From: Sanyastnella coralliicola
Lineage (GTDB): Bacteria > Bacteroidota > Bacteroidia > Flavobacteriales_D > Sanyastnellaceae
DNA length: 64,000 bases
Direction of reading: 5' to 3'
NCBI RefSeq assembly: GCF_030845195.1
Contig: NZ_CP132543.1
Coordinates: 947,501 to 1,011,500, forward strand
This document shows, piece after piece, positions 1-64,000 of the stretch (position 1 is the stretch's first letter; every line of letters starts with the position of its first letter). Made by a program: the position numbers and the translations under genes. The notes under the pieces were generated by a model that saw nothing but the letters and a program-made list of their open reading frames with translations, was not told where the DNA came from and searched no databases.

Positions 1-2643
1 GATACGAACAAAAAGATGTCTGCCGTAACCGTGTCTATCAAGCAGAATGGATCGGCATTCGATTCATACACCACTGCCGGTAATGGTAAGTTTGAATTTG
101 AACTGCCTCTAGGTCACAGTTACCTCATAGAGTTTGCATGCGCAGACTACGTTACCAAGAAAATTGAAATTAATACCAAGGGAATTCCGCCAGAAGATAT
201 GGCCGGAGGATTCCAGTTGGCATTGGATATGTCGTTATTCGCCTACCAAGAAGGCTTCGACACCTCGATTACTGATCAGCCGATTGGTAAAGCATCATTT
301 GATCCAGTTCGAAATTCAGTAGAGTTCGACTTCGCATACACCGAGCGTATGATGAAGAAGATTGAGGATGAGTTCGAGCGCCTAGAAAAAATGGCAGGCG
401 AAATGGAACGCTTGCTGAAAGAGTTCAACGATCTCATCACCAAAGGAGATCAGAAGATGGGCCAAGAGAAATTCGCTGACGCCGTTGGTGCATACGAGAA
501 AGCCCTAGAGATCTTCCCAGACAAAGAACCAGCACCAGAGAAACTAGCAGCAGCACAGGCGGCTCTTGATGCTCAACAAGCCGATGCAGAGAAAGAGGCT
601 GAATACCAGCGATTGCTTTCACAAGCAAAGAACGACATTAAGAAATCACGTTGGGAAGATGCGCGCGATGCATTGAACGGTGCACTAGAAATCAAGCCTG
701 ATGAACGCGAACCTCGTGATTTGTTGGATGAGATCGCAAAGGAGCTCGAAGCACTAGCCATGCGCGATCAATTCGATGGAATTGTAGCCCTCGCCGATAA
801 AGAATTCGGGAAAGAGAATTGGGAAGCGGCCATCGCGAAATACGAGGAAGCGCTAGAATTGATTGGTACGGAGAAGTACCCACGAGAGCAGATTACCAAA
901 GCGCGTGCTGAATTAGATAAGCTCAATGCGGCGGCCATGGCGGCTGAAGAATTGGAACAGCAATACCAAGATGCCATGACACTTGGTGAGCGCAATATGT
1001 CTAATGAAGATTACGAAACAGCGCTTCGTAATTTCCAGCAAGCTTCCAACTTGAAGCCTGACGAGCAAGAGCCAAAAGACAAGATTTCAGATATCGAGAA
1101 GATTCTGGCAGATCTTGCAGCTCAAGCGGAAGCTGATGCCGCTGCCAATGCTGCCAACGCGGAAGCAGAAGCATTGGAGGCTGAATACAAAGCACTCATT
1201 CAGAAAGCAGACGATGCTTTTTCAGCAGATGACCTTGAAGGTGCATTGGCTGATTATAAGGCGGCGAATAACTTGAAGCCACAAGATCAATATCCGAAAC
1301 GCAAGATTGCGACGATCAATGATCTCTTGGCTGAACGCGATGCCTTGGCTAACGCTGACGCGGAGGAAGAAGAACGTCGCCGCAGAGAAGAAGAAAGGCT
1401 TGCTGCCGAAGAAGCGGAGCGTCTTGAACGTGAGGCACGTGATGCCGAGAAAGAAGCCGAACGTCAGCGACGTTTGGAAGAAGAAGAGGCGGAGCGTGAG
1501 CGCCTTGCGCGTGAAAAAGCTGAGCGCGAAGAAGAAGAACGTCGTCGTAGTGAGGAGTTTGCTAACAATGCGAGCAGCTCAACCGAGGACGAAGCAGAGC
1601 GCTACTACAACGAAGCACGCAAGAGCGAAGAACGCGCAAAGACGAAGAGCATCGAAGCACGCAAAGAAGAGATCGCGCTCTTCCATAATACCGCAGCTGC
1701 AGACGCTGAAGATCGACGAAACGACAACCTAGAAGGTGCTCGTGAAAAGGATGACGTACTGGAGAAGATCTACCGTGATGGTGATATGGATCGCAATCAA
1801 CGTATTGCAGACTCTGAACGTAAGAAGCAACGTGCGAGCGAAGACCTAGTCGTGTACAACGGTGATGCAGACATGCGTCGCGACATGTACTCTGACCGTG
1901 TAGACAAGAAAGAAGAAATGATGGCGGCAGTAAGTTCAAATGATACTTACCGCATGAACCGTATCGATGAACAAGACCGTAAGGCAGATCGCTACGACAA
2001 GAACAACGAGCAGTTCATCTCCAAAGGAAATGCTTCTCGTGCCGATAATGAATACAACGTCAAACGATCGAAAGAACAACAGCGCGACATGGATCGTGAC
2101 GGTGAGGGAGTTCGTCAAGACAACATCAACGATACGGAGTACAAGAAAGAAACGTACAAGCAGTTTGATTCAGATGTTCGTGCATCTGCAGACCAGCGCC
2201 TCGATGGATATGGAGATAAAGTAGACGATCGCAAAAATCAACTACGCGACATCTCTGATGGAAAGGAAGTGCTGGTCGAAGAAAACGAGTACGAGATTCA
2301 GAAAGAAAAAGAACGCAACGAATACCTTCAAAACGACCGAGCTGAAGAAGCGCGTAACCGTCGTTACGATGATCGCAAAGAGCGCTTTGAGAAAGAATCA
2401 GGTAAAGAGAAGAGTTACGACGATTACATCCTCCCAGAAGGCACAGAAGACCTAGAGGAAGGGGTACAAGAGCGTAGCTACGAGGAAGGTAATAAGATGG
2501 TTATCGAACGTACAGTGAAGCGTGGTAACAAAGTAGATACCTTCCGCAAGGTGATCTCTAAAACAGGCATCTACTACTTCAAGAACGGGCGTTCAATCAC
2601 AGAAACCACTTGGAAGCGCGAAACGCTTGATGCTACTGATTGA
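1..2643 (+). CDS. Large charged coiled-coil/TPR-like protein, 5'-truncated by the window edge
   Basis: The reading frame is open from the first base of the window, so the true start and any signal peptide lie upstream; the first in-frame ATG (position 16) is probably internal. The visible start resembles a carboxypeptidase-regulatory-like beta-sandwich (residues 1-70, with an AGNGKFEFELPLG core). It is followed by at least five TPR-like units in which the pattern 'A...Y..A..LKPDE..P...I..I' recurs about every 70-75 residues (about 140-440), separated by Ala/Glu-rich linkers. Next come an extreme Arg/Glu-rich coiled coil (about 450-530) and a long charged, Asp/Arg/Tyr-rich tail. The C-terminal 60 residues (YEEGNKMVIERTVKRGNKVD) form a more globular end also seen in Bacteroidota envelope proteins. 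I infer an envelope-associated scaffold. A specific function cannot be assigned. Confidence 0.8.
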   Translation, partial: DTNKKMSAVTVSIKQNGSAFDSYTTAGNGKFEFELPLGHSYLIEFACADYVTKKIEINTKGIPPEDMAGGFQLALDMSLFAYQEGFDTSITDQPIGKASFDPVRNSVEFDFAYTERMMKKIEDEFERLEKMAGEMERLLKEFNDLITKGDQKMGQEKFADAVGAYEKALEIFPDKEPAPEKLAAAQAALDAQQADAEKEAEYQRLLSQAKNDIKKSRWEDARDALNGALEIKPDEREPRDLLDEIAKELEALAMRDQFDGIVALADKEFGKENWEAAIAKYEEALELIGTEKYPREQITKARAELDKLNAAAMAAEELEQQYQDAMTLGERNMSNEDYETALRNFQQASNLKPDEQEPKDKISDIEKILADLAAQAEADAAANAANAEAEALEAEYKALIQKADDAFSADDLEGALADYKAANNLKPQDQYPKRKIATINDLLAERDALANADAEEEERRRREEERLAAEEAERLEREARDAEKEAERQRRLEEEEAERERLAREKAEREEEERRRSEEFANNASSSTEDEAERYYNEARKSEERAKTKSIEARKEEIALFHNTAAADAEDRRNDNLEGAREKDDVLEKIYRDGDMDRNQRIADSERKKQRASEDLVVYNGDADMRRDMYSDRVDKKEEMMAAVSSNDTYRMNRIDEQDRKADRYDKNNEQFISKGNASRADNEYNVKRSKEQQRDMDRDGEGVRQDNINDTEYKKETYKQFDSDVRASADQRLDGYGDKVDDRKNQLRDISDGKEVLVEENEYEIQKEKERNEYLQNDRAEEARNRRYDDRKERFEKESGKEKSYDDYILPEGTEDLEEGVQERSYEEGNKMVIERTVKRGNKVDTFRKVISKTGIYYFKNGRSITETTWKRETLDATD

Positions 2644-2664
2644 CCTATCGGTCAATCCAGTTCG

Positions 2665-2762
2665 TAGGTCGTGGTACGTGGTTCGTAGTATGTTTTCAAC
2701 CACGAACCATGCACCACGAACCACGCACCACGCACCACGCACCACGCACCACGAGCTACGCA
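2665..2762. repeat. Heptamer tandem repeat hairpin (TGGTNCG / CCACGCA)
   Basis: The left arm is four 7-mers of the TGGTNCG type (2665-2692). A 7-base spacer follows, then nine complementary 7-mers of the CCACGNA type (2700-2762). The arms are complementary, so the segment can fold into an imperfect stem. It lies in the gap between the charged TPR-like gene and the permease gene. It belongs to the dispersed heptamer family described in the findings. Confidence 0.85.
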
Positions 2763-2816
2763 CCAAAACCACCAAAACATCTTCGTATCTTCCCAACCTA
2801 AACCAATCCAGAGACC

Positions 2817-5069
2817 TTGAGCCTGAATACTCCGCAACGTACGATGGGAACGCTGCCCGTTTTCATGACAGCGATTAGCACCATTCTTGGGGCGATTCTT
2901 TTCTTACGTTTTGGGTACGCCATTGCGCACGTCGGTCTACTTTCCACCCTTCTTGTCATTTTGATTGGCCACTTGGTGACGATTCCTACGGCCATGGCAG
3001 TGGCTGAAATTGCCACGAATCAGAAGGTTGAAGGTGGTGGGGCTTATTACATGATCTCACGCTCATTTGGCCTCAATATCGGAGGGGCCATTGGTATTGC
3101 GCTCTACTTCAGCCAGGCCATTAGTGTGGCGTTTTATGTGATTGCCTTTACTGTTTCTTGTAGAGGTTTGATTGATTACGCTAACGCGGAATTGGGATGG
3201 GCTGTAGAGCCATGGATGGTCAATTACGGCTTCATGGCATTGTTGACCTTGCTGATGCTCACCAAGGGAGCGAACGTGGGGGTTAAGGCCTTGTACTTCG
3301 TAGTAGCTATTCTTGTCGTTTCTCTAGGAATGTTCTTCATGGGAACTGGGCCCGGAAACGGAGGAAGCCACGATTGGTACGCAACGATTGCAGAATCATT
3401 CACCGATCCAGAATCAGGGAAGTTAATCACCCGATTCTCATTCTTCGAGGTGTTTACATTCATCTTCCCAGCCTTCACTGGAATCGCCGCTGGGCTCGGA
3501 CTATCAGGAGATTTGAAGGATCCGAAGAAGAGTATCCCTCGCGGTACACTTTGGGCAACAGTCGTTGGAATTGTGGTATACATCGCTGTTTCATTCAAAC
3601 TGTTCTACAGTGCACCACTTGAATCACTTGCCTCAGATGAGTTGTTCATGGAGAACATTGCCATCTGGTCACCGATCATTCCGATTGGATTGGCTTGCGC
3701 AGCGATGAGCTCAGCATTGGGATCGGTATTGATCGCTCCCCGTACGCTGCAAGCCTTGGGAGTGGATTGTATTTTCCCAAGTCGTTTCTCTGGCTTTATA
3801 GCCAAAGGAAAAGAGGGGACCAACGAACCAGTAGCTGCTTCATTGATCACCTGTATCATCGGCTTCATCTTCGTGTCGATGGGCGATATCAACGCTGTCG
3901 CGGAAATCATCTCGATGTTCTTCATGTTGACCTATGGTGCGATCTGTATGGTTAGCTTTTTTGAGCACATGGCAGCGGATCCAAGTTACCGTCCAACCTT
4001 CCGTTCTAAGTGGTACATCTCTTTGGCTGGTGGGCTCCTTTGTTTCTACCTCATGTTCAAGATGAATGCATTGTATGCATGGGTGAGCTTGATCTTGATG
4101 GTGGCGATTTATATCTGGGTGACTTACCGAAATAAAGAGAAAAAGGGTATTGCCAATCTTTTCAAGGGAATCATTTTCCAGGTGACACGCGGCCTGCAAA
4201 TGCAACTGCAGAAGCGCGATTCATTTACAGATGACGAGGAAAACTGGAGACCTTTCGTACTGTCGATCTCCAAAAGCACCTTCGAACGCCGCGCAGGCTT
4301 CGATATGGTGCGATGGATCGCACACCGTTATGGATTCGGAACCTACGTGCACTTCATTGAAGGCTTCCTGAATGAAGATACTCGCAAGCAGTCACAGGAA
4401 GTAAAAGGAAAGCTGGTAAGATTGGCAGAAGGGGTGAAGAGCCGTGTTTACCTTGATACGATTATCTCGCCATCGTTCACCAGTGCGATCGCACAAAGTA
4501 TTCAGCTACCTGGAGTATCTGGGAAAGGAAACAATATGATCGTGTTTGAATACACCGATCAACACAAGGAGAATATTCGCCAGGCGCTCGATAACTACGA
4601 GATCTTGAAGTCGACGAACCTCGATATCTGTCTGTTGAGAAGCACCTTGCGCGGTTTTGGTTATGAGAAGAACATCCACCTCTGGATCACGACTTCTGAC
4701 GCTGAGAATGCCCACATGATCATCTTGATGGGATATATCCTTTTCGGACACCCAGACTGGAGCGAAGGAAAGCTCACGGTATACACCATCTACCACGATC
4801 ATGATCGCGAAGAGAAGCAAGACCGTCTAACGAAACTGATCAAGGAAGGACGAATTCCTATTTCTCAACAGAACATCGAGTTGGTGCGATTGGATCGTGA
4901 AGCAGACCACCGTGAGGCGGTGAATCTGCACAGTCATGAAGCTGACCTTACTGTCATTGGTTTCAATGATAGCGACATTGAAAAGCACGGTGAATCTACT
5001 TTTGAAGGCTACGATAAAGTAGGGAATGTGCTCTTCGTGAATGCACAGAAAAACATCAACCTCGAATAA
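2817..5069 (+). CDS. Cation-chloride-cotransporter-like amino acid/polyamine/organocation permease
   Basis: Inner-membrane secondary transporter of the APC superfamily. It resembles the SLC12 (Na-K-Cl cotransporter) branch: TM1 carries GTLPVFMTAISTILGAILFL and TM3 region VEGGGAYYMISRSFG, the usual APC ion/substrate-site regions. About twelve hydrophobic segments occupy residues 10-440. A soluble C-terminal part (about 450-750) contains segments suggestive of a universal-stress-like alpha/beta domain, as in other CCC proteins. The reading frame begins with TTG at 2817; an ATG nine codons later would cut close to TM1, so TTG is preferred, though not certain. aroQ starts immediately after its stop codon, implying co-transcription. 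The transported ion or solute cannot be read from sequence. Confidence 0.85.
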   Translation: MSLNTPQRTMGTLPVFMTAISTILGAILFLRFGYAIAHVGLLSTLLVILIGHLVTIPTAMAVAEIATNQKVEGGGAYYMISRSFGLNIGGAIGIALYFSQAISVAFYVIAFTVSCRGLIDYANAELGWAVEPWMVNYGFMALLTLLMLTKGANVGVKALYFVVAILVVSLGMFFMGTGPGNGGSHDWYATIAESFTDPESGKLITRFSFFEVFTFIFPAFTGIAAGLGLSGDLKDPKKSIPRGTLWATVVGIVVYIAVSFKLFYSAPLESLASDELFMENIAIWSPIIPIGLACAAMSSALGSVLIAPRTLQALGVDCIFPSRFSGFIAKGKEGTNEPVAASLITCIIGFIFVSMGDINAVAEIISMFFMLTYGAICMVSFFEHMAADPSYRPTFRSKWYISLAGGLLCFYLMFKMNALYAWVSLILMVAIYIWVTYRNKEKKGIANLFKGIIFQVTRGLQMQLQKRDSFTDDEENWRPFVLSISKSTFERRAGFDMVRWIAHRYGFGTYVHFIEGFLNEDTRKQSQEVKGKLVRLAEGVKSRVYLDTIISPSFTSAIAQSIQLPGVSGKGNNMIVFEYTDQHKENIRQALDNYEILKSTNLDICLLRSTLRGFGYEKNIHLWITTSDAENAHMIILMGYILFGHPDWSEGKLTVYTIYHDHDREEKQDRLTKLIKEGRIPISQQNIELVRLDREADHREAVNLHSHEADLTVIGFNDSDIEKHGESTFEGYDKVGNVLFVNAQKNINLE

Positions 5070-5495
5070 GTGAAGATCACCATCATCAACGGACCCAACC
5101 TGAATCTCCTAGGAAGTCGAGAGACAAGGGTCTACGGACAAGCGTCTTTGGCTTCAGTGGAAGAAGGGTTGCGTTCTACTTTCCCATCGGTTGAATTCAC
5201 GTTTACCCAAAGCAATCATGAAGGAGACCTGATTGATGCCGTTCAAGAAGCTGCTAAACAAGGAAGCCAAGTAGTGATTAATCCAGGAGGTTACACCCAC
5301 ACCTCAGTGGCTTTAAGAGATGCCATCGCCGCAGTAAATATCAAAGTGGTAGAGGTACACATCTCAAACATCTATGACCGCGAAGATTTCCGCCGTATCT
5401 CGTTAACCGCACCGAAGTGTGATGCCATCGTTTCCGGAATGGGAGTGTTTGGGTATGAGGCTGGGGTTCGGTTTTTATTAGGGCTTAAGGGCTAA
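5070..5495 (+). CDS. aroQ: Type II 3-dehydroquinate dehydratase
   Basis: Third step of the shikimate pathway: dehydration of 3-dehydroquinate to 3-dehydroshikimate, cytosolic, normally a dodecamer. Its 141 residues match the usual length of the class. The N-terminal GPNLNLLG motif, flexible-lid Arg17 and catalytic Tyr22, NPGGYTHTS at 71-79 and EVHISNI with catalytic His97 are all present. The start is GTG and abuts the permease stop codon with no gap, suggesting translational coupling to a functionally unrelated upstream gene. No other shikimate gene is in view. Confidence 0.96.
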   Translation: MKITIINGPNLNLLGSRETRVYGQASLASVEEGLRSTFPSVEFTFTQSNHEGDLIDAVQEAAKQGSQVVINPGGYTHTSVALRDAIAAVNIKVVEVHISNIYDREDFRRISLTAPKCDAIVSGMGVFGYEAGVRFLLGLKG

Positions 5496-5796
5496 CTGGC
5501 TAAAAGGCGAAATGGCGAAAGGGTTTGGTTTGTGGTCCGTAAATCGTGGTTCGTGGATGGGATTGAGCCAATCGTCTAGAAATCATCCATAGAGTTTATT
5601 GCCCCCGATAAGGAGGGATAATATCCGCCCGTCCAAAGTTGACAGAGGACGGTTGACTGAAGTTTTATGGTGGTCTTCGTCATTCTTAAAGCTCTCTCTT
5701 CAAGTGTTCCTCTGTCCATTCCGACTAGTTCACAGTCTCATGAACAAACTGATCGCGTAAAATCCGGTAAGCGGGTTTTATTTATATTTAATACTT
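5496..5796. other. Intergenic region with degenerate heptamer-like sequence
   Basis: This 301-base gap begins with loosely 7-periodic GGC and then TGGTNCG-type words (about 5505-5555). A short dyad GGGATAATATCC follows near 5614. No convincing gene is present. It marks the border between housekeeping sequence and the AT-rich accessory region. Confidence 0.5.
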
Positions 5797-6339
5797 ATGA
5801 AGCTCAGTGTAATAGTACTTTTCACTACGTTGAGACTAATCAACATTGCCAGTGCTCAGGACTCTGATTATGGAAAGGAGATTAAATTCTCATTGGAAAT
5901 GATTGAAAGTGGAACTCTTGCTGACGAAATTGGATTATTGAAGAACTGCAATTTAATTTGGTCTGAGCAACATTTGAAAGTTGGAGAATATATATTGTGG
6001 GAAACTTCGGCATGTACTACTATTCGCGAGGGGGGAGGTGAGAAATTGACTGATTTATCAGATGGCACCCTTAGTGCTGAATTAGAACCAATAGCGAACT
6101 CGGAATACCATGATTTTCACTTAGGATTTGGCAATAAAGAGTCGGATAGAGAGGTGCTAATGAGTATGTCATCTTTTAAAGGACCTTCTACTCTTTGGTT
6201 GTTTCTCAATTGTGTCGAGTTTGACCAATGCGGTCGAGAGTCTTCAATGACGTTTGTTTTTAAGTATCGTGACCAAACATTAATAGATTGGTGTTATGTG
6301 ACGTTTATCGCGGGTGAATGGAAAATGGAATGTAATTAG
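5797..6339 (+). CDS. Hypothetical secreted protein
   Basis: The 180-residue product begins with a signal peptide (MKLSVIVLFTTLRLINIASA, likely cleavage before QDSDYG), so it is exported to the periplasm or surface. The mature part is acidic, with seven cysteines, some of which could pair. I recognise no family. Base composition is more AT-rich than the flanking housekeeping genes, and the gene is first in a row of short orphan genes on the same strand, consistent with accessory DNA. Confidence 0.7.
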   Translation: MKLSVIVLFTTLRLINIASAQDSDYGKEIKFSLEMIESGTLADEIGLLKNCNLIWSEQHLKVGEYILWETSACTTIREGGGEKLTDLSDGTLSAELEPIANSEYHDFHLGFGNKESDREVLMSMSSFKGPSTLWLFLNCVEFDQCGRESSMTFVFKYRDQTLIDWCYVTFIAGEWKMECN

Positions 6340-6611
6340 ATGATAAGGGTTTTGTAGTTAATTGCCTGAAAAATGGCGGTTTAGTGCTTGTCCCTTTTTT
6401 TGATTATTCCCCAATTGAGTTCGGTGTCTAAATCTTTCTTCATTATCTAGAGATATTCAAATGGCCAGGTTGAGATTGTTATGCGATAAACGTTTCATAA
6501 ATATTATTGTCAATAACATCTAATCGGTGGGAAACAATCAATGAAAATTTTTGACCTTGTCATTAGTCAAATGGCTTCATTTGATTAAATCGGAAGAGTC
6601 GAATTAATTCA

Positions 6612-7091
6612 ATGGCCTGGCTTATGAAAAGGATGAAGCTTTTATTATCGACATTCATCGCATCAATGGTATTTGGTTACGGAAGTAGCAACGTTGTAAG
6701 CGGTTATGGCAATGTCCAAGAAGAATTTCAAGCTCGGATTTACATATTACCGCTAATCCTGGCTCGAAGAATTCCTACAATTGATAATTACCATGAATAC
6801 GTCAGCGAATCATATACCGTAAACGAACCGCGTTTTAAGGAGTTCTTAGGTAGGTTCGTTCAAGAAGTAGAATCAAATGGCGAAACAGTATCAATAGAAA
6901 GGGAACAATCGCTTATATCCCCAATATTGGTGATCGAGTTATCAGGTTTCGAAAGAGCACAAAAAATAATCTTTTCAAGATACAATAGGTACGTGAACTT
7001 CGATGGGAAGTCCTTCAAAATTTCTAGATACGATTGTTACGCTCTGGAATATTATTCACTCAAGCCAAAACTGTGGAGCTGTGGTGAGTAG
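6612..7091 (+). CDS. Hypothetical secreted protein
   Basis: 159 residues with a hydrophobic N-terminal segment (about residues 8-25) that could be a signal peptide or anchor. In-frame ATGs at 6624 and 6633 are equally plausible starts, the latter giving MKLLLSTFIASMVFGYG. The body is mixed alpha/beta with two cysteines close to the C-terminus. No family recognised. It is AT-rich like its neighbours, with 272 bases of non-coding sequence before it. Confidence 0.6.
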   Translation: MAWLMKRMKLLLSTFIASMVFGYGSSNVVSGYGNVQEEFQARIYILPLILARRIPTIDNYHEYVSESYTVNEPRFKEFLGRFVQEVESNGETVSIEREQSLISPILVIELSGFERAQKIIFSRYNRYVNFDGKSFKISRYDCYALEYYSLKPKLWSCGE

Positions 7092-7184
7092 AATAGATTT
7101 TCAGCTTATTGGAGAATATTTCAGGTTTCATGATGACTAAAATATTTCTTTGACAAGAACTATATTTTCAGAGCTCTTGATTTT

Positions 7185-7724
7185 ATGACCATGAGGTTCT
7201 ATTCTCTTATAATCTGTTCTTCAATGTTTTTAGTCAATAGCTGCTCTGCTCAAAAAGACAGCCTTCTGCTAGAAAGTAAAGTCATCTACTTTGAATTTGG
7301 AAAAACCTTGCTCGATTCCTTGGAAGTTGATTTTCCGAATTCGATAAAATCTGAGTTTTGGTTTAAAAGTAGACATTGTCATTCTCGTAAATCGAAAGAT
7401 GTATTGACCAATTGTCAAGTCGATGATGGTCTCATCTTTGGCTTCATGAATTCAGGTGATTGCGATACAAGAAAATCTAGGATTAGAGCCCAGAGTCAAA
7501 TTCTAACTTCAGTTTCTATTAAGTCTTCCGAACTGTCTACTTCTAAAGGTTTGAAAATCGGAATGTCAAAGAAGGAAATAGATGAAATTTTCGGATTTGA
7601 AGGAAGCCTTGATCAATCCAAAGAACAATTCGGAGTTGTCTACATATATGATTCTGGATGCAGCCTTTATTTCAAAGAAATAGAAGGAGAACTGCTGGTC
7701 ACTGAGATTCTACTTGGACTGTAG
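7185..7724 (+). CDS. Hypothetical lipoprotein with a SmpA/OmlA-like motif
   Basis: The N-terminus is a lipoprotein signal peptide ending in LVNSC, so the mature protein should be lipidated on Cys. An alternative ATG two codons downstream (7191) would give the same mature form. Residues about 123-136 read KGLKIGMSKKEIDEIFG, resembling the 'L..GMSKAEV..ILG' turn-helix of small lipoproteins of the SmpA/OmlA (BamE-like) fold. I infer that fold for the C-terminal half only. Role unknown. Confidence 0.7.
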   Translation: MTMRFYSLIICSSMFLVNSCSAQKDSLLLESKVIYFEFGKTLLDSLEVDFPNSIKSEFWFKSRHCHSRKSKDVLTNCQVDDGLIFGFMNSGDCDTRKSRIRAQSQILTSVSIKSSELSTSKGLKIGMSKKEIDEIFGFEGSLDQSKEQFGVVYIYDSGCSLYFKEIEGELLVTEILLGL

Positions 7725-7776
7725 GTAGAGCATTGATGGTGAAATTGAGCACGTAAGCACCTCTTATGTAAACTAC

Positions 7777-8079
7777 ATGAATATGGCTAAGCTGAAAATG
7801 ACAAGGGGAGCTGCATTAGGTTTCGATTATATTGCTACGAAAGGTGTGAGTAGTAGATTTTCTAGAAATGGTATTCCAGCTTGGGCTTCATTTTACGAAA
7901 TCAACGTGTGGGGGGTGAATCTTGGAGGTGCTATACACGCTTCTGATTCACATGCGAAATGGGAAAAAGGTACTGAGATGTCAATAGAAGACAGTATGTA
8001 TAGAGCAAAAATTAATTATGAAGCAGGTAAAGGGGATACATCAGAATTCGGTAGTTTTCTTCGGAAGTACAGCGGGTAG
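7777..8079 (+). CDS. Small hypothetical protein
   Basis: 100 residues with no signal peptide and no recognised domain. It is rich in Gly, Ser and aromatic residues (for example INVWGVNLGGAIHASDSHAK). Its end overlaps the longest version of the next frame by 62 bases. It could be the tail of a decayed larger protein, such as a secreted effector, because the sequence looks globular from its first residues. Coding status is moderately supported by amino-acid composition only. Confidence 0.45.
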   Translation: MNMAKLKMTRGAALGFDYIATKGVSSRFSRNGIPAWASFYEINVWGVNLGGAIHASDSHAKWEKGTEMSIEDSMYRAKINYEAGKGDTSEFGSFLRKYSG

Positions 8080-8725
8080 CTTAACTCATCTTTTGAGCCT
8101 ATTTGTGTTTTTGTGCAACACATCCTGTTCTGGACCAACGAAAGAGAATGTTTGTTTAGATGGGGTAGTTCGGAGCTTCGAGGAGTTTTCAAATGTAACC
8201 AACTGGTCTTTTGAGGAAGATGGGGAATCAGGCAGATTGAGACTGGGCCTTGAGTCCCCTTATCTCATCGATTCATTAACAAATAGATCGATATTAGAAT
8301 ATTGCTTTCTACAAAATTCTCCGGTTGGCGAGAATTGCTTGGGAATGGATTCCGTGCACGTTGCTCTAGAATTTGAAAATCTGCAAGGAAGCTTAGAATT
8401 TACTCATTCAATGAATGACTACTTTCCTATTCCAGAGCATTCGTTGATGATTCAAAGAAATGTGATTTTGAAGATTCTAAAACAGTATCCACCTGAAGAT
8501 ATTTTGACAATAAATTTTCTGATGGAAGATTTGAGGACAACATACATGAAAGAGGATTTTTGGTTTGATCGAGGTTTTTTGTCTTTATTCATAGAATATC
8601 GCCTGAGTAATTGTGACGATCATCGATTGAAGGAACAAATAGACATACTGGAATATGCTCTTTCAAGTCCTACTTCAGAATTCGATATAGACATCAGTGA
8701 ATGTGTATATGATTTGTGCGAGTAG
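8018..8725 (+). CDS. Hypothetical lipoprotein
   Basis: A lipobox-like segment (LSLFVFLCNTSCSG) indicates a lipoprotein. The frame opens at ATG 8018, which gives a long signal region and overlaps the previous gene. TTG at 8093, just after the previous stop codon, would give a very short one; the start is undecided. The mature 200 residues are acidic, with a cysteine pair near the C-terminus (SECVYDLC). No family recognised. Confidence 0.6.
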   Translation: MKQVKGIHQNSVVFFGSTAGSLTHLLSLFVFLCNTSCSGPTKENVCLDGVVRSFEEFSNVTNWSFEEDGESGRLRLGLESPYLIDSLTNRSILEYCFLQNSPVGENCLGMDSVHVALEFENLQGSLEFTHSMNDYFPIPEHSLMIQRNVILKILKQYPPEDILTINFLMEDLRTTYMKEDFWFDRGFLSLFIEYRLSNCDDHRLKEQIDILEYALSSPTSEFDIDISECVYDLCE

Positions 8726-8861
8726 GTTGTCACTTAACCATGTTTGAGGTCAGCCTGAGATAGAAAATCAAATTTCCCTTTCTAGAAGCTTGACAGGTCG
8801 TCACCTCCATTTCTTTCAATTTATGAACACAAATAGAAACCGCAGACAGGTGAAACTATAG

Positions 8862-8970
8862 AACCCCTCTGGGGTACTGGGTTTTCTCTTTAATCTTCAA
8901 GCAATAAGGTAGTATCCCTACGGGATATGGAAGGTGCAGCTTATGTTATGCGTGGGTTGGTAAATTAAAT
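8862..8970 (+). repeat. Partial remote copy of the 177-bp hairpin-rich repeat
   Basis: The segment starts with the hairpin ACCCCTCTGGGGT and continues through the TTTTCTCTTTAATCTTCAAG and GGTAGTATCCCTACGGGATA blocks. It matches the first roughly 85 bases of each unit in the tandem array at 12101-12630, then diverges. The GGCGCC and GGACGGAT hairpins of the full unit are missing. The copy lies in an otherwise gene-poor 589-base gap (8726-9314). Confidence 0.8.
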
Positions 8971-9011
8971 GGAGAGAGAGGTGAACGGTGAAATCACTAA
9001 AGTGCCCACAA

Positions 9012-9053
9012 ACAACGATGTAGCACACAAGATTATCAATAACGCGTTGTGCT
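9012..9053. other. Imperfect inverted repeat AGCACACAA / TTGTGCT
   Basis: AGCACACAA at 9022-9030 pairs with TTGTGCT at 9047-9053 around a core containing the palindrome AACGCGTT. It could be a transcript hairpin, a recombination site or a decayed element end. No poly-T run follows on either strand, so it is not a standard terminator. Function unknown. Confidence 0.35.
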
Positions 9054-9314
9054 TTTGAAAGTCCGGCAGAATTAGCATCAAATTGGACGATTTAGTAGAA
9101 GGAAATGCTAAGGATTCATGTAATATTGCAAGAGACACGAAAAAAGTTGATCAGGCAATTAAACATTCGGTTTATGTCTCAGGATGGAGATTTACCCTAC
9201 CAAACAAATATCGTAGTCAGAAAAAAATAGTCCGGGGAACTTCAGGAGCCCGGAAGATGCCGCAGGCGGCGATTAGAAAGAGAAAATTGACATTGATTAT
9301 GTACTACCTAAGGC

Positions 9315-9809
9315 ATGAAATGGTATTTTAAGACTATAATCTTGTTGATTTTAATTTCTTGTTCTCAAAATGAGGAAGGAGAATTCATAACGAGTCCATC
9401 TTCGAAGCCAAGAAGTGAGGTTTCGAATCGATATCACTGCAATGAGTTGCGTCTATCTTTGAGCAGTGCGTTTGAAGCAAAGAATTATCAGGATGTTTTA
9501 AGCTTAAATCAAGAATTGAATTTAAACTGTAACCCTGATACTTTGGCATTTTTAACAACGCAGTTAGAAATATCGAAAGTTTACTATGACGATGCTGATA
9601 GTGTTCTTTACTATCTCAGACGAATTTGGAATAGACCTGATAGGAATGAAGTATGGAGTGATTCAGAACTATTGTTGTCATTCGCGATTACTTTCGATCT
9701 TATTGCCCAGCGTGACTCCGCTTGCATTTATTTTGAACTTCTTCGAGTGGAAGGAGACTTGGAACAATACAATAAGTACTTTTCACAAAGGCTAGATTAT
9801 TGTGATTGA
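9315..9809 (+). CDS. Hypothetical lipoprotein, TPR-like
   Basis: A short lipoprotein signal (MKWYFKTIILLILISC) predicts lipidation on Cys16. The mature part (about 148 residues) is helical, with SAFEAKNYQDVLSLNQELNL and later YYDDADSVLYYLRRIWNR resembling single TPR-type helix pairs. Four cysteines are scattered. It probably mediates a protein contact in the envelope, but no partner can be named. It is the last plus-strand gene of the AT-rich orphan row. Confidence 0.7.
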   Translation: MKWYFKTIILLILISCSQNEEGEFITSPSSKPRSEVSNRYHCNELRLSLSSAFEAKNYQDVLSLNQELNLNCNPDTLAFLTTQLEISKVYYDDADSVLYYLRRIWNRPDRNEVWSDSELLLSFAITFDLIAQRDSACIYFELLRVEGDLEQYNKYFSQRLDYCD

Positions 9810-9966
9810 ATAACAACCTCCCAAGTTGGCAGTGGGTCAAACTATCACCTGAAGGCTCTGAACTACAATTATTGCAGCCGCTCTAAATAAGAAGGGTGTT
9901 CGAACTAGAAAACTAAAACATCAATGTTGCGCATATTTGTGAACGTCAAAAAGCAGACGAATTTAT

Positions 9967-10155
9967 GTTCACAATCGTGTTTTCAGATTCCATGTTCACA
10001 ATTGCATTCGCGAAGTGCGTGTTCACAATCGTATTTTAATGACCCATGTTCACAATGACATTCGAGAAATGCGTGTTCACAATGGTGTTTCTGGGTTCTC
10101 TGTTCACAATGGCATTTCAGAATCGCCGGTTCACAATGCTTTCTCAAAGAATTCG
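9967..10155 (+). repeat. 27-bp tandem repeat array A (GTTCACAAT-led), seven units
   Basis: GTTCACAAT recurs at 9967, 9994, 10021, 10048, 10075, 10102 and 10129, exactly 27 bases apart. The remaining 18 bases of each unit vary around a purine/TTT/ATTC pattern. On the minus strand the period equals nine codons and reads HCEH-type peptides, but the frame has an internal TGA and no start. I therefore treat the array as non-coding. A second array of the same family lies at 10975-11150, on the other side of the XRE gene. Confidence 0.9.
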
Positions 10156-10188
10156 TGAATCAAGAATGTGACTGAAATTATCGTGGAC

Positions 10189-10219
10189 TAAAAAAGGGCT
10201 ACCGATACCGGCAGCCCTT
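10189..10219 (-). terminator. Rho-independent terminator for the XRE regulator transcript
   Basis: Read on the minus strand, a GC-rich stem (GGGCTGCCG / CGGTAGCCC) with a GTAT loop is followed at once by TTTTTT. It lies about 115 bases after the stop codon of the XRE gene. Transcription would therefore cover the extra coding-like tail at 10265-10350. Confidence 0.8.
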
Positions 10220-10332
10220 CCACTTAACACCTTGATTTATTCATGAGGTGAAACATTTGATTGATTATGCAGCGTTAGCCAAGATCGAATCGATCTCTAC
10301 GATCTTTGCTTCGAGGTAGCCGATCTCCATTT

Positions 10333-10581
10333 CTACTGCGGTGATGGTGCGTATTTGCTATTGAGCTTCGCGGCATAACGCAAATCACAAATCAGTTGAC
10401 CCGTAAATTCCTGAAGCTTAAGGATCGTGATACCTCCTGGTCGTCGTTTTCCTTTTTCAATCATGCTCAACATTCCAACAGAAATGCCGGTGGCCATCGA
10501 AAATTGGCGGAGGTTCATCTGGTATTGCTCTCGCACCCATTTGAAGGTACGCGCAGAATGGTCTGAGATTTTTCGTCTCAT
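10333..10581 (-). CDS. Small XRE-family helix-turn-helix regulator, possibly frameshifted at its end
   Basis: 82 residues with a Cro/C1-type DNA-binding domain: MNLRQFSMATGISVGMLSMIEKGKRRP matches the Q...A...G.S...S..E.G pattern (residues 21-47). It is probably a local transcriptional regulator. Directly after its stop, another frame continues with VEMEIGYLEAKIVEIDSI and ends in TAA at 10265, a coiled-coil-like tail upstream of the terminator. I infer that a one-base change may have detached the tail from the regulator. Alternatively, the 82-residue form is complete. The gene is bracketed by the two 27-bp arrays. Confidence 0.75.
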   Translation of the reverse strand: MRRKISDHSARTFKWVREQYQMNLRQFSMATGISVGMLSMIEKGKRRPGGITILKLQEFTGQLICDLRYAAKLNSKYAPSPQ

Positions 10582-10821
10582 AGTACAATGTGTTAATGGT
10601 GAGTCTTTCGACCCGAGTTCAAGTGTGTTAAGTGCATCTCCTTTCAGAAGACACTAGCAAGGTATACAAGACTCTTAGTTATGCATAATTGTTCACTCAA
10701 TATTAGACGAAACAGGCGTATTCCCCGACTAACTCACTGAGGGTTTGGAATTTGCCTATATATAGACTGAGTGGTGAACGGGAGAGGAAGAATGAGAATT
10801 AGAAGGAGAATGGAAGAAAAA

Positions 10822-10848
10822 GCCACGACCCACGACCTACGACCCACC
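10822..10848. repeat. Short heptamer tract (CCACGAC)
   Basis: About four phased 7-mers of the CCACGAC / CTACGAC type lie upstream of the XRE gene. Only the CC-phase arm is clear. The rest of the 556-base gap 10582-11137 holds AT-rich sequence, a weak CCACGGTCC echo near 10950 and the second 27-bp array. Confidence 0.65.
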
Positions 10849-10974
10849 TTGAATAATGATTAATAAATACTGAATTCTGAATGATAAACTTTCGGGCGGC
10901 ACCTTGAATTCACCATTTACTATTGAAATTCATTATTTATTATTCTTCCGGTCCACGGTCCATGTGCCCCCTCT

Positions 10975-11150
10975 GTTCACAATTGTATTTTCGGATTTGT
11001 GTTCACAATGGTGTATTTGACTTTCGTGTTCACAATGATGTTTTTGGATTCTGTGTTCACAATTGTATTTGAGGAATGTGGTTTCACAATGGTGTTTGGG
11101 AATTCTGATTTCACAATTGTCTTTCAGGAATGTCGTTTCACAATTGTTCA
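10975..11150 (+). repeat. 27-bp tandem repeat array B (GTTCACAAT / TTTCACAAT), seven units
   Basis: Unit starts fall at 10975, 11001, 11028, 11055, 11082, 11109 and 11136, spaced 27 bases apart except for a first step of 26. The first four units begin GTTCACAAT and the last three TTTCACAAT, so sequence drifts along the array while spacing holds. Orientation is the same as array A. The last unit overlaps the 3' end of the minus-strand gene at 11138-11575 and supplies its stop codon. Confidence 0.9.
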
Positions 11151-11575
11151 GCGGGCCATGCGTCATTCAAATAAGCTATGACTTCTTTGTCTTCCCAAAC
11201 GATATGGTCCGTCACATGAAAAACTTCTTTAATCCATGGGTGTTTTAGGGCTTCTTCGCGATTCAGCATCTTCCCCAAAATCTCCACGTCCTCCCACTCA
11301 CATTCTTCTTTGTCTCTTAAGCCAACTTGGTATTGACCTTCATTCATCCAGATTCGAAAAGGAAAGGCGAACCGCTGCTCTGGGAAATCTGTCCCCCAAT
11401 CACCAAGGCTCACAACAGCATTCACCACCTTGACATCATGTCCTATAGTGAATACACAGTAATACACCCCATATGCATCACCATTTTCTCGAAGAAACCT
11501 AGTGAGACGCACAGTCGTATTTCCACAACAGTCACAGGTACTGAGATTCGGTGGGCTGAATTCGATTTCGAGCAT
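11138..11575 (-). CDS. Hypothetical cytosolic protein with a CxCC motif
   Basis: 145 residues without a signal peptide. STCDCCGNTTVRL (residues 12-24) could be half of a zinc-binding knuckle. The middle (YYCVFTIGHDVKVVNAVVSLGDWG) and FRIW segment are beta-rich. I do not recognise the family. The C-terminus ends in PAEQL and the TGA stop lies inside the last 27-bp repeat unit, so the original C-terminus may have been replaced when the array grew. The neighbouring minus-strand gene starts 26 bases before it and may be co-transcribed. Confidence 0.65.
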   Translation of the reverse strand: MLEIEFSPPNLSTCDCCGNTTVRLTRFLRENGDAYGVYYCVFTIGHDVKVVNAVVSLGDWGTDFPEQRFAFPFRIWMNEGQYQVGLRDKEECEWEDVEILGKMLNREEALKHPWIKEVFHVTDHIVWEDKEVIAYLNDAWPAEQL

Positions 11576-11601
11576 GGTAGAAGATAGTTAGGTTTCATTA
11601 T

Positions 11602-12075
11602 CTAGGTGTACATCTCGTACATCCAATTCATTTTTTGCTCTACCCATTGATCGCTGTCTAAATCTGTTCGATCTAAATCGCCGAATGAGAGCTCTTTAAT
11701 TTCCAACTGATCATCGGTCACCTCAAATAGGGCATAAAACGGATCTTGATAAGATCTATGACATCTGTGATCTTCAGGCAGTGCGAGCCAGTAAATTTGT
11801 CCCCAATATGCCAACCGTTGGTTTTCAGAAATCTCAATCTTAAGCGGAACCACATCGTCTGCACCAAAACGCCTGAGATCTTTGTCATTTTCCAATAACA
11901 ACAACTTTCCCAAGAGTAAGGCCATTGAATATGCCATACCCGACTGGTTTTCTATCTCATTGAGATCCACAATCCCATTCGAATCTAGAAGAGGCGTAAA
12001 GAGAGCACTCAGCTCACGAGAACACTCTTGCAAATTTTCTTGAGCCTTATCGATCCATTTCTTCTTGGAGCCCAT
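11602..12075 (-). CDS. Hypothetical cytosolic protein
   Basis: 157 acidic residues, no signal peptide or transmembrane segment. The N-terminal half is helical (WIDKAQENLQECSRELSALF), then comes a beta-rich part (VPLKIEISENQRLAYWGQIY). No family recognised. It is upstream of, and probably in one transcript with, the CxCC protein. Pairs of small soluble orphan proteins like this occur as immunity or accessory genes, but nothing here proves that role. Confidence 0.6.
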   Translation of the reverse strand: MGSKKKWIDKAQENLQECSRELSALFTPLLDSNGIVDLNEIENQSGMAYSMALLLGKLLLLENDKDLRRFGADDVVPLKIEISENQRLAYWGQIYWLALPEDHRCHRSYQDPFYALFEVTDDQLEIKELSFGDLDRTDLDSDQWVEQKMNWMYEMYT

Positions 12076-12100
12076 GAGGGGAATATCCTAATTATTATTG

Positions 12101-12630
12101 AACCCCTCTGGGGTACTGGGTTTTCTCCTTAATCTTCAAGCAACAAGGTAGAATCCCTACGGCATATGGAGGGTTCTGTCTAGGTGATGCAGGGTTGGGT
12201 TTGTGGCGCCGTTAGGCGCCTCCTCTCTCCCTAGAAAATGCCATGGTAGGGACGGATAAAATCCGTCCGGAGCTATAGAACCCCTCTGGGGTACTGGGTT
12301 TTCTCCTTGATCTTCAAGCAACGAGGTAGAATACCTACGGGATATGGATGGTTCTGTCTAGGTGTTGCTGGGTTAGGTTTGTGGCGCCGTAGGCGCCTCC
12401 TCTCTCCCTAGAAAATGCCATGGTAGGGACGGATAAAATCCGTCCGGAGCTATAGAACCCCTCTAGGGTACTGGGTTTTCTCCTTGATCTTCAAGCAACG
12501 AGGTAGAATACCTACGGGATATGGAGGGTTCTGTCTAGGTGTTGCTGGGTTAGGTTTGTGGCGCCGTAGGCGCCTCCTCTTTCCTTAGAAAATGCCATGG
12601 TAGAGACGGATGAAATCCGTCCTTTAACGA
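12101..12630 (+). repeat. Three tandem copies of a ~177-bp hairpin-rich repeat
   Basis: Units start at 12101, 12279 and 12456 (spacing 178 and 177) and are nearly identical. Each unit carries four potential hairpins in order: ACCCC/GGGGT, GTAG/CTAC, GGCGCC-GTA-GGCGCC, and GGACGGAT-AAA-ATCCGTCC. The last unit is truncated after its GACGGATGAAATCCGTC arm. There is no open frame of note. The array fills the 607-base gap before the membrane-protein gene. It could specify a structured RNA or be a REP/MITE-like element; no adjacent transposase is present. Confidence 0.9.
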
Positions 12631-12660
12631 TGGAAGGCAAAACACGAAAGAAACATAAGC

Positions 12661-12695
12661 CATAGGCCTTACGCCTTAGGCCTCAGGCTTCGGCC
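12661..12695. repeat. Heptamer tract (NNTAGGC) overlapping a gene end
   Basis: Five phased 7-mers (CATAGGC, CTTACGC, CTTAGGC, CTCAGGC, TTCGGCC) run across the stop codon of the following minus-strand gene. Its last residues and stop are therefore written in the array. Confidence 0.75.
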
Positions 12696-13282
12696 TTCTT
12701 CTTCTTCGCCCTCGTCCGCTTCGGAATCTCAACCAACGCCTTCTCAATCACTCGTGCCAATTGTTTGGCTTCCTTTTCTTCGAGTTGTTTCCCGAATCGG
12801 ATTTTTGATTTGAAGTGCTCGAAGCCGAGGGTTTCGCCTCCCATTTCCCAGAACGCACGATCCATGAATTGGCCGAACTTGGTGAAGTCGTAGGGGATGA
12901 CACCGAACTTGCGGATGTTGTCTGTTTGGAATACTTGCGGTCTTCCGGAAGAGCCGATGGCATTACGAATAGTTAATTCCTCTTCACGGATGCGGATCAT
13001 TTCTTTTCCCATACGACGCCAGAGAAAGACCTTTCCATAGCGTACGACGAAGAAGGTGACAAAGGCACTACCTACAGCGAAGAAGATGCGCTGATCCGAT
13101 TCGCTTGGTGAGGTCAACCAAAGGTAAATGAAGGCAAAAAGTGCACAGAATAGTGCCACCATCCATGCGAAGAAGATGGCTTCTTTGTGGCGTGGAATCT
13201 GTTGGGTGATGACCACCTGAAGCTCGTCAGGACTTCTCTTGAACTGAATTCGTTCGCCGATGGTTTGGGTGCGTTCAGCCAT
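12683..13282 (-). CDS. Two-TM membrane protein, Bacteroidota hypothetical
   Basis: 199 residues with two adjacent hydrophobic segments (about 36-56 and 66-86) forming a membrane hairpin. A soluble beta-rich domain follows (FRKFGVIPYDF-like region, about 95-180), as in PH-like membrane-linked domains, and a Lys/Arg/Ala-rich C-terminus. Its start overlaps the bshA end by 8 bases, so it is the last gene of the GH3-bshA transcript. A role in envelope homeostasis is only a guess. Confidence 0.75.
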   Translation of the reverse strand: MAERTQTIGERIQFKRSPDELQVVITQQIPRHKEAIFFAWMVALFCALFAFIYLWLTSPSESDQRIFFAVGSAFVTFFVVRYGKVFLWRRMGKEMIRIREEELTIRNAIGSSGRPQVFQTDNIRKFGVIPYDFTKFGQFMDRAFWEMGGETLGFEHFKSKIRFGKQLEEKEAKQLARVIEKALVEIPKRTRAKKKKAEA

Positions 13283-14417
13283 TTGCTACCGCTTGTTTTT
13301 CTATCAATCGAGCGTACAATGCTTCGTACTGTGGAAGAACGGAGTGAATGTCGAAATCTTTCGCACGCTCTTTGGCTTGTTTCGAGAACTTGGCCAGTAG
13401 CTCTTTATTCTCTAACAAGTACAAGGTGTTCTTGGTCATGTCTTCCACGTCGCCAACGTCACTCATCATTCCGGTAACTCCGTGTCGGTTCACTTCTGGT
13501 AATCCTCCAGTGTTCGTAGAGATCACAGGGATTCCAGCAGCCATTGCTTCCAGGGCTGAAAGTCCGAAACTCTCGGCTTCAGAAGGGAGGAAGAAGAGGT
13601 CTGAAATCGACAGCGCCTCTACAGGATTTTTAAGCTTACCTAGCATGATCACATCTTCACAAGTACGCAGTTCGCGGCATAGTTGTTCAATGCGGTTACG
13701 TTCTGGTCCATCACCTACAAGTAAAAGTTTTGCAGGAACCTTCTTGCGCACTTCAGCGAATACACGCACTACGTCTTCCACACGTTTTACCGGACGGAAG
13801 TTCGAAATGTGGGTGATGATCTTTTCACCGTTAGGGGCGTGCGCAGCTCTCAGCTCTTCGTTTGCTTCGAGTTTGAATTGATCCAGACAAACGAAGTTGG
13901 GAATGACAGAGATGTCTTTGTTCACTCCAAACAGTTTGTAGGTATCGTTCTTTAAGCTATTCGAAACAGCTGTTACCGCGTCGCTTTTGTTGATGGCAAA
14001 AGAGATCACCGGTTCAAATGAAGCGTCGCGACCAAGAAGTGTAATGTCTGTTCCGTGTAGTGTTGTTACTACCGGAAGTTCAATCCCTTGCTCAGCGAGA
14101 ATTTTCTTCGCCGTGTATGCTGCAGAAGCGTGAGGGATGGCATAGTGTACATGAAGAAGGTCGAGTTTCTCGTGCTTCACTACATCTACCATTTTGCTTG
14201 CCAATACCAACTCGTAAGGAGGATAGTCAAAGAGTGGGTACTCAGAGACGTTGACTTCATGGTAAAAGATATTCTTGCGGAAGCTCCCTAGACGAACCGG
14301 CTGGTTGTAGGTGATAAAGTGAATCTCATGGCCTTTCGCAGCCAATGATTTCCCAAGCTCTGTGGCAACAACACCACTTCCTCCAAAGGTGGGGTAACAG
14401 ACGATTCCGATCTTCAT
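13275..14417 (-). CDS. bshA: N-acetyl-alpha-D-glucosaminyl L-malate synthase (bacillithiol pathway)
   Basis: GT4-family glycosyltransferase that joins UDP-GlcNAc and L-malate in the first step of bacillithiol synthesis, in the cytosol. It starts MKIGIVCYPTFGGSGVVATE, the BshA hallmark, and continues with HVHYAIPHA, TTLHGTDITLLG and, near residue 285, AESFGLSALEAMAAGIPVI with the nucleotide-sugar binding glutamates. The 380-residue length is normal. It lies between the GH3 fusion gene (18-base gap) and the membrane protein (8-base overlap), an operon-like arrangement. It implies bacillithiol as the low-molecular-weight thiol, relevant to the persulfide genes at 55-58 kb. Confidence 0.95.
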   Translation of the reverse strand: MKIGIVCYPTFGGSGVVATELGKSLAAKGHEIHFITYNQPVRLGSFRKNIFYHEVNVSEYPLFDYPPYELVLASKMVDVVKHEKLDLLHVHYAIPHASAAYTAKKILAEQGIELPVVTTLHGTDITLLGRDASFEPVISFAINKSDAVTAVSNSLKNDTYKLFGVNKDISVIPNFVCLDQFKLEANEELRAAHAPNGEKIITHISNFRPVKRVEDVVRVFAEVRKKVPAKLLLVGDGPERNRIEQLCRELRTCEDVIMLGKLKNPVEALSISDLFFLPSEAESFGLSALEAMAAGIPVISTNTGGLPEVNRHGVTGMMSDVGDVEDMTKNTLYLLENKELLAKFSKQAKERAKDFDIHSVLPQYEALYARLIEKQAVANG

Positions 14418-14435
14418 TTCACATGTCCGGGTGGT

Positions 14436-17426
14436 CTATTCAGCCAATTCACCCAGTAGGTCTTGATTCTCGCGTTGTTTCTGCGCTCTGATCGCATCAT
14501 AGATAACCTGCTGAATGTTTGTGCGGATATCCATCTTCAATAGTTTCCTATTGTCTGCATTTGGATAAACCCGGTTCGACAAAAATACATAAACAAGATC
14601 TTCTTCTGGGTCAGCCCATGCCAAAGTTCCTGTGAATCCTGAATGACCGAAACTAGCGCTGGATGCATCATTGCATGTTGGACCAGAATCCGGTTCTAGC
14701 GCGGGTTTGTCGAAGCCTACACCACGTCTGTTGTCATCGTAACAGTAGTGGCAAGTCGTGTATTCCTGAAGGGTGCTTGGTTGAATGTATTGAACGCCAC
14801 CGTATTCGCCGTCGTTCATGAACATCTGCATCATGATCGCGAGATCTTCCGCGTTAGCGAAAACACCTGCATGGCCACCAACACCACCAAGCATTGCCGC
14901 ACCTGGGTCATGTACATGTCCGTGAACCAATTGCTTACGGAACAACATGTCGTATTCGGTAGGTGCAATCTCCTTAATGTCTTGTCGCTCAAGCGGTAGA
15001 TACCCCATGCTCGAAAGACCCATGGGTTGGTAGAATACAGAGTCTACAAAGTTCTCAAGGCTTGTGCCGCTTGTTTTTTCAATCACCTTTTGAAGGAAGT
15101 AGTAGCCCAGGTCACTGTACTTGTATTCCTTTTCTGGACGAAGCGCAATCATATTGAGCTCTTGGTAGATTGAATCAGCATAGCTGTCACGAATGAATAG
15201 ATTCTCAGCGACCTTCGTTGTGAAACCGCGTGTAGCTTGCTTGCGGTAAAGTTCCGGACGAAGTTCTCCTTTATCGATCGTGTGCATGTAGAACGGAATC
15301 CAAGCGGGAAGCTGGGCGTAATGGCTGAGCATCTCACGCAAGTTCATATTGTAGCAAGACGAGGTGTCTGGCACTGTAATGTAGTCGCACAAGTTGTGGT
15401 CAAGATCGATCTTCCCTTCATCTTGGAGACGCATCAGTGAAGCGGTCGAAGCGACAATCTTTGTGATACTCGCCAAATCATAAATCGTTGAGCCGTCAAC
15501 AGGAATCTTGTTCTCGTAGGTTTGGTAGCCGTAGCTGCGGTCAACAATCACACTTCCATTCTTAATCACGAGCACACGACAGCCAGGGTAAGCCTGTTCT
15601 TTGATGCCTTCTAGGGCAATGCTGTCGATGCGAAGAAGGTCATCAGAATTCAGTCCTTCAAACTCGGGCATGGCATGTCGTAATCTCAACAGCTGGTCAA
15701 GTTGATCTCCTGAACCTGCCGGGAATACCAACCCACAGCTCACAGGAAGCGTTCCTTTCGCAAAGGCACCGCCCACCATGGCTTCAGCACAAATCTGCTG
15801 TGTCAGCGGATCGTCTTGATATGCCACCATCAGTCCATTCACGCGTTCTATTCCGCGCATGTTGCGAAGAGCGTACGGGTTAGTGAAGAGATTCACAGCC
15901 ACTGTAGTTTTCGAATTCAAGGCAGAGATGATACGCATGCTCTGGTTGGTCACTCCCCAGTTTTTGGAAGGACGATTGCTTGCATCGAGAAGATTGACAA
16001 TGACAAGGTCGTATTGACTCAATTCTGATTCAATCTTCTGAGAGGCAGAAAAGTCTGGAGTCTTCGGGTAGACAAAGACATCTGCGTCCATGTATTTCTG
16101 AAACTGTTCGCTGAACGCGGAAGCTTTCTTCACTCCTAAATCTAGGATGGCTACTTTCTTTCCTTCATACCCACGAAGCGGCAGCAATTTCTTTTCATTT
16201 TTCAACACGGTGAGCGACCCTTCGATAACTCTACGCTGAATTGCTTGTCCGGAAGGAGCGAGGAGATCAGCATAAAGTCCTTCACGACGAATGCTATCGT
16301 TTTCAGCAACCTGACACCATTCCTTTGCTCGAAGAATTCTCAACACGTGTTCATCTAGGGCTTCTTCGGTAAATTCTCCTGTTTCAATGGCTTCCTGAAT
16401 ACGCTTTGCAGCTGTAGGGACATCTCCGGCGAAAAGTAGAATGTCATTCCCGGCAAGCAGTGCTTTGAACTCAGCGTCTCCTGGTCCGGCGATATCAGCG
16501 ATACCGCGCATATTCAATGCGTCTGTGAAAACAAGCCCTTGAAAGCCGAGCTCTTTACGTAACAGATCATGGGTGATCTTGCGAGAAAGGGTAGAAGGTA
16601 GTCCACTAGAATCAAGCGCAGGAATATTCAAGTGCGCAATCATGACGCTTCCTGCTCCCTTGTTAAAGAGCGTGCGGAAAGGGTAGAGCTCCATGCTATC
16701 CAGTCGCTCTCTTGAGTGCAGGATAGATGGCAGCGTTTTGTGGGAGTCAGTATCAGTATCTCCGTGACCTGGGAAGTGTTTGACGTTCGCCAAGACGCCT
16801 CCGTCTTGAAGTCCACGCATATATGCTTCACCTAACCTTGAAACCAGCATTCGATCTTCGCCAAAAGCTCGGTTCCCTATTACGGGGTTGTCCGGATTTG
16901 AATTCACATCCACCACAGGAGAGAAGCTCACATGCACTCCCATGCGCTTCAACTGACGTGACTGTTCTAGTCCGAAATCATAAATCAAATTGTCATCATT
17001 GGTTGCACCCAGTGTCATTTGACGAGGGTAGTAGAGCACACTGTCTAAACGCATACCTAATCCCCATTCAGCATCCATCGAGATCAGCAACGGAATCTCG
17101 CTTATCTCTTGATACTTGTTGTTGAGAATGACTTGGCGCTGTGGTCCTCCTTGCATGAAGATCAACCCACCCACTTGATATTCGGAAATCAAGGTCTCAA
17201 TCTCCTTGACATGCATAGCATCTCGGTTCGAGTAGGCGGCCACCATGAAGAGCTGTCCAATCTTCGCCTTCAAATCCATCGTTTGAATCAACGAGTCAGC
17301 CCAGGGTGTCTCTGATTGCAAAAACACCGGAGGCATACGTCTATCCTGAAGCTGCGCATGCAGCGTTCCGCCGATAGGCGCAAAAAGAACAAGGAATGAT
17401 ATGATAGATAGGAGCCGCTTCAACAT
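14436..17426 (-). CDS. Fusion of GH3 beta-N-acetylhexosaminidase and serine beta-lactamase-like domain
   Basis: 996 residues with an N-terminal signal peptide (ending near LHAQ). Residues about 45-390 form a NagZ-like glycoside hydrolase family 3 domain: KHFPGHGDTDTDSHKTLP carries the His dyad (His221, His229) and VFTDALNM the nucleophile Asp302. A GH3 C-terminal-like domain follows (about 400-590). Residues about 610-970 form a class C beta-lactamase/penicillin-binding-like domain with SxxK in LASITK and the YSDLGYY and GHSGFTG elements. The likely role is muropeptide trimming or peptidoglycan recycling in the periplasm. The two-domain architecture is known in Bacteroidota. It begins the transcript that includes bshA. 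Confidence 0.93.
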   Translation of the reverse strand: MLKRLLSIISFLVLFAPIGGTLHAQLQDRRMPPVFLQSETPWADSLIQTMDLKAKIGQLFMVAAYSNRDAMHVKEIETLISEYQVGGLIFMQGGPQRQVILNNKYQEISEIPLLISMDAEWGLGMRLDSVLYYPRQMTLGATNDDNLIYDFGLEQSRQLKRMGVHVSFSPVVDVNSNPDNPVIGNRAFGEDRMLVSRLGEAYMRGLQDGGVLANVKHFPGHGDTDTDSHKTLPSILHSRERLDSMELYPFRTLFNKGAGSVMIAHLNIPALDSSGLPSTLSRKITHDLLRKELGFQGLVFTDALNMRGIADIAGPGDAEFKALLAGNDILLFAGDVPTAAKRIQEAIETGEFTEEALDEHVLRILRAKEWCQVAENDSIRREGLYADLLAPSGQAIQRRVIEGSLTVLKNEKKLLPLRGYEGKKVAILDLGVKKASAFSEQFQKYMDADVFVYPKTPDFSASQKIESELSQYDLVIVNLLDASNRPSKNWGVTNQSMRIISALNSKTTVAVNLFTNPYALRNMRGIERVNGLMVAYQDDPLTQQICAEAMVGGAFAKGTLPVSCGLVFPAGSGDQLDQLLRLRHAMPEFEGLNSDDLLRIDSIALEGIKEQAYPGCRVLVIKNGSVIVDRSYGYQTYENKIPVDGSTIYDLASITKIVASTASLMRLQDEGKIDLDHNLCDYITVPDTSSCYNMNLREMLSHYAQLPAWIPFYMHTIDKGELRPELYRKQATRGFTTKVAENLFIRDSYADSIYQELNMIALRPEKEYKYSDLGYYFLQKVIEKTSGTSLENFVDSVFYQPMGLSSMGYLPLERQDIKEIAPTEYDMLFRKQLVHGHVHDPGAAMLGGVGGHAGVFANAEDLAIMMQMFMNDGEYGGVQYIQPSTLQEYTTCHYCYDDNRRGVGFDKPALEPDSGPTCNDASSASFGHSGFTGTLAWADPEEDLVYVFLSNRVYPNADNRKLLKMDIRTNIQQVIYDAIRAQKQRENQDLLGELAE

Positions 17427-17542
17427 AATCTCTCGAAATTACAACGTGCAGAGGCCTCGCGAGCGCATGCGTTTTGCAATTATCAACACTTAGCTAAGAA
17501 CAACAAGCGTTCCAAGAATCCGCTGGCGGATTCTTGTTGAGC
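17427..17542. other. Upstream region of the GH3 gene with a shared 15-base motif
   Basis: TTATCAACACTTAGC at 17480-17494 is repeated with one difference (TTGTCAACACTTAGC) at 24091-24105. In both places it lies tens of bases upstream of a minus-strand gene start. It may be a promoter element. The remainder of the 389-base interval up to the four-helix-bundle gene is a heptamer array plus a hairpin GATTGCCCGAGGGCAATC near 17707. Confidence 0.4.
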
Positions 17543-17647
17543 GTGGTGCGTGGTGCGTGGTTTGTGGTTTGTGGTGCGTGGTTTGTGGTTTGTGGTGCGT
17601 GGTTTGTGGTTTGTGGTGCGTGGTGCGTGGTTCGTGGTACGTGGTGC
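17543..17647. repeat. Heptamer array GTGGTNN, 15 units (left arm around a gene)
   Basis: Fifteen uninterrupted 7-mers, all GTGGT followed by GC, TT, TC or AC, start at 17543. The complementary type (AACCACG) appears at 18204-18238 beyond the four-helix-bundle gene, so the two tracts form an inverted pair with the gene in between. Confidence 0.93.
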
Positions 17648-17815
17648 GTGGGGATATTATTCACTTCGCTTTGCGCAGTGCCATTTCACACAGACGAGTT
17701 GTAGGGATTGCCCGAGGGCAATCCTCTCTAAGCGTTCGTGGTGCGTTGATGAAACTTTGGGCGACAGAGGTAAAGTCATTTCTGAATGGAATCAGTCTTC
17801 GGATATATTCGGGGC

Positions 17816-18199
17816 ATGAATGAAAGTAACTGGGAGCGTTTGTTGGTGTGGCAGAAGTCAATGATGATAGCCAAAGACTGCTATCATATCATTATGCCAA
17901 TCAAGGAGGCCAAGGACTTTGGGTTTCACCAACACCTAATTAAAACCATGGTTTCTGTGAGTTCGAATATCGCAGAAGGAGCAGCAAGTGGCAGTCCGGC
18001 TGGATTTCATAAACATCTGAACCATGCAACGGGGTCAGCTGCAGAATTATCAACCCAACTCGATCTGACAGTTCAATTTGGATATACTTCAGCAGAAAAG
18101 GTAGAAAGAGTCAAGGAAGAAATCAAAGTGCTTATCAAGCAATTGAATGCTCTAAAAGCCAGCCTCAGAAGACGCCACAACCTAAGTCAAAAGTGGTAA
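17816..18199 (+). CDS. Four-helix-bundle protein (S23/avd-like family)
   Basis: A roughly 14-kDa helical protein of the family first seen as ORFs in intervening sequences of bacterial 23S rRNA and related to Avd of diversity-generating retroelements. The hallmark VSSNIAEGAASGS lies around residues 45-57, preceded by WERLLVWQKSM at the start. ATG 17816 is preferred because it gives the usual short N-terminus; ATG 17786 would add ten residues. No 23S rRNA or reverse transcriptase is nearby. Instead the gene lies between inverted heptamer arrays, an isolated plus-strand insertion in a minus-strand block. Biological role unknown, probably nucleic-acid binding. Confidence 0.88.
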   Translation: MNESNWERLLVWQKSMMIAKDCYHIIMPIKEAKDFGFHQHLIKTMVSVSSNIAEGAASGSPAGFHKHLNHATGSAAELSTQLDLTVQFGYTSAEKVERVKEEIKVLIKQLNALKASLRRRHNLSQKW

Positions 18200-18203
18200 A
18201 CAG

Positions 18204-18238
18204 CCCCACGAACCACGAACCACGAACCACGAACAACG
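18204..18238. repeat. Heptamer array AACCACG, five units (right arm around a gene)
   Basis: Five phased 7-mers complementary in type to the GTGGTNN array at 17543-17647. They start five bases after the stop codon of the four-helix-bundle gene and end next to the stop codon of cmk on the other strand. Confidence 0.85.
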
Positions 18239-18242
18239 CACC

Positions 18243-18941
18243 TCAAGACGGAACAGCCAACACCTTATTCACATGATTCATCGCAAACACAAACTGCTCA
18301 TCCATGGTAAGATTCGAGTTGTCAACTACCACGGCATCTTCGGCTTGGCGGAGTGGGTCAGTTGAGCGAGTTGAGTCAATTTGATCGCGTTGCTTGACGT
18401 TCTCTAGGACTTCTTCGTAAGTGACTTCGAGTCCGTTGTTTTTGAGTTCGTTGAAACGGCGTTGAGCGCGTACTTCTGGGTCAGCAGTCATGAAGAACTT
18501 CACCTCTGCGTCAGGGAGTACTACGGTCCCGATATCTCGGCCATCCATCACAACACCGCGTACTTCTGCCATACGCTGTTGAAGTTTTACAAGCTTCATG
18601 CGTACTTCAGGAATGGCAGCGACCGGACTAACGAATTTCGAAACCTGCATAGATCTGATCTCCTTCTCGACGTTCTTACCGTTAAGATGAGTTTCTGATC
18701 GCTTAGTGTCGGTATTGTACTTGAAAGTGATGTACGCGCTGTCGATCATTGCTTTTAGCTTGTCGACATTGAGTTCATCGTTGCGAATGAGATGACTTTT
18801 CAGTGCGAAGAGTGTCATCGCGCGATACATCGCACCTGTATCTATGTAGATATAGTTGAGTTCCTTTGCGATGGACTTGGCTAAGGTGCTTTTACCACAT
18901 GATGAATAACCATCAATAGCGATGTTAATCTTCTTTCTCAC
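18243..18941 (-). CDS. cmk: Cytidylate kinase
   Basis: Phosphorylates CMP and dCMP with ATP in the cytosol. The P-loop is GYSSCGKST (residues 11-19). YIDTGAMYRAMT (the nucleoside-monophosphate site), VMDGRDIGTVV and DPEVRAQRRFNEL (lid) are all in place. The 232-residue length is typical. It follows porQ on the same strand after 56 bases; porQ-cmk pairing is a familiar arrangement in this phylum. Confidence 0.96.
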   Translation of the reverse strand: MRKKINIAIDGYSSCGKSTLAKSIAKELNYIYIDTGAMYRAMTLFALKSHLIRNDELNVDKLKAMIDSAYITFKYNTDTKRSETHLNGKNVEKEIRSMQVSKFVSPVAAIPEVRMKLVKLQQRMAEVRGVVMDGRDIGTVVLPDAEVKFFMTADPEVRAQRRFNELKNNGLEVTYEEVLENVKQRDQIDSTRSTDPLRQAEDAVVVDNSNLTMDEQFVFAMNHVNKVLAVPS

Positions 18942-18997
18942 TGGTCAGACTTTGACGCGAATATAACGGATTCAAGTCAGCCTTGGAAGCCTTCGCC

Positions 18998-20029
18998 TTA
19001 CCAGTCTGTAAGCCTAGTGGTGATTGTGAAATGATTCGAAGGACCAGCGAAGTGATAGATCGCTCGACCGTAGCTCAGAGAGAACTTCTTAATTCTGAAT
19101 CCAAGCCCCCATGAAAGTCCTGCTGTTCCCGGTCGGTCTTCAAGTTTGAGTTCTTGCCTTCGTCGATAATTGTAACCGAAATTGATCTTGAAGTTGTCTC
19201 CTAAAAGGAACTCTGTTCCGAAGATCACGTGGCGCATCAATTTGTCGCCAAATTCGAAGTTGTTGTCTTCAATTATCTCTCCTGTAATCGGGTCTACTAC
19301 CACTACGTTGTCTTCTGGAGTAGTCAGGTCCCAACGCTGGAGTTGGTCAAATACTACCGAGAATCGGAATGGTGCGTGCTTTAAGCGTTTGCTAATTCCG
19401 ATCTGGAAGTTCACTGGAAGCGTGTCACGCACTCCATCTCTATAACCATCAAGTTGAAGTCCGAGGTTGCGCACTACCAATGAAGCGGTCAAGTTGCGCT
19501 TTGGATTGATGTAGGTAACACCTCCGTCTAAAGCAACGCCCCAGGCATCATAGCTTTCAAGGTTGCTGTAGATGAACTTCAGGTTAACCCCTGCGGTGAA
19601 GAGCGAATCAATAGGCTTCGCTGCACCTAAAACCAAGGCGTAGTCTCCAGCTCGAAAGCTTCCGACATCAAGTCCGTTAGCATCGCGAGCGGTGAAGTTC
19701 CCGTAGTCTACATACTGGATATGTCCGGCGAGTGTGATGTCAGTGCTATCCAAATGGTGCGCATAGGATGCGAATCCCAAATTGATGTTGCTGAAGTAGT
19801 TCACATAACTCAACGAGGTAGATTGATGCGTCGTTGAATCGAGCAATGACGGATTGTATAACGCAAGATTCAGGTCTCCATCTGCGATCGCAGGAAGCGC
19901 ACCTCCCATGGCTGCTACACGAGCAGAAGCAGGAATGTCAAGGGAATTGAAGACGCTTTGTCCGCCCAATTGAGCGAGCAAGGCCACTGGCGCCATGGCC
20001 AGCATGAGTATGATAGAGAGTCTCTTCAC
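18998..20029 (-). CDS. porQ: Type IX secretion system protein PorQ
   Basis: 343 residues with a signal peptide ending in LLAQ. The mature start, LGGQSVFNSLDIPASARVAA followed by MGGALPAIADGDLNLALYNP, is the characteristic PorQ/PorV-like beta-barrel entrance, and the end is barrel-like (alternating aromatic strands, final ITTRLTDW). PorQ is an outer-membrane component of the T9SS attachment complex involved in anchoring A-LPS-linked cargo in Porphyromonas. Here it fits with the CHU_C cargo at 26.7-29.8 kb and GldM at 46-48 kb. Confidence 0.93.
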   Translation of the reverse strand: MKRLSIILMLAMAPVALLAQLGGQSVFNSLDIPASARVAAMGGALPAIADGDLNLALYNPSLLDSTTHQSTSLSYVNYFSNINLGFASYAHHLDSTDITLAGHIQYVDYGNFTARDANGLDVGSFRAGDYALVLGAAKPIDSLFTAGVNLKFIYSNLESYDAWGVALDGGVTYINPKRNLTASLVVRNLGLQLDGYRDGVRDTLPVNFQIGISKRLKHAPFRFSVVFDQLQRWDLTTPEDNVVVVDPITGEIIEDNNFEFGDKLMRHVIFGTEFLLGDNFKINFGYNYRRRQELKLEDRPGTAGLSWGLGFRIKKFSLSYGRAIYHFAGPSNHFTITTRLTDW

Positions 20030-20270
20030 GGAATTGGTTAACTGGCTTGAAAACGGTGCTTCTACCGAGTTATTGTGATGCGCAAGTTACTACCTTCTGT
20101 CAATCCTGACGAATGTCAAGGACTCCTATGATGATGGTCAAGGAAGCTTAATAGATATGGTAGCACTTTTGAAGCGGTATAACGAAAGACATCCGCCACA
20201 TACAAGTTTCTCGTCCTAAGGTATCGATTACCTCACTCATGAAAGGCGGATGAACTTTTGAAGCGCAAGC
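20030..20270. other. Intergenic region between porQ and lon, no gene seen
   Basis: This stretch should contain the porQ promoter on the minus strand. I see no open frame, tRNA-like fold or tandem repeat in it. It ends at the lon terminator. Confidence 0.5.
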
Positions 20271-20311
20271 AAAAAATAAGCCGACTCTGAGCGCAGAGTC
20301 GGCTTGTTATT
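20271..20311 (-). terminator. Rho-independent terminator of lon
   Basis: On the minus strand AGCCGACTCTG pairs with CAGAGTCGGCT around a three-base loop. TTATTTTTT follows. It lies 17 bases after the lon stop codon. The plus-strand side is also T-rich (TTGTTATTTT), so it may work in both directions. Confidence 0.88.
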
Positions 20312-20327
20312 TTATTGTCTTTCAGCC

Positions 20328-22775
20328 TTATGCTACCTTCAGTGGATTCACCACTTTCTCTTTAAGCAGGGCTTTGTCAATCACATCAATCATCTCCTTC
20401 ACGTAGTGGAATTTCAATCCTTTCAAGTAACGCTCATTGATTTCCTCAATATCTTTTTGGTTGCGTTCTGAGAGGATGATCTCTTTGATTCCTGCACGTT
20501 TTGCCGCGAGAATCTTTTCTTTGATTCCACCGACGGGAAGAACTTGCCCTCGCAAGGTGATTTCACCCGTCATGGCGAGGTATTTCTTCACTTTCTTTTG
20601 AGTGAAGGCCGACGCCAAGGCAGTAAGAATCGTAATACCTGCTGAAGGACCATCCTTTGGAATGGCGCCTTGTGGGACGTGAATGTGTACGTTCCATTTG
20701 TCGAAGACTTCTTGTTCCATTCCTAGATGTTCTGAATGCGCCTTCAAGTATTCCATGGCCAGCATGGCAGACTCCTTCATGACTTCTCCGAGGTTTCCTG
20801 TGAGCGTGAGTTTCCCCTTTCCTTTGGTGAGAGAAGTCTCAATGAATAGAATGTCGCCACCAGTGGGTGTCCAGGCTAATCCTGTGACAACACCTGCGTG
20901 CTCGTTGTCTTTGTACTTGTCTTTTTCACGACTAGCACCCAAGATTTTGTGGAGATGTTCCGTACGAACTTCGGTATCGAACTTTTCTTCAAGGGCAATT
21001 TCCTTTGCTCGGTTACGAACGATCTTCCCAATACGTTTTTCCAGTCCACGAACACCACTTTCGTTGGTGTATGCTTCAACTACTTGTTCGAGTGCTTCCT
21101 GAGAGAAGGAGATGTGGCTTTCATCAAGTCCGGTTTCCTTCAGGTGTTTAGGGATGAGGTGACGACGAGCAATTTCAACTTTCTCTTCCACCGTATATCC
21201 CGTGACTTCGATGATCTCCATACGATCGCGAAGGGCCGGTTGAATGGTAGAAAGGTTGTTACACGTTGCAACGAACATCACTTTGCTGAGGTCGTAATCG
21301 ACCTCCAAGTAGTTGTCGTAGAAGGTGCTGTTTTGTTCAGGATCAAGTACCTCCAAAAGTGCCGATGACGGATCACCGTGCATATCGCGGGTAAGCTTGT
21401 CAATCTCATCCAACACGAAGAGTGGATTCGAAGTGCCAATCTTCTTCAGGTTTTGAATGATCCGACCAGGCATCGCTCCGATGTAAGTCTTACGGTGTCC
21501 GCGGATTTCTGCTTCGTCACGTAAACCACCCAGACTCATGCGGACGTATTTACGACCGAGGGCTTCTGCCACACTTTTTCCAAGACTAGTTTTACCAACT
21601 CCGGGAGGTCCGTACAGACAAATGATAGGTGCTTTGAGGTCACCTTTGATCTTCAACACGGCCAAGTGCTCGATGATGCGCTCTTTTACCTTTTCTAGTC
21701 CGTAGTGATCACGGTCAAGGATTTCTTGCGCGTGCTTCAGGTCGAAGTTGTCTTCAGAATACTCTTCCCAAGGAAGGTCAAGTAGCATGTCAACGTAGTT
21801 CGTCTGAACTGAGAACTCCGCACTCTGAGGATTCATGCGTTCCAGCTTCTTGAGCTCTTTCAAGAACACGCCTTCTATTTCTTCGTTCCACTTCTTTTCA
21901 GCGGCGCGTTTCTTCTTGTCTGCAATCTCTTCGGCTACAGGGTTGTTTCCAAGTTCTTCCTGGATCTGCTTCATCTGCTGATGCAAGAAGTACTCTCGCT
22001 GCTGCTTGTCGATATCGACTTTCACTTTCGACTGAATGTCGTTTTTCAACTCAAGCATTTGAAGCTCCTTGTTCAGCAACTCCAACGCGCGCTCAGCACG
22101 TTCTTTCAGATCGGTCATCTCAAGCAACTTCTGCTTTTCAGTGACATCAACACTCATGTTAGAAGAGATGAAGTTCACTAGGAAGGAGAGGCTTTCGATG
22201 TTTTTGATCGCAAAACCGGCTTCGGTCGGGATGTTCGGAGAAATGTTGATGATCTTCAGCGCGAGCTCTTTCAAACTATCGTGTAGCGCGGCCTTTTCCT
22301 TTTCGTCAGCGCCTGATTTGGCTTCGTCGAACTCTGTAATCTTGGCTTTGAAGAACGGCTGCTCTTGGATCATTTCAGTCCACTCGAATCGCTTCTTTCC
22401 TTGAATGATAACCGTTGTACTTCCATCAGGCATCTTTAGCATTTTCACTATGCTAGCTACCGTCCCTACTTGGTGAAGGTCTTCTCGATTCGGCTCCTCG
22501 ATCTGTGCATCTTTCTGTGCCACCACACCGATGATCTTGTCTTTCTTATGGGCTTCATTGATCAAACGAATAGACCGATCTCGGCCTACAGTGATTGGAA
22601 TGACGACACCAGGAAAGAGAACTGTGTTGCGAAGGGGGAGAAGAGGAATCTCTTCTGGGGCCTTTTCGCGGTGCATCGCCTCTTCGTCTTCTTGCGAGAT
22701 CAAAGGAATGAAGTCATGATCTTGCATATCAGACAAGGCGAATTCTATATCGTTGTTGAATTTCATTTCGGTCAT
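20328..22775 (-). CDS. lon: ATP-dependent protease Lon (endopeptidase La)
   Basis: Cytosolic AAA+ serine-lysine protease that degrades misfolded and regulatory proteins. Domains in order: N-terminal substrate-binding domain (about 40-240, beginning [19 protein letters not shown]), coiled-coil linker, AAA+ module (Walker [10 protein letters not shown], Walker B FVLDEIDK) and protease domain with PKDGPSAG (catalytic Ser) and [14 protein letters not shown] (catalytic Lys). At 815 residues it is full length. It is transcribed alone; the glmU-like gene starts upstream with an 86-base gap on the same strand. Confidence 0.98.
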
Positions 22776-22861
22776 TTTGTCATTTCCCTAGCGGGGAAAC
22801 GCATATGCACCCATAAGGTCAAAGGGTGTGCCATTCAGTAGGAACTGAAATATTGTCGGAC

Positions 22862-24055
22862 TTACCCTCGGAATGTGGCGGAATTGTCAAAAATCGACCG
22901 AAGAAGTGTCACATCTTCTGGAGTGAGATCGACCTTTCGTCTTGCCATCATTCGTGTAGCTGTTTCCATGGCCTTATCGAAGTCGTAGGTCTGGAAACCA
23001 TCACTTCCTCCCCATGAGAACGAGGGGATAAACTTCGGAGGGAAGTCTCCGCCATAGATGTTAGCGCTCACACCAACGACCGTACCCGTATTAAACATGG
23101 TATTAATTCCACATTTGCTATGGTCACCCATGATGAGTCCGCAAAAGGTTAATCCGGTCGACTCAAATTGTTTGTTGGCGTAATTCCAGACCTTGACTGG
23201 TCCGTAGTTGTTCTTCAGATTGGATGTATTCGTATCTGCACCGAAGTTGCACCATTGTCCAATAACTGAATTGCCTACAAAACCATCATGTCCCTTATTC
23301 GAGTAGCTGTGGAAGATGCTGTTTGAGATCTCTCCACCCACTTTACACCAAGGACCAATGGTCGTTGCGCCGTATATTTTTGATCCTGCTTTTACGGTGG
23401 CATGATCGCAGATCGCGATGGGTCCGCGCAGCACGCTGCCTTCCATCACATGGGCATCAGCGCCAATGTAAATAGGACCATCAGTGGTATTTAGCCATGC
23501 GCCTTCTACCGTTGCTCCTTCTTCAATGAATACGAGTGCCGGATCGCCAATAATCATTGAGGTTGGATCGAGTGCGGCAGAGACTCTACCGTAAGAAGCG
23601 CGTTTGAAATCTTCTTGAATGGCGATATGGTTCTTTGCAAATAGGTCAGGAATCTGTTCTATGATCTCTATTCCTTCTTCTATCGCTATCGCGGAATGGC
23701 TTGTTGGCACACCATCGGCTGGCGACCATGATTGTAGCTGTTCCTCCGAGAGTCGCAAAGCGATGACGGTGTCTCCTTGAACGAGGCATTGATCTGCTTC
23801 CAGATCGTTGAGCGTTTTTCGTAATCCGAAGTTCGGGAGAACGCGAGCGTTGATTAACAGATTTTCCGCGCTAGCGTTTAAAGAAAACAGGCCTTGAAGC
23901 GCAGCATTTGTGTGAAAACCCACCTTAGATGACAATATATCTTCCCATTGTTCTGCCATGGTGTTGATACCAATGCGAAGGTCCCCAATTGGTCGAGTCA
24001 GTGTAAGCGGTCGAAATCGAGGTGCAAGATGGTCATCAAAGAGTATAGTATGCAT
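22862..24055 (-). CDS. Alternative GlmU-type UDP-GlcNAc pyrophosphorylase/acetyltransferase family protein
   Basis: 397 residues of the Bacteroidota 'alt_bact_glmU' family. The N-terminal half resembles a sugar-nucleotidyltransferase scaffold but starts MHTILFDDHLAPRFRPLTLT, with RPIGDLRIG in place of the standard LAAGKGTRM loop. The C-terminal half (about 170-370) is a left-handed beta helix with hexapeptide turns (IIGDPALVFIEEGATVEGAW and onward) ending in NTGTVVGVSANIYGG. It is thought to supply UDP-GlcNAc for cell-wall synthesis in organisms lacking canonical GlmU. The N-terminal catalytic residues are not obvious to me. Confidence 0.88.
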   Translation of the reverse strand: MHTILFDDHLAPRFRPLTLTRPIGDLRIGINTMAEQWEDILSSKVGFHTNAALQGLFSLNASAENLLINARVLPNFGLRKTLNDLEADQCLVQGDTVIALRLSEEQLQSWSPADGVPTSHSAIAIEEGIEIIEQIPDLFAKNHIAIQEDFKRASYGRVSAALDPTSMIIGDPALVFIEEGATVEGAWLNTTDGPIYIGADAHVMEGSVLRGPIAICDHATVKAGSKIYGATTIGPWCKVGGEISNSIFHSYSNKGHDGFVGNSVIGQWCNFGADTNTSNLKNNYGPVKVWNYANKQFESTGLTFCGLIMGDHSKCGINTMFNTGTVVGVSANIYGGDFPPKFIPSFSWGGSDGFQTYDFDKAMETATRMMARRKVDLTPEDVTLLRSIFDNSATFRG

Positions 24056-24087
24056 AGCAGAGCATTCGCTTGAATTGAAAGTCGTGT

Positions 24088-24171
24088 GTTGTCAACACTT
24101 AGCGCAAGATAAGTCAAAGGGAACGCAATTGCGGTATGTTCTTTTTTGAAACATTTTCGTACAACTGTTGT
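24088..24171. promoter_or_regulatory. Divergent control region with two GTTG/CAAC dyads
   Basis: Between the glmU-like gene (minus) and the MerR gene (plus), GTGTTGTCAACAC (24088-24100) and ACAACTGTTGT (24161-24171) are palindromes around a single central base. The second lies 25 bases before the MerR start. MerR-type regulators bind dyads and often autoregulate, so these are candidate operators. That is an inference. Confidence 0.4.
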
Positions 24172-24195
24172 TATAGTTGACGATCAGTTAGAGTA

Positions 24196-25080
24196 ATGCA
24201 AGAATTTTCGATTAAAGATCTCGAGTCTTTCACCGGGATCAAGGCGGGTACTATTCGTATTTGGGAGCAGCGGTATGGCATTCTCGAACCAAAGCGCACG
24301 TCTACAAATATTCGATACTATACAGACAAAGATCTCAAGAAGTTGTTGAACGTTAGCGTTCTTGCAGAGCTTGGGTATAAGATATCGCGCATTGCTGACA
24401 TGCCTGAGCAGGAGATGCAGAAGATTATTCGTGAAGCGAATAATGTCGATACCAAAGAACAGCACTATTTAAACATGCTAAAGATCTCGATGCTGAATTA
24501 CGACGAAGAGTTGTTCTACAGCGTTGCGAACAGTTATATTGAGGAGAATGGAGTAGAAGCAACATTTGTGAAGCTTTTCATGCCATTTATGACTCAGGTG
24601 GGCATTCTTTGGCTCACGAGTGCTATTTGTCCTGCGCAAGAGCATTTCATCTCAAACCTCATTCGTCAAAAGATTTTTTCGCTCATTGACGGCATGGAAG
24701 GAAGGTACGATGTGCCTGATAAGCTCTTTATCATGTACCTGCCAACAGGTGAGATCCATGACATCAGCCTCTTGTTGATTCATTACATGGCGAAAGCACG
24801 TGGCTTCCGCAGCATTTTCCTAGGACAAAGTGTTCCGTTCGAAGACCTTGTGCAGGTAGTAAAGAAATATGCCGGAGCGACTTTTGTATCATATTCTACA
24901 ACTTCACCTTCAACAAAACACGTGAAGCAGTATTTAGACCGCATTGAACGTGAGTTTGCCCAGTATGACTGCACTTTCCACCTAGCAGGGCGTACATTAA
25001 GTGAAGTTGAATCTGAGAGCGATAGCTTCATTAAGGTATACAAGAATGGGCAGGAGCTCATTCGCTCAATCTTCGCGTAA
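24196..25080 (+). CDS. MerR-family regulator with cobalamin-binding-like domain (CarH/LitR-type)
   Basis: Residues 1-70 form a MerR DNA-binding domain (FSIKDLESFTGIKAGTIRIW, then EQRYGILEP). About 80-165 is a helical four-helix-bundle cap with CPAQEHFISN, which matches the E-H pair near the adenosyl group in CarH. About 170-290 is a Rossmann-like B12-binding domain whose cobalt-ligand motif reads GEIHDIS: the histidine is present but the usual following Gly is Ser. It likely represses light-inducible genes in the dark. The ECF sigma gene follows on the same strand after 162 bases, a pairing known from flavobacterial carotenoid loci, but no carotenoid genes follow here. Confidence 0.85.
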   Translation: MQEFSIKDLESFTGIKAGTIRIWEQRYGILEPKRTSTNIRYYTDKDLKKLLNVSVLAELGYKISRIADMPEQEMQKIIREANNVDTKEQHYLNMLKISMLNYDEELFYSVANSYIEENGVEATFVKLFMPFMTQVGILWLTSAICPAQEHFISNLIRQKIFSLIDGMEGRYDVPDKLFIMYLPTGEIHDISLLLIHYMAKARGFRSIFLGQSVPFEDLVQVVKKYAGATFVSYSTTSPSTKHVKQYLDRIEREFAQYDCTFHLAGRTLSEVESESDSFIKVYKNGQELIRSIFA

Positions 25081-25181
25081 ACCCCAGTAATTGTAGTGTT
25101 TACACTTTCGGGAAACGTCCCTCAGCGTTCCACGAATGCACTTTCCGTGTTTAAAGAATATGTTAAATGCTTCAACAAAAA

Positions 25182-25213
25182 TTTGGAGCGTATCTAGTTT
25201 TGTGTAATCTTTG
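25182..25213 (+). promoter_or_regulatory. Bacteroidota-type promoter of the ECF sigma gene
   Basis: TTTG at 25182-25185 and AATCTTTG at 25206-25213 are 20 bases apart, close to the -33 TTTG / -7 TAnnTTTG consensus used by the primary sigma factor of this phylum. The start codon lies about 30 bases downstream. Confidence 0.5.
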
Positions 25214-25242
25214 TATCGGAAAGTTAAACAAACACTTGCAAC

Positions 25243-25749
25243 ATGTCCACGGTAGAATTCAATAACTTACTTATCAGCCACAGAGAGTTTCTTCGTGGCT
25301 TCGCATTCAGTTTCACGCGTAACTCAGAAGACGCGGACGATCTGATCCAAGACACTTTTGTTAAAGCCCTTCGTTACAAGAACAACTTTAAGGAAGGGAC
25401 GAATATCAAAGGATGGTTGTTTACCATCATGCGCAACATCTTCATCAATAATTATAAGCGTAAGAAGTTTCAGAACACCATTACTGATTCAACAGACAAC
25501 AATTACTTCATCAATGCGTCACAGGATTACAGCTTTGACTCTGTAACAACGCAGATTAATGAAAAAGACATTCGCGGAGCAATCACGTCACTCAATAAAG
25601 AGTTTCGTGTGCCATTCACTATGTTCGTGGAGGGTTACCACTACGACGAAATCGCCGATACGCTCGGTATCCCAATGGGAACAGTGAAGAGCCGTATTTT
25701 CCATGCTCGTAAGAAGCTTGGGGCGAAACTGGAAGATTACCGTCGCTAA
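25243..25749 (+). CDS. ECF-type RNA polymerase sigma factor
   Basis: 168 residues with sigma region 2 (about 10-80: FAFSFTRNSEDADDLIQDTF, WLFTIMRNIFINNYKR) and region 4 (about 110-165: LNKEFRVPFTMFVEGYHYDE, GIPMGTVKSRIFHARKKL). Region 1.1 and 3 are absent, as expected for group 4. No anti-sigma gene is adjacent; control probably comes from the upstream MerR/B12-domain regulator, as in LitR/CarH systems. Its stop overlaps the end of the convergent methyltransferase by four bases. Confidence 0.93.
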   Translation: MSTVEFNNLLISHREFLRGFAFSFTRNSEDADDLIQDTFVKALRYKNNFKEGTNIKGWLFTIMRNIFINNYKRKKFQNTITDSTDNNYFINASQDYSFDSVTTQINEKDIRGAITSLNKEFRVPFTMFVEGYHYDEIADTLGIPMGTVKSRIFHARKKLGAKLEDYRR

Positions 25750-26501
25750 TTAGATAAGCGAACCAGGTAGTCATAGTGTGGACCTTCGGCTATCAGGTCA
25801 AAGGCTAGACCAGCCTTCTGGGAACAATATTCGAGCAAATCAGGGTCAGGATAGATCCAATCAAAGTTGCTTCGGAGTTCCTTCCATTCCAGTTCAAAGT
25901 GAACATTTCCGTAATAGTTATTGAGAAGGAGAGGCGAAGGCTTCTCCTTTTTTATTTCCTCATCATAATTCTCTGGAACATCTTTCAAATAGGAGATGTC
26001 AGAAGTGTCTCCTAAGATTTGAGCTCCTGGCTTCATCAAGGTTTTGGCATGTTGAAGCATTCGAATCGTGCCTTCCACATTTTGCCCCATTCCGAAGCCG
26101 TTCATCAATAGCAGAATGGTGTCAAATTGGCTTCCCTTGTGGCTAAAAAAATCAGCGTGAATCACCTCTTTCAACCCACGCTCTTTCATGACTTCACAAC
26201 CTCCTTGAGAAATCTCTAAGGAACTGACATTGAGTCCGTTTTGTTGAAGTACAAGCGAATGACATCCAGCCGCCGCTCCGACGTCCAACGTGCTTCCTTC
26301 GCACAGGTCAAGCGCGATCAATTCTAACTGCGGCATTTGCTCTGTTGAGCGAAAGAAATAGCCTGGATCAAGAGGATCTTGTTCCTCTCCATCAATTTTT
26401 ACTGAAATCGCATCACTTTCTCCCTTGGCTAGGAACTCAAGAAATGACTGGCCGAATAAGTCCACTTTTTGCTCGTTTTGGACCCCAAAAATAGTATTCA
26501 C
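25746..26501 (-). CDS. Class I SAM-dependent methyltransferase
   Basis: 251 residues, cytosolic. The SAM-binding motif I is TLDVGAAAGCHSLVLQQNG (about 73-91) and an acidic motif II is seen at VSSLEISQGG. A post-I region DTILLLMNGFGMGQN follows. The substrate is unknown. It is convergent with the sigma gene and overlaps it by four bases, and has its own upstream region next to the CHU_C gene promoter. Confidence 0.85.
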   Translation of the reverse strand: MNTIFGVQNEQKVDLFGQSFLEFLAKGESDAISVKIDGEEQDPLDPGYFFRSTEQMPQLELIALDLCEGSTLDVGAAAGCHSLVLQQNGLNVSSLEISQGGCEVMKERGLKEVIHADFFSHKGSQFDTILLLMNGFGMGQNVEGTIRMLQHAKTLMKPGAQILGDTSDISYLKDVPENYDEEIKKEKPSPLLLNNYYGNVHFELEWKELRSNFDWIYPDPDLLEYCSQKAGLAFDLIAEGPHYDYLVRLSN

Positions 26502-26604
26502 AAACGGTAGATTTCACGCTACTTTGCTCATATTCTGCAACTATATGAACAATAGGATTGGAATTCAGTGAAATAAACCTTGTGTTTTCATGCAACCTAT
26601 GTCG

Positions 26605-26612
26605 TATTTTTG
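26605..26612 (+). promoter_or_regulatory. Candidate -7 box (TATTTTTG) for the CHU_C protein gene
   Basis: TATTTTTG fits the TAnnTTTG consensus and stands 40 bases before the preferred ATG at 26652. A clear -33 TTTG is not seen at the ideal spacing, so support is partial. It also argues against the longer frame opening at 26580, which would begin upstream of this promoter. Confidence 0.4.
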
Positions 26613-26651
26613 ATGTCTAGTGTGTGTATTGCGTTAGAACCTATTGACCTT

Positions 26652-29600
26652 ATGAAGCAACGATACCTGAAATTACTCGCCTTTCTTCTTCTTATCCCCG
26701 GGATTGCCGCGGCTCAGCCTACGGTAACATCGGGCCTAACGCTAGAAGAATATGTGAATGAAATTCTCCTCGGTTCCGGGGTGACGGCATTCAACATTAC
26801 CTACACAGGTGACGAAAACCAAGTTGGTTACTTACAAAATGCTGAAGATACTGGCCTTCCTTTGACTGAAGGACTTGTACTTTCTTCAGCATACGCTTCC
26901 AACCTTTCGTGTGAAACATTTGAGGATGTACCATTCGGAAGTGGAGTATCTGGTGACCAAGATCTCGTAGACATCGCGAACTCTGTACCGGGAATGATCG
27001 GACAGAACTTCAACGTAAGCTCGGCAAATGACCTCTGTATCCTAGAATTTGATTTCGTTGCAACAGGTGATACAGTGAAGTTCAACTACATCTTCGGTTC
27101 AGACGAATACCTAGAGTGGGTGAACTCTTCGTTTAACGACATCTTCGCATTCTTCCTATCCGGACCTGGTATTACTGGGCCGTATGATAGTCCAGCAGGA
27201 TTCCCTGACGGAGCGGTTAACATTGCACAGGTTCCTAACACTGACCCACCACTTCCTGTAACGGTATCATCAGTAAACGATCAGTTGAATGATGAGTACT
27301 ACATCGACAACTTCAACAATGATGGTGTTTGTCAGGATGGATACACAACAAAACTAGAAGCAATCCACGAAGTAATCTGTGGAGAGACTTACCATATCAA
27401 ACTCGCCATCGCAGATGGTACTGATACGGCTCTTGAGTCGATCGTAGTACTTGAGGCAGGGTCGTTTACATCAAACTCAGTTGTTCAGGTAGACTTGAGT
27501 ATTGACGTAGGTGGACCAGATGCAGACACGATGTTTGAAGATTGTGGTGAAGCAACATTGACATTTACTCGTCCGATCGAAACAGTGCTTGAGATCGAAG
27601 AGATGGTAATCATCGAATACCAAGGAGAAGGAATCAACGGTGTAGATTACACCTTGCTTCCAGATACGGTGGTCTTTGCACCGGGTGTTGAAAGCGTAAG
27701 TTTCACGCTTGATGCCTTCGAAGATGGTTTAGCCGAGGGAATAGAGCTCGTCCAATTTGAGATCCTCAATCTCGCCGCCTGTAACGGAGACGGTTTGACC
27801 TCTTACTTCGAATTCTACATCGCAGATGAACCAGAACCACTCGTAGTCGAAGGTTACACCGTTGAAATGTGTGTAGGCGCAGGCGTAGAACTTGAGCCAA
27901 TCATCACCGGTGGTTACGGAAACTTCGTATACGACTGGTCAACTGGTGACGATACACCAACAATTGACGTTGATCCAGATGTAACCACGATCTACAACGT
28001 GATCGTTGGAGATACATGTGGAATGCAACCAGATGACGCTGACATTGAAGTGATCGTTCTGGATCTTCCTCCACTCGAGGTATCTATTGACAACGGAGAC
28101 ATCACTCTAGACTGTAACGGAAGCGAATTCATCACAGCAACAGCTACTGGTGGAGACGGTGCATACAGCGGATGGACATGGGAGAATGAAGAAGACAATA
28201 ACCTCTTCGGTTTTGGAAACTCACTCTTCTTCGGTTCATGGCAAGATGCTGAGTGGATTGTCGTAACGGTTGAAGATGGTTGTGGCTTTGTCGCCCAGGA
28301 TTCGGTAGAAGTCTCCTTCAACATTCCAGAACTGATCATTGACCTCCCGGAAGAGATGACCGTTCTCTGTGGCGAGAACTTCGATATTGACCCGAACGTC
28401 TCGGGAGGACAAGCACCATACTTCTACAACTGGACAGAAGGATTCAACTGGATCAGTGGAAACGAAATCTTGAATTACTCTACAGAAGTAGACATTACAC
28501 TTACTTTCAATGCTTCTGATGGCTGTGGACAGAACGAGTCGGCAGAAATAGAAATCATCGTTGAAAGCCCAGCTGTTACGGTGACGCTTCCAGAGGAATT
28601 CATTGGTCCTTGTACTGAAGTCTTTGATATCGATGCCGTGATTGACGGAGGTTCAGGAGGCTTCGAATACACATGGACAGTCAACGGAGAATTCTATGAC
28701 ACGGGGGCTTCGATTGATTTCCAAAGCGACGTTGATGCGGTAATTGGAGTTGACGTAGTTGACCAATGTGGTGCTGCAGACAATACTTCAACGAACATCA
28801 TCATTGAAAACCCTCCATTGGAGATTGAGCTTGGTGAAGACATCAATGCAAGTTGTGTAGATAACACGGCGATTACTGTAGATATCCTCAGTGGTTCTGG
28901 TGGCTACACTTACGAGTGGATGGTTGCGGATACCATGTTTGCTACGTCTGAAGACATCGTGCTACAGTCATTCAACACAGTCCCAGTAGTGGTGAACGTT
29001 CAAGATGCCTGTGGAGGAAGCAACTCAGATAACCTTCTGTACATCATTCCAGATATTCCACTTGATATCACGGTTACAGCAGATACATCACTTTGTGCTG
29101 GAGACGGAATGTCGCTTTCAGCTCTTGCTGATGGGGGAGAAGGCGGTTTCTTCTATTACTGGCCAGAACTTGGTGAGTACGGTGAAGACCAATACATTGT
29201 GCCTTACAACACCGAAACATATGAAGTCATTGCTACAGACATTTGTGGTGAGTCGATCACAGCAGATGTTAATGTAGAGGTACAGTACTTGTTCTCGAAC
29301 TTCACGGCTTCAAATAATGGCGACAACGCCTACGAGTTCTTTGCAACTCCAGAACCAGAATGCGAAATGTGTGAGTACCTATGGAACTTTGGGGATGGCA
29401 GCACTTCAACACTGGAGAATCCTTCACACACGTTTGATGGACTCGACGAATACGTAACTAGTCTGACTGTTACCAACGCCATTGGATGCACAGATTCAAC
29501 ATCGATTCTGATCATTAATCCAATCATTCTGTACGTTCCAAATGCATTCACACCGAATAACGACGGAATCAATGACGTCTTCCTAGCATACGGAAGCGGT

Positions 29601-29801
29601 ATCCTAGGATTCCAGATGACGATCTTCAACCGCTGGGGTGAAGTAGTATTCGAATCAGATGACATCAACACTCCTTGGACCGGAAATCACCAGAGCGGTG
29701 GATACTACGTTCCAGATGGAGAATACTCTTACGTGGTGAAGGTGAAAGGAATTGACACCGATGCGTATGAACGCAAAGGACACATTACTGTCCTGCGTTA
29801 G
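26652..29801 (+). CDS. Large secreted protein: choice-of-anchor L, repeated Ig/PKD-like modules, CHU_C T9SS sorting domain
   Basis: Cell-surface protein exported by Sec and then the type IX system. ATG 26652 gives a clean signal peptide (MKQRYLKLLAFLLLIPGIAA). Domains: choice-of-anchor L-type region (mature 25-275, VKFNYIFGSDEYLEWVN), Calx-beta-like module (about 290-390), five or more roughly 90-residue beta-sandwich repeats with GG.G.Y.Y.W and D.CG patterns (about 400-930), a PKD domain (WNFGDGSTSTLENPSHTF) and the gliding-motility-associated C-terminal domain (VPNAFTPNNDGINDVF ... FNRWGEVVFES ... YSYVVKVKG). Likely an adhesin. It is strongly acidic, as is usual for marine exoproteins. Followed by its own terminator. 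Confidence 0.93.
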   Translation: MKQRYLKLLAFLLLIPGIAAAQPTVTSGLTLEEYVNEILLGSGVTAFNITYTGDENQVGYLQNAEDTGLPLTEGLVLSSAYASNLSCETFEDVPFGSGVSGDQDLVDIANSVPGMIGQNFNVSSANDLCILEFDFVATGDTVKFNYIFGSDEYLEWVNSSFNDIFAFFLSGPGITGPYDSPAGFPDGAVNIAQVPNTDPPLPVTVSSVNDQLNDEYYIDNFNNDGVCQDGYTTKLEAIHEVICGETYHIKLAIADGTDTALESIVVLEAGSFTSNSVVQVDLSIDVGGPDADTMFEDCGEATLTFTRPIETVLEIEEMVIIEYQGEGINGVDYTLLPDTVVFAPGVESVSFTLDAFEDGLAEGIELVQFEILNLAACNGDGLTSYFEFYIADEPEPLVVEGYTVEMCVGAGVELEPIITGGYGNFVYDWSTGDDTPTIDVDPDVTTIYNVIVGDTCGMQPDDADIEVIVLDLPPLEVSIDNGDITLDCNGSEFITATATGGDGAYSGWTWENEEDNNLFGFGNSLFFGSWQDAEWIVVTVEDGCGFVAQDSVEVSFNIPELIIDLPEEMTVLCGENFDIDPNVSGGQAPYFYNWTEGFNWISGNEILNYSTEVDITLTFNASDGCGQNESAEIEIIVESPAVTVTLPEEFIGPCTEVFDIDAVIDGGSGGFEYTWTVNGEFYDTGASIDFQSDVDAVIGVDVVDQCGAADNTSTNIIIENPPLEIELGEDINASCVDNTAITVDILSGSGGYTYEWMVADTMFATSEDIVLQSFNTVPVVVNVQDACGGSNSDNLLYIIPDIPLDITVTADTSLCAGDGMSLSALADGGEGGFFYYWPELGEYGEDQYIVPYNTETYEVIATDICGESITADVNVEVQYLFSNFTASNNGDNAYEFFATPEPECEMCEYLWNFGDGSTSTLENPSHTFDGLDEYVTSLTVTNAIGCTDSTSILIINPIILYVPNAFTPNNDGINDVFLAYGSGILGFQMTIFNRWGEVVFESDDINTPWTGNHQSGGYYVPDGEYSYVVKVKGIDTDAYERKGHITVLR

Positions 29802-29821
29802 ACGAATTATATAGTTAGAAA

Positions 29822-29851
29822 GAGCCGAGTTTTGAGACTCGGCTTTTTTTG
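29822..29851 (+). terminator. Rho-independent terminator of the CHU_C protein gene
   Basis: AGCCGAG (29823-29829) pairs with CTCGGCT (29838-29844) and a run of T follows directly. It lies 21 bases after the stop codon. Confidence 0.92.
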
Positions 29852-29904
29852 TGCTTCTTAGCCGTCTTAAACCACTACTGAGAACTACCAATCGCATTTT
29901 TACC

Positions 29905-31245
29905 ATGACCCAAACCAATCAGAAACTCAAGGGGGCGTTTATTGCTGTCACCTCTTTGTTCTTTATATGGGGATTCATCACCGTGCTGGTGGATGCTTTG
30001 ATCCCTCGATTAAAAGAAGTTTTTGAATTAGAGTATTGGCAAGCTGGCCTAGTTCAGTTTGCTTGGTTTACCGCGTATGGACTGGTCAGTATACCAGCCG
30101 GTATTTACCTAAGCCGTACGAGCTACAAACGAGGAATTGTTACTGGTCTTCTGATCGCAGGAGTGGGATGTTTAACCTTCTATCCAGCAGCAGAGTTTAG
30201 GGTCTTCGGAATCTTTCTAGCAGCTTTGTTCATCTTGGCTTCGGGGATCACGGTGTTGCAGGTGGCAGCCAATCCATATATATCTGTCTTAGGAGCTCCA
30301 GAAGGAGCAGCAAGTCGCTTGAATCTAGCCCAAGCCTTCAATAGCTTAGGAACAACAATAGCACCGCTGATTTCGGCTGCTTTTCTGCTTAGTGATAAGA
30401 TTTATACGACGGATGAGCTGAATGTATTGAGTGAGTCTGAAAGCGCAGCCTACTATGCTTCAGAGGCTTCAGCGGTGCAAATGCCTTTCGCGTTGCTTGC
30501 CTTATCGTTGATAGGGTTGGCTGTAATATTCCGATTTGTCAAGCTTCCGAATATTATCTCTGGAGATCATATTTCTCTTCAGAGCGTCAAAACAGTTCTA
30601 AGCAATCGACGCTTGATGTTTGGTGCCCTTTGCATCTTCGTATACGTAGGCGCGGAGGTGGCGATTGGGTCATTCTTGACGAACTATTTCATTGATCTAG
30701 ATATCTATCACAGTGTCATGCAGAATGACACGATGACGAGCATCCTAGGCTTCATCTCTACCAATTTCAACGGTAAAGAATTGGCAGCGCTTGATGCGAA
30801 AGGGGTCGTAGGAACCTTTGTGTTCTTCTATTGGGGATCTGCGATGTTAGGTCGTTTCGTAGGCGCAGGTCTTATGAGTAAGATTGACCCAGGCCTCATT
30901 CTTTCCATCTTTGGAATCGGAGCCATTGGACTGGTGTTGTGGTCAATCTCAAGTGTAGGTTTCACAGCAATGTTCGCGATCCTAGGTGTGGGCTTCTTCA
31001 ACTCTGTAATGTTCCCTACAATTTTCAGTATGTCGATCGAAAAACTGGGGGATAACAAACCTGAAGGATCGGGAGTGTTGTGCACTGCTATTGCGGGTGG
31101 GGCATTCATTCCGCCGCTCGTAGGTAGTTTACGAGATGCGCACGGAACATTCGAATCAGCCTTTATTCTTCCAATCTTCTGTTACGCGATCATTTTTACA
31201 TTTGCCCTCGTATATAGACGTCGTTCTTCAAAAGCACTAGCATGA
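29905..31245 (+). CDS. Sugar MFS transporter, FucP-like
   Basis: Inner-membrane proton:sugar symporter of the FHS (fucose-galactose-glucose) branch of the major facilitator superfamily. ATG 29905 (MTQTNQKLKGAFIAVTSLFF) is the natural start; the frame upstream runs back into the terminator. TM1 has FFIWGFITVLVDALIPRLK and TM4-5 ASGITVLQVAANPYISVLG, both FHS landmarks. About twelve TMs in 446 residues. Its stop overlaps the next start (ATGA), so the CpcT-like lipoprotein is translated from the same message. The sugar is not deducible. Confidence 0.92.
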   Translation: MTQTNQKLKGAFIAVTSLFFIWGFITVLVDALIPRLKEVFELEYWQAGLVQFAWFTAYGLVSIPAGIYLSRTSYKRGIVTGLLIAGVGCLTFYPAAEFRVFGIFLAALFILASGITVLQVAANPYISVLGAPEGAASRLNLAQAFNSLGTTIAPLISAAFLLSDKIYTTDELNVLSESESAAYYASEASAVQMPFALLALSLIGLAVIFRFVKLPNIISGDHISLQSVKTVLSNRRLMFGALCIFVYVGAEVAIGSFLTNYFIDLDIYHSVMQNDTMTSILGFISTNFNGKELAALDAKGVVGTFVFFYWGSAMLGRFVGAGLMSKIDPGLILSIFGIGAIGLVLWSISSVGFTAMFAILGVGFFNSVMFPTIFSMSIEKLGDNKPEGSGVLCTAIAGGAFIPPLVGSLRDAHGTFESAFILPIFCYAIIFTFALVYRRRSSKALA

Positions 31246-31892
31246 AATTCAACTTTCCAATCTCAATAACTCTTCTTTCTAGTTTTTTCTTTTTCGCTTG
31301 CGCGGAATCGGATACTCCTCCAGCGAGTGAGACCGAAGTAACGGTGAATCATTTCGACACCTTGAAGCATTGGATGACTGGTTCATTCAATAGCTCGCTA
31401 CAAGCGCAGAACGATTCGGATTACTATGATATCAGTCTAGAGATGCACGAAGTATGGAAAGAAGACCCATCAACGTGGATTTACGTTGAACAGGCCTTGT
31501 CTTCAGCTAAAGATCGTCCTTACCGTCAGCGTGTATACCGACTAGATCAAGAAGACAGCATATATCAGTCATTCATCTACGAATTCAACGATCCATCAAT
31601 CTATACAGGGCAATGGAATAACGATTCTCTATGGAGCGCAATTACACCTGATTCCGTCTTATTGAAAGAAGGGTGTGAGGTATCATTGCTCTGGGATGAA
31701 GCAAATCATGTCTTCGCAGGTGCTACTGACAGCGCTACATGTATGTCAACACTTCGTGGAGCTTCCTTTGCGACATCGATCGTAACAGTTTATCCAGAAG
31801 CCATCAATTCATGGGACCGAGGATTCGATTCGACAGGTGCGTATGTTTGGGGGGCTGAGAAAGCCGGCTACGAATTCATCCGACAGGAGTAG
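31242..31892 (+). CDS. CpcT/CpeT-like (DUF1001) lipoprotein
   Basis: 216 residues. The lipoprotein signal ends at FFFFAC (Cys20). The mature part matches the CpcT/CpeT beta-barrel family: LKHWMTGSFNSSLQAQND, then WIYVEQALSSAKDRPYRQRV (residues 86-105), YRL and a cysteine-bearing CEVSLLWD segment. In cyanobacteria these proteins attach phycocyanobilin to phycobiliproteins. Bacteroidota have no phycobilisomes, so the function here must differ, perhaps binding another ligand. It is translationally coupled to the sugar transporter by an ATGA overlap. Confidence 0.85.
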   Translation: MKFNFPISITLLSSFFFFACAESDTPPASETEVTVNHFDTLKHWMTGSFNSSLQAQNDSDYYDISLEMHEVWKEDPSTWIYVEQALSSAKDRPYRQRVYRLDQEDSIYQSFIYEFNDPSIYTGQWNNDSLWSAITPDSVLLKEGCEVSLLWDEANHVFAGATDSATCMSTLRGASFATSIVTVYPEAINSWDRGFDSTGAYVWGAEKAGYEFIRQE

Positions 31893-32032
31893 TTCGGGTA
31901 GACCACTTTTTACTTGTATCCATACAGGAACTTGATGATTGTCAGAACCTTTTCAATTGTTAAATGTTCCTTATATGATAGAATCGGGATATTAATTCCG
32001 TTCCTTAGTATGACAACAGAGTAATTAGTGAT

Positions 32033-32185
32033 ATGGCAACGCGCAGAAAGAAAAAAGTGGTAAAGATTCCAGAGCCGAATATCCGTGTTCGACTAGATTC
32101 CAAAACAGTGATCACACTGAAGGACGCAAGCAAGCTTGAGTTCTGGAAACAACGTTACCCGAAATTGGTAGTGCTGGAAGGTTAA
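32033..32185 (+). CDS. Small basic protein, 50 residues
   Basis: A short frame reads MATRRKKKVVKIPEPNIRVR, continues with a VITLKDASKLEFWKQRYPKL segment and ends LVVLEG. Composition (highly basic N-terminus, then a well-structured beta/alpha segment) is convincingly protein-like. It lies alone between two genes. Its stop codon overlaps the end of the convergent thioredoxin-like gene by four bases. The amino terminus could bind nucleic acid. Function unknown. Confidence 0.65.
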   Translation: MATRRKKKVVKIPEPNIRVRLDSKTVITLKDASKLEFWKQRYPKLVVLEG

Positions 32186-32721
32186 TCCAGCCGAGCATCG
32201 AGCACCGCCTCGATCTCCTCCATTTTCTTCTCAGAATACAGCCCTTTCGTGGCATAGATGATCGTACCTGATTCATCAATGATAAACAGGTAAGGCAAGT
32301 CCTTTTTGTCCATCTTCAAAACATCCACGTAGGGATCCATGCTTCCTTTGTAAAACAACAGGTAAGGGAAGAGGTCTTTCCTATTGCTTTCCTTCATCTT
32401 CTTCATAGAAACGTCGTAGGCCGCTTTCTTGGCCCCTGTGTACATCGGTACGAAGTAAAAGTTCACATCATAGAGGTGGTCCATGATACCGCGTTTTAAG
32501 ACAAACTTGTCGAACATCGGTTCGTACCAAGTTTTGAGCGTAGCTTCTGACTTTTTCGAGTAGGCCATTCCAACGATGGTAATTTTATCGCCTGTGTCGG
32601 TTGGAATCGTAATCTGAGTGCCTTCTAAAGACTCTCCTTGTAGTTCTGGGAACTGTTCTCCTTGTTGTGCAAAGCTCACTACCGAAAGGAGGCAAAGCCC
32701 AAGTACGAATACGTTTTTCAT
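32182..32721 (-). CDS. Secreted thioredoxin-like protein without a CxxC
   Basis: 179 residues, signal peptide ending in SFAQ. The mature domain resembles the ATP10/AhpC-TSA-type fold: FPELQGESLEGTQITIPTDT at its start, IVGMAYSKKSEATLKTWYEP where a redox loop would be, and DLPYLFIIDESGTIIYAT near the end. The CxxC position is YSKKS, so disulfide redox chemistry is unlikely. It is probably a periplasmic structural or chaperone role. Confidence is moderate for the fold and low for the function. Confidence 0.75.
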   Translation of the reverse strand: MKNVFVLGLCLLSVVSFAQQGEQFPELQGESLEGTQITIPTDTGDKITIVGMAYSKKSEATLKTWYEPMFDKFVLKRGIMDHLYDVNFYFVPMYTGAKKAAYDVSMKKMKESNRKDLFPYLLFYKGSMDPYVDVLKMDKKDLPYLFIIDESGTIIYATKGLYSEKKMEEIEAVLDARLD

Positions 32722-32775
32722 GTGCAGGTTTTAATACTAACAGTGGTCCGTTTACCTAGAGTATAGTTCTATTGA

Positions 32776-34452
32776 TTACAGTCCGAGAACCGCGCTTCCT
32801 TGTTGGAATACGATATCAACTGGAATGCCGGCAGCATCAATGCGATCAAGATCCGCTTGAAGGGCCGGGCCAATATTCCCTTTTTCCTCCATCAATGAGG
32901 TTACTCCTTCGTAGTCGCCTTCTCCTTGTAGCTGCAGAATCAATGCACTCAGGCTTTCAGTGGCTTCCACCATTTTGTCGAAATCAACACTGTAGGTGCC
33001 CGAAGCTTCGTCGTATGAGAATGCTCCAGCCTCCTTGAAGTAATTGAAGCGAAGCATGTTGGCCTTACCATGGGCGCTACTCGCTCCAAAACGCACAGAA
33101 CGGAAGATTCCAGCCAAGAAAGTAACATAGTTGTCCATCACTTCGCCTTCTTCAATCTCACCCATTTCAAAAAGTCTAGTCACCATCCAAAGTCCAAGGA
33201 TGTCTGCTTTTCCTTCTTCCAATGCTGAAGCTCGGTCTTTTAATGCTTCGCGTACCGTTCCGTTTCCGTTCACCGTGTTTTTGATACCGAGTCCGTGCGC
33301 TACCTCGTGGAACATGGTGTTTCCGAAGAAGGCAGGGAAGGTGATGTGCTTACGCTGGTCTTCAGCGATCAATACATCCGCAATCGGTACCAGGATCTTG
33401 TCGAACTTGGCTTGCATGGCGTTTTTCAACTGTGAACGTCGAGTTCCTGTGCTTTGCTGAATTCCTTCATCATTCGGAAGGTTTACTGCAATGGTTTTGC
33501 TTCCTGCGTTACAGTCACCAGCATAGAACACTACGTCGTATGCGTTCAACTGTGCCTTCCCACCAATCGCATCTTGCTTGTACTTTTCGTCACAAGGAAG
33601 TTCTTTCTGTAGTTGTGGTAGGAGATCTTTATACCGAGATAGGCGCTCGCTCCAAGCTAAGTCTTTCACCAATACGTAGGCTTCGTAAGCTGCCTTGTAA
33701 CCGTATAATTTGTCTTCGTAGTTCTCAATTGGGCCAATAATGATGTCAAGGTGGTTGTCTTCTAGTGACAACCAAGCAATATCACTTGCATTGTAGCGGT
33801 CATTCATTAAGGCTTCTGCTCGCGATTCGAGGTACAGCTTGAAGCTTGGGTTCTGAGAGTATCCTGATGCTTCACGAAGGAGAGCGGCAGCTTTAGCTAC
33901 CTCTTCAGCGTATGCTTCGTGGTAATACTGGTGCATGAGGGCACCCGTTGAATCACGCTTCACCAAAGTGTACAAGCTCGTTTTGTATGGATTCTCCCAT
34001 GCTTCGAACTCTTCTTTTGTCATATCCTCCGGATAGAACTGAGCTCCCAACGGCTTTTCACCATATCCTTTGATGAAAGGTTTGTTGTCGTCTAGTCGAT
34101 CCCAAGGGCCGTAGTTGATCTCTGCGTATCGACGCGTAAGCTCATCCGGCATTTGCTCAAGAAGAGCGTCTTTGTTACCGAATGATTGCTTCCAGAAAAG
34201 GCCATCCATAATCGCAGCTGCTTCAATGAGCAACGGCAAGATCTTCTTGTCCTCCTCGGTGAGTAGTGACATGTCAGTTGTCAGCTCAAAGTTGGTGTAA
34301 GTTGGGTTGGCATTTGGATCAAGGAGTGATTCCATGACCATCAAATCCGATGCAGTATCATCTGCATTGGTCGTTTCAGATTCAGAAGTAGTTCCACATC
34401 CAATGAGGATGAGTGCCGCCAAAAAGGAGCTTAAAAGCGATTGAAGTTTCAT
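32776..34452 (-). CDS. M49-like (dipeptidyl-peptidase III family) zinc metallopeptidase lipoprotein
   Basis: 558 residues; lipoprotein signal with Cys19 (LILIGCG). The zinc site reads FHEVAHGLG (His382, Glu383, His386) and the downstream third-ligand motif EEGKAD lies at 412-417, the M49-like pairing. This is a HExxH rather than the HExxGH of classical DPP III. The TFPAFFGNTMFHEVAHG context and absence of a Nudix domain match the bacterial 'DPP III-like' group. It probably acts in the periplasm or on the outer membrane surface, releasing dipeptides. Confidence 0.85.
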   Translation of the reverse strand: MKLQSLLSSFLAALILIGCGTTSESETTNADDTASDLMVMESLLDPNANPTYTNFELTTDMSLLTEEDKKILPLLIEAAAIMDGLFWKQSFGNKDALLEQMPDELTRRYAEINYGPWDRLDDNKPFIKGYGEKPLGAQFYPEDMTKEEFEAWENPYKTSLYTLVKRDSTGALMHQYYHEAYAEEVAKAAALLREASGYSQNPSFKLYLESRAEALMNDRYNASDIAWLSLEDNHLDIIIGPIENYEDKLYGYKAAYEAYVLVKDLAWSERLSRYKDLLPQLQKELPCDEKYKQDAIGGKAQLNAYDVVFYAGDCNAGSKTIAVNLPNDEGIQQSTGTRRSQLKNAMQAKFDKILVPIADVLIAEDQRKHITFPAFFGNTMFHEVAHGLGIKNTVNGNGTVREALKDRASALEEGKADILGLWMVTRLFEMGEIEEGEVMDNYVTFLAGIFRSVRFGASSAHGKANMLRFNYFKEAGAFSYDEASGTYSVDFDKMVEATESLSALILQLQGEGDYEGVTSLMEEKGNIGPALQADLDRIDAAGIPVDIVFQQGSAVLGL

Positions 34453-34488
34453 GATAGCTGATTAAGGACTTCGAAGTTAGGTGAAGCA

Positions 34489-34528
34489 GGGTATAAAAAG
34501 AAGAGGCACCTGCTATGCGGTGCCTCTA
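34489..34528 (-). terminator. Rho-independent terminator of the 90-residue protein gene
   Basis: On the minus strand AGAGGCACC pairs with GGTGCCTCT across an eight-base loop and is followed by TCTTTTTATA. It lies 21 bases after the stop codon of the gene at 34549-34821. Confidence 0.88.
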
Positions 34529-34548
34529 CTTGAAATTTGAAAGCATGT

Positions 34549-34821
34549 TTACGATGCCACACTGAACTCCTGTGCTGGAGCGAAAGAGAGAACCTCTCTT
34601 CCTTTTCGTGTGAGCATGTAACCTTCTTTGTTTTGGATGAGGTCTTCGATGTACAAACGAGTCACGCGTTCGCCGATGCGAGCTTGACCAATGTTCAACG
34701 ATTTGTCATCCTCAATGCGTTTCCAAAAATTCTTTTCGATGTCGTTCAGTCGGATGTAGCTTCCGAATTGTTGTTTATACGAGTGGATCACGTCCAGGAT
34801 CATGTAGTCGTACTTATCCAT
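34549..34821 (-). CDS. Small conserved-type cytosolic protein, winged-helix-like
   Basis: 90 residues starting MDKYDYMILDVIHSYKQQFG. The pattern of short helices followed by YIEDLIQNKEGYMLTRKGRE resembles a winged helix in which the last segment is the beta wing ('L...G.Y.LT.KGRE'), as in many small transcription factors. There is no signal peptide. It has its own terminator and no operon partner within 150 bases. I would call it a putative DNA-binding protein at most. Confidence 0.7.
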   Translation of the reverse strand: MDKYDYMILDVIHSYKQQFGSYIRLNDIEKNFWKRIEDDKSLNIGQARIGERVTRLYIEDLIQNKEGYMLTRKGREVLSFAPAQEFSVAS

Positions 34822-34975
34822 TGGGCTTAGAATTTTGGAGGTTAATACAGTCGTTTAGGTGCTGAAAGAGGGTGCATTCTTTCTAGGTTCAGCGGTTCGA
34901 AAATAGAAAAGTCAACTTGTCAACCAAGCCTCGGTTCATAACTTTCTATTCACAAATTATTAACGTTCGAGATCG

Positions 34976-35518
34976 CTATTCGCTATCGTCCATAAAATGA
35001 AGGTAGTAGTTGTGGAAGTAGCTCCTCACATATGCCATATCGCGGTCTTCAAACTTCGTCAAGCTGAACGGATTGTGGAACTTTACCATTTTCGTGCGGT
35101 GATCAAAAGCCACTAAAACTAGCGGAGAATCGGTTTTTCGAACCACATCATAGAAGAGATCATTCCCATCCGGATCTAGGTTGCCAGGGGTGTTGAAAGG
35201 GATGACGATACACACGCGATTACGTTCGGTAATTTTGTTGATGAGACGCTTTTTCGTCTTTTCAGGATTGTTGAAATCTACTTTGATACCACCGATTCTT
35301 TTCCACAACCAGCTGGAGTACCATTTCCATAATTTTTGGTCAATGGCCACGCGCATCTTGAAGCGTGTTAAGTGTTGCACAGCCAAACCAATCAAGATGT
35401 CTTTGTAGCCCGTTTGAGGGCCCATGACAATGATGACCTTATTCAATCGCTTTGGTAACGTCCCAACGAATCGCCACTTGTTGCGTTTGAACCACTTGAC
35501 TGATAGTTCACGAATCAT
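34976..35518 (-). CDS. PlsC-like acyltransferase homologue lacking the catalytic motif
   Basis: 180 residues with the outline of a lysophospholipid acyltransferase: WRFVGTLPKRLNKVIIVMGP, then a DILIGL helix and the WLWKRIGGIKVDF turn. In active enzymes the first motif is HxxxxD (for example PHTSNWD). Here it is PQTGYKD, with Gln for the catalytic His. The EGTR phosphate-binding motif is replaced by PFNTPG. I infer a catalytically inactive or altered relative. It overlaps the aat stop by four bases and is probably co-transcribed. Confidence 0.75.
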   Translation of the reverse strand: MIRELSVKWFKRNKWRFVGTLPKRLNKVIIVMGPQTGYKDILIGLAVQHLTRFKMRVAIDQKLWKWYSSWLWKRIGGIKVDFNNPEKTKKRLINKITERNRVCIVIPFNTPGNLDPDGNDLFYDVVRKTDSPLVLVAFDHRTKMVKFHNPFSLTKFEDRDMAYVRSYFHNYYLHFMDDSE

Positions 35519-36213
35519 TTCAGATGCTCTTCCAGGAATTCCCAGTTGCCTTTCAAGGTAGGTTGCTTCAATGACTTATTCAACTCATCAAGAAACAATT
35601 GACGTGGGATGTGAGTCGCACCCATCCGACCAAGATGATCGTTGTAGATCTGACAATCGATGATTTCGAAGCCTTCTTCTTTTAGCGCTCTACCCATAGA
35701 AATCAACGCCACTTTACTCGCATTGCTGGCTTCTGCGAACATCGATTCTCCAAAGAACATGTTCCCTAAGGATATACCGTAAAGTCCACCTACCAGTTTG
35801 TCGTCTTGCCATACTTCCACAGAATGAGCTACGCCCAGTTCATGCAAGGTCAGATAAGCCTCAATGATATCTCCATTGATCCAAGTGCCGTCTTGCCCCG
35901 GACGTTCAACCCTTCGGCAACCATCCATGACATTCACAAATGCTCGATCAAAAGTCACCTTGAACTTCTTTTGATTCAAGACGTTCCGCATGCTCTTGCT
36001 AACCTTGATTTCATCAATGTATACCACACACCGTGGATCCGGCGACCACCAAAGAATAGGGTCTGGCGGACTAAACCAAGGAAAGATTCCGGATTCATAT
36101 GCCAACAACAATCGATCAGCATCCAAATCCCCACCAACAGCCAACAAGCCATCCTCATTCGCAAACAGCGGATCAGGAAAAACTAAGTCATCGGTGAGCA
36201 TGAAAACTGGCAT
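35515..36213 (-). CDS. aat: Leucyl/phenylalanyl-tRNA--protein transferase
   Basis: Adds Leu or Phe from tRNA to N-terminal Arg/Lys of proteins, marking them for ClpS-ClpAP degradation, in the cytosol. The family signature is complete: FPDPLFANEDGLLAVGGDL, YESGIFPWF, WWSPDPRCV, QDGTWINGDIIEAY, VGGLYGISLGNMFFGESMF and IDCQIYNDHLGRMGA. 232 residues is typical. It is coupled by a four-base overlap to the PlsC-like gene. Confidence 0.97.
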   Translation of the reverse strand: MPVFMLTDDLVFPDPLFANEDGLLAVGGDLDADRLLLAYESGIFPWFSPPDPILWWSPDPRCVVYIDEIKVSKSMRNVLNQKKFKVTFDRAFVNVMDGCRRVERPGQDGTWINGDIIEAYLTLHELGVAHSVEVWQDDKLVGGLYGISLGNMFFGESMFAEASNASKVALISMGRALKEEGFEIIDCQIYNDHLGRMGATHIPRQLFLDELNKSLKQPTLKGNWEFLEEHLK

Positions 36214-36238
36214 GGGGGCAAAAGTATTAACGACAGTC

Positions 36239-36331
36239 GATAAACTATAATCTATGATCTATAACCTCGACCATTGGAGGCCCAGGATTATTATTAGACG
36301 GTTATCGATTATCGATTATTGTTTTTCGATC
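36239..36331. repeat. AT-type heptamer tracts in inverted pair
   Basis: Words of the TATNATC type (36239-36266) and TTATCGA type (36301-36327) recur with seven-base spacing on either side of a 34-base spacer. They lie between the aat start and the Nudix gene stop. This is the AT-rich version of the heptamer family also seen at 45937-46121. Confidence 0.6.
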
Positions 36332-36336
36332 GGTTG

Positions 36337-36957
36337 TCATGACAGCATTTGCCGTAGTTCGGCCAACATCATCGCAGTGGCACCCCAGATGACATGTTCG
36401 CCTGGTTTGAATGCGCCTACCTTGACATTTCCGAGGTTGGGGATGGAGATGCGTTCTTGTGTGATGGATGATGCATGGAGAAAGGCTTCCAGAGGGTATT
36501 CTAAGATGGCTTCTACTTCGCGTTCGTCTGCGATGAAATCTGGTCGCTCTTCCGCGATAGCGAGATAGGGACGAACAATAAAATTACTAGGAGGGATGTA
36601 GACTTCTGTTAAGGAACCGATGACATCAACCTTCTGAGGGATAATACCAACCTCTTCATTGGCCTCGCGGAGAGCTGTGTCTTCGAGGTCTCGATCAGCA
36701 TCTTCACGCTTGCCGCCGGGAAATGCCACTTGGCCAGAGTGAACTCCATCATAAGTTGGACGAAGAATGAAGTTGAGGTGGGCAATGTTGTCTTTCGGGT
36801 AAACCAAGGCCAACACACCGCCTTCGCGGAATGATTCTCCTTTCGCTCGAACCTCTGAAGCGCCGTCGCGAGCGTATGACATGATTGCTTGGTGGGCTTT
36901 TGCTCCGGGAAGATCCTGAGCAAATGCTGATTGAATGCGGTCTTTCCAGTCCTTCAC
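36337..36957 (-). CDS. Nudix hydrolase, CoA pyrophosphatase-like
   Basis: 206 residues with the Nudix box spanning FPGGKREDADRDLEDTALRE and ANEEVGI (about 84-110). The UPF0035-like context (VAFPGGKRE preceded by FILRPTYDGVHSGQ) fits the NudL/YeaB group that cleaves CoA to phosphopantetheine and 3',5'-ADP. The C-terminus HVIWGATAMML is also typical. Its start faces dapD across a heptamer array. Confidence 0.9.
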   Translation of the reverse strand: MKDWKDRIQSAFAQDLPGAKAHQAIMSYARDGASEVRAKGESFREGGVLALVYPKDNIAHLNFILRPTYDGVHSGQVAFPGGKREDADRDLEDTALREANEEVGIIPQKVDVIGSLTEVYIPPSNFIVRPYLAIAEERPDFIADEREVEAILEYPLEAFLHASSITQERISIPNLGNVKVGAFKPGEHVIWGATAMMLAELRQMLS

Positions 36958-36978
36958 GGTGTAAAGGTAGAGAATCTT

Positions 36979-37041
36979 GTGGTGCGTGGTGCGTGGTTCG
37001 TGGTTCGTGGTTCGTGGTTCGTGGTGGGTAGTTCGTGGTTT
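36979..37041. repeat. Heptamer array GTGGTNN, nine units, in a divergent promoter region
   Basis: Nine phased 7-mers (GTGGTGC, GTGGTTC, GTGGTGG, GTAGTTC, GTGGTTT types) sit between the divergent Nudix and dapD starts (gap 36958-37113). Only one arm is present, so no long hairpin forms here. The array lies where promoter elements for one or both genes would be expected. Confidence 0.9.
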
Positions 37042-37113
37042 ATTTGATTGGGGTGAGGAAAACTCTGTGTGTTTCCTTCTTGTCTCTCGAAAGGGGTTTA
37101 ATAATTTCGCGGC

Positions 37114-37932
37114 ATGGATAATCTACAATCAGTCATTGAAGCGGCATGGGACGATCGTTCATTGCTGTCTTCGGAATCAACACAAGAAGCTATTGGGGAA
37201 GTAATCGAGATGATCGATAAAGGAAAGCTTCGTGTGGCAGAGCCTTTGGCCGATGGTTCTTGGCAGGTAAATGAGTGGGTGAAGAAGGCGGTGGTTCTGT
37301 ATTTCCCGATCCGTAAGATGGAGACGATTGAAGTGGGTCCATTCGAATTCCATGACAAGATGAAGCTTAAGACGAACTACAAAGAATTGGGAGTTCGTGT
37401 TGTGCCTCATGCGATTGCTCGTTATGGTGCCTACGTAGCTTCAGGAGTGATTATGATGCCGAGTTACGTGAACATCGGTGCTTATGTAGATAGCGGTACC
37501 ATGGTTGATACGTGGGCTACGGTAGGGTCATGTGCTCAGATTGGAAAAGACGTTCACCTCAGTGGCGGTGTAGGTATTGGCGGCGTATTGGAGCCTCTTC
37601 AAGCAGCTCCGGTGATCATCGAAGACGGAGCCTTCATTGGTTCGCGTTGCATCATCGTAGAAGGAGTTCATGTCAAGAAAGAAGCGGTACTTGGAGCAAA
37701 CGTCACTTTGACGAAGAGCACACGTATCATTGATGTGACTGGTGATGAGCCTGTAGAATATCGAGGTGTTGTTCCAGAACGATCAGTAGTGATCCCTGGT
37801 TCGGTTCCAAAGGAATTCAATGCTGGAACCTACCATGTGCCAGTAGCGCTGATCATCGGGAAGCGTAAGGAGAGCACAGATAAAAAGACATCGCTGAACG
37901 ATGCGCTTCGTGAGAACGACGTAGCGGTTTAG
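37114..37932 (+). CDS. dapD: Tetrahydrodipicolinate N-succinyltransferase
   Basis: Converts tetrahydrodipicolinate and succinyl-CoA to N-succinyl-2-amino-6-oxopimelate in lysine/meso-DAP synthesis, cytosolic trimer. The N-terminal helical domain (1-95) is followed by a left-handed beta helix with hexapeptide turns, and the CoA/substrate-site segment GVGIGGVLEPLQAAPVIIED at about 150-170 is unmistakable. 272 residues is normal. It overlaps the convergent outer-membrane protein gene by four bases. Confidence 0.97.
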   Translation: MDNLQSVIEAAWDDRSLLSSESTQEAIGEVIEMIDKGKLRVAEPLADGSWQVNEWVKKAVVLYFPIRKMETIEVGPFEFHDKMKLKTNYKELGVRVVPHAIARYGAYVASGVIMMPSYVNIGAYVDSGTMVDTWATVGSCAQIGKDVHLSGGVGIGGVLEPLQAAPVIIEDGAFIGSRCIIVEGVHVKKEAVLGANVTLTKSTRIIDVTGDEPVEYRGVVPERSVVIPGSVPKEFNAGTYHVPVALIIGKRKESTDKKTSLNDALRENDVAV

Positions 37933-39206
37933 AAGTAATGTCCAAGACCCAGAACAATTCCGCGTTGCTGGTCATCCATAGTATTCACTCCGTAATCAAT
38001 TCTTAATACCGCCTGATTTGAACGGGTCCAGATGAGGCGTGTACCTAAACCAACAAAGTGAACCAAGTTTTCATTCATGGTCAGTTGGTCAAAGTCGCCG
38101 CCCGGAGTTCTCCAATTCCCTAGATCTGAGAAACCGACGATTTGTCCAGCGAAATTGCCCTTGGCGAAGAATTGCTGACGGTACTCCAAGTTCAGCACAG
38201 CCACAGCTGTTCCGCGGTCTACGCGATTACCCACACCTCGAATGGTGACCTGACTATCAAGAACGAAAGGAGCGAAGGGTGTTTCGTTGTTGCTAGATAC
38301 TCCTAGTCTTACTCGAGCGGCCAGGTTTCCACCCATGGCTTGCAATCTTCGGAAGTAGAGAATGTCAGCCCAGTAAATCAAGAAAGCATCATAGCCGCTG
38401 TCAATGTCGTCGATAACTTGGAAGTGCTGGTTGATTGACCAACCACCGAAGTTGATAGCATGACGGTTCACGCGATCAATGGAGTGCGTAAGCTTGTAAA
38501 GTACTTTTCGAATCTTAGCGGAAGCAGGAGCTCCTTGAATGAATATATCGTCGCGCTGCTCGTAATCTTCATAAAGAAAGCTCGCACCGGCTTCGAGGAA
38601 ATGACGGTACTTGAATTCTTTGATGATGGTTCCACCAACGGTGTAATTGAGATAACGATAGGTTGATGATAATTCACCGAACTGAAGCGGTTCAAGACTG
38701 GCGTAACGTTGGGCTTCGAATGAATATCCCCAGCGGGTTCCTTTTACGTAAGGTACACGTAAACTGAAGTATCCGTTGTGTTCACCTTGGTTGTTGCGAT
38801 AGAAGGCTGTTCCTTCAATCGAACGGCCGAACAAGCTCAATTCTTTGAGACCGGCTAGGAACCATTGATTGTCTTCGATCCCCCCAAAAGCAACTAAAGG
38901 GATCGTTGTGATCCCTTCTTCCACTTTGATGCGGATATAGTTTTTACCGATGGAGTCAACCTCAGCATTGACCACAGCGGGCAGATTTCGAATGCGCTGC
39001 ACTTTAGACACAATGTCATCGTGCGTATCGCTCGTATCTATTCGAAGGATTTGCAGGAGATGGTCGTCCTTGCACTTTCGGTTTCCAGAAAACTCTACTT
39101 GTACTTGCGCTAGCAGCGATGTCGAAAAACATACCGATAACAAGCACACTAAGCCAAGCTTAAGTGTTGATACGTATACCGAAGTTGATCGTTGCTGCTC
39201 TTCCAT
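37929..39206 (-). CDS. Omp85-family outer-membrane barrel with a single POTRA-like domain
   Basis: 425 residues. A signal segment (about 15-34, ending LLAQ) is followed by one POTRA-like module (about 35-110: VEFSGNRKCKDDHLLQILRI, then LPAVVNAEVDSIGKNYIRIK). The rest is a roughly 16-strand barrel with an IRGVGNR element where Omp85 proteins have VRGF/Y in the conserved loop. It ends in ...GLGHYF with terminal Phe, the barrel-assembly signal. Its role is probably protein or lipid insertion or transport at the outer membrane. It overlaps the DUF547 gene by 47 bases. Confidence 0.82.
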   Translation of the reverse strand: MEEQQRSTSVYVSTLKLGLVCLLSVCFSTSLLAQVQVEFSGNRKCKDDHLLQILRIDTSDTHDDIVSKVQRIRNLPAVVNAEVDSIGKNYIRIKVEEGITTIPLVAFGGIEDNQWFLAGLKELSLFGRSIEGTAFYRNNQGEHNGYFSLRVPYVKGTRWGYSFEAQRYASLEPLQFGELSSTYRYLNYTVGGTIIKEFKYRHFLEAGASFLYEDYEQRDDIFIQGAPASAKIRKVLYKLTHSIDRVNRHAINFGGWSINQHFQVIDDIDSGYDAFLIYWADILYFRRLQAMGGNLAARVRLGVSSNNETPFAPFVLDSQVTIRGVGNRVDRGTAVAVLNLEYRQQFFAKGNFAGQIVGFSDLGNWRTPGGDFDQLTMNENLVHFVGLGTRLIWTRSNQAVLRIDYGVNTMDDQQRGIVLGLGHYF

Positions 39207-40683
39207 TATTCTCTTGCAAGAATGAGTTTGTGAAGTATGTGTAGAGTGCCTCTACTTCAAATTTCCTTGAGAACTGATATTTCGCTCCCAGTCCGCCTTG
39301 ATAAAAGTAATCAAGGTCTGGCGACCACGTTGGTGCAAATCCATTTAATGCATAAATCGTGGTGTTAGGCTCAGGGAAATAACTCAAGATCACCGTTGCT
39401 GGTGTAGTGAACTTGTTAAAATCAGCTTCTTCACGACCGATGTCTTCCCAAAAGATGTCTAGCTCTGTGAACAGGGAAAAAGAAGAACCCAAGGGGAAGT
39501 CATTGAAAATTTGCGTGAAGAGCGTAGGCTTGTTCCAGTCTACGTATGGACTTTCAGCAGTGCCTTCTAAGTCATTTCTCAATGGAATCCATAGCGCGCT
39601 TTGAATAGAGAAGTTCGACCACTTCGGTACAGGAGCCCAGCGGATTTTTGGTCCGATCGTCGCAATTTCACTCCTGGAATTGCGGGCATTTCCTCCAAAG
39701 TTCTCGAAAGGTGAGGCAGGGAAGGCGAAGTTCGTGTACTGGCGGAATCTGATTTCAACACCAGCATTAAAGCGATCGCTCACTCCATAGAGACTGGTGA
39801 TCAGCGTAGTAAAGAAGTTGTCGCGGTTTTGCAGTGTCGTTCCATCTCCTGTCGCCTGCGTATATAGGTTGTTGAATATTTTCGTTTCCGTGCTTCCCTT
39901 GGGGATCGTAGAAGAAACTACATATCGAATCGCGTTGTTTGCTTGCCCTGGATCTCCGTCAGCAGTTCCCACGTTAGTGGAAGCCATCCCATTCAAATTC
40001 CAATCGTATGGAATCGTAGAAATCCTTGCGTCGGTTGGAAGAGGAGAGGTGCGGAAAGAATTGATCCATTCGAGTCGTGCAGCTTTCGAACCGCCAAAGT
40101 CTTTGGCGTACCAATCGAAGATCGCAGACCATGAAATCTCGTTTGAAACAGCACCGTATTGAATCACATTCAGATTGCTCATGGCAGCCGTAGTCACAGC
40201 ATCGAGCTGAGCCTCTAATGTCTCTGGACGAAAAGCCTCACTAATAAGAGGAGGACAACCAATAGCACCACAGACCAAAGCAAAGTGAAGACGCGCATCC
40301 GGAAACTCCTTGAAGAGGATTTCTTTCTCGAGAATGTTCAACGATACTTTCTCCCCATTGTGAATGAACTCTTTGGTCTCGAAGAACTGTCCATCATCTT
40401 GCACAGAAGCAGGAATGCCTCGGCGAATCACACCTTTGATCACCAGTAGGTTGTAACGGTTGATCATGTATGCTTTACGTTCAGCATCCGTGCGCTCAAG
40501 GTTATACCAAGCTTCACCAGCTTCCAACACGTTGTTGAGTTGGAATTCGCTGATCATGGCATAATCAACTCGACCATCCTTCACGTACATCGACATGAAT
40601 TCGTCGGTCTGCGTAAAAAAGTCTTTCTGGGCGTAGCTGGTCATACTTATTACAGCCAGCAAAATGGCGAGTAGGTGCTTCAT
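39160..40683 (-). CDS. DUF547 domain fused to an outer-membrane beta-barrel-like domain
   Basis: 507 residues with a signal peptide (MKHLLAILLAVISMTSYAQ). Residues about 20-215 form DUF547: a RKAYMINRYNLLVIKGVI helix, LNILEKEILFKEFPDARLHF and ALVCGAIGCPPL with a cysteine pair. From about residue 225 the sequence becomes a barrel (many alternating aromatic strands, ending INFGIRINT). DUF547 usually occurs alone, so I read this as a fusion of a periplasmic domain to an outer-membrane anchor. Next to the Omp85 gene and overlapping it. Confidence 0.8.
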   Translation of the reverse strand: MKHLLAILLAVISMTSYAQKDFFTQTDEFMSMYVKDGRVDYAMISEFQLNNVLEAGEAWYNLERTDAERKAYMINRYNLLVIKGVIRRGIPASVQDDGQFFETKEFIHNGEKVSLNILEKEILFKEFPDARLHFALVCGAIGCPPLISEAFRPETLEAQLDAVTTAAMSNLNVIQYGAVSNEISWSAIFDWYAKDFGGSKAARLEWINSFRTSPLPTDARISTIPYDWNLNGMASTNVGTADGDPGQANNAIRYVVSSTIPKGSTETKIFNNLYTQATGDGTTLQNRDNFFTTLITSLYGVSDRFNAGVEIRFRQYTNFAFPASPFENFGGNARNSRSEIATIGPKIRWAPVPKWSNFSIQSALWIPLRNDLEGTAESPYVDWNKPTLFTQIFNDFPLGSSFSLFTELDIFWEDIGREEADFNKFTTPATVILSYFPEPNTTIYALNGFAPTWSPDLDYFYQGGLGAKYQFSRKFEVEALYTYFTNSFLQENNGRAATINFGIRINT

Positions 40684-40750
40684 TTGATTGCTTTGGTCAA
40701 AATTGGAGGTAATAGATCACGTAGAACTCACGGATTGGTAAAGGCTTTTC

Positions 40751-40827
40751 GCCTTAGGCGTTAGGCTATAGGCTTTAGGCGTTAGTGGGGCTATAGCCTA
40801 TGGCCTAACGCCTATAGCCTAGTGGCT
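40751..40827. repeat. Heptamer hairpin (GNNTTAG / ATAGCCT)
   Basis: Five 7-mers of the GCGTTAG type (40751-40785), one 7-base joint, then complementary 7-mers of the ATAGCCT type (40793-40827). The seven-base phase continues through the joint, and the two arms can pair. A second hairpin AGTGGC-TTA-GCCACT straddles the end of the Rof-like gene. The locus lies between the DUF547 start and the Rof-like stop codon. Confidence 0.9.
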
Positions 40828-41062
40828 AAGCCACTGGCTTCATTTCGATGATTCGATCAAGTCGAATTTCGGTGCCGTCTTCTGCTAGGAGAAATTCTTC
40901 TCCATTGAGCGCTCGAAGCGTTTTGATGATTAGTGAGTTCGTTACTGTCTTTTCCCCTTCTTTGTACGTCACAGACAGAAGGGTTCTTCGCATAGCGTAA
41001 ACCTCATAGTGGTCGTATAGACCGCAATCAATAGGTTCGTAGGCCTTCTTGTTCTTTTCCAT
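40826..41062 (-). CDS. Rof-like Rho-binding antiterminator
   Basis: 78 residues with the ROF signature YEPIDCGLYDHYEVYAMRRT near the start and the closing GTEIRLDRIIEMKPV. In E. coli Rof (YaeO) binds Rho hexamer and blocks termination. The length matches. Its final codons and stop are within or adjoining the heptamer hairpin. I assign the family from the PIDC and IRLD motifs. A role in Rho control in Bacteroidota is inferred. Confidence 0.8.
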   Translation of the reverse strand: MEKNKKAYEPIDCGLYDHYEVYAMRRTLLSVTYKEGEKTVTNSLIIKTLRALNGEEFLLAEDGTEIRLDRIIEMKPVA

Positions 41063-41087
41063 GATACAAAAGTAGGCCCCGAGTGTC

Positions 41088-41450
41088 TCATGGATATTCC
41101 GAAAAGATCACAGTTTCGTCCACAATGACTTTTGTGACGTGTCTGGTCTTTTTCCCCGGATCTAATAAAGTAAAGTAATCAGGACAGAAAGTCGTGATTG
41201 ATTCGCCTTCCAGTTGGTAAGCATCTTCTTCGGAAATACCGTATTCAGTTCCCCGATTCATGTAGAATCTGCGTGGATCATCCTTGAGTACAAAGAAAAT
41301 ATCATGGCTTTCAGTGACCCAAACTCGGTCAACGGTACCAGATACTTTTTCGCATTGATCTTCAGGAAGGATGGGAACAGGGCGGAGGGTAAATGCACCC
41401 AACGCAATCACGGCCCCCAGAATGAGGACATTGCGTAAGAGTTTCTTCAT
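41088..41450 (-). CDS. Hypothetical secreted or membrane-anchored protein
   Basis: 120 residues with one N-terminal hydrophobic segment (NVLILGAVIALGAF). The mature part is a small beta-rich domain (EKVSGTVDRVWVTESHDIFF, then FYMNRGTEYGI), perhaps OB-like, with two cysteines. A DPRRFYMNRG element recalls small periplasmic proteins of the phylum. No family named. It is followed by the Rof-like gene on the same strand after 25 bases. Confidence 0.65.
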   Translation of the reverse strand: MKKLLRNVLILGAVIALGAFTLRPVPILPEDQCEKVSGTVDRVWVTESHDIFFVLKDDPRRFYMNRGTEYGISEEDAYQLEGESITTFCPDYFTLLDPGKKTRHVTKVIVDETVIFSEYP

Positions 41451-41505
41451 GATTCAATTAAGTTTTGGTATTGTGAGAACGTAAATCCCTCGTTCCTATT
41501 GCCTT

Positions 41506-42150
41506 TTACATGTAATAGGCGACGTCTCTAAAGACGATTGCAAGTACAAAGAGTGCAAGGAAGATGATACCTAGCCACATGACAATTTTACCTTGCTTTT
41601 GGGCACGTTCAGAGTAAACGTAGTACAATGAACCTTGCTTGTCTTGCTTTTTATAGTACGCTAGTATCCAGCCAATTATAGCACTCACAATTGGAGCGAT
41701 TAGCAAAAGTATATACGCAATAACAATGATCCCGATTTGATCGTTTGGTTCAACGCTATCTTTTTTGTCGTCGATTACCATTGAGGTAATCGGTAGATTC
41801 CGATCCTTGGCGATTTTTGAGCTCAGCGCAATGTCAACTTCGTTCCACTCATCGAAGTCACGAAGAACATCCATGATTTCTTCATCGGTGAATGAATAGA
41901 GGTAATGATCTTCTGGAATATGATGAAGTTCTTTTTCTGCTCTTTCCACCAGAAAATTCATGGCATCTACATATTGATGTCCATCGACAAGCACCTGAAA
42001 TTCCTCGTTGATTTTACTGTTTGAGAAGGTCAAGTCAACCGCACCAGAGTTGTCTGCTACGTAAGCATTCACCCCGTCATCAATTAACTGCTTAGCTAAT
42101 TCTGTGGCTTGCTCACGGTTTTGGTATATGCGAATGAGAGCTTTATTCAT
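41506..42150 (-). CDS. DUF2007-like N-terminal domain with C-terminal membrane hairpin
   Basis: I choose ATG 42150 (MNKALIRIYQNREQATELAK) because it starts the domain. The longer frame from 42207 adds a non-conserved basic stretch. Residues 1-70 resemble the DUF2007 'putative signal transducing' fold (NREQATELAKQLIDDGVNAY, then FQVLVD). Two C-terminal transmembrane segments (about 140-165 and 190-212) follow a linker. The role may be to recruit a soluble sensor to the membrane. Function unknown. Confidence 0.7.
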   Translation of the reverse strand: MNKALIRIYQNREQATELAKQLIDDGVNAYVADNSGAVDLTFSNSKINEEFQVLVDGHQYVDAMNFLVERAEKELHHIPEDHYLYSFTDEEIMDVLRDFDEWNEVDIALSSKIAKDRNLPITSMVIDDKKDSVEPNDQIGIIVIAYILLLIAPIVSAIIGWILAYYKKQDKQGSLYYVYSERAQKQGKIVMWLGIIFLALFVLAIVFRDVAYYM

Positions 42151-42255
42151 GATGATGGCTTTGGCTAAATGTAAGGATGAATCCTTCTTTTTTTCAAGAG
42201 AAGGCAACCCTAAGTAACTTTCTCGTGTCTTACGTCTCCTTTCGATCGTAGAATC

Positions 42256-43467
42256 ATGAAAACAAAACTTGCCAAAAGTTACGTTGACACGTTTAGAGGA
42301 CTGTCAACTGAGGTGTGGTGGCTCGCGCTCATGACATTGATTAACCGCGCTGGAGCGATGGTCATCCCGTTTCTTTCGTTGTATTTGACAGAAGGACTTG
42401 GTTTTACCTATGCTCAAGTTGGGTGGATTATGTCTGCTTTTGGTATTGGTTCAGTTGCCGGTTCATGGTTGGGAGGTAAGCTCACCGATCGCATTGGTAA
42501 CTTCAAAGTGATGGTGATCAGCCTGATCTTTTCAGGTTTATTCTTCATCGGCCTTCAGTTCTTTAGAGAGTTCGAGTGGATCTGTGTTGGTGTCTTTATG
42601 ACGATGCTCGCTACAGATATGTTCCGTCCAGCCATGTTCGTGGCCGTTGGTTTATACAGCAAGCCTGAGAACAAGGCACGGAGTATCTCTTTGATTCGTC
42701 TTGCCATTAACCTTGGTTTCTCTGCAGGTCCGGCCATAGGAGGGTGGATAATCGCCAATATCAGTTACAACGGATTGTTCTGGATCGATGGTGTGACATG
42801 TATGATTGCCGCCTTGGTAATTATGCTTACCCTATCGCCGAAAAGAGCCAAAGTAGTCGACGAGCTAGATGAGTCTAAAAAAGGCTTGCCGGAGCATGAT
42901 GGATTGTTCATGTGGTTCGCATTAGCGATGATGCTGTTCGGCTTTGTCTTCATGCAATACTTCTCTACCGTTCCACTTTACTATGCCGAAGTGAGAGGAT
43001 TGAGTGAGCCTGATATTGGCCTTCTTCTCGCGTTCAACGGTTTGTTGGTTTTTTTAATTGAAATGCCACTAGTAGACTGGTTAGAAAGAAAGAAGGCGGA
43101 TCGACTATTGCTCATGCTTTTCGGAGGACTACTTCTGGTATTCTCTTACCTCGTTCTCAATTGGTTCGGCTGGATGGGAATTCTAGTGGTAGGTATGATC
43201 CTGATGTCTATCGGTGAAATCGTAGCCTTTCCTTTCTCGAATACTTTCGCGATGGAGCGTTCCAAGCGCGGTAAAGCAGGCGCGTACATGGCAATGTATT
43301 CTATCGCGTTCTCGATCTCACACATCTTCGCCCATAACGCTGGTATGCAACTCATTGACAAGGTAGGCTACGAGATGATGCTATATGCGATGGCCGGTCT
43401 TGGCCTCATCTGCTGCCTCATCCTCTTCGCGGTGAAGAATATGCAGGATGCGGAGGTTGACGGTTGA
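42256..43467 (+). CDS. MFS transporter (drug/metabolite efflux type)
   Basis: 403 residues, about twelve TMs. The loop 2-3 motif A is present as GGKLTDRIGNFKV (residues 74-86), and a TM5-like GFSAGPAIGGWI (154-165) fits the MDR/DHA1-type motif C. It is thus an inner-membrane proton-driven exporter of unknown substrate. The last codons (EVDG and the stop) are written in the first units of the GGTTGAC heptamer array. Confidence 0.88.
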   Translation: MKTKLAKSYVDTFRGLSTEVWWLALMTLINRAGAMVIPFLSLYLTEGLGFTYAQVGWIMSAFGIGSVAGSWLGGKLTDRIGNFKVMVISLIFSGLFFIGLQFFREFEWICVGVFMTMLATDMFRPAMFVAVGLYSKPENKARSISLIRLAINLGFSAGPAIGGWIIANISYNGLFWIDGVTCMIAALVIMLTLSPKRAKVVDELDESKKGLPEHDGLFMWFALAMMLFGFVFMQYFSTVPLYYAEVRGLSEPDIGLLLAFNGLLVFLIEMPLVDWLERKKADRLLLMLFGGLLLVFSYLVLNWFGWMGILVVGMILMSIGEIVAFPFSNTFAMERSKRGKAGAYMAMYSIAFSISHIFAHNAGMQLIDKVGYEMMLYAMAGLGLICCLILFAVKNMQDAEVDG

Positions 43468-43640
43468 CGGTGGACGGTAGACGGTTGACGGATGACGGAT
43501 GACGGTAGTCGGTTGACGGTAGACGGTTGACGGACTCGTTTGTAATCACGATCATCCCGCAAACCGCAAACCGCAAACCGCAAACCGCAAACCGCAATCC
43601 GTGTTCCGCGATCCGCATCCCGCGTTCCACATTCCACAGA
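43455..43640. repeat. Composite heptamer locus: GGTNGAC (11 units) and CCGCAAA (12 units)
   Basis: The left arm runs 43455-43531 in exact 7-base steps (GGTTGAC, GGTGGAC, GGTAGAC, GGATGAC). After 25 bases the right arm runs 43557-43640 (CCGCAAA five times, then CCGCAAT, CCGTGTT, CCGCGAT, CCGCATC, CCGCGTT, CCACATT, CCACAGA). GG phase on the left and CC phase on the right allow partial pairing, although the two arms use different 7-mers. The left arm overlaps the end of the MFS gene. Confidence 0.95.
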
Positions 43641-43692
43641 GTTTTGCTGATGGAGGAGAGTCAATTATATTTGCCCTAAACCAGATCAGACC

Positions 43693-44427
43693 ATGGGAAG
43701 AGCATTTGAATACCGCCGTGCGGCGAAGGAAAAGCGTTGGGACAAGATGTCAAAATTGTTCCCGAAACTTGGACGAGCGATTACGGTCGCGGCGAAAGCG
43801 GGTGGAACTGATCCTGATATGAACTCTGCGTTGCGTACGGCGATTGCCAATGCGAAGGCAGAGAACATGCCGAAAGATAATATCAAGGCGGCCATTGATC
43901 GCGCCTCTGGAAAAGATGCGGCTAACTTCACTGAAACCATTTTCGAAGGAAAAGGACCTCACGGTGTGTTGGTCATGGTGGAGACTGCGACGGATAACAA
44001 CAATCGTACAGTGGCAAATGTCAAAGCTTACTTTGGCAAATCTGGTGGACAAATGGTCCCAACAGGTTCATTGGAGTTTATGTTTGATCGCAAAGCCATT
44101 TTCACTTTCGATAAGACGGACGAGATGGACTTAGAAGACATGGAACTGGAATTGATCGATGAAGGCCTTGAAACCATTGAGTTGATTGAGACCGACGAGG
44201 ATGATGACAATCCTGATACAGTCCGTGTCGTTGGAGACTACACGAGCTTTGGTAAACTAAGTTCTGCACTGGAAGAGCGCAGCATCGAAGTGAAGAAAGC
44301 GAACCTTCAGCGTATTCCTAATTCACCAGTTGAGTTTTCTGATGACCAGCTGGAAGAGATCGAAAAGCTCATCGATAAGTTGGAAGACGACGACGATGTG
44401 CAAGCGGTCTTCACGAATATCGCCTAG
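43693..44427 (+). CDS. yebC: YebC/PmpR-family regulator (TACO1-like)
   Basis: 244 residues: [20 protein letters not shown] (the family start has a conserved KW..I/K pattern), [40 protein letters not shown] and [13 protein letters not shown]. Members bind DNA and/or help translate polyproline stretches. The acidic domain (about 150-210) is larger in acidic residues than usual. The glycosyltransferase frame starts two bases after the stop, so the two are probably co-expressed. Confidence 0.93.
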
Positions 44428-44429
44428 CC

Positions 44430-45443
44430 CTGGAGCGCATACTGGTCATACAAACGGCCTTTATTGGTGACGCCATTCTCGCGACGTCGCTCTTAGAGTC
44501 TTTGCACCAAAAATATCCGATCGCACAGATTGATTTAGTGGTACGCAAAGGGAATGCCTCTTTGTTTGAGAACCATCCTTTCATTACCACGCTGCATCTT
44601 TGGGATAAACGCAAACGCAAATACCGAAGCCTCATTCAGTTGATGTTCACCCTGCGCAAGCAGCGCTATGATCTGGTGGTTAACCTTCAACGTTTTGCTT
44701 CTAGTGGTATGCTCACGTGGGCTATGAAGAGCAAGAATAAACGCGGTTTTACGAAGAATCCCATGGCCTTCGTCTACTCTCAAAGCTTTGATCATCGTAT
44801 CGGAGAGAAGGGGGAGACTGATTTCCAACACGAGATCGAGCGCAATCATGCCATGATTGAGCAGTGGGTTGGGCCGAAGGCTGCTCAACCTCGTTTGTAT
44901 CCTGCACAAGTGAATGCTTCGGCTAAGCTTGATACACTTTTCGCTAGCGCGGAACGGCAAAGCCTTATTGTCATGGCACCGGCGTCGGTCTGGTTCACAA
45001 AGATGTACGCGGAAGAGAAATGGGTAGAGTTGGTTGAAGCCTTCAAAGATCACAAGGTAGCCCTCATCGGAGCTCCAAGTGATGGCGATTTGGTTGAACG
45101 AATCATCAAAGCATCAACACATACCGATATACATAATCTCGCTGGAAAATTGAGCTTGTTAGAAAGTGCTCAGTTAATGAAGGAGGCGAAGATGTCATAT
45201 GTCAATGACTCGGCACCTTTGCATTTGGCTTCTTCCGTTGATGCTCCCGTGACAGCGATTTTCTGTAGCACGATTCCTGAGTTCGGATTTGGACCAGTAG
45301 GAGAGAACAGCTGCATTGTTCAATCTCCGAAAGAACTTGCTTGTCGTCCATGTGGCTTGCATGGCAGACGTTCTTGTCCGCAAGGACATTTCCAATGTGC
45401 GCTTTCTATTCGCACGGAAGATCTTACGGAAGGGGTGAAATAA
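44430..45443 (+). CDS. Glycosyltransferase family 9 (lipopolysaccharide heptosyltransferase-like), apparent CTG start
   Basis: The conserved GT9 N-terminus, ERILVIQTAFIGDAILATSL, begins at codon 2 of a frame whose only start-like codon is CTG at 44430, two bases after the yebC stop. The first TTG is at 44502 and would remove the nucleotide-sugar loop. Downstream: SVWFTKMYAEEKW, NDSAPLHLASSVDAPVTAIF (ADP-heptose-type binding) and a cysteine-rich C-terminus CRPCGLHGRRSCPQGHFQC. It likely adds a heptose or related sugar to LPS. The start needs proof; a sequencing error or coupling by reinitiation are alternatives. Confidence 0.85.
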   Translation: MERILVIQTAFIGDAILATSLLESLHQKYPIAQIDLVVRKGNASLFENHPFITTLHLWDKRKRKYRSLIQLMFTLRKQRYDLVVNLQRFASSGMLTWAMKSKNKRGFTKNPMAFVYSQSFDHRIGEKGETDFQHEIERNHAMIEQWVGPKAAQPRLYPAQVNASAKLDTLFASAERQSLIVMAPASVWFTKMYAEEKWVELVEAFKDHKVALIGAPSDGDLVERIIKASTHTDIHNLAGKLSLLESAQLMKEAKMSYVNDSAPLHLASSVDAPVTAIFCSTIPEFGFGPVGENSCIVQSPKELACRPCGLHGRRSCPQGHFQCALSIRTEDLTEGVK

Positions 45444-45446
45444 AAA

Positions 45447-45472
45447 ATCCCCGCCGAAGCAGGGATTTTCCT
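45447..45472. terminator. Bidirectional terminator between convergent genes
   Basis: AATCCCC-GC and GC-AGGGATT pair around CGAA, with A-runs on the left and T-runs on the right (TTTTCCT), so on the minus strand the stem is followed by TTTTTTATTTC. It separates the glycosyltransferase (plus) from the secreted protein (minus). Confidence 0.8.
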
Positions 45473-45500
45473 CCGGCGAACCGGATTATGTTTTGGTTGA

Positions 45501-45845
45501 TTATTCGCAATCTCCAATGCACAGGTTTCGATCACCTGTCAATTCACGAACGATCTTAATCTCTTCTCCAGCTTGGATGTTCTGATTAACGTACTCCGCT
45601 GTAGTACCATCTTCCGCTTTGATTCGAATACGGATAGAAGTCAATTGACCATCTGCCCATTCGATCAAGTCGTAACGGAAATCAATATTCTCTTCCGCAA
45701 GTCCGTTGCGGATATCTAGAAGATCATAACGTGAAGCCTCAGAAGTTACTAGGGCTTCGATCTTATCATCAGTAACTGAAACTTGCGCATCAGCTGCAAA
45801 AGCAAATGCAAACATTCCGAAAAGTAGAGCTACAACTTTTTTCAT
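45501..45845 (-). CDS. Hypothetical secreted protein
   Basis: ATG 45845 gives a classical signal peptide (MKKVVALLFGMFAFAFAADA), so the longer frame from 45920 is rejected. The mature part (about 95 residues) is acidic: VSVTDDKIEALVTSEASRYD and onward, ending in CIGDCE with a vicinal-like cysteine pair. No family known. Confidence 0.75.
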   Translation of the reverse strand: MKKVVALLFGMFAFAFAADAQVSVTDDKIEALVTSEASRYDLLDIRNGLAEENIDFRYDLIEWADGQLTSIRIRIKAEDGTTAEYVNQNIQAGEEIKIVRELTGDRNLCIGDCE

Positions 45846-45936
45846 AGCGAAGATTATTTCCTGCAAGGTAATGATTTGGTCGAATAGGTTCGACAGAGTA
45901 TAGATGCAGTCGACCACCAAAAGGTTGCTTAACGAA

Positions 45937-46121
45937 ATCGATAAATGATAAACTATAACTGATAACTAGTGCTACTGCTATTCCTTACACCCTGTTCAGC
46001 TTTCGATGATCAGTTATAGTTTATCGGTTCTTGATTATCGATTACTATAAACCAAGAACTAATAACCAAAGACCGAACACGTCATCAATCCCTAGTTATA
46101 GATTATCGTTTATCGATTTCC
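45937..46121. repeat. AT-type heptamer locus (ATNGATA / GNTTATC / AATAACC)
   Basis: Left tract at 45937-45971 (ATCGATA, AATGATA, AACTATA, ACTGATA, ACTAGTG), middle tract at 46005-46081 (AGTTATA, GTTTATC, GGTTCTT, GATTATC, GATTACT, ATAAACC, AAGAACT, AATAACC, AAAGACC), right tract at 46094-46121 (AGTTATA, GATTATC, GTTTATC, GATTTCC). All keep seven-base steps. It fills most of the 342-base gap before gldM. Confidence 0.8.
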
Positions 46122-46187
46122 CCCCCGCGTTACGTTTTCAAGTTCCTGCATTATACCCTTGAAACCAACCACAAAAAATCAAGGAAA

Positions 46188-47789
46188 ATGGCAGGAAATA
46201 ACATGTCTCCCCGACAAAAGATGATCGGTATGATGTACTTGGTACTCACCGCAATGCTCGCACTCAACGTTCAACGTGAAGTCCTGGAAGCCTTCGTAAC
46301 GCTTGATGAGGGAATCGAACGAGCTGGAGAACAACAAGAGCTGGAGAACGATCGACTCATGAGTGAGATCCAGGCAGCTTATAGTCTTGACCCGACAGGC
46401 GTGCGGCAATGGATGGAAGCTGCAGATCAGGTGCGACAGGGTGCCTCTCTCGTACAAACCAAGATTGATTCGTTACGCGTGAAGCTAGTGATGGAGGCCG
46501 AAGGATTGGAGCGAAGTGAAGCCGATACGCTCCAACTGAGGTATGTAGAGAAGCAAGACGACATCGACGTTGCTACCTACATTATGGTCGGGGAACAAGA
46601 AGATGGCTCTGGTGGTGAGGCAGCGAAACTGCGTGAGCAGATTCTGTCTTACACCGGAGGGGTGAATGATCTCCTCTTCCAGCGCGGACTGGAAGCCATC
46701 GACCTGCCAGTTGATTTTTCGTCGAGAATGGTTGACGATATCGAATTAGAATGGGAAGTTCATGCGTTTTACGAGATGCCTTTTGTGGCGAGTATTACCA
46801 TGATGAGCAAGCTTCAGAATGATATTCGTCGCTTTGAATCAGAAGCATTGAATCGCCTCGCCGGCGAGCTGGATGCCGATGATTTTCCAATTGACACCGT
46901 GTTAGCACGAGTGCTTCCTAAATCATCCTACGTATTGCAAGGAGAAACCTATGAAGCAGATATTTTCCTAGGAGGCTTTAGTACCACCTTGGCGCCTGAG
47001 ATTTTGATCGGTGAATTAGATGAGAACGGACAATTGATCAACGAAGGTCAAGCCCTGGAGGTCAATAATGGAATGGGACATTTCGCCGTAGACACTCGTT
47101 CAGAGGGAATTCAATCATACAGCGGTGTCGTCCGCATGCCCAACAAACGTGGACAGGTCATGGAGTTCCCCTTCGAGTCTGAGTACATGGTAGCTCGTCC
47201 TTCTGCCACGGTTTCTCCAACGGCTATGAACGTTCTATATAAAGGAGTAGAGAACCCACTTTCAGTTTCGGTACCGGGAGTCCCAAAGGAGAAGACCAGA
47301 GTTCGAATTACCGGGAATGGGAACCGCGTTTCGCCCAAAGGTGATGCCTATGAAGTGGTTTTGAACAACAGCGCTCGAGGCACAGTGAGTGTGATTGTAG
47401 AGGCAGAGATCGACGGAGGCTATAAGGAAATGGGAAAACAGGAATTCCGTGTGAAGCCGCTACCAAAGCCTTCCGCTCGATTTGGAGATGTAGCAAACTC
47501 AGGAGTTATGACGAAAGCCGCCTTTAAGGTTAATTACGTAATTGGAGAGTACGGCGATGACTTCGTGTTCAATCTCCCGCTGAGAGTGACATCGTTCACA
47601 CTAGCCTACCCTAAAGACGGAGTTAGAGTAGAAAAACCAATTCCTGGCCGTCAGATTCCAAGGGATTTATGGGACCTAATTGACAGAATTCCGCGCAACA
47701 CAATAGTGACAATCGAGGATATTATAGTAAAGGGTAACGATGGCGTCGAACATGAGGTTTCGCCGATCATTATTAAGATCACCGGCTAG
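46188..47789 (+). CDS. gldM: GldM/PorM-family T9SS protein, solitary copy
   Basis: 533 residues with the GldM start MAGNNMSPRQKMIGMMYLVL and TAMLALNVQREVLEAFVTLD. The single TM (about 13-31) is the anchor that contacts GldL and energises type IX secretion and gliding. A long periplasmic region follows with the expected D1-D4 beta-rich domains (VVEAEIDGGYKEMGKQEFRV and RITGNGNRVSPKGDAYEVVL match D3-D4). gldK, gldL and gldN are not adjacent; dnaN is. It could be the main GldM relocated or a paralogue. Confidence 0.9.
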   Translation: MAGNNMSPRQKMIGMMYLVLTAMLALNVQREVLEAFVTLDEGIERAGEQQELENDRLMSEIQAAYSLDPTGVRQWMEAADQVRQGASLVQTKIDSLRVKLVMEAEGLERSEADTLQLRYVEKQDDIDVATYIMVGEQEDGSGGEAAKLREQILSYTGGVNDLLFQRGLEAIDLPVDFSSRMVDDIELEWEVHAFYEMPFVASITMMSKLQNDIRRFESEALNRLAGELDADDFPIDTVLARVLPKSSYVLQGETYEADIFLGGFSTTLAPEILIGELDENGQLINEGQALEVNNGMGHFAVDTRSEGIQSYSGVVRMPNKRGQVMEFPFESEYMVARPSATVSPTAMNVLYKGVENPLSVSVPGVPKEKTRVRITGNGNRVSPKGDAYEVVLNNSARGTVSVIVEAEIDGGYKEMGKQEFRVKPLPKPSARFGDVANSGVMTKAAFKVNYVIGEYGDDFVFNLPLRVTSFTLAYPKDGVRVEKPIPGRQIPRDLWDLIDRIPRNTIVTIEDIIVKGNDGVEHEVSPIIIKITG

Positions 47790-47848
47790 GCTGAAATCAT
47801 GTGTAAAACTCCCAGTTTAAAATCATGTCGCAGACGAGGGTAAAAGGG

Positions 47849-47856
47849 TATATTTG
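47849..47856 (+). promoter_or_regulatory. Candidate -7 box (TATATTTG) for dnaN
   Basis: TATATTTG is a perfect TAnnTTTG match, ending 26 bases before the dnaN ATG. There is no equally clear -33 TTTG at the expected distance, so this is partial support for a dnaN promoter separate from gldM. Confidence 0.5.
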
Positions 47857-47882
47857 TCGCCCTAACCCTAAGGTTTATACCC

Positions 47883-49007
47883 ATGAAGTTCGTTGTAGCT
47901 AGCGATAAACTACATAAGCAATTACAGTTGTTGAGCGGAGTGCTAAACAGCTCGAATACATTGCCGATTCTAGATAATTTCTTGTTTGAGCTTTCGCCGA
48001 ACAAGGCTACGATCTCTGCCTCAGATCTTGAAACTACCATGACTACGGCCATGGAAGTAATGACAGATGACGAAGCAAGTATTGCGATTCCAGCAAAACT
48101 GTTGATCGATACCTTGAAGTCATTCGGTAGTTCGTCAATCCCATTGACCTTTAAGATCGATGAGAAGTCTCTAGCGATTGAAGTTACAAGTGACCAAGGA
48201 CGCTACAAACTAGCCGGAGCTAACGGAAGTGAATTCCCGAAAGCACCAGCTATTGAAAGCGACAAGTCATTTGATATGGATGGTGGAGTGCTTTCGAGCG
48301 CTATCAATCGTTCATTGTTCGCCGCAGGAAACGATGATCTTCGTCCGGTAATGAGCGGTTTGTTCTTCGAAATTCACGAAGACAAGATGCACTTTGTGGC
48401 GACTGACGCTCACCGCTTGGTTCGCTACACACGTAGTGATGTGCAAGCAGGCGCTGCTGGCAGCTTCATCGTACCGAAGAAGCCGTTGAACTTGCTTAAG
48501 AATGTAGTAGCAGGAGCTGATAAAGTGACTGTGACTTACAGCGAAAGCAACGCACACTTTGCGTTCGATGACATCAGCTTGATGTGTCGATTGATCGATG
48601 GAAAGTACCCGAACTACGAAGCGGTTATTCCAAAAGACAACCCGAACAAGTTGACAGTGAATCGAGATCAGATGTCACAGTCGATTCGTCGTGTGAGCCT
48701 TTTCGCCAACAAGACAACACACCAGGTACGTCTGAAGATTGCTGGTAGTGAGCTTCACATTTCAGCTGAAGACCTTGACTTCGCTAACTCTGCGATCGAA
48801 CGTATGAGCTGTAATTACACAGGTGAAGACATGGAGATCGGTTTCAATAGCCGATTCATCCTAGATATGTTGAGCAACATCTCTACTGATGAGGTCGTTC
48901 TCGAACTCAGCGCACCAAACCGCGCAGGTATCCTACTTCCAGGTGAAGTAGAAGAGGAGGGGGAAGACATCTTGATGTTGGTGATGCCTGTTATGCTTAA
49001 TAGTTAA
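47883..49007 (+). CDS. dnaN: DNA polymerase III subunit beta (sliding clamp)
   Basis: 374 residues, the replicative processivity clamp. Clamp-typical segments: MKFVVASDKLHKQLQLLSGV, DNFLFELSPNKATISASDLE, IPAKLLIDTLKSF, PVMSGLFFEIHEDKMHFVAT, DAHRLVRY and the terminal LMLVMPVML, which continues to the protein-binding pocket. It is not beside dnaA or recF here; the gene order around it (gldM before, rhomboid after) differs from the classical oriC cluster. No DnaA box array was recognised nearby. Confidence 0.97.
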   Translation: MKFVVASDKLHKQLQLLSGVLNSSNTLPILDNFLFELSPNKATISASDLETTMTTAMEVMTDDEASIAIPAKLLIDTLKSFGSSSIPLTFKIDEKSLAIEVTSDQGRYKLAGANGSEFPKAPAIESDKSFDMDGGVLSSAINRSLFAAGNDDLRPVMSGLFFEIHEDKMHFVATDAHRLVRYTRSDVQAGAAGSFIVPKKPLNLLKNVVAGADKVTVTYSESNAHFAFDDISLMCRLIDGKYPNYEAVIPKDNPNKLTVNRDQMSQSIRRVSLFANKTTHQVRLKIAGSELHISAEDLDFANSAIERMSCNYTGEDMEIGFNSRFILDMLSNISTDEVVLELSAPNRAGILLPGEVEEEGEDILMLVMPVMLNS

Positions 49008-49037
49008 GAAGACATCCTCGCCGAAAGGCGTCTATAG

Positions 49038-49066
49038 AAAGCTCCCTTTTTGGGGGCTTTTTTTTG
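49038..49066 (+). terminator. Rho-independent terminator of dnaN
   Basis: AAAGCTCCC pairs with GGGGGCTTT around TTTTT, followed by TTTTTT and G. It lies 30 bases after the dnaN stop codon and ends exactly where the TCCGGCG heptamer array begins. Confidence 0.85.
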
Positions 49067-49128
49067 TCCGGCGTCCGGCGTCCGGCGTCCGAAGGGAAAC
49101 TCTTACGGATGCCGGACGCCGGATGCCG
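49067..49128. repeat. Heptamer hairpin (TCCGGCG / GATGCCG)
   Basis: Four 7-mers TCCGGCG (last TCCGAAG) at 49067-49094, then a 13-base loop region, then GATGCCG, GACGCCG, GATGCCG at 49108-49128. The arms are complementary. It lies tail-to-tail between the dnaN terminator and the rhomboid stop codon. Confidence 0.93.
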
Positions 49129-49135
49129 GAATCTG

Positions 49136-49909
49136 TTACCACGAGAAATCCCCGTCAGTACTATCGCTCTGATAAAAGCTCCCTCCCTGACGAGGAGGTC
49201 TTGAAGAACCGTCTGATTTCGATTCTTCCTCTAATTTTAATTCTTCCTCTAATTTTAATTCTTCCTCTAACCTTAATTCTTCCTCTAACTCTTCCTCGAT
49301 CTCCCATTGCGTCTTCTCTGCCTGTGGTCCTTGGTTTCGCAAGAGGATCGCGAGTACGACCCCCACAATGGAACCAGCAAGGTGGCCTTCCCAAGAGATT
49401 TGTGGGTCAATTGGTAGTACCCACCACACGATACTTCCGTAGAGAAAGGCCACAGCTAGAGCTACGCGGAGGAGTTTTTGGTTCTTTCTTACGATACCGG
49501 AGAAGAAAAGGAAAGCGGCCATTCCGTATATCACACCGCTGACGCCTATGTGGTTCCCACCACCTCCAAACGCCCAGAGCAATACGCCAGAGACGAGGTA
49601 AATGATGAGAATGGTCTTGAAGGCAATTTCTCGGTAGAAGAAAATGATGAAGGTGCTGAGTGTAAAGAATGAGACAGTGTTACCCCAAATATGCTTGAGG
49701 CTCCCGTGAAGGAATGGAGTCGTTAGAATTCCAATCGTTCCTTCCGGTGTTCTTGGACGAGTGCCATAAGCACTCAAGCGATGTCCTGTCTCGTATTCAT
49801 AGAGCCAAAGAGCCCATATGATCATCAAAAAAGCAAGATTGAAAAGCACTGCATCTATCAACCTCGCACGGTCTTGCTTTTGCATGTTAACGATTGTTAA
49901 GTCGGTCAC
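49136..49909 (-). CDS. Rhomboid-family intramembrane serine protease with Glu/Leu repeat tail
   Basis: 257 residues with about six TMs. The catalytic serine lies in GVSGVIYGM (about 119-127) and the catalytic His in HLAG (about 177). The structural HG...H in TPFLHGSLKHIWGN (65-78) is intact. After TM6 the tail repeats EEELKL/EEELRL about four times, encoded by an 18-base tandem repeat (about 49220-49300), then a Ser/Arg/Asp-rich end. The coiled-coil acidic tail is unusual for a rhomboid and may vary in length by repeat slippage, in frame because 18 is a multiple of three. Confidence 0.9.
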   Translation of the reverse strand: MTDLTIVNMQKQDRARLIDAVLFNLAFLMIIWALWLYEYETGHRLSAYGTRPRTPEGTIGILTTPFLHGSLKHIWGNTVSFFTLSTFIIFFYREIAFKTILIIYLVSGVLLWAFGGGGNHIGVSGVIYGMAAFLFFSGIVRKNQKLLRVALAVAFLYGSIVWWVLPIDPQISWEGHLAGSIVGVVLAILLRNQGPQAEKTQWEIEEELEEELRLEEELKLEEELKLEEESKSDGSSRPPRQGGSFYQSDSTDGDFSW

Positions 49910-49951
49910 TTATCGTACCTTTCACCGTAATTTGACACAAAGTTCATCACT

Positions 49952-50212
49952 ATGAAGAAGCTCGTATCACTTTTGGTATTTACTGCGTGCATCGCTACTG
50001 CTGGTTGGGCGAACAACTCTCCTGACACTCCTGGCGATCCTGAGCAGAAAAAGAACGAAAGTGAATATACGTTTTCTCTAAGCACGAGCTACTTCTCCAT
50101 CTTCAACATTTTTACGGTAGAAACGGCACAGACTGACAGTCTTCGTCGTCGTACCGATCTATTGCCAAAAGAAGATGAGTTGATGTTTGAAGCAGTGCCG
50201 CTCTGGCCTTAA
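49952..50212 (+). CDS. Small hypothetical secreted protein
   Basis: 86 residues with a signal peptide (MKKLVSLLVFTACIATAGWA). The mature peptide of about 66 residues has an aromatic-rich center (YTFSLSTSYFSIFNIFTVET) and ends DELMFEAVPLWP. No family recognised. It begins 42 bases from the divergent rhomboid start and is followed closely (30 bases) by the nucleoside phosphorylase gene, possibly in one transcript. Confidence 0.65.
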   Translation: MKKLVSLLVFTACIATAGWANNSPDTPGDPEQKKNESEYTFSLSTSYFSIFNIFTVETAQTDSLRRRTDLLPKEDELMFEAVPLWP

Positions 50213-50242
50213 AAAACCAATGCTTCTTCTACCTTTGCCGGC

Positions 50243-51130
50243 ATGAAAGCTCGGCGTACCCTTACCGATAGAATTCCAGAAAGTCAGTTGATTCTTCAAC
50301 CCAATGGTGCTGTGTATCATTTGGGTGTAACCGGAGATCAAATTGCAGATACTGTTTTGATCGTTGGCGATCCTGATCGTGTACCGATGATCTCTCAGCG
50401 ATTTGACTCCATTCAACACAAAGTTGCCGGAAGAGAGTTTGTCATTCATACGGGCCGCATCGGCAAGAAAGAGATTACTGTGCTTTCAAGTGGTATTGGT
50501 GTAGATAACATCGATATCGTCATCAATGAGTTGGATGCAGCGGTAAACATCGATCCAAAAACCCGTATACCGCGATCAAAGAAGAGGATTCTTCGATTGA
50601 TCAGATTAGGAACCACTGGAGCTTTGCAGGAGGATATTCCCGTTGGCACGCGCATTGCCAGCGCCTACGCCATTGGATACGATGGTGTGCCTTGGCATTA
50701 TGACGTAAGCATGCTGGCCGACGAAGAAAAAATTGCGCAGGCCTTCATAGAGCATACCAATTGGCCACAAGAGTTGGCATCGCCGTATGTAGCAAAAGCG
50801 GATAAGGTCTTACTTAATACGATTGGCGAAGGCATGGTACATGGAATCACCGTTACAGCAAATGGATTCTATGGTCCTCAGAACCGTGCGCTTCGAGTTC
50901 CGTTGCGTGATGCTCAACGAATGGATCAGATGCGCAGCTTCCAAACCAGTGAACATCGCCTCACAAATTTCGAAATGGAGTGCGCGGGTATTTATGCTCT
51001 CGGAAGCATGCTCTCGCACCGTGTTCTCACGTGTTGCGTCGTATTAGCAAACCGATACAACGAGGAATTCACAACCGACCCTGCAAAAGCCGTAGAGTCC
51101 TTGATCAACGCGGTGTTGGGGCGATTGTAA
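50243..51130 (+). CDS. Nucleoside phosphorylase (uridine phosphorylase-like)
   Basis: 295 residues of the PNP/UDP family: IVGDPDRVPMIS is the phosphate-binding GDPxR motif, SSGIGVDNIDIVINEL and RLGTTGALQEDIPVGT shape the active site, and FEMECAGIYALGSML is the ribose-binding MExxGI-like element. It cleaves a pyrimidine or purine nucleoside with phosphate in the cytosol. The base specificity is not certain; the sequence is nearer uridine phosphorylase than PNP. Transcribed on the plus strand behind the small secreted gene. Confidence 0.88.
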   Translation: MKARRTLTDRIPESQLILQPNGAVYHLGVTGDQIADTVLIVGDPDRVPMISQRFDSIQHKVAGREFVIHTGRIGKKEITVLSSGIGVDNIDIVINELDAAVNIDPKTRIPRSKKRILRLIRLGTTGALQEDIPVGTRIASAYAIGYDGVPWHYDVSMLADEEKIAQAFIEHTNWPQELASPYVAKADKVLLNTIGEGMVHGITVTANGFYGPQNRALRVPLRDAQRMDQMRSFQTSEHRLTNFEMECAGIYALGSMLSHRVLTCCVVLANRYNEEFTTDPAKAVESLINAVLGRL

Positions 51131-51185
51131 CAAGTTCATTTTAAAAAGTCCGAAGAGATTCGTCTGAAAGCCCTCTACCGTCGGC

Positions 51186-51193
51186 TAATTTTG
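51186..51193 (+). promoter_or_regulatory. Candidate -7 box (TAATTTTG) for the SirB1-like gene
   Basis: TAATTTTG matches TAnnTTTG and lies 32 bases before the ATG at 51226, a normal distance. A -33 element is not obvious. Confidence 0.45.
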
Positions 51194-51225
51194 GTTTCAG
51201 CACTTGAGAACTGCTGCAGACAATC

Positions 51226-52119
51226 ATGAGTTCATCGGAAATTTCAGCCCTTATAACCCTCATTGAAGATCCAGACGAGATCATCTTCTCACAAGTACGT
51301 GCAGAATTAGTTGCGCGTGGTGAAGAGATCATTCCTCAGCTGGAACGATACTGGGAGTTCAACCCCTTCGGGGAATTGTTTCAGGATAGAATCGAGAAAT
51401 TGATTCACAACATCCATTACAATTCGATCAGTACATCACTCCAAACTTGGTCTACTGCCGAAATGAACGACCTCTTGGATGGAGCCATCCTGATCAATAA
51501 GTATCAGTACCCTTCTTTCGATGAAGCTGAAGTACGCAAGAATGTGAGCGCCCTGCGCCAAGACATCTGGCTTGAACTCAATGATAATCTGACAGCAATC
51601 GAACAGGTGAATGTGATCAACCACATTCTATACACTGTTCACGGTTTCCAAGGCAACAAAACGAATTACACTGCACCCCAGAACAGCTACATCGCAGATG
51701 TACTTGCTTCGAAAAAGGGGAATCCTCTAAGTCTTGGGATTCTGTACCAAGTCATCGCAAATAGCCTGGAGATTCCGATTTATGGGGTAAACCTTCCAAA
51801 CCATTTTATCCTTGCGTACATGGACGAGAACCGCATGGGACTTGCTCCAGGAGGAAATGACAACGGCATTCTTTTCTACATTAACCCGTTCAGCGGTGGA
51901 ACCATCATCCACAAGAACGAAGTTGATGATTTCCTTATGCACTTGGAGTTACCACAAGAAGTGCGCTACTATCGTCCGTGTCAAAACGCTGATATTATCC
52001 GTCGAATGGTGAATAATCTCGTCTTCGCATACGGGCAGCAAGGGAACTTGAATAAGGTGGAAGAGCTAAAGCAGCTGCAAGATTTGCTTAACGCAGGATC
52101 TTCCCCAGCGTCTGCATGA
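51226..52119 (+). CDS. SirB1/transglutaminase-like family protein
   Basis: 297 residues. Middle segment LASKKGNPLSLGILYQVIAN and YGVNLPNHFILAYMD (about 167-205) are the SirB1 (Transglut_core2) landmark, where the usual Cys of transglutaminases is not conserved. The N-terminal helices (SSEISALITLIEDPDEII) and the C-terminal TPR-like end are also normal for the family. Function is unknown, though partners of release-factor methylation genes are common in other phyla. Its end overlaps the convergent sugar transferase gene by 32 bases. Confidence 0.87.
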   Translation: MSSSEISALITLIEDPDEIIFSQVRAELVARGEEIIPQLERYWEFNPFGELFQDRIEKLIHNIHYNSISTSLQTWSTAEMNDLLDGAILINKYQYPSFDEAEVRKNVSALRQDIWLELNDNLTAIEQVNVINHILYTVHGFQGNKTNYTAPQNSYIADVLASKKGNPLSLGILYQVIANSLEIPIYGVNLPNHFILAYMDENRMGLAPGGNDNGILFYINPFSGGTIIHKNEVDDFLMHLELPQEVRYYRPCQNADIIRRMVNNLVFAYGQQGNLNKVEELKQLQDLLNAGSSPASA

Positions 52120-52675
52120 TCAGTTTGATGTCGTAGACAAGCCCAGATTTCGTTACATACTCCAATTGCAAGGCGAGTTTCTGAGGTAGAATCTCTTCGA
52201 TATAGGCTTTTTCAGGATCTTCTGATTTTCCTAGAATCTCATCTTCGTCGATGAATTCGATCGACGCAGGGTCAGTCATTCCTGGTCTCACGGATAATAC
52301 TTGAAGCTGCTCTTCAGAATAGTGCTTGACGTACTTCGGTACTTCTGGACGAGGTCCAACGATGCTCATATCACCCGCTAAAACGTTCAGGAGCTGCGGG
52401 AATTCATCAATCTTATACTTCCGAATAAAATAGCCGCTCTTCGTTACGCGAGGATCTTTGCCGCCAATGGTTAGCTGTCCGCGAGACTCGGCATCCTTGT
52501 ACATCGATCGAAACTTGTAAATGCGGAATTCGCGTTGGTCTTTTCCGACTCTTGTTTGGCGAAAGAAGATAGGGGTTCCATCATCGATGATGATCCATAA
52601 AGCTATGACAATGAATAGCGGTAGTAATACTATGATCGCTATCGCGGAAGCGAGCACGTCAAAGAGCCGTTTCAT
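52088..52675 (-). CDS. Initiating sugar-1-phosphate transferase (PglC/WbaP-like)
   Basis: About 195 residues; ATG 52675 ([20 protein letters not shown]) starts the family reentrant helix, so the longer frame is not used. The catalytic core is present: [48 protein letters not shown] and IVGPRPE. It transfers a sugar phosphate to undecaprenyl phosphate in the inner membrane, starting O-antigen or other glycan synthesis. The start overlaps the DegT aminotransferase stop by four bases. Confidence 0.93.
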
Positions 52676-53868
52676 CCTTTCCAGAGTTCTTGAACGGCAC
52701 GAGATACCCTTGCCACCATTTCTCTCGTCATTCCATACCAAACGGGAAGAGAGATCTCATTTTCATAGGCCTTCCAAGCGTTTGGATAATCAGACATATG
52801 GTATCCTTGTTCCTTGTAGAAACTCAACAAGGGAAGTGGCTGGAAATGTACATTGCTCGAAATACCCTGTTCTCTCAACGCTTCGATTAACGCATCACGA
52901 TCTCTTTCACTTCCGTTGCGTAAACGAAGCTGATACAAATGATAGCTGGTCTCACAATCTGCATCTTGCTGTGGTGGTATAATGAATGGGCCATCTTCGA
53001 AGGCCTCGTCGTAGCGTTCACAAATGCTTTTACGGCATGCTAAGGTCTCATCATATCGACCGAGTTCAACCAGTCCCATGGCAGCCTGAATATCCGTCAT
53101 GTTGCATTTAAAACCGGCCTCGATGATATCATACCGCCAATTCCCATCCGTTTTAGACAAGGCGTCTTTGGTTTGTCCGTGCAAGGCAGAAATGCGCAAT
53201 CGCCGGTAAAGCTCTTCGTTGTCTTCTTTGTTCTGCAAATTGAAGGCAAGTGCTCCACCTTCAGCTGTGGTCAGATTCTTAACGGCGTGAAACGAATATC
53301 CACTGATATCCGCTTGTTGACCAATCTGTTTACCCTTATACGTAGCCCCAAAACTATGCGCAGCATCACTCAGGAAGAGAATACGGCCTAGTTTCTCCTG
53401 CTCAGTGGAGTTCGGTCTAAATAGACTTTTCTTTTCGTTAATGACGCTCCAAATGCCGTCATAGTCCACAGGCATCCCACCGATATCCACAGGCATGATC
53501 ACTTTCGTGCGCTCGGTCACCGCTTCCGCGATAGCGTGAGGATCAATATGGCAATGATCAGGCAAGGAATCAACCAACACTGGCGTAGCCCCAACGTGCA
53601 TGACAATATTGGCTGTGGCAGCATAGGTATAAGCGGGTAGAATAACTTCATCACCTTCGCCCACACCAAACCAACGTAGCACAAGTTCGCACGCGTTTGT
53701 CCATGAATTCAAGGCCAGAACTTTGTCTACACCAATGTATTCAGCCAATTCAGTTTCAAACTGCGCCGTCTTCGGTCCGGTCGTAATCCAACCCGAACGT
53801 AGAACTTCCGTAACAGCCTCCACCGTTCGGTCATCAACACGCGGAGGGGAGAAGGGGATGTTGTGCAT
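52672..53868 (-). CDS. DegT/DnrJ/EryC1/StrS-family sugar aminotransferase (PglE-like)
   Basis: 398 residues, PLP-dependent fold type I. The PLP lysine lies in SFHAVKNLTTAEGGALAF (about residue 198) and NSWTNACELVLRWFGVGEGD is the family N-terminal cofactor region. It aminates a keto-sugar nucleotide, probably UDP-4-keto-6-deoxy-GlcNAc, to give the substrate for the coupled sugar transferase (four-base overlap). The pair resembles the pglC-pglE step of bacillosamine synthesis, but no acetyltransferase (pglD) lies beside it. Confidence 0.92.
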   Translation of the reverse strand: MHNIPFSPPRVDDRTVEAVTEVLRSGWITTGPKTAQFETELAEYIGVDKVLALNSWTNACELVLRWFGVGEGDEVILPAYTYAATANIVMHVGATPVLVDSLPDHCHIDPHAIAEAVTERTKVIMPVDIGGMPVDYDGIWSVINEKKSLFRPNSTEQEKLGRILFLSDAAHSFGATYKGKQIGQQADISGYSFHAVKNLTTAEGGALAFNLQNKEDNEELYRRLRISALHGQTKDALSKTDGNWRYDIIEAGFKCNMTDIQAAMGLVELGRYDETLACRKSICERYDEAFEDGPFIIPPQQDADCETSYHLYQLRLRNGSERDRDALIEALREQGISSNVHFQPLPLLSFYKEQGYHMSDYPNAWKAYENEISLPVWYGMTREMVARVSRAVQELWKG

Positions 53869-53889
53869 GCGGCAAATGTACGGGTTCGT

Positions 53890-54304
<415 letters not shown>

Positions 54305-54365
54305 AAGTGCCTTTGGTCACAAATGGCGCTGTTCTGATTTAATTACCTTTGAGAAAACCGTGATT

Positions 54366-54599
54366 ATGTGGCAGGAAAACGATGATAAGTTAGTTCGGGA
54401 GTTCCGCTTTAAGGACTTCGGTGAGGCATTTACATTCATGACTCGTGTGGCAATGATTGCCGAGAAAATGAATCATCATCCAACATGGTATAACGTGTAC
54501 AATTACGTTCGGATTGAATTGAGTACGCATGATGCCGGCAATAAAATCACGGAGAAGGATTATCGCCTAGCTCGCGCGATAGACGAGTTTCTACAATAG
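54366..54599 (+). CDS. 4a-hydroxytetrahydrobiopterin (pterin-4a-carbinolamine) dehydratase
   Basis: About 77 residues. Core motif [20 protein letters not shown] then [15 protein letters not shown] is the PCD signature with the catalytic HH and H. ATG 54366 (MWQENDD) is preferred; GTG 54360 two codons earlier is possible. It recycles 4a-hydroxypterin formed by aromatic amino acid hydroxylases, or acts as DCoH-like protein. The Crp/Fnr gene starts two bases after its stop, suggesting a shared message. Confidence 0.93.
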
Positions 54600-54601
54600 C
54601 C

Positions 54602-55276
54602 ATGATAGAAGTTATTCCAGAAGACGTAAAGCAGAAGTTTGAATCTGAATTCAAGCATTTTTCACCTGATTTGAAGTCGTTTTTGACCGAAGTTGGATTA
54701 GCGAAGGAATTTAGAGAAGGAGAGGAGATGATGCGCACTGGCCAGTACTTCAAGCATACCATGCTTGTGGTGGATGGTAAGGTGAAGCTTTATCGTGAAG
54801 ATGAGGAAGGGAATGAATTCTTGCTCTATTACCTCGAACCAGGTTCGGCTTGCGCACTTTCGATGATTTGTGCTACGCGTGCTGAACAGTCGCAGGTGAA
54901 AGCTGTGGCGGTTGAAGATGTGACCGCATTGGCCATTCCGATTCAATACATGGATCAATTGATGACCGATCACAAATCATGGTACTACTTTGTTTTAGAG
55001 ACTTATCGATCGCGATTTGAAGAGCTTTTAACAGTCATCGATCAGGTGGCCTTCCGCAGTATGGATGAGAAGTTGCTCTTCTACTTGCGTAGGCAATTCA
55101 AAGCATATCAGTCAGATACTATTCAAACGACTCACCAACAGATTGCCTATGATCTGAATTCTTCGCGTGAGGTAATCTCGCGCCTCTTGAAGAAAATGGA
55201 ACAGAAAGGCTTCGTAGCGCTGCATCGCAATGCGATCGAACGCAAGAATCTTGACCAAGATCAGTTTCCTTGGTGA
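54602..55276 (+). CDS. Crp/Fnr-family transcriptional regulator
   Basis: 224 residues: cyclic-nucleotide-binding-like beta barrel (about 30-115: EGEEMMRTGQYFKHTMLVVD and FLLYYLEPGSACALSMIC), long helix, and a winged HTH with TTHQQIAYDLNSSREVISRL at about 172-191. There is no N-terminal cysteine cluster of classical Fnr and no intact cAMP-pocket Arg-Ser pair that I can see. It stands upstream of the rhodanese, CstB-like and sqr genes, so I infer that it responds to sulfide/persulfide or redox state and controls them. Confidence 0.88.
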   Translation: MIEVIPEDVKQKFESEFKHFSPDLKSFLTEVGLAKEFREGEEMMRTGQYFKHTMLVVDGKVKLYREDEEGNEFLLYYLEPGSACALSMICATRAEQSQVKAVAVEDVTALAIPIQYMDQLMTDHKSWYYFVLETYRSRFEELLTVIDQVAFRSMDEKLLFYLRRQFKAYQSDTIQTTHQQIAYDLNSSREVISRLLKKMEQKGFVALHRNAIERKNLDQDQFPW

Positions 55277-55306
55277 CCTAGGGTACAGTACATCCAGAGT
55301 AAAGTG

Positions 55307-55322
55307 CTGACATTTGTATCAG
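55307..55322 (+). promoter_or_regulatory. Dyad CTGA-N8-TCAG before the rhodanese gene
   Basis: CTGACATTTGTATCAG has four-base complementary ends and ends 16 bases before the ATG. It might be the operator of the upstream Crp/Fnr protein, acting as a repressor site at this position. Weak evidence. Confidence 0.3.
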
Positions 55323-55338
55323 AATAAAAACTCAACCC

Positions 55339-55653
55339 ATGTTATTCTTTCGTAATACCAACAAGACATCCGGTGAAGAAATCCGCAAGGAGATTGAGTC
55401 AAATGCCGGGATAATTATTGACGTTCGCACCGCTGCAGAACGTGCTATGGGAACACTTCCAGACGCGCAAGCTGCAGATTGGCTTTCAGGAGAAGTTCAC
55501 GAGAACGCTTCTTCATGGGATCCAGAAAAGCATTACTACCTCTATTGCAGGTCAGGTAATCGCAGTGGACAAGCTGCTTCGTTTCTAAAGGCTCAAGGGT
55601 TCAAAAATGTAACAAACATCGGGGCCTACGGTGATCTGAAGAACTCATTCTAA
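55339..55653 (+). CDS. Single-domain rhodanese
   Basis: 104 residues, no signal peptide. The active-site loop YLYCRSGNRSGQAASFL places catalytic Cys70 in a CRSGNRS loop typical of single-domain sulfurtransferases. It moves sulfane sulfur between thiols; with the neighbouring persulfide dioxygenase and SQR it probably hands persulfide sulfur to a low-molecular-weight thiol such as bacillithiol. 30 bases separate it from the CstB-like gene. Confidence 0.93.
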   Translation: MLFFRNTNKTSGEEIRKEIESNAGIIIDVRTAAERAMGTLPDAQAADWLSGEVHENASSWDPEKHYYLYCRSGNRSGQAASFLKAQGFKNVTNIGAYGDLKNSF

Positions 55654-55683
55654 CGGCCCTGGTTCAACCTAAATAAGGGAACC

Positions 55684-57069
55684 ATGGAAGTAGTACAACT
55701 CTATACTAAGTGCCTAGCACACGGTGCTTATTTCATCTCCTCAAATGGGGAGGCAGCGATTATTGATCCACTTCGTGAAACGGAGCCATATCTTCAAATG
55801 GCGGAAGACGAAGGTGTGAAGATCAAATACATTCTCGAAACTCACTTTCACGCTGACTTCGTTAGCGGTCATCTAGACCTAGCGAAGAAGACAGGAGCGA
55901 AGATCATTTACGGTCCAACAGCCACTCCAAATTTCGATGCGTATATCGCTGAAGATGGTGAGTTATTGGCTCTTGGAGACTTGACAATTAAAGTGCTCCA
56001 CACGCCTGGTCATACCATGGAATCAAGCTCTTTTCTTCTCAGAGATAAGGAAGGAAAAGACAAAGCGATTTTCACCGGAGACACGGTGTTCTTAGGTGAT
56101 GTAGGTCGTCCGGACCTTGCTCAGAAAGCAGCCGATATGACTCGAGAAGAGTTAGCTGGTTTGCTCTTTGACTCTATCCGTGAGAAGATCATGGTCTTAG
56201 ACGATGATATTATCGTTTACCCTGGCCATGGCCAAGGATCTGCCTGCGGTAAGGCCATGTCGTCAGACACTGTAGATACCCTCGGAAATCAAAAAGAAAG
56301 CAACTATGCTCTGCGGTCAGACATGACACGTGATGAATTCATCAAAGAAGTGACAGACGGTTTGCTACCACCTCCTCAGTATTTCCCTTCGAATGCGAAG
56401 ATGAATAAGATGGGCTATGAGAGTATTGATGATGTGCGCTCACGCGCGGAAAAGGGATACTCCCCAAAAGAGTTCGAGCAAGCGATGAACAAGGAAGGAG
56501 TGTTCGTCATCGACACGCGTGATCCTGATGCCTTCACTCAAGGGTTTATCAATGGTTCACTATCCATTGGTTTGGAAGGAGATTTCGCCCCATGGGTAGG
56601 TATTCTAGTCAATGATATTACCGCACCTATTCTGTTGATTACCGATGAAGGTCAACGAGAAGAAGCCGTGATCAGGCTAGCTCGTGTGGGTTATGATAAT
56701 ATCCAGGGATACCTCGAAGGAGGCATTCAGGCGTGGCATGACGCTGGAAAGGCACTCGAGACGATCGCATGTGTTTCCGCTCAGGAGTTTGTTGAGTCAT
56801 GGCCACAACAGCCCGTCGTTGATTCACGTCGATTCAGCGAATACCAAGCTTCGCGTGTAGACGGAGCCATTAATTTGCCACTGGACTTCATCTATGCAGA
56901 TTTACAGAAGTACCCGGATGAACGATTCTACCTGCATTGCAAAGGAGGATATCGTTCAGTAGCAGCTGCCTCAGTATTAGCTGCCAATGGAATTAAAAAC
57001 GTCATCAATATAACCGGAGGTTTTGATGCCATGGTCGAAGCAGGCTTGCCTGTTGTCGAACATGCTTAG
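55684..57069 (+). CDS. CstB-like persulfide dioxygenase-rhodanese fusion
   Basis: 461 residues. N-terminal metallo-beta-lactamase fold (1-240) with the ETHE1-type iron site: THFHAD (His54, His56, Asp58), TPGH (His110), TGDT (Asp133) and YPGHG (His182). Then a first rhodanese homology domain (about 255-365) in which the Cys loop is ITDEGQ, so it is inactive. A second, active rhodanese (about 370-460) has HCKGGYRS (Cys419). This PDO-pseudorhodanese-rhodanese order is that of CstB of Staphylococcus, which oxidises low-molecular-weight persulfides to thiosulfate. Operates in the cytosol downstream of SQR. Confidence 0.95.
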   Translation: MEVVQLYTKCLAHGAYFISSNGEAAIIDPLRETEPYLQMAEDEGVKIKYILETHFHADFVSGHLDLAKKTGAKIIYGPTATPNFDAYIAEDGELLALGDLTIKVLHTPGHTMESSSFLLRDKEGKDKAIFTGDTVFLGDVGRPDLAQKAADMTREELAGLLFDSIREKIMVLDDDIIVYPGHGQGSACGKAMSSDTVDTLGNQKESNYALRSDMTRDEFIKEVTDGLLPPPQYFPSNAKMNKMGYESIDDVRSRAEKGYSPKEFEQAMNKEGVFVIDTRDPDAFTQGFINGSLSIGLEGDFAPWVGILVNDITAPILLITDEGQREEAVIRLARVGYDNIQGYLEGGIQAWHDAGKALETIACVSAQEFVESWPQQPVVDSRRFSEYQASRVDGAINLPLDFIYADLQKYPDERFYLHCKGGYRSVAAASVLAANGIKNVINITGGFDAMVEAGLPVVEHA

Positions 57070-57088
57070 TGATTTAGTTTTGGCGTCG

Positions 57089-57153
57089 AACCACCTGCCA
57101 GATTTCGCAGCGATCGGAAGCATGAAATCATCAACGGCAGGTGGTTCTTTTTT
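57089..57153 (+). terminator. Terminator after the CstB-like gene
   Basis: AACCACCTGCC (57089-57099) pairs perfectly with GGCAGGTGGTT (57136-57146) around a 36-base loop and is followed by CTTTTTT. It implies that sqr has its own promoter or depends on readthrough. Confidence 0.75.
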
Positions 57154-57190
57154 CTCCCCATTTCAAAAACTGACAAATGCCATAATGCTC

Positions 57191-57208
57191 TGTGACTTAG
57201 GTCGCACA
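57191..57208 (+). promoter_or_regulatory. Crp/Fnr-like dyad TGTG-N10-CACA upstream of sqr
   Basis: TGTGACTTAGGTCGCACA has complementary TGTG/CACA ends and a GAC/GTC inner pair. It lies 50 bases before the sqr ATG. The Crp/Fnr protein encoded 2 kb upstream is the obvious candidate to bind it. This is inference from a single site. Confidence 0.45.
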
Positions 57209-57257
57209 GTCTAGCTTATGTGCTGGTTAAGTTGCAGTATCCTAATTCATTAACGCC

Positions 57258-58526
57258 ATGAAACAACATTATCAAGTGGTTATCATCGGAGGAGGAACCG
57301 GTGGTATCATGACCGCAGCTCAGCTGCTCAATCACGACTCCTCGATGAAAATTGCGGTCATTGAACCTGCTGAATCTCACTTCTATCAACCCGCTTGGAC
57401 TTTGGTTGGAGCTGGAGCATATGAAATGCAGAAGACTGAGCGTAAAATGTCTTCCGTGATGCCGTCTGGGGTGACTTGGATTAAGGACTATGCGACGACA
57501 TTTGAACCCGAGAATAACGCCGTAAACACACGAGAGAATGGATCCGTCTCGTATGACTATTTGATTGTGTCTCCCGGACTTCAAATGGACTTAGACGGAA
57601 TTGAGGGTCTGCGCGAAGCGCTGCAAACGGAAAGCGTCTGCAGCAATTACATCGATCCAGAAAAGACCTACCGGGTACTTCAGAACTTCAAAGGAGGGAA
57701 TGCCCTCTTTACTCAACCTGCCACTCCAATCAAATGCGGAGGAGCTCCTCAAAAGATTATGTATTTGGCAGAGGAGTATTTCAAGAAGTCAGGAGTAAGG
57801 GACCAAACCGAGGTCATCTTTGCCACTCCAGGTAGTGTCATTTTCGGCGTTCAGCCATTCAAACAAACACTGGAAGAAGTGATTCGTAGAAAGCGCGTCC
57901 ACTTGAAGACTTTTTATAGCCCGTATAAGATTGATCCAGTAAAGAAGGAGGTGTACTTCAAGTACACCAAGCAAGATGAAGGAGGTTGTGTTATTAATGA
58001 AGATGAGAATGTGATTCGAGAGCACATTGAAGGAGAAATGACTTTTGTGGTTCCTTACGATATGCTCCATTTAGCTCCTCCTCAAAGTGCTCCTGATTTT
58101 GTGAAGCAATCACCGTTCGCCCATCAAGAAGGACCAAGCAAGGGGTGGATGGATGTAGATAAATTCACCTTGCAACATTCACATTATAAGAACGTCTTCG
58201 GACTAGGTGACGTCTGCGCTTTACCGACAGCTAAAACGGGTGCAGCGATTCGTAAACAAGCTCCAGTAGTGGTTGATAATATCCTTGAAATGATGAAGGA
58301 TAACAAGCTGAGTGACAGCGTGTATGAAGGTTATAGTAGTTGTCCGCTAGTTACTGGATACGGAAAGATGGTTCTCGCTGAATTCAAGTATGATAACGTA
58401 AGAGATAGCGATCCACTTTTGAGTAAATTTATGGATACGAGTAAAGAGAAATGGGCCCTTTGGGTGCTGAAAAAACATGGACTTCCATACTTGTATTGGA
58501 ACCGAATGATGAAGGGAAGAATGTAA
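57258..58526 (+). CDS. sqr: Sulfide:quinone oxidoreductase (SQOR/type II)
   Basis: 422 residues, FAD flavoprotein on the membrane. N-terminal dinucleotide-binding VVIIGGGTGGIMTAAQLL (residues 7-24), second FAD element GLGDVCALPTAKTGAAIRK, and the redox pair Cys160 (PIKCGGAPQKI) and Cys362 (YSSCPLVTGYGKM), both in the context of the mitochondrial-type SQOR. Cys128 is an extra one. It oxidises sulfide, passing electrons to quinone and sulfur to an acceptor thiol. It is the entry enzyme for the CstB-like dioxygenase encoded just upstream. Confidence 0.96.
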   Translation: MKQHYQVVIIGGGTGGIMTAAQLLNHDSSMKIAVIEPAESHFYQPAWTLVGAGAYEMQKTERKMSSVMPSGVTWIKDYATTFEPENNAVNTRENGSVSYDYLIVSPGLQMDLDGIEGLREALQTESVCSNYIDPEKTYRVLQNFKGGNALFTQPATPIKCGGAPQKIMYLAEEYFKKSGVRDQTEVIFATPGSVIFGVQPFKQTLEEVIRRKRVHLKTFYSPYKIDPVKKEVYFKYTKQDEGGCVINEDENVIREHIEGEMTFVVPYDMLHLAPPQSAPDFVKQSPFAHQEGPSKGWMDVDKFTLQHSHYKNVFGLGDVCALPTAKTGAAIRKQAPVVVDNILEMMKDNKLSDSVYEGYSSCPLVTGYGKMVLAEFKYDNVRDSDPLLSKFMDTSKEKWALWVLKKHGLPYLYWNRMMKGRM

Positions 58527-58572
58527 AACAGTTGGTCAGCTTGACTGGCCAAATTTCATATACTAACTAGGG

Positions 58573-58601
58573 GAAGGGGACTAATTTAGTTCCCTTCTTT
58601 A
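58573..58601 (+). terminator. Terminator of sqr
   Basis: GAAGGGGACTAA pairs with TTAGTTCCCTTC (one mismatch) and is followed by TTTATT. A second hairpin, TTGGTCAG / CTGGCCAA, lies just after the stop codon at 58532-58552. The convergent DUF3108 gene ends 86 bases further on. Confidence 0.8.
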
Positions 58602-58686
58602 TTAAGTATAACCGGCATGAATTCGGTGATTAGTTCCAACTGAAATTGCACAGAAAGAAAGTAAGGAGCAATCAGTAAACAGCTAG

Positions 58687-59469
58687 TCAGCGTCTTCCAA
58701 CCAAATGAATTTTGGCTTTACCTACTTTCAGGTCAGTCTCGATATAGACTGGAATTTTTCTTTCATCGTTCGTGACATAGACCTCCATCCGTTCCCCTTC
58801 TTTGAAGATCGTTCCTTTGATCAGGTTCGGTTTGAATACGATGCATTCAATCTCTTCATCCGTCTCAGGATCTTCCCATATTTCGATGCCTGAATAACGC
58901 AGGTAAGACTCGTAGTAGTTACCATCTAAGTAGAAGAGTAGGGGAATTTTATCGCCGACTTCGTATTGGTTGAAGTCTATGGTTCTGCAGTAGTAGATTG
59001 CGGTGACCACATCAAGTGCAGCAGCCTTTCGTTCCATAACTCCATGTCGGGCGAACTCTTCTCCGTCTTGGATGCGGTAGTATATGCTGTCTTCTTTGAC
59101 GTGGTAGTCGCGATCGTAGATGTTCGATCCCTCATAGCCTTTGCGTACGAAACGCTGAGAGGTTAGATCCTCGGTAGCATAGCTTTCGTAAAGTGAGTTT
59201 ACTTCATAGAACCAGTTCCACTTTGGGTAGCTCACACCAAGACCAGAGAAACGCCAGTAGCGTTCGTCATTAACGATGGTATCACCAACCGTAAATGTTG
59301 CCACACCAGCATCCGCCCATATCAATCCCCATTGATAGGTTAGCTCATAGGTAATCGTCTCTCCTTCGTAGAATGGAAAGTCTGATTCTTCCTGAGCAAA
59401 AGAGGGGAGAGCTAGGAGCAAAAAAAGGCTCCATAGAGGAGCCTTTATATATTTTGATTCCGCAGACAC
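58687..59469 (-). CDS. DUF3108 domain secreted protein
   Basis: 260 residues with a signal peptide (SLFLLLALPSFAQ). The family opening is FYEGETITYELTYQWGLIWA, and DVVTAIYYCRTIDFNQYEVG plus the PVYIETDLKVGKAKIHL end are typical of DUF3108, a periplasmic/outer-membrane beta-rich family of unknown role, often near envelope genes. It shares one base with the DUF1573 stop codon, so both are on one transcript. Confidence 0.9.
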   Translation of the reverse strand: MSAESKYIKAPLWSLFLLLALPSFAQEESDFPFYEGETITYELTYQWGLIWADAGVATFTVGDTIVNDERYWRFSGLGVSYPKWNWFYEVNSLYESYATEDLTSQRFVRKGYEGSNIYDRDYHVKEDSIYYRIQDGEEFARHGVMERKAAALDVVTAIYYCRTIDFNQYEVGDKIPLLFYLDGNYYESYLRYSGIEIWEDPETDEEIECIVFKPNLIKGTIFKEGERMEVYVTNDERKIPVYIETDLKVGKAKIHLVGRR

Positions 59470-60026
59470 TATTGAGCTGCAGGAGTCACGTTAGCGCGAA
59501 TCGTCAGAACTTCCTGTCCTGATTCAGTGTTCGCTGTGATCGTCACTTTTTTCGTTTGCATGTTCTTCTTCCCTTTCGAGTTGAAGGCCACTTTGATTTC
59601 ACCAGATGCTCCAGGAGCGATAGGCTCTTTCGGACATTCTGGAACCGTACAACCACAAGATCCTTTACACTTCTCAAGGATAAGTGGGTTATCTCCTGTG
59701 TTTGTGAATTGGAACACGTGTTCTACACGGTCACCTTCATCAAGTACACCGAAATCCCATTCTTTCGAGATGAAAGACATAGTAGTTGATGGGATATTAG
59801 ACTTAGCAGCTTCTTGTTGCTTCGCCTTTTGATCTTTCAATGGATCGTATGCCGCTGGTTGCGCTACTTCATCGCGATCGCTCGCGTTGTTGTTCACTTG
59901 AGTATCTGTTTCAGCCATTGGCTTGTACACATCCTCCTCAGCTGAACTGTTGTACATCTTGTAAGCGATCACACCGAGTAGAACAGCGATTACCGCAAGC
60001 AATCCGATTTTTAGTCCGTTATTCAT
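59469..60026 (-). CDS. DUF1573 domain envelope protein
   Basis: 185 residues: one N-terminal TM/signal anchor (IGLLAVIAVLLGVIAYKMY), a low-complexity linker (30-85), and a DUF1573 Ig-like domain with EWDFGVLDEGDRVEHVFQFT, NPLILEKCKGSCGCTVPECP (a conserved cysteine cluster) and PGASGEIKVAFNSKGK. The cysteines may bind a metal or a disulfide. Common in Bacteroidota envelopes, function unknown. Upstream of and coupled to DUF3108. Confidence 0.92.
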   Translation of the reverse strand: MNNGLKIGLLAVIAVLLGVIAYKMYNSSAEEDVYKPMAETDTQVNNNASDRDEVAQPAAYDPLKDQKAKQQEAAKSNIPSTTMSFISKEWDFGVLDEGDRVEHVFQFTNTGDNPLILEKCKGSCGCTVPECPKEPIAPGASGEIKVAFNSKGKKNMQTKKVTITANTESGQEVLTIRANVTPAAQ

Positions 60027-60108
60027 GGTTCTGAAATTTGTCCTGTAAAGTTATAAAACAGAAGCGTAGCGTTCCGCCCGTGAGGGCGTCAAAATACTTA
60101 ACGACTTG

Positions 60109-61722
60109 TTAAAAGTCAGAGTGAGCCAGCTTCGCTTTTTCAAAAGTTCCGTCGCGAAGTACTTGAACAGCCTTCTTATATGCTGGGTTCAAGACGTTCA
60201 CCACCTTGTAAAATACACTGTAGTCAAATAGGTTTCGACCAATCAAGGCTTTGGTACGAATCTCGATCGCCACCTTTGATGTATTCCAATCTTCTTCGTT
60301 AAAAGGAATCTCTTCCTTCTCAGCGTAGGCAATCATTCCCTTGAGCACATCATCAGTCAATTGGTAGTTATTGATGAAGCTTTCAGGGGTAGGGTAGCTA
60401 CTTTCGAATTCAGCACGATGTTGGTCTACGTAAGCCAAGATGTACTGATTCATCGCACCTGAACGCAGAATTTGCGAGAAGTACTCTGAAGTATATGTCG
60501 TATCAATTGGCGTGAAGATGTCTGGAAGAATTCCTCCACCACCGTAAACCGTACGGTGCTTGATATTCGTTTTGAATTTCAGCGAATCAGGGAGTTCGAG
60601 GTTGTCTAACGACATCAACTCACCGTTTTCAAATCGATCGTATTTCTCCATTCGGTAAGCCTCTACACCATCGTCATATGGCTTCTGAATGCATCGGCCT
60701 GCTGGTGTGTAGTATTTCTGAACAGTCAATCGCACTGCAGATCCATCAGGAAGCTGAACAGGACGTTGTACAAGTCCTTTACCAAAGGAACGGCGACCTA
60801 CGATCAGTCCACGATCCCAATCTTGAATCGCGCCTGAAACAATCTCACTTGCTGAAGCTGAACCTTCATCTACCAAGACTACCAGACGTCCTTTTTCAAA
60901 CATTCCGGTACGACGAGCGAAGGTCTCGTCTTTAGGGAATACACGTCCTTCGGTATACACAATCAACTTGTCTTCGCTGAGGAATTCATCTGCCATTTCG
61001 ATCGCTGTGTTGAGTAAACCACCACCGTTTCCTTGAAGGTCAAGTACGAGGCTGTTCATCCCTTGGTCTTTCAATGAGGCGATTCCTTCACGCAATTCAC
61101 GCATCGTTGTCTTTGCAAAACGGTTCACCTTGATGTAACCGATTTCGTCGTCAATCATAAAGGTCGCATCCACAGAGTAGATTGGAATGCGGTCACGAAC
61201 GATATCAAATTTAATAGGGTTCTTTACGCGATTACGCTTGATACCCACCGAAACTTCTGTTCCTTTTGGTCCTTTAAGCAAGCGCATAACATCAGTATTG
61301 GTAATACCGATACCCGCGACGTTCTCACCATCAATGGTAACAATTTTATCTCCGGCCTGAATCCCTAGTTTTTCAGACGGGCCGCCCGCAATCGGACTCA
61401 CCACGAAGATGGTGTCTTTGAGAATATTGAACTGAATTCCGATTCCGTCGAAGTTTCCATTCAAGGGTTCGTTGGCTTCGGCTAGTTCTTCAGCAGAGAT
61501 ATAAACACTGTGTGGATCAAGTTCTTCCAACATATGTTCGATCGCTGCTTCAACCAGGGCTTCACTGTCAACACTGTCTACATACATCTGCTCGATGTAG
61601 TAAAGTAGAGTGTTGAACTTCTCAACGGTAGAAGCCGGGTCAGATTTTTGTGCTTTCGCAGCGAAAAGGGAAAGAACGAAGAACAGAGCCAAAGAGCTCT
61701 TCAATAAGTTGCGCATTGTCAT
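60109..61722 (-). CDS. C-terminal processing protease (S41 family, PDZ-containing)
   Basis: ATG 61722 (MTMRNLLKSSLALFFVLSLF) gives a signal peptide; the longer frame is rejected. Domains: N-terminal helices (DSVDSEALVEAAIEHMLEEL), PDZ domain (about 80-165, IGIQFNILKDTIFVVSPIAG, then GPSEKLGIQAGDKI) and the serine-lysine catalytic core, with Ser in DEGSASASEIVSGA and Lys in RRSFGKGLVQ. It cleaves C-termini of periplasmic proteins. Length is normal for CtpA-type Bacteroidota proteases. Confidence 0.94.
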   Translation of the reverse strand: MTMRNLLKSSLALFFVLSLFAAKAQKSDPASTVEKFNTLLYYIEQMYVDSVDSEALVEAAIEHMLEELDPHSVYISAEELAEANEPLNGNFDGIGIQFNILKDTIFVVSPIAGGPSEKLGIQAGDKIVTIDGENVAGIGITNTDVMRLLKGPKGTEVSVGIKRNRVKNPIKFDIVRDRIPIYSVDATFMIDDEIGYIKVNRFAKTTMRELREGIASLKDQGMNSLVLDLQGNGGGLLNTAIEMADEFLSEDKLIVYTEGRVFPKDETFARRTGMFEKGRLVVLVDEGSASASEIVSGAIQDWDRGLIVGRRSFGKGLVQRPVQLPDGSAVRLTVQKYYTPAGRCIQKPYDDGVEAYRMEKYDRFENGELMSLDNLELPDSLKFKTNIKHRTVYGGGGILPDIFTPIDTTYTSEYFSQILRSGAMNQYILAYVDQHRAEFESSYPTPESFINNYQLTDDVLKGMIAYAEKEEIPFNEEDWNTSKVAIEIRTKALIGRNLFDYSVFYKVVNVLNPAYKKAVQVLRDGTFEKAKLAHSDF

Positions 61723-61850
61723 AGGGATATAACGTTTCTCAAGAACGAGCAAATAACGTTCCACAAGTTACGGTTTGCATGTATACTGACGCAATCAAAA
61801 AAGGTTAACGGTTTGCGCCATAAATAGGGTAATTCGTGCAATTTTAGCTT

Positions 61851-62477
61851 CTAGTGATGTGCTACATATTGCACTCCAGCTTCAATTCGAGTCTTCAGGT
61901 GATTCTCGCTGGGAGGAATCGGACAACTGTATCTGCTGTTGTAGGCACAGTATGGATTGTACGAACGGTTGAAGTCAATCACAACTTCATCAGCTTCTAC
62001 TTCTTCAATCGTCATGTCTAGGTAACGGCCTCCACTATACGTCGTCTCAAAATTCGTTTCATCGGTAAATGGAATGAACAAGTAATTCTTGTACTGCTCA
62101 TTCTCCATGAGCTGCAGGTTCTGGTAAACTGTCAGCTTGTACCTCTTTCCGTCGATTTTGAAAGACAAGGTTCCATAAGGACGGTACTTCGGAAGGCGGT
62201 CTGTCGTCGTTTTCATTTCGAAGGTCTTGCCGTTGTCAATCGGCTTGAATGTAGCTTCAACACGAAAGTCCATGTTGATTTCGTAGTAAGGAATTCCCTT
62301 GAACTCTTCAATGTGATCTTCCGGTAGAATTGATGTCTCTGGGTTGCTAAAGACGTTATCAATCGAGTCACGATAAGACGTGATGGTTTTTTCGTATCCG
62401 GTTTGTCCGAGGGTCGTCCCCATCGCCAGGGTACACATGGTCAATGTGAGGACTTTCAAATAGTTAACCTTTTGCAT
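61851..62477 (-). CDS. DUF1684 domain secreted protein
   Basis: 208 residues with a signal peptide (about 1-24). The family signature is complete: FIPFTDETNFETTYSGGRYL, DFNRSYNPYCAYNSRYSCPI and PPSENHL at the end, with two conserved cysteines. DUF1684 is a common single-domain secreted family in Bacteroidota and Actinobacteria of unknown function. Its start faces a plus-strand gene across a short divergent region with an inverted repeat. Confidence 0.93.
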   Translation of the reverse strand: MQKVNYLKVLTLTMCTLAMGTTLGQTGYEKTITSYRDSIDNVFSNPETSILPEDHIEEFKGIPYYEINMDFRVEATFKPIDNGKTFEMKTTTDRLPKYRPYGTLSFKIDGKRYKLTVYQNLQLMENEQYKNYLFIPFTDETNFETTYSGGRYLDMTIEEVEADEVVIDFNRSYNPYCAYNSRYSCPIPPSENHLKTRIEAGVQYVAHH

Positions 62478-62505
62478 GTATTCTTCGTAAAAGACCCTTA
62501 AAGAT

Positions 62506-62527
62506 ACGCATGCTTTATCACATGCGT
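62506..62527. promoter_or_regulatory. Inverted repeat ACGCATG-N8-CATGCGT in a divergent promoter
   Basis: Perfect 7-base arms lie 29 bases from one start codon and 21 bases from the other. It is a candidate operator or a short transcript hairpin shared by the DUF1684 gene and the gene at 62548. Confidence 0.5.
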
Positions 62528-62547
62528 CTAACCGAAACTTACTTACT

Positions 62548-63207
62548 ATGTCACTACGGCTACTCTCATTCTTTGGAGCGTTCCTCTTTTCTGGTTCTTT
62601 GTTGGCTCAAGAACAGGGCTTTGCCTATTTGAATTGGGCTGATCTTCACGCTAACGCGGGAATTAGATCCGTCACGGTGGAACAAATCTTCTATAAGAAC
62701 GATGTACCTGTAGATACCTGTTTGGTAAGTCGCGCTGAATTGGATGGGGAAGGCCGTCCGGTCATCTTCGAAAACTACTTCGCTTGTGGAAGGCTATTCA
62801 GTCGTGAGGAAATCACATATACTTCTGACTCTACCTTGATCACTTACGCCTGTGTACCCACGCGATGGGAAACGTCACGTTTGGAGGTAACCCAAGATGA
62901 CCAAGGTCGAATAAAGACACGCACATTCAACGGAGCGCAAGCCTGGAAAGACGAATTCGTATATGCCGATGACGGCAACATGGTCAAAGCCATTCGCTAC
63001 CAAAAGCAAGGCGAAGAATGGCAACCCGTTGAAATCAAAAAGTTCCTGAACAAGCGTGAAGACATGGAGCGTAGGGCAGAGAATAATCTCACCTACATCC
63101 ACGACCAACAGGGATTACTGTTGATTCACAACGTGTATAGCAATAGTGGACAACTTACCATGGTCAGAAAGTACTCTTACGAGTTCGAACACACGGTGAG
63201 CGAGTGA
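62548..63207 (+). CDS. Hypothetical secreted protein with YD-like repeats
   Basis: 219 residues with a signal peptide (LSFFGAFLFSGSLLAQ). The mature part alternates short beta strands with the pattern 'D..G.....F......W...' (AELDGEGRPVIFENYFACGR, TQDDQGRIKTRTFNGAQAWK, VYADDGNMVKAIRYQKQG), similar to YD/RHS-like or MORN-like repeats. Two cysteines lie in the first half. No family can be named. It ends exactly where the convergent ettA gene ends. Confidence 0.72.
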   Translation: MSLRLLSFFGAFLFSGSLLAQEQGFAYLNWADLHANAGIRSVTVEQIFYKNDVPVDTCLVSRAELDGEGRPVIFENYFACGRLFSREEITYTSDSTLITYACVPTRWETSRLEVTQDDQGRIKTRTFNGAQAWKDEFVYADDGNMVKAIRYQKQGEEWQPVEIKKFLNKREDMERRAENNLTYIHDQQGLLLIHNVYSNSGQLTMVRKYSYEFEHTVSE

Positions 63208-64000
63208 TTACTTAACCAGCTTCTTGTACTTGATTCGAGTAGGGCCTTGGTCTCCTAGGCGCTTCTTGCGATTCTCTTCGTAATCAGAGTACCCTCCTTC
63301 AAAAACATATACCTGGCTATCTCCTTCGAATGCCAAGATGTGCGTGCAGATGCGGTCTAGGAACCAACGGTCGTGACTAATGACAACGGCACATCCTGCG
63401 AAGTTTTCGATTCCTTCTTCCAATGCACGCAGTGTATTCACGTCGAGGTCGTTAGTAGGCTCATCGAGAAGGAGCACGTTGGCTTCTGTCTTTAGTGTCA
63501 TGGCAAGGTGCAAACGGTTGCGTTCACCTCCTGAAAGCACACCACACTTCTTCTGTTGATCAGAACCGTTGAAGTTAAACTTCGACACGTAAGCACGGGC
63601 GTTGACAATCTGCCCTCCGATTTCAATTTGTTCGTTCCCACCAGAGATGACTTCGTAAACTGATTTCTCAGGATCGATGTCTTTGTGACGCTGGTCAACG
63701 TAACCGATCTTCACTGTTTCACCGATGGTGATGTTTCCATCATCTGGCTCTTCTTCTCCCATGATAATCTTGAAGAGGGTGGTTTTACCTGCACCGTTTG
63801 GTCCGATAATACCTACGATACCTGCAGGTGGCAGTGAAAAGCTGAGGTTTTCATAGAGGAGCTTATCTCCGTATGCCTTCGTCAGCGTTTCGGCATCAAT
63901 CACGTTGTTTCCAAGACGTGGACCATTCGGGATAGGCAGTTGCAGCTTAGCTTCTTTATCCTTCCCTTGCTGGCTCATCAACTTGTCATAGTTGTTCAGA
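63208..64000 (-). CDS. ettA: Energy-dependent translational throttle protein EttA, 3' part
   Basis: ABC-F ATPase that binds the ribosomal E site and gates translation initiation according to the ATP/ADP ratio. The frame is open to the window edge, so the start and first ABC domain lie outside. Visible: linker ending GPRLGNNVIDAETLTKAYGD, Walker A GPNGAGKT, signature LSGGERNRLHLA, Walker B VLLLDEPTNDLD, VISHDRWFLDR and the EttA-type end RIKYKKL. The motif spacing is that of the second ABC domain. Confidence 0.95.
   Translation of the reverse strand, partial: LNNYDKLMSQQGKDKEAKLQLPIPNGPRLGNNVIDAETLTKAYGDKLLYENLSFSLPPAGIVGIIGPNGAGKTTLFKIIMGEEEPDDGNITIGETVKIGYVDQRHKDIDPEKSVYEVISGGNEQIEIGGQIVNARAYVSKFNFNGSDQQKKCGVLSGGERNRLHLAMTLKTEANVLLLDEPTNDLDVNTLRALEEGIENFAGCAVVISHDRWFLDRICTHILAFEGDSQVYVFEGGYSDYEENRKKRLGDQGPTRIKYKKLVK

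Follow-up and report, generated by a model that had tools for sequence, protein, structure and literature searches.

An S23-family gene between inverted heptamer arrays in Sanyastnella coralliicola as a probable copy of a widespread IVS-like hairpin unit

The S23-family gene enclosed by inverted heptamer arrays in the 64,000-nucleotide stretch of Sanyastnella coralliicola DNA analyzed here (the window) is best explained, at a probability of roughly 0.58, as one copy of a widespread selfish hairpin unit that resembles the intervening sequences (IVSs) of rRNA and resides outside rRNA. In such a unit, inverted heptamer arrays private to each copy would form the arms of a long, imperfect stem that carries an S23 gene in its loop. 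The underlying observation is confirmed, and what it describes extends far beyond the window. Architecture, recurrence, locus-specific arms, strand asymmetry, and presence or absence at junctions are all evident from the sequences compared, whereas RNase III excision, mobility, and a role for the S23 protein are inferred.

The unit in the window and its counterparts in the same genome

The genome of the window (G000; 4.10 Mb, one contig) was considered together with its sister (G001) and with G002, of the same genus. The features of the locus are as follows.

14436-17426, minus strand: neighboring gene for a GH3/beta-lactamase domain protein
17513-17536, no strand assigned: palindrome of 24 nt bordering the left array on its outer side, with a stem of 10 bp and a loop of 4 nt, common to G001, read from the sequence
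17541-17651, plus strand: left arm, GTGGTNN heptamer array (period 7, 15.9 copies, 85% matches)
17749-17776, plus strand: upstream element common to other S23 genes of G000 and G001 (alignment of upstream regions), candidate promoter or operator
17786-18199, plus strand: S23/IVP (PF05635) gene, 137 amino acids (ORF and Pfam match)
18206-18242, plus strand: right arm, inverted AACCACG (CCACGAA) array (5.3 copies, 90% matches)
18243-18941, minus strand: neighboring gene for cytidylate kinase

An earlier note, made from the sequence alone, had described fifteen units to the left of an S23-like gene and five inverted units to its right, and this description holds well: the arrays measure 15.9 and 5.3 copies on either side of a gene whose product matches PF05635 at 86.4 bits (cut-off 33.8), although by eye the right array comprises four good units and a degenerate fifth. 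PF05635 is the sole family matched by the nested gene, and the S23 profile matches the solved structure XCC0516 (2gsc) with an E value of 1.4e-37. An alternative start at 17816 would yield a protein of 127 amino acids; a PADLOC search with the S23 protein gave no match. The gene was also correctly placed as a plus-strand insert in a minus-strand block, both neighbors being encoded on the minus strand, and the idea of a transcript folding with the gene in its loop agrees with a predicted RNA fold (-241.7 kcal/mol; z of -3.4 against 20 shuffles) that encloses the ORF between arms joined by paired runs of 7, 16, and 12 bp. For the unit at locus L188, the predicted fold has a z of -2.0 and is equaled by 2 of 100 shuffles.

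Ten period-7 arrays above the score threshold occur in the window, with none at periods 5, 6, or 8 to 11, and a single base-shuffled version of the window yielded no period-7 array. Repeats of other kinds are also present there, namely, a 177-nt unit in three tandem copies (12096-12622; 95% matches) and two arrays with a period of 54 nt (9966-10137 and 10976-11144) built on TGTTCACAAT / TTCACAATGG.

When the upstream regions of the S23 genes of G000 and G001 are aligned, a common element resembling GTGAARTTTTGGTYGACG..TGTAAARTNNTTGTT emerges; some copies contain a pair of GTAAAGT-like boxes at a distance of about 21 nt. As a motif search of the window gave no excess, the consensus with three mismatches allowed being no commoner than by chance and the exact gapped form being absent, it is the alignment that points to this putative element.

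A genome search for further four-helix-bundle genes with flanking arrays had been proposed as a check in the earlier note. G000 carries eight PF05635 genes, and on reading their flanks all eight have inverted arms, each of a different heptamer type. When complementarity was scored by local alignment of one 500-nt flank against the reverse complement of the other, seven of the eight loci scored at least 20 in the inverted orientation; the eighth (L122) scored 18, below its direct-orientation score of 25. Each left flank was then aligned with every right flank over 250 nt, and at all eight loci its own right flank was the best partner, with a mean of 30.9 for own pairs against 9.8 for cross pairs, a difference reached in 0 of 2,000 permutations. 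The matching of arms is therefore specific to the locus and does not reflect one shared motif. Among units of the gmk-nadD group described below, own pairing was not clearly better (186 of 2,000 permutations).

Recurrence across relatives, phyla, and plasmids

Of 395 genomes examined from the class, 301 contain PF05635, and the association of S23 genes with complementary flanks recurs in the family, in other phyla, and on plasmids. In the family sample (8 genomes; 49 S23 loci found, 41 fetched, and 39 scored), 32 of 39 S23 loci have an inverted flank score of at least 20, these loci not being independent of one another, as all eight G000 loci have syntenic partners in G001. An inverted score of 20 is attained by 6 of the 305 remaining genes in these stretches and by 7 of 102 control genes matched for spacers of at least 100 nt on both sides (drawn from the family stretches and 40 further stretches; Fisher P of about 3e-18 against the S23 loci). 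In the direct orientation, 7 of the 39 S23 loci attain it. Two of the seven S23 loci below 20 lie in G001, where 8 of 10 loci reach the score, and two lie in G002. Among the best-listed loci of other relatives, 20 of 25 reach 16 inverted and 7 of 25 direct; left out of this count were three loci that the family sample already contained, three more duplicates, and one locus with a short flank.

For a broader set, one genome per species was scanned and the best 80 of at least 585 loci were taken, 77 of them with enough flank; as the scan used eight closer S23 rows, these named loci are biased toward one S23 subfamily. Within this best 80, spread over many phyla, an inverted score of at least 16 is found at 62 of 77 loci and a direct one at 17 of 77, compared with inverted scores of at least 16 in 4 of 63 distal pairs and 26 of 216 neighboring genes. 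Periodicity of 7 is modest among the same best 80 of at least 585 (a score of at least 14 is reached by 20 of 77 loci and by 7 of 63 distal controls); five loci have period 8, and none has a period of 4 to 6 or 9 to 12. Four draft contigs (L128, L132, L133, and L135) end about 320 bases or less from the S23 match, as if hairpins break assemblies.

Plasmids carry the arrangement as well. S23 matches were found in 37 plasmid records, and of the 14 examined, 13 reach 16 inverted, 3 reach it direct, and 11 favor their own partner. On the cyanobacterial plasmids L347, L349, and L359, the S23 gene lies with complementary arms inside CRISPR operons (cas6/cas4 and cmr2/cmr3). Phage records searched with one S23 query gave no match. 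At the level of whole genomes, the co-occurrence of heptamer arrays and S23 genes is suggestive only: arrays scoring at least 16 were counted in stretches no longer than 20 kb, most of them around cmk, and number 0 in 273 kb from 16 S23-free genomes, 4 in 386 kb from 22 genomes with at least three S23 genes, and 14 in 104 kb from G000, to which the window contributes (one-sided P of 0.044 with two extra G000 stretches and 0.069 without G000 at score 12).

Junctions, strand, and arrays without the gene

Conserved gene pairs allow the same site to be viewed with and without the unit. The cytidylate kinase and GH3 genes are adjacent in all 30 loci examined, and a comparison with relatives of the kind called for in the earlier note finds 28 of these syntenic loci without S23 and 2, in G000 and G001, with S23 and arrays on both sides. 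The left array of the G001 copy has about 4 units, against 15.9 copies in G000. Spacers were printed for 18 of the 30 loci and comprise, besides the two with S23, 13 of 118 to 388 nt and 3 with another insert of about 1 kb; that of G002 measures 166 nt and by eye holds neither gene nor array. At a second site in G000 and G001, the flanks are about 95% alike, and the S23 genes and arms are clearly different. A third site holds a broken S23 gene in TTGGTNN arms in G001 and, in G000, an unrelated heptamer array with no S23 gene.

Four units of the named set lie between genes identified from Pfam matches as 3-hydroxyacyl-CoA dehydrogenase and thiolase, guanylate kinase and a cytidylyltransferase-like (nadD-like) protein, the succinate dehydrogenase flavoprotein and iron-sulfur subunits, and thiolase and acyl-CoA dehydrogenase, the corresponding genes being taken by us to be fadB, gmk, nadD, sdhA, and sdhB. 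The sdhA and sdhB genes are adjacent in 37 of 37 loci, 9 with S23 (7 of them chosen for it) and 28 without, and their spacer measures 434 to 626 nt in the former and 4 to 122 nt in the latter. Similarly, fadB and the thiolase gene are adjacent in 41 of 43 loci, with S23 in the spacer at 16 (13 chosen for it); the 25 S23-free spacers measure 3 to 167 nt in 23 cases and 622 and 720 nt in two with other inserts. Presence is sporadic at all three junctions, including the 2 of 30 at cmk. Bare heptamer hairpins were seen by eye in S23-free operon spacers (L248, L251, L253, L255, L276-L278, and L285), and in G447 a heptamer hairpin occupies sdhA-sdhB with no PF05635 among the matches listed. The same junction can thus be found in three states: empty, with a bare hairpin, or with a hairpin that contains the gene.

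In a tree of S23 rows, in which many forks are unresolved, those at sdhA-sdhB form one group, as do those at gmk-nadD, and the fadB-thiolase junction requires three changes and the thiolase/acyl-CoA dehydrogenase junction four. S23 units remain at a site for a long time and have probably arrived at some sites more than once.

Strand adds a further regularity. Where arms score at least 16, G outnumbers C in the arm upstream of S23 in 98 of 113 cases, a raw count that would include any general base skew before genes (57 of 63 in the named set, that is, the best 80 of at least 585; 26 of 35 in the family; 15 of 15 in the order). Orientation, for which the counts rest on simple ORF calls, differs between sets. 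Among the best 80 of at least 585 named loci, the S23 gene is co-directional with both neighbors at 64 and opposed to both at 2, whereas among the 41 loci of the window's family it is co-directional with both at 5 and opposed to both at 16 (0 and 6, respectively, of the 8 in G000); ordinary triples with same-strand neighbors in these stretches number 162 same and 64 opposed. Units accordingly occur in two settings: in the sense orientation within operons and, in the window's genus, as an antisense element that may have its own promoter. Being antisense to its neighbors in that genus, S23 cannot there be regarded simply as inserted into the transcript of a host operon.

A cassette that serves its host, in which the hairpin tunes neighboring operon genes and S23 acts as a feedback RNA-binding protein, could accommodate both the long persistence suggested by the single tree groups at sdhA-sdhB and gmk-nadD and the upstream element common to the S23 genes of G000 and G001. 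We nevertheless consider it quite unlikely in view of the sporadic presence at the same junctions, the broken S23 copies, the unrelated host operons (CRISPR operons included), and the antisense placement in the window's genus.

Arrays also occur apart from the gene. Heptamer arrays were sampled in 241 kb of G000, a set of regions that takes in those around S23 genes; of the 94 arrays found, 60 have no inverted partner within 900 nt and 34 have one. Thirteen of the latter, at five loci, pair across 487 to 869 nt and all enclose S23, and 21 pair across 5 to 311 nt, none enclosing S23. Gene-less examples within the window are as follows.

2660-2753, no strand assigned: inverted pair of GTGGT/ACCAC type, loop of about 8 nt
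40754-40821: inverted heptamer pair
49066-49130, no strand assigned: inverted pair GTCCGGC/CGGATGC, loop of 14 nt
53986-54302, no strand assigned: inverted arrays GGTTGAC / GTCAACC-GTCCACC

Moreover, a longer pair of inverted CCGTCCA / GGTAGAC heptamer arrays at L343:7408-8497 encloses a DUF5996 gene, so the enclosure of S23 by widely spaced pairs is not an absolute rule. The earlier note had held that arrays lying apart from the gene, with no co-occurrence of the two, would speak against its reading; on this point the outcome is divided, as gene-less arrays are common and complementary flanks nonetheless recur at S23 genes.

These arrays bear on the possibility that the heptamers are ordinary slippage repeats of spacers in which S23, also spacer-dwelling, is found by accident. 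Many arrays without S23, the enclosed DUF5996 gene, and the reported over-representation of heptameric repeats in many bacteria (PMC4692102) would all fit. The arms, on the other hand, match far better within a locus than between loci, complementary flanks mark 32 of 39 S23 loci against 7 of 102 spacer-matched genes, and the same arrangement appears in unrelated phyla and on plasmids. Given the own-partner test and the spacer-matched controls, this explanation is already disfavored, and we regard it as unlikely.

The gene-less copies bear equally on an explanation at the level of DNA. REPIN/RAYT systems consist of short dispersed hairpins, some of which enclose a gene flanked by its own repeat type, and the S23 units resemble them in that the repeats flanking the nested gene are of a type found elsewhere in the genome too. 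By extension, the hairpins could be nonautonomous elements, each S23 protein mobilizing its own repeat type in trans. Triple GTGGTNN units number 94 and 70 on the two strands, against 7 and 14 for a reversed control; gene-less inverted pairs are present in G000, as are, at other places, cousins of the TTGGTNN arms of a G001 unit, and bare hairpins stand at S23-free operon junctions. Unlike in REPIN/RAYT systems, no transposase is present, as the nested gene matches PF05635 only, and the arms are variable heptamer arrays in place of fixed palindromes. Neither the strand bias of the arms nor that of insertion in operons would be expected of a purely DNA-level element, and comparing flanks with S23-free sites by eye established no target-site duplication, the edges of the unit blurring into the arrays. 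This reading, too, seems to us rather unlikely.

Relation to known systems and implications

The closest published counterpart of the unit is the 23S rRNA IVS. That of Coxiella carries an S23 ORF and a 28-bp terminal inverted repeat and is subject to RNase III cutting, with tandem GACAGAT heptamers in variable number before the ORF (PMC4990558). Like rRNA IVSs of the Coxiella and Leptospira type, the unit described here has an S23-family ORF in a stem of complementary ends and is present sporadically at a given site among relatives. Unlike them, the window unit lies between protein genes and not in an rRNA gene, and the one 23S match of G000 (C1:327478-329789) contains none of the eight S23 genes. 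It differs from the Coxiella IVS in having heptamer arrays on both sides that vary between loci and many copies per genome. Since its location does not agree with the definition of an rRNA IVS, we call it IVS-like. The parallel drawn in the earlier note is accordingly upheld in part: all eight G000 loci, other phyla, plasmids, and the Coxiella IVS speak for it, and the common gene-less arrays and the antisense placement in the genus speak against it. Separately, the 23S match at L346:1501-3812 covers positions 1 to 2925 of the model in just 2,312 nt, which may reflect an unusually short gene or a gap in the record.

Under the IVS-like reading, the unit would act at the RNA level, in a fold whose loop contains the ORF. 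RNase III would cut the stem, by analogy with published rRNA IVSs, and units would persist at places where the RNA can be broken without harm, namely, between the ORFs of operons, at the tips of rRNA hairpins, or in a spacer behind their own promoter, the last of which would describe the window unit. Slippage together with copying from arm to arm could keep the arms matched as the heptamer drifts. It is further conceivable that the S23 ring protein promotes the persistence or spread of the unit by binding to its stem or to the RNA once excised, and that gene-less heptamer hairpins are deletion products or landing sites of the unit. The proposed role of the protein is weakened in the case of Coxiella, where the S23 protein was judged probably not to be made in vivo; the discussion in that report treats the role of the S23/IVP protein and the origin of rRNA IVSs as open questions (PMC4990558).

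PF05635, represented by the solved S23 protein XCC0516 (2gsc) from Xanthomonas campestris, resembles Avd of diversity-generating retroelements (DGRs), a related four-helix protein (PMC10053308), and the gene could on that basis be an Avd-like accessory part of a DGR. The only reverse transcriptase found in G000 lies at L345:294-2637 after a Pycsar-cyclase-like gene, and this sole RVT_1 match is a DRT8-type defense protein. As no DGR reverse transcriptase was found in G000, unlike what a DGR with Avd would entail, the DGR reading is disfavored and appears very improbable.

Intergenic arrays of period 7 are themselves known, and those described here resemble the GGGAATC heptamers of Xanthomonas campestris, in which 70 inverted pairs are able to form stem-loops (PMC4692102), and the TAACTGA heptameric repeats of Beggiatoaceae and others (PMC4679880). 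The terms "S23," "four helix," and "intervening" are absent from PMC4692102, as are "23S" and "intervening" from PMC4679880, and excerpts of PMC10910872 and PMC5787105 mention the S23 family without arrays. Among open-licence papers, we found none that connects heptamer arms with S23 genes other than in the Coxiella IVS.

It could be speculated, somewhat short of even odds, that S23 genes mark a class of selfish RNA hairpins across phyla and plasmids, of which the rRNA IVS is a special case. Its members would have their own heptamer stems, would reside in operon mRNAs (sdh, fad, cas, and cmr) or behind their own promoter, would be cut out and not spliced, and would shed gene-less hairpins that make up part of bacterial heptamer repeats. 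If so, part of the over-representation of heptamer repeats would be explained, S23 genes in CRISPR or DGR neighborhoods would often be passengers and not partners, and the units would offer a clear case of arms that are matched within a locus and yet differ between loci. If the heptamer stem is indeed a shared hallmark, there would be many natural units outside rRNA in well-known operons, including those of harmless bacteria, and such operon-borne units would allow tests of processing, protein binding, and spread.
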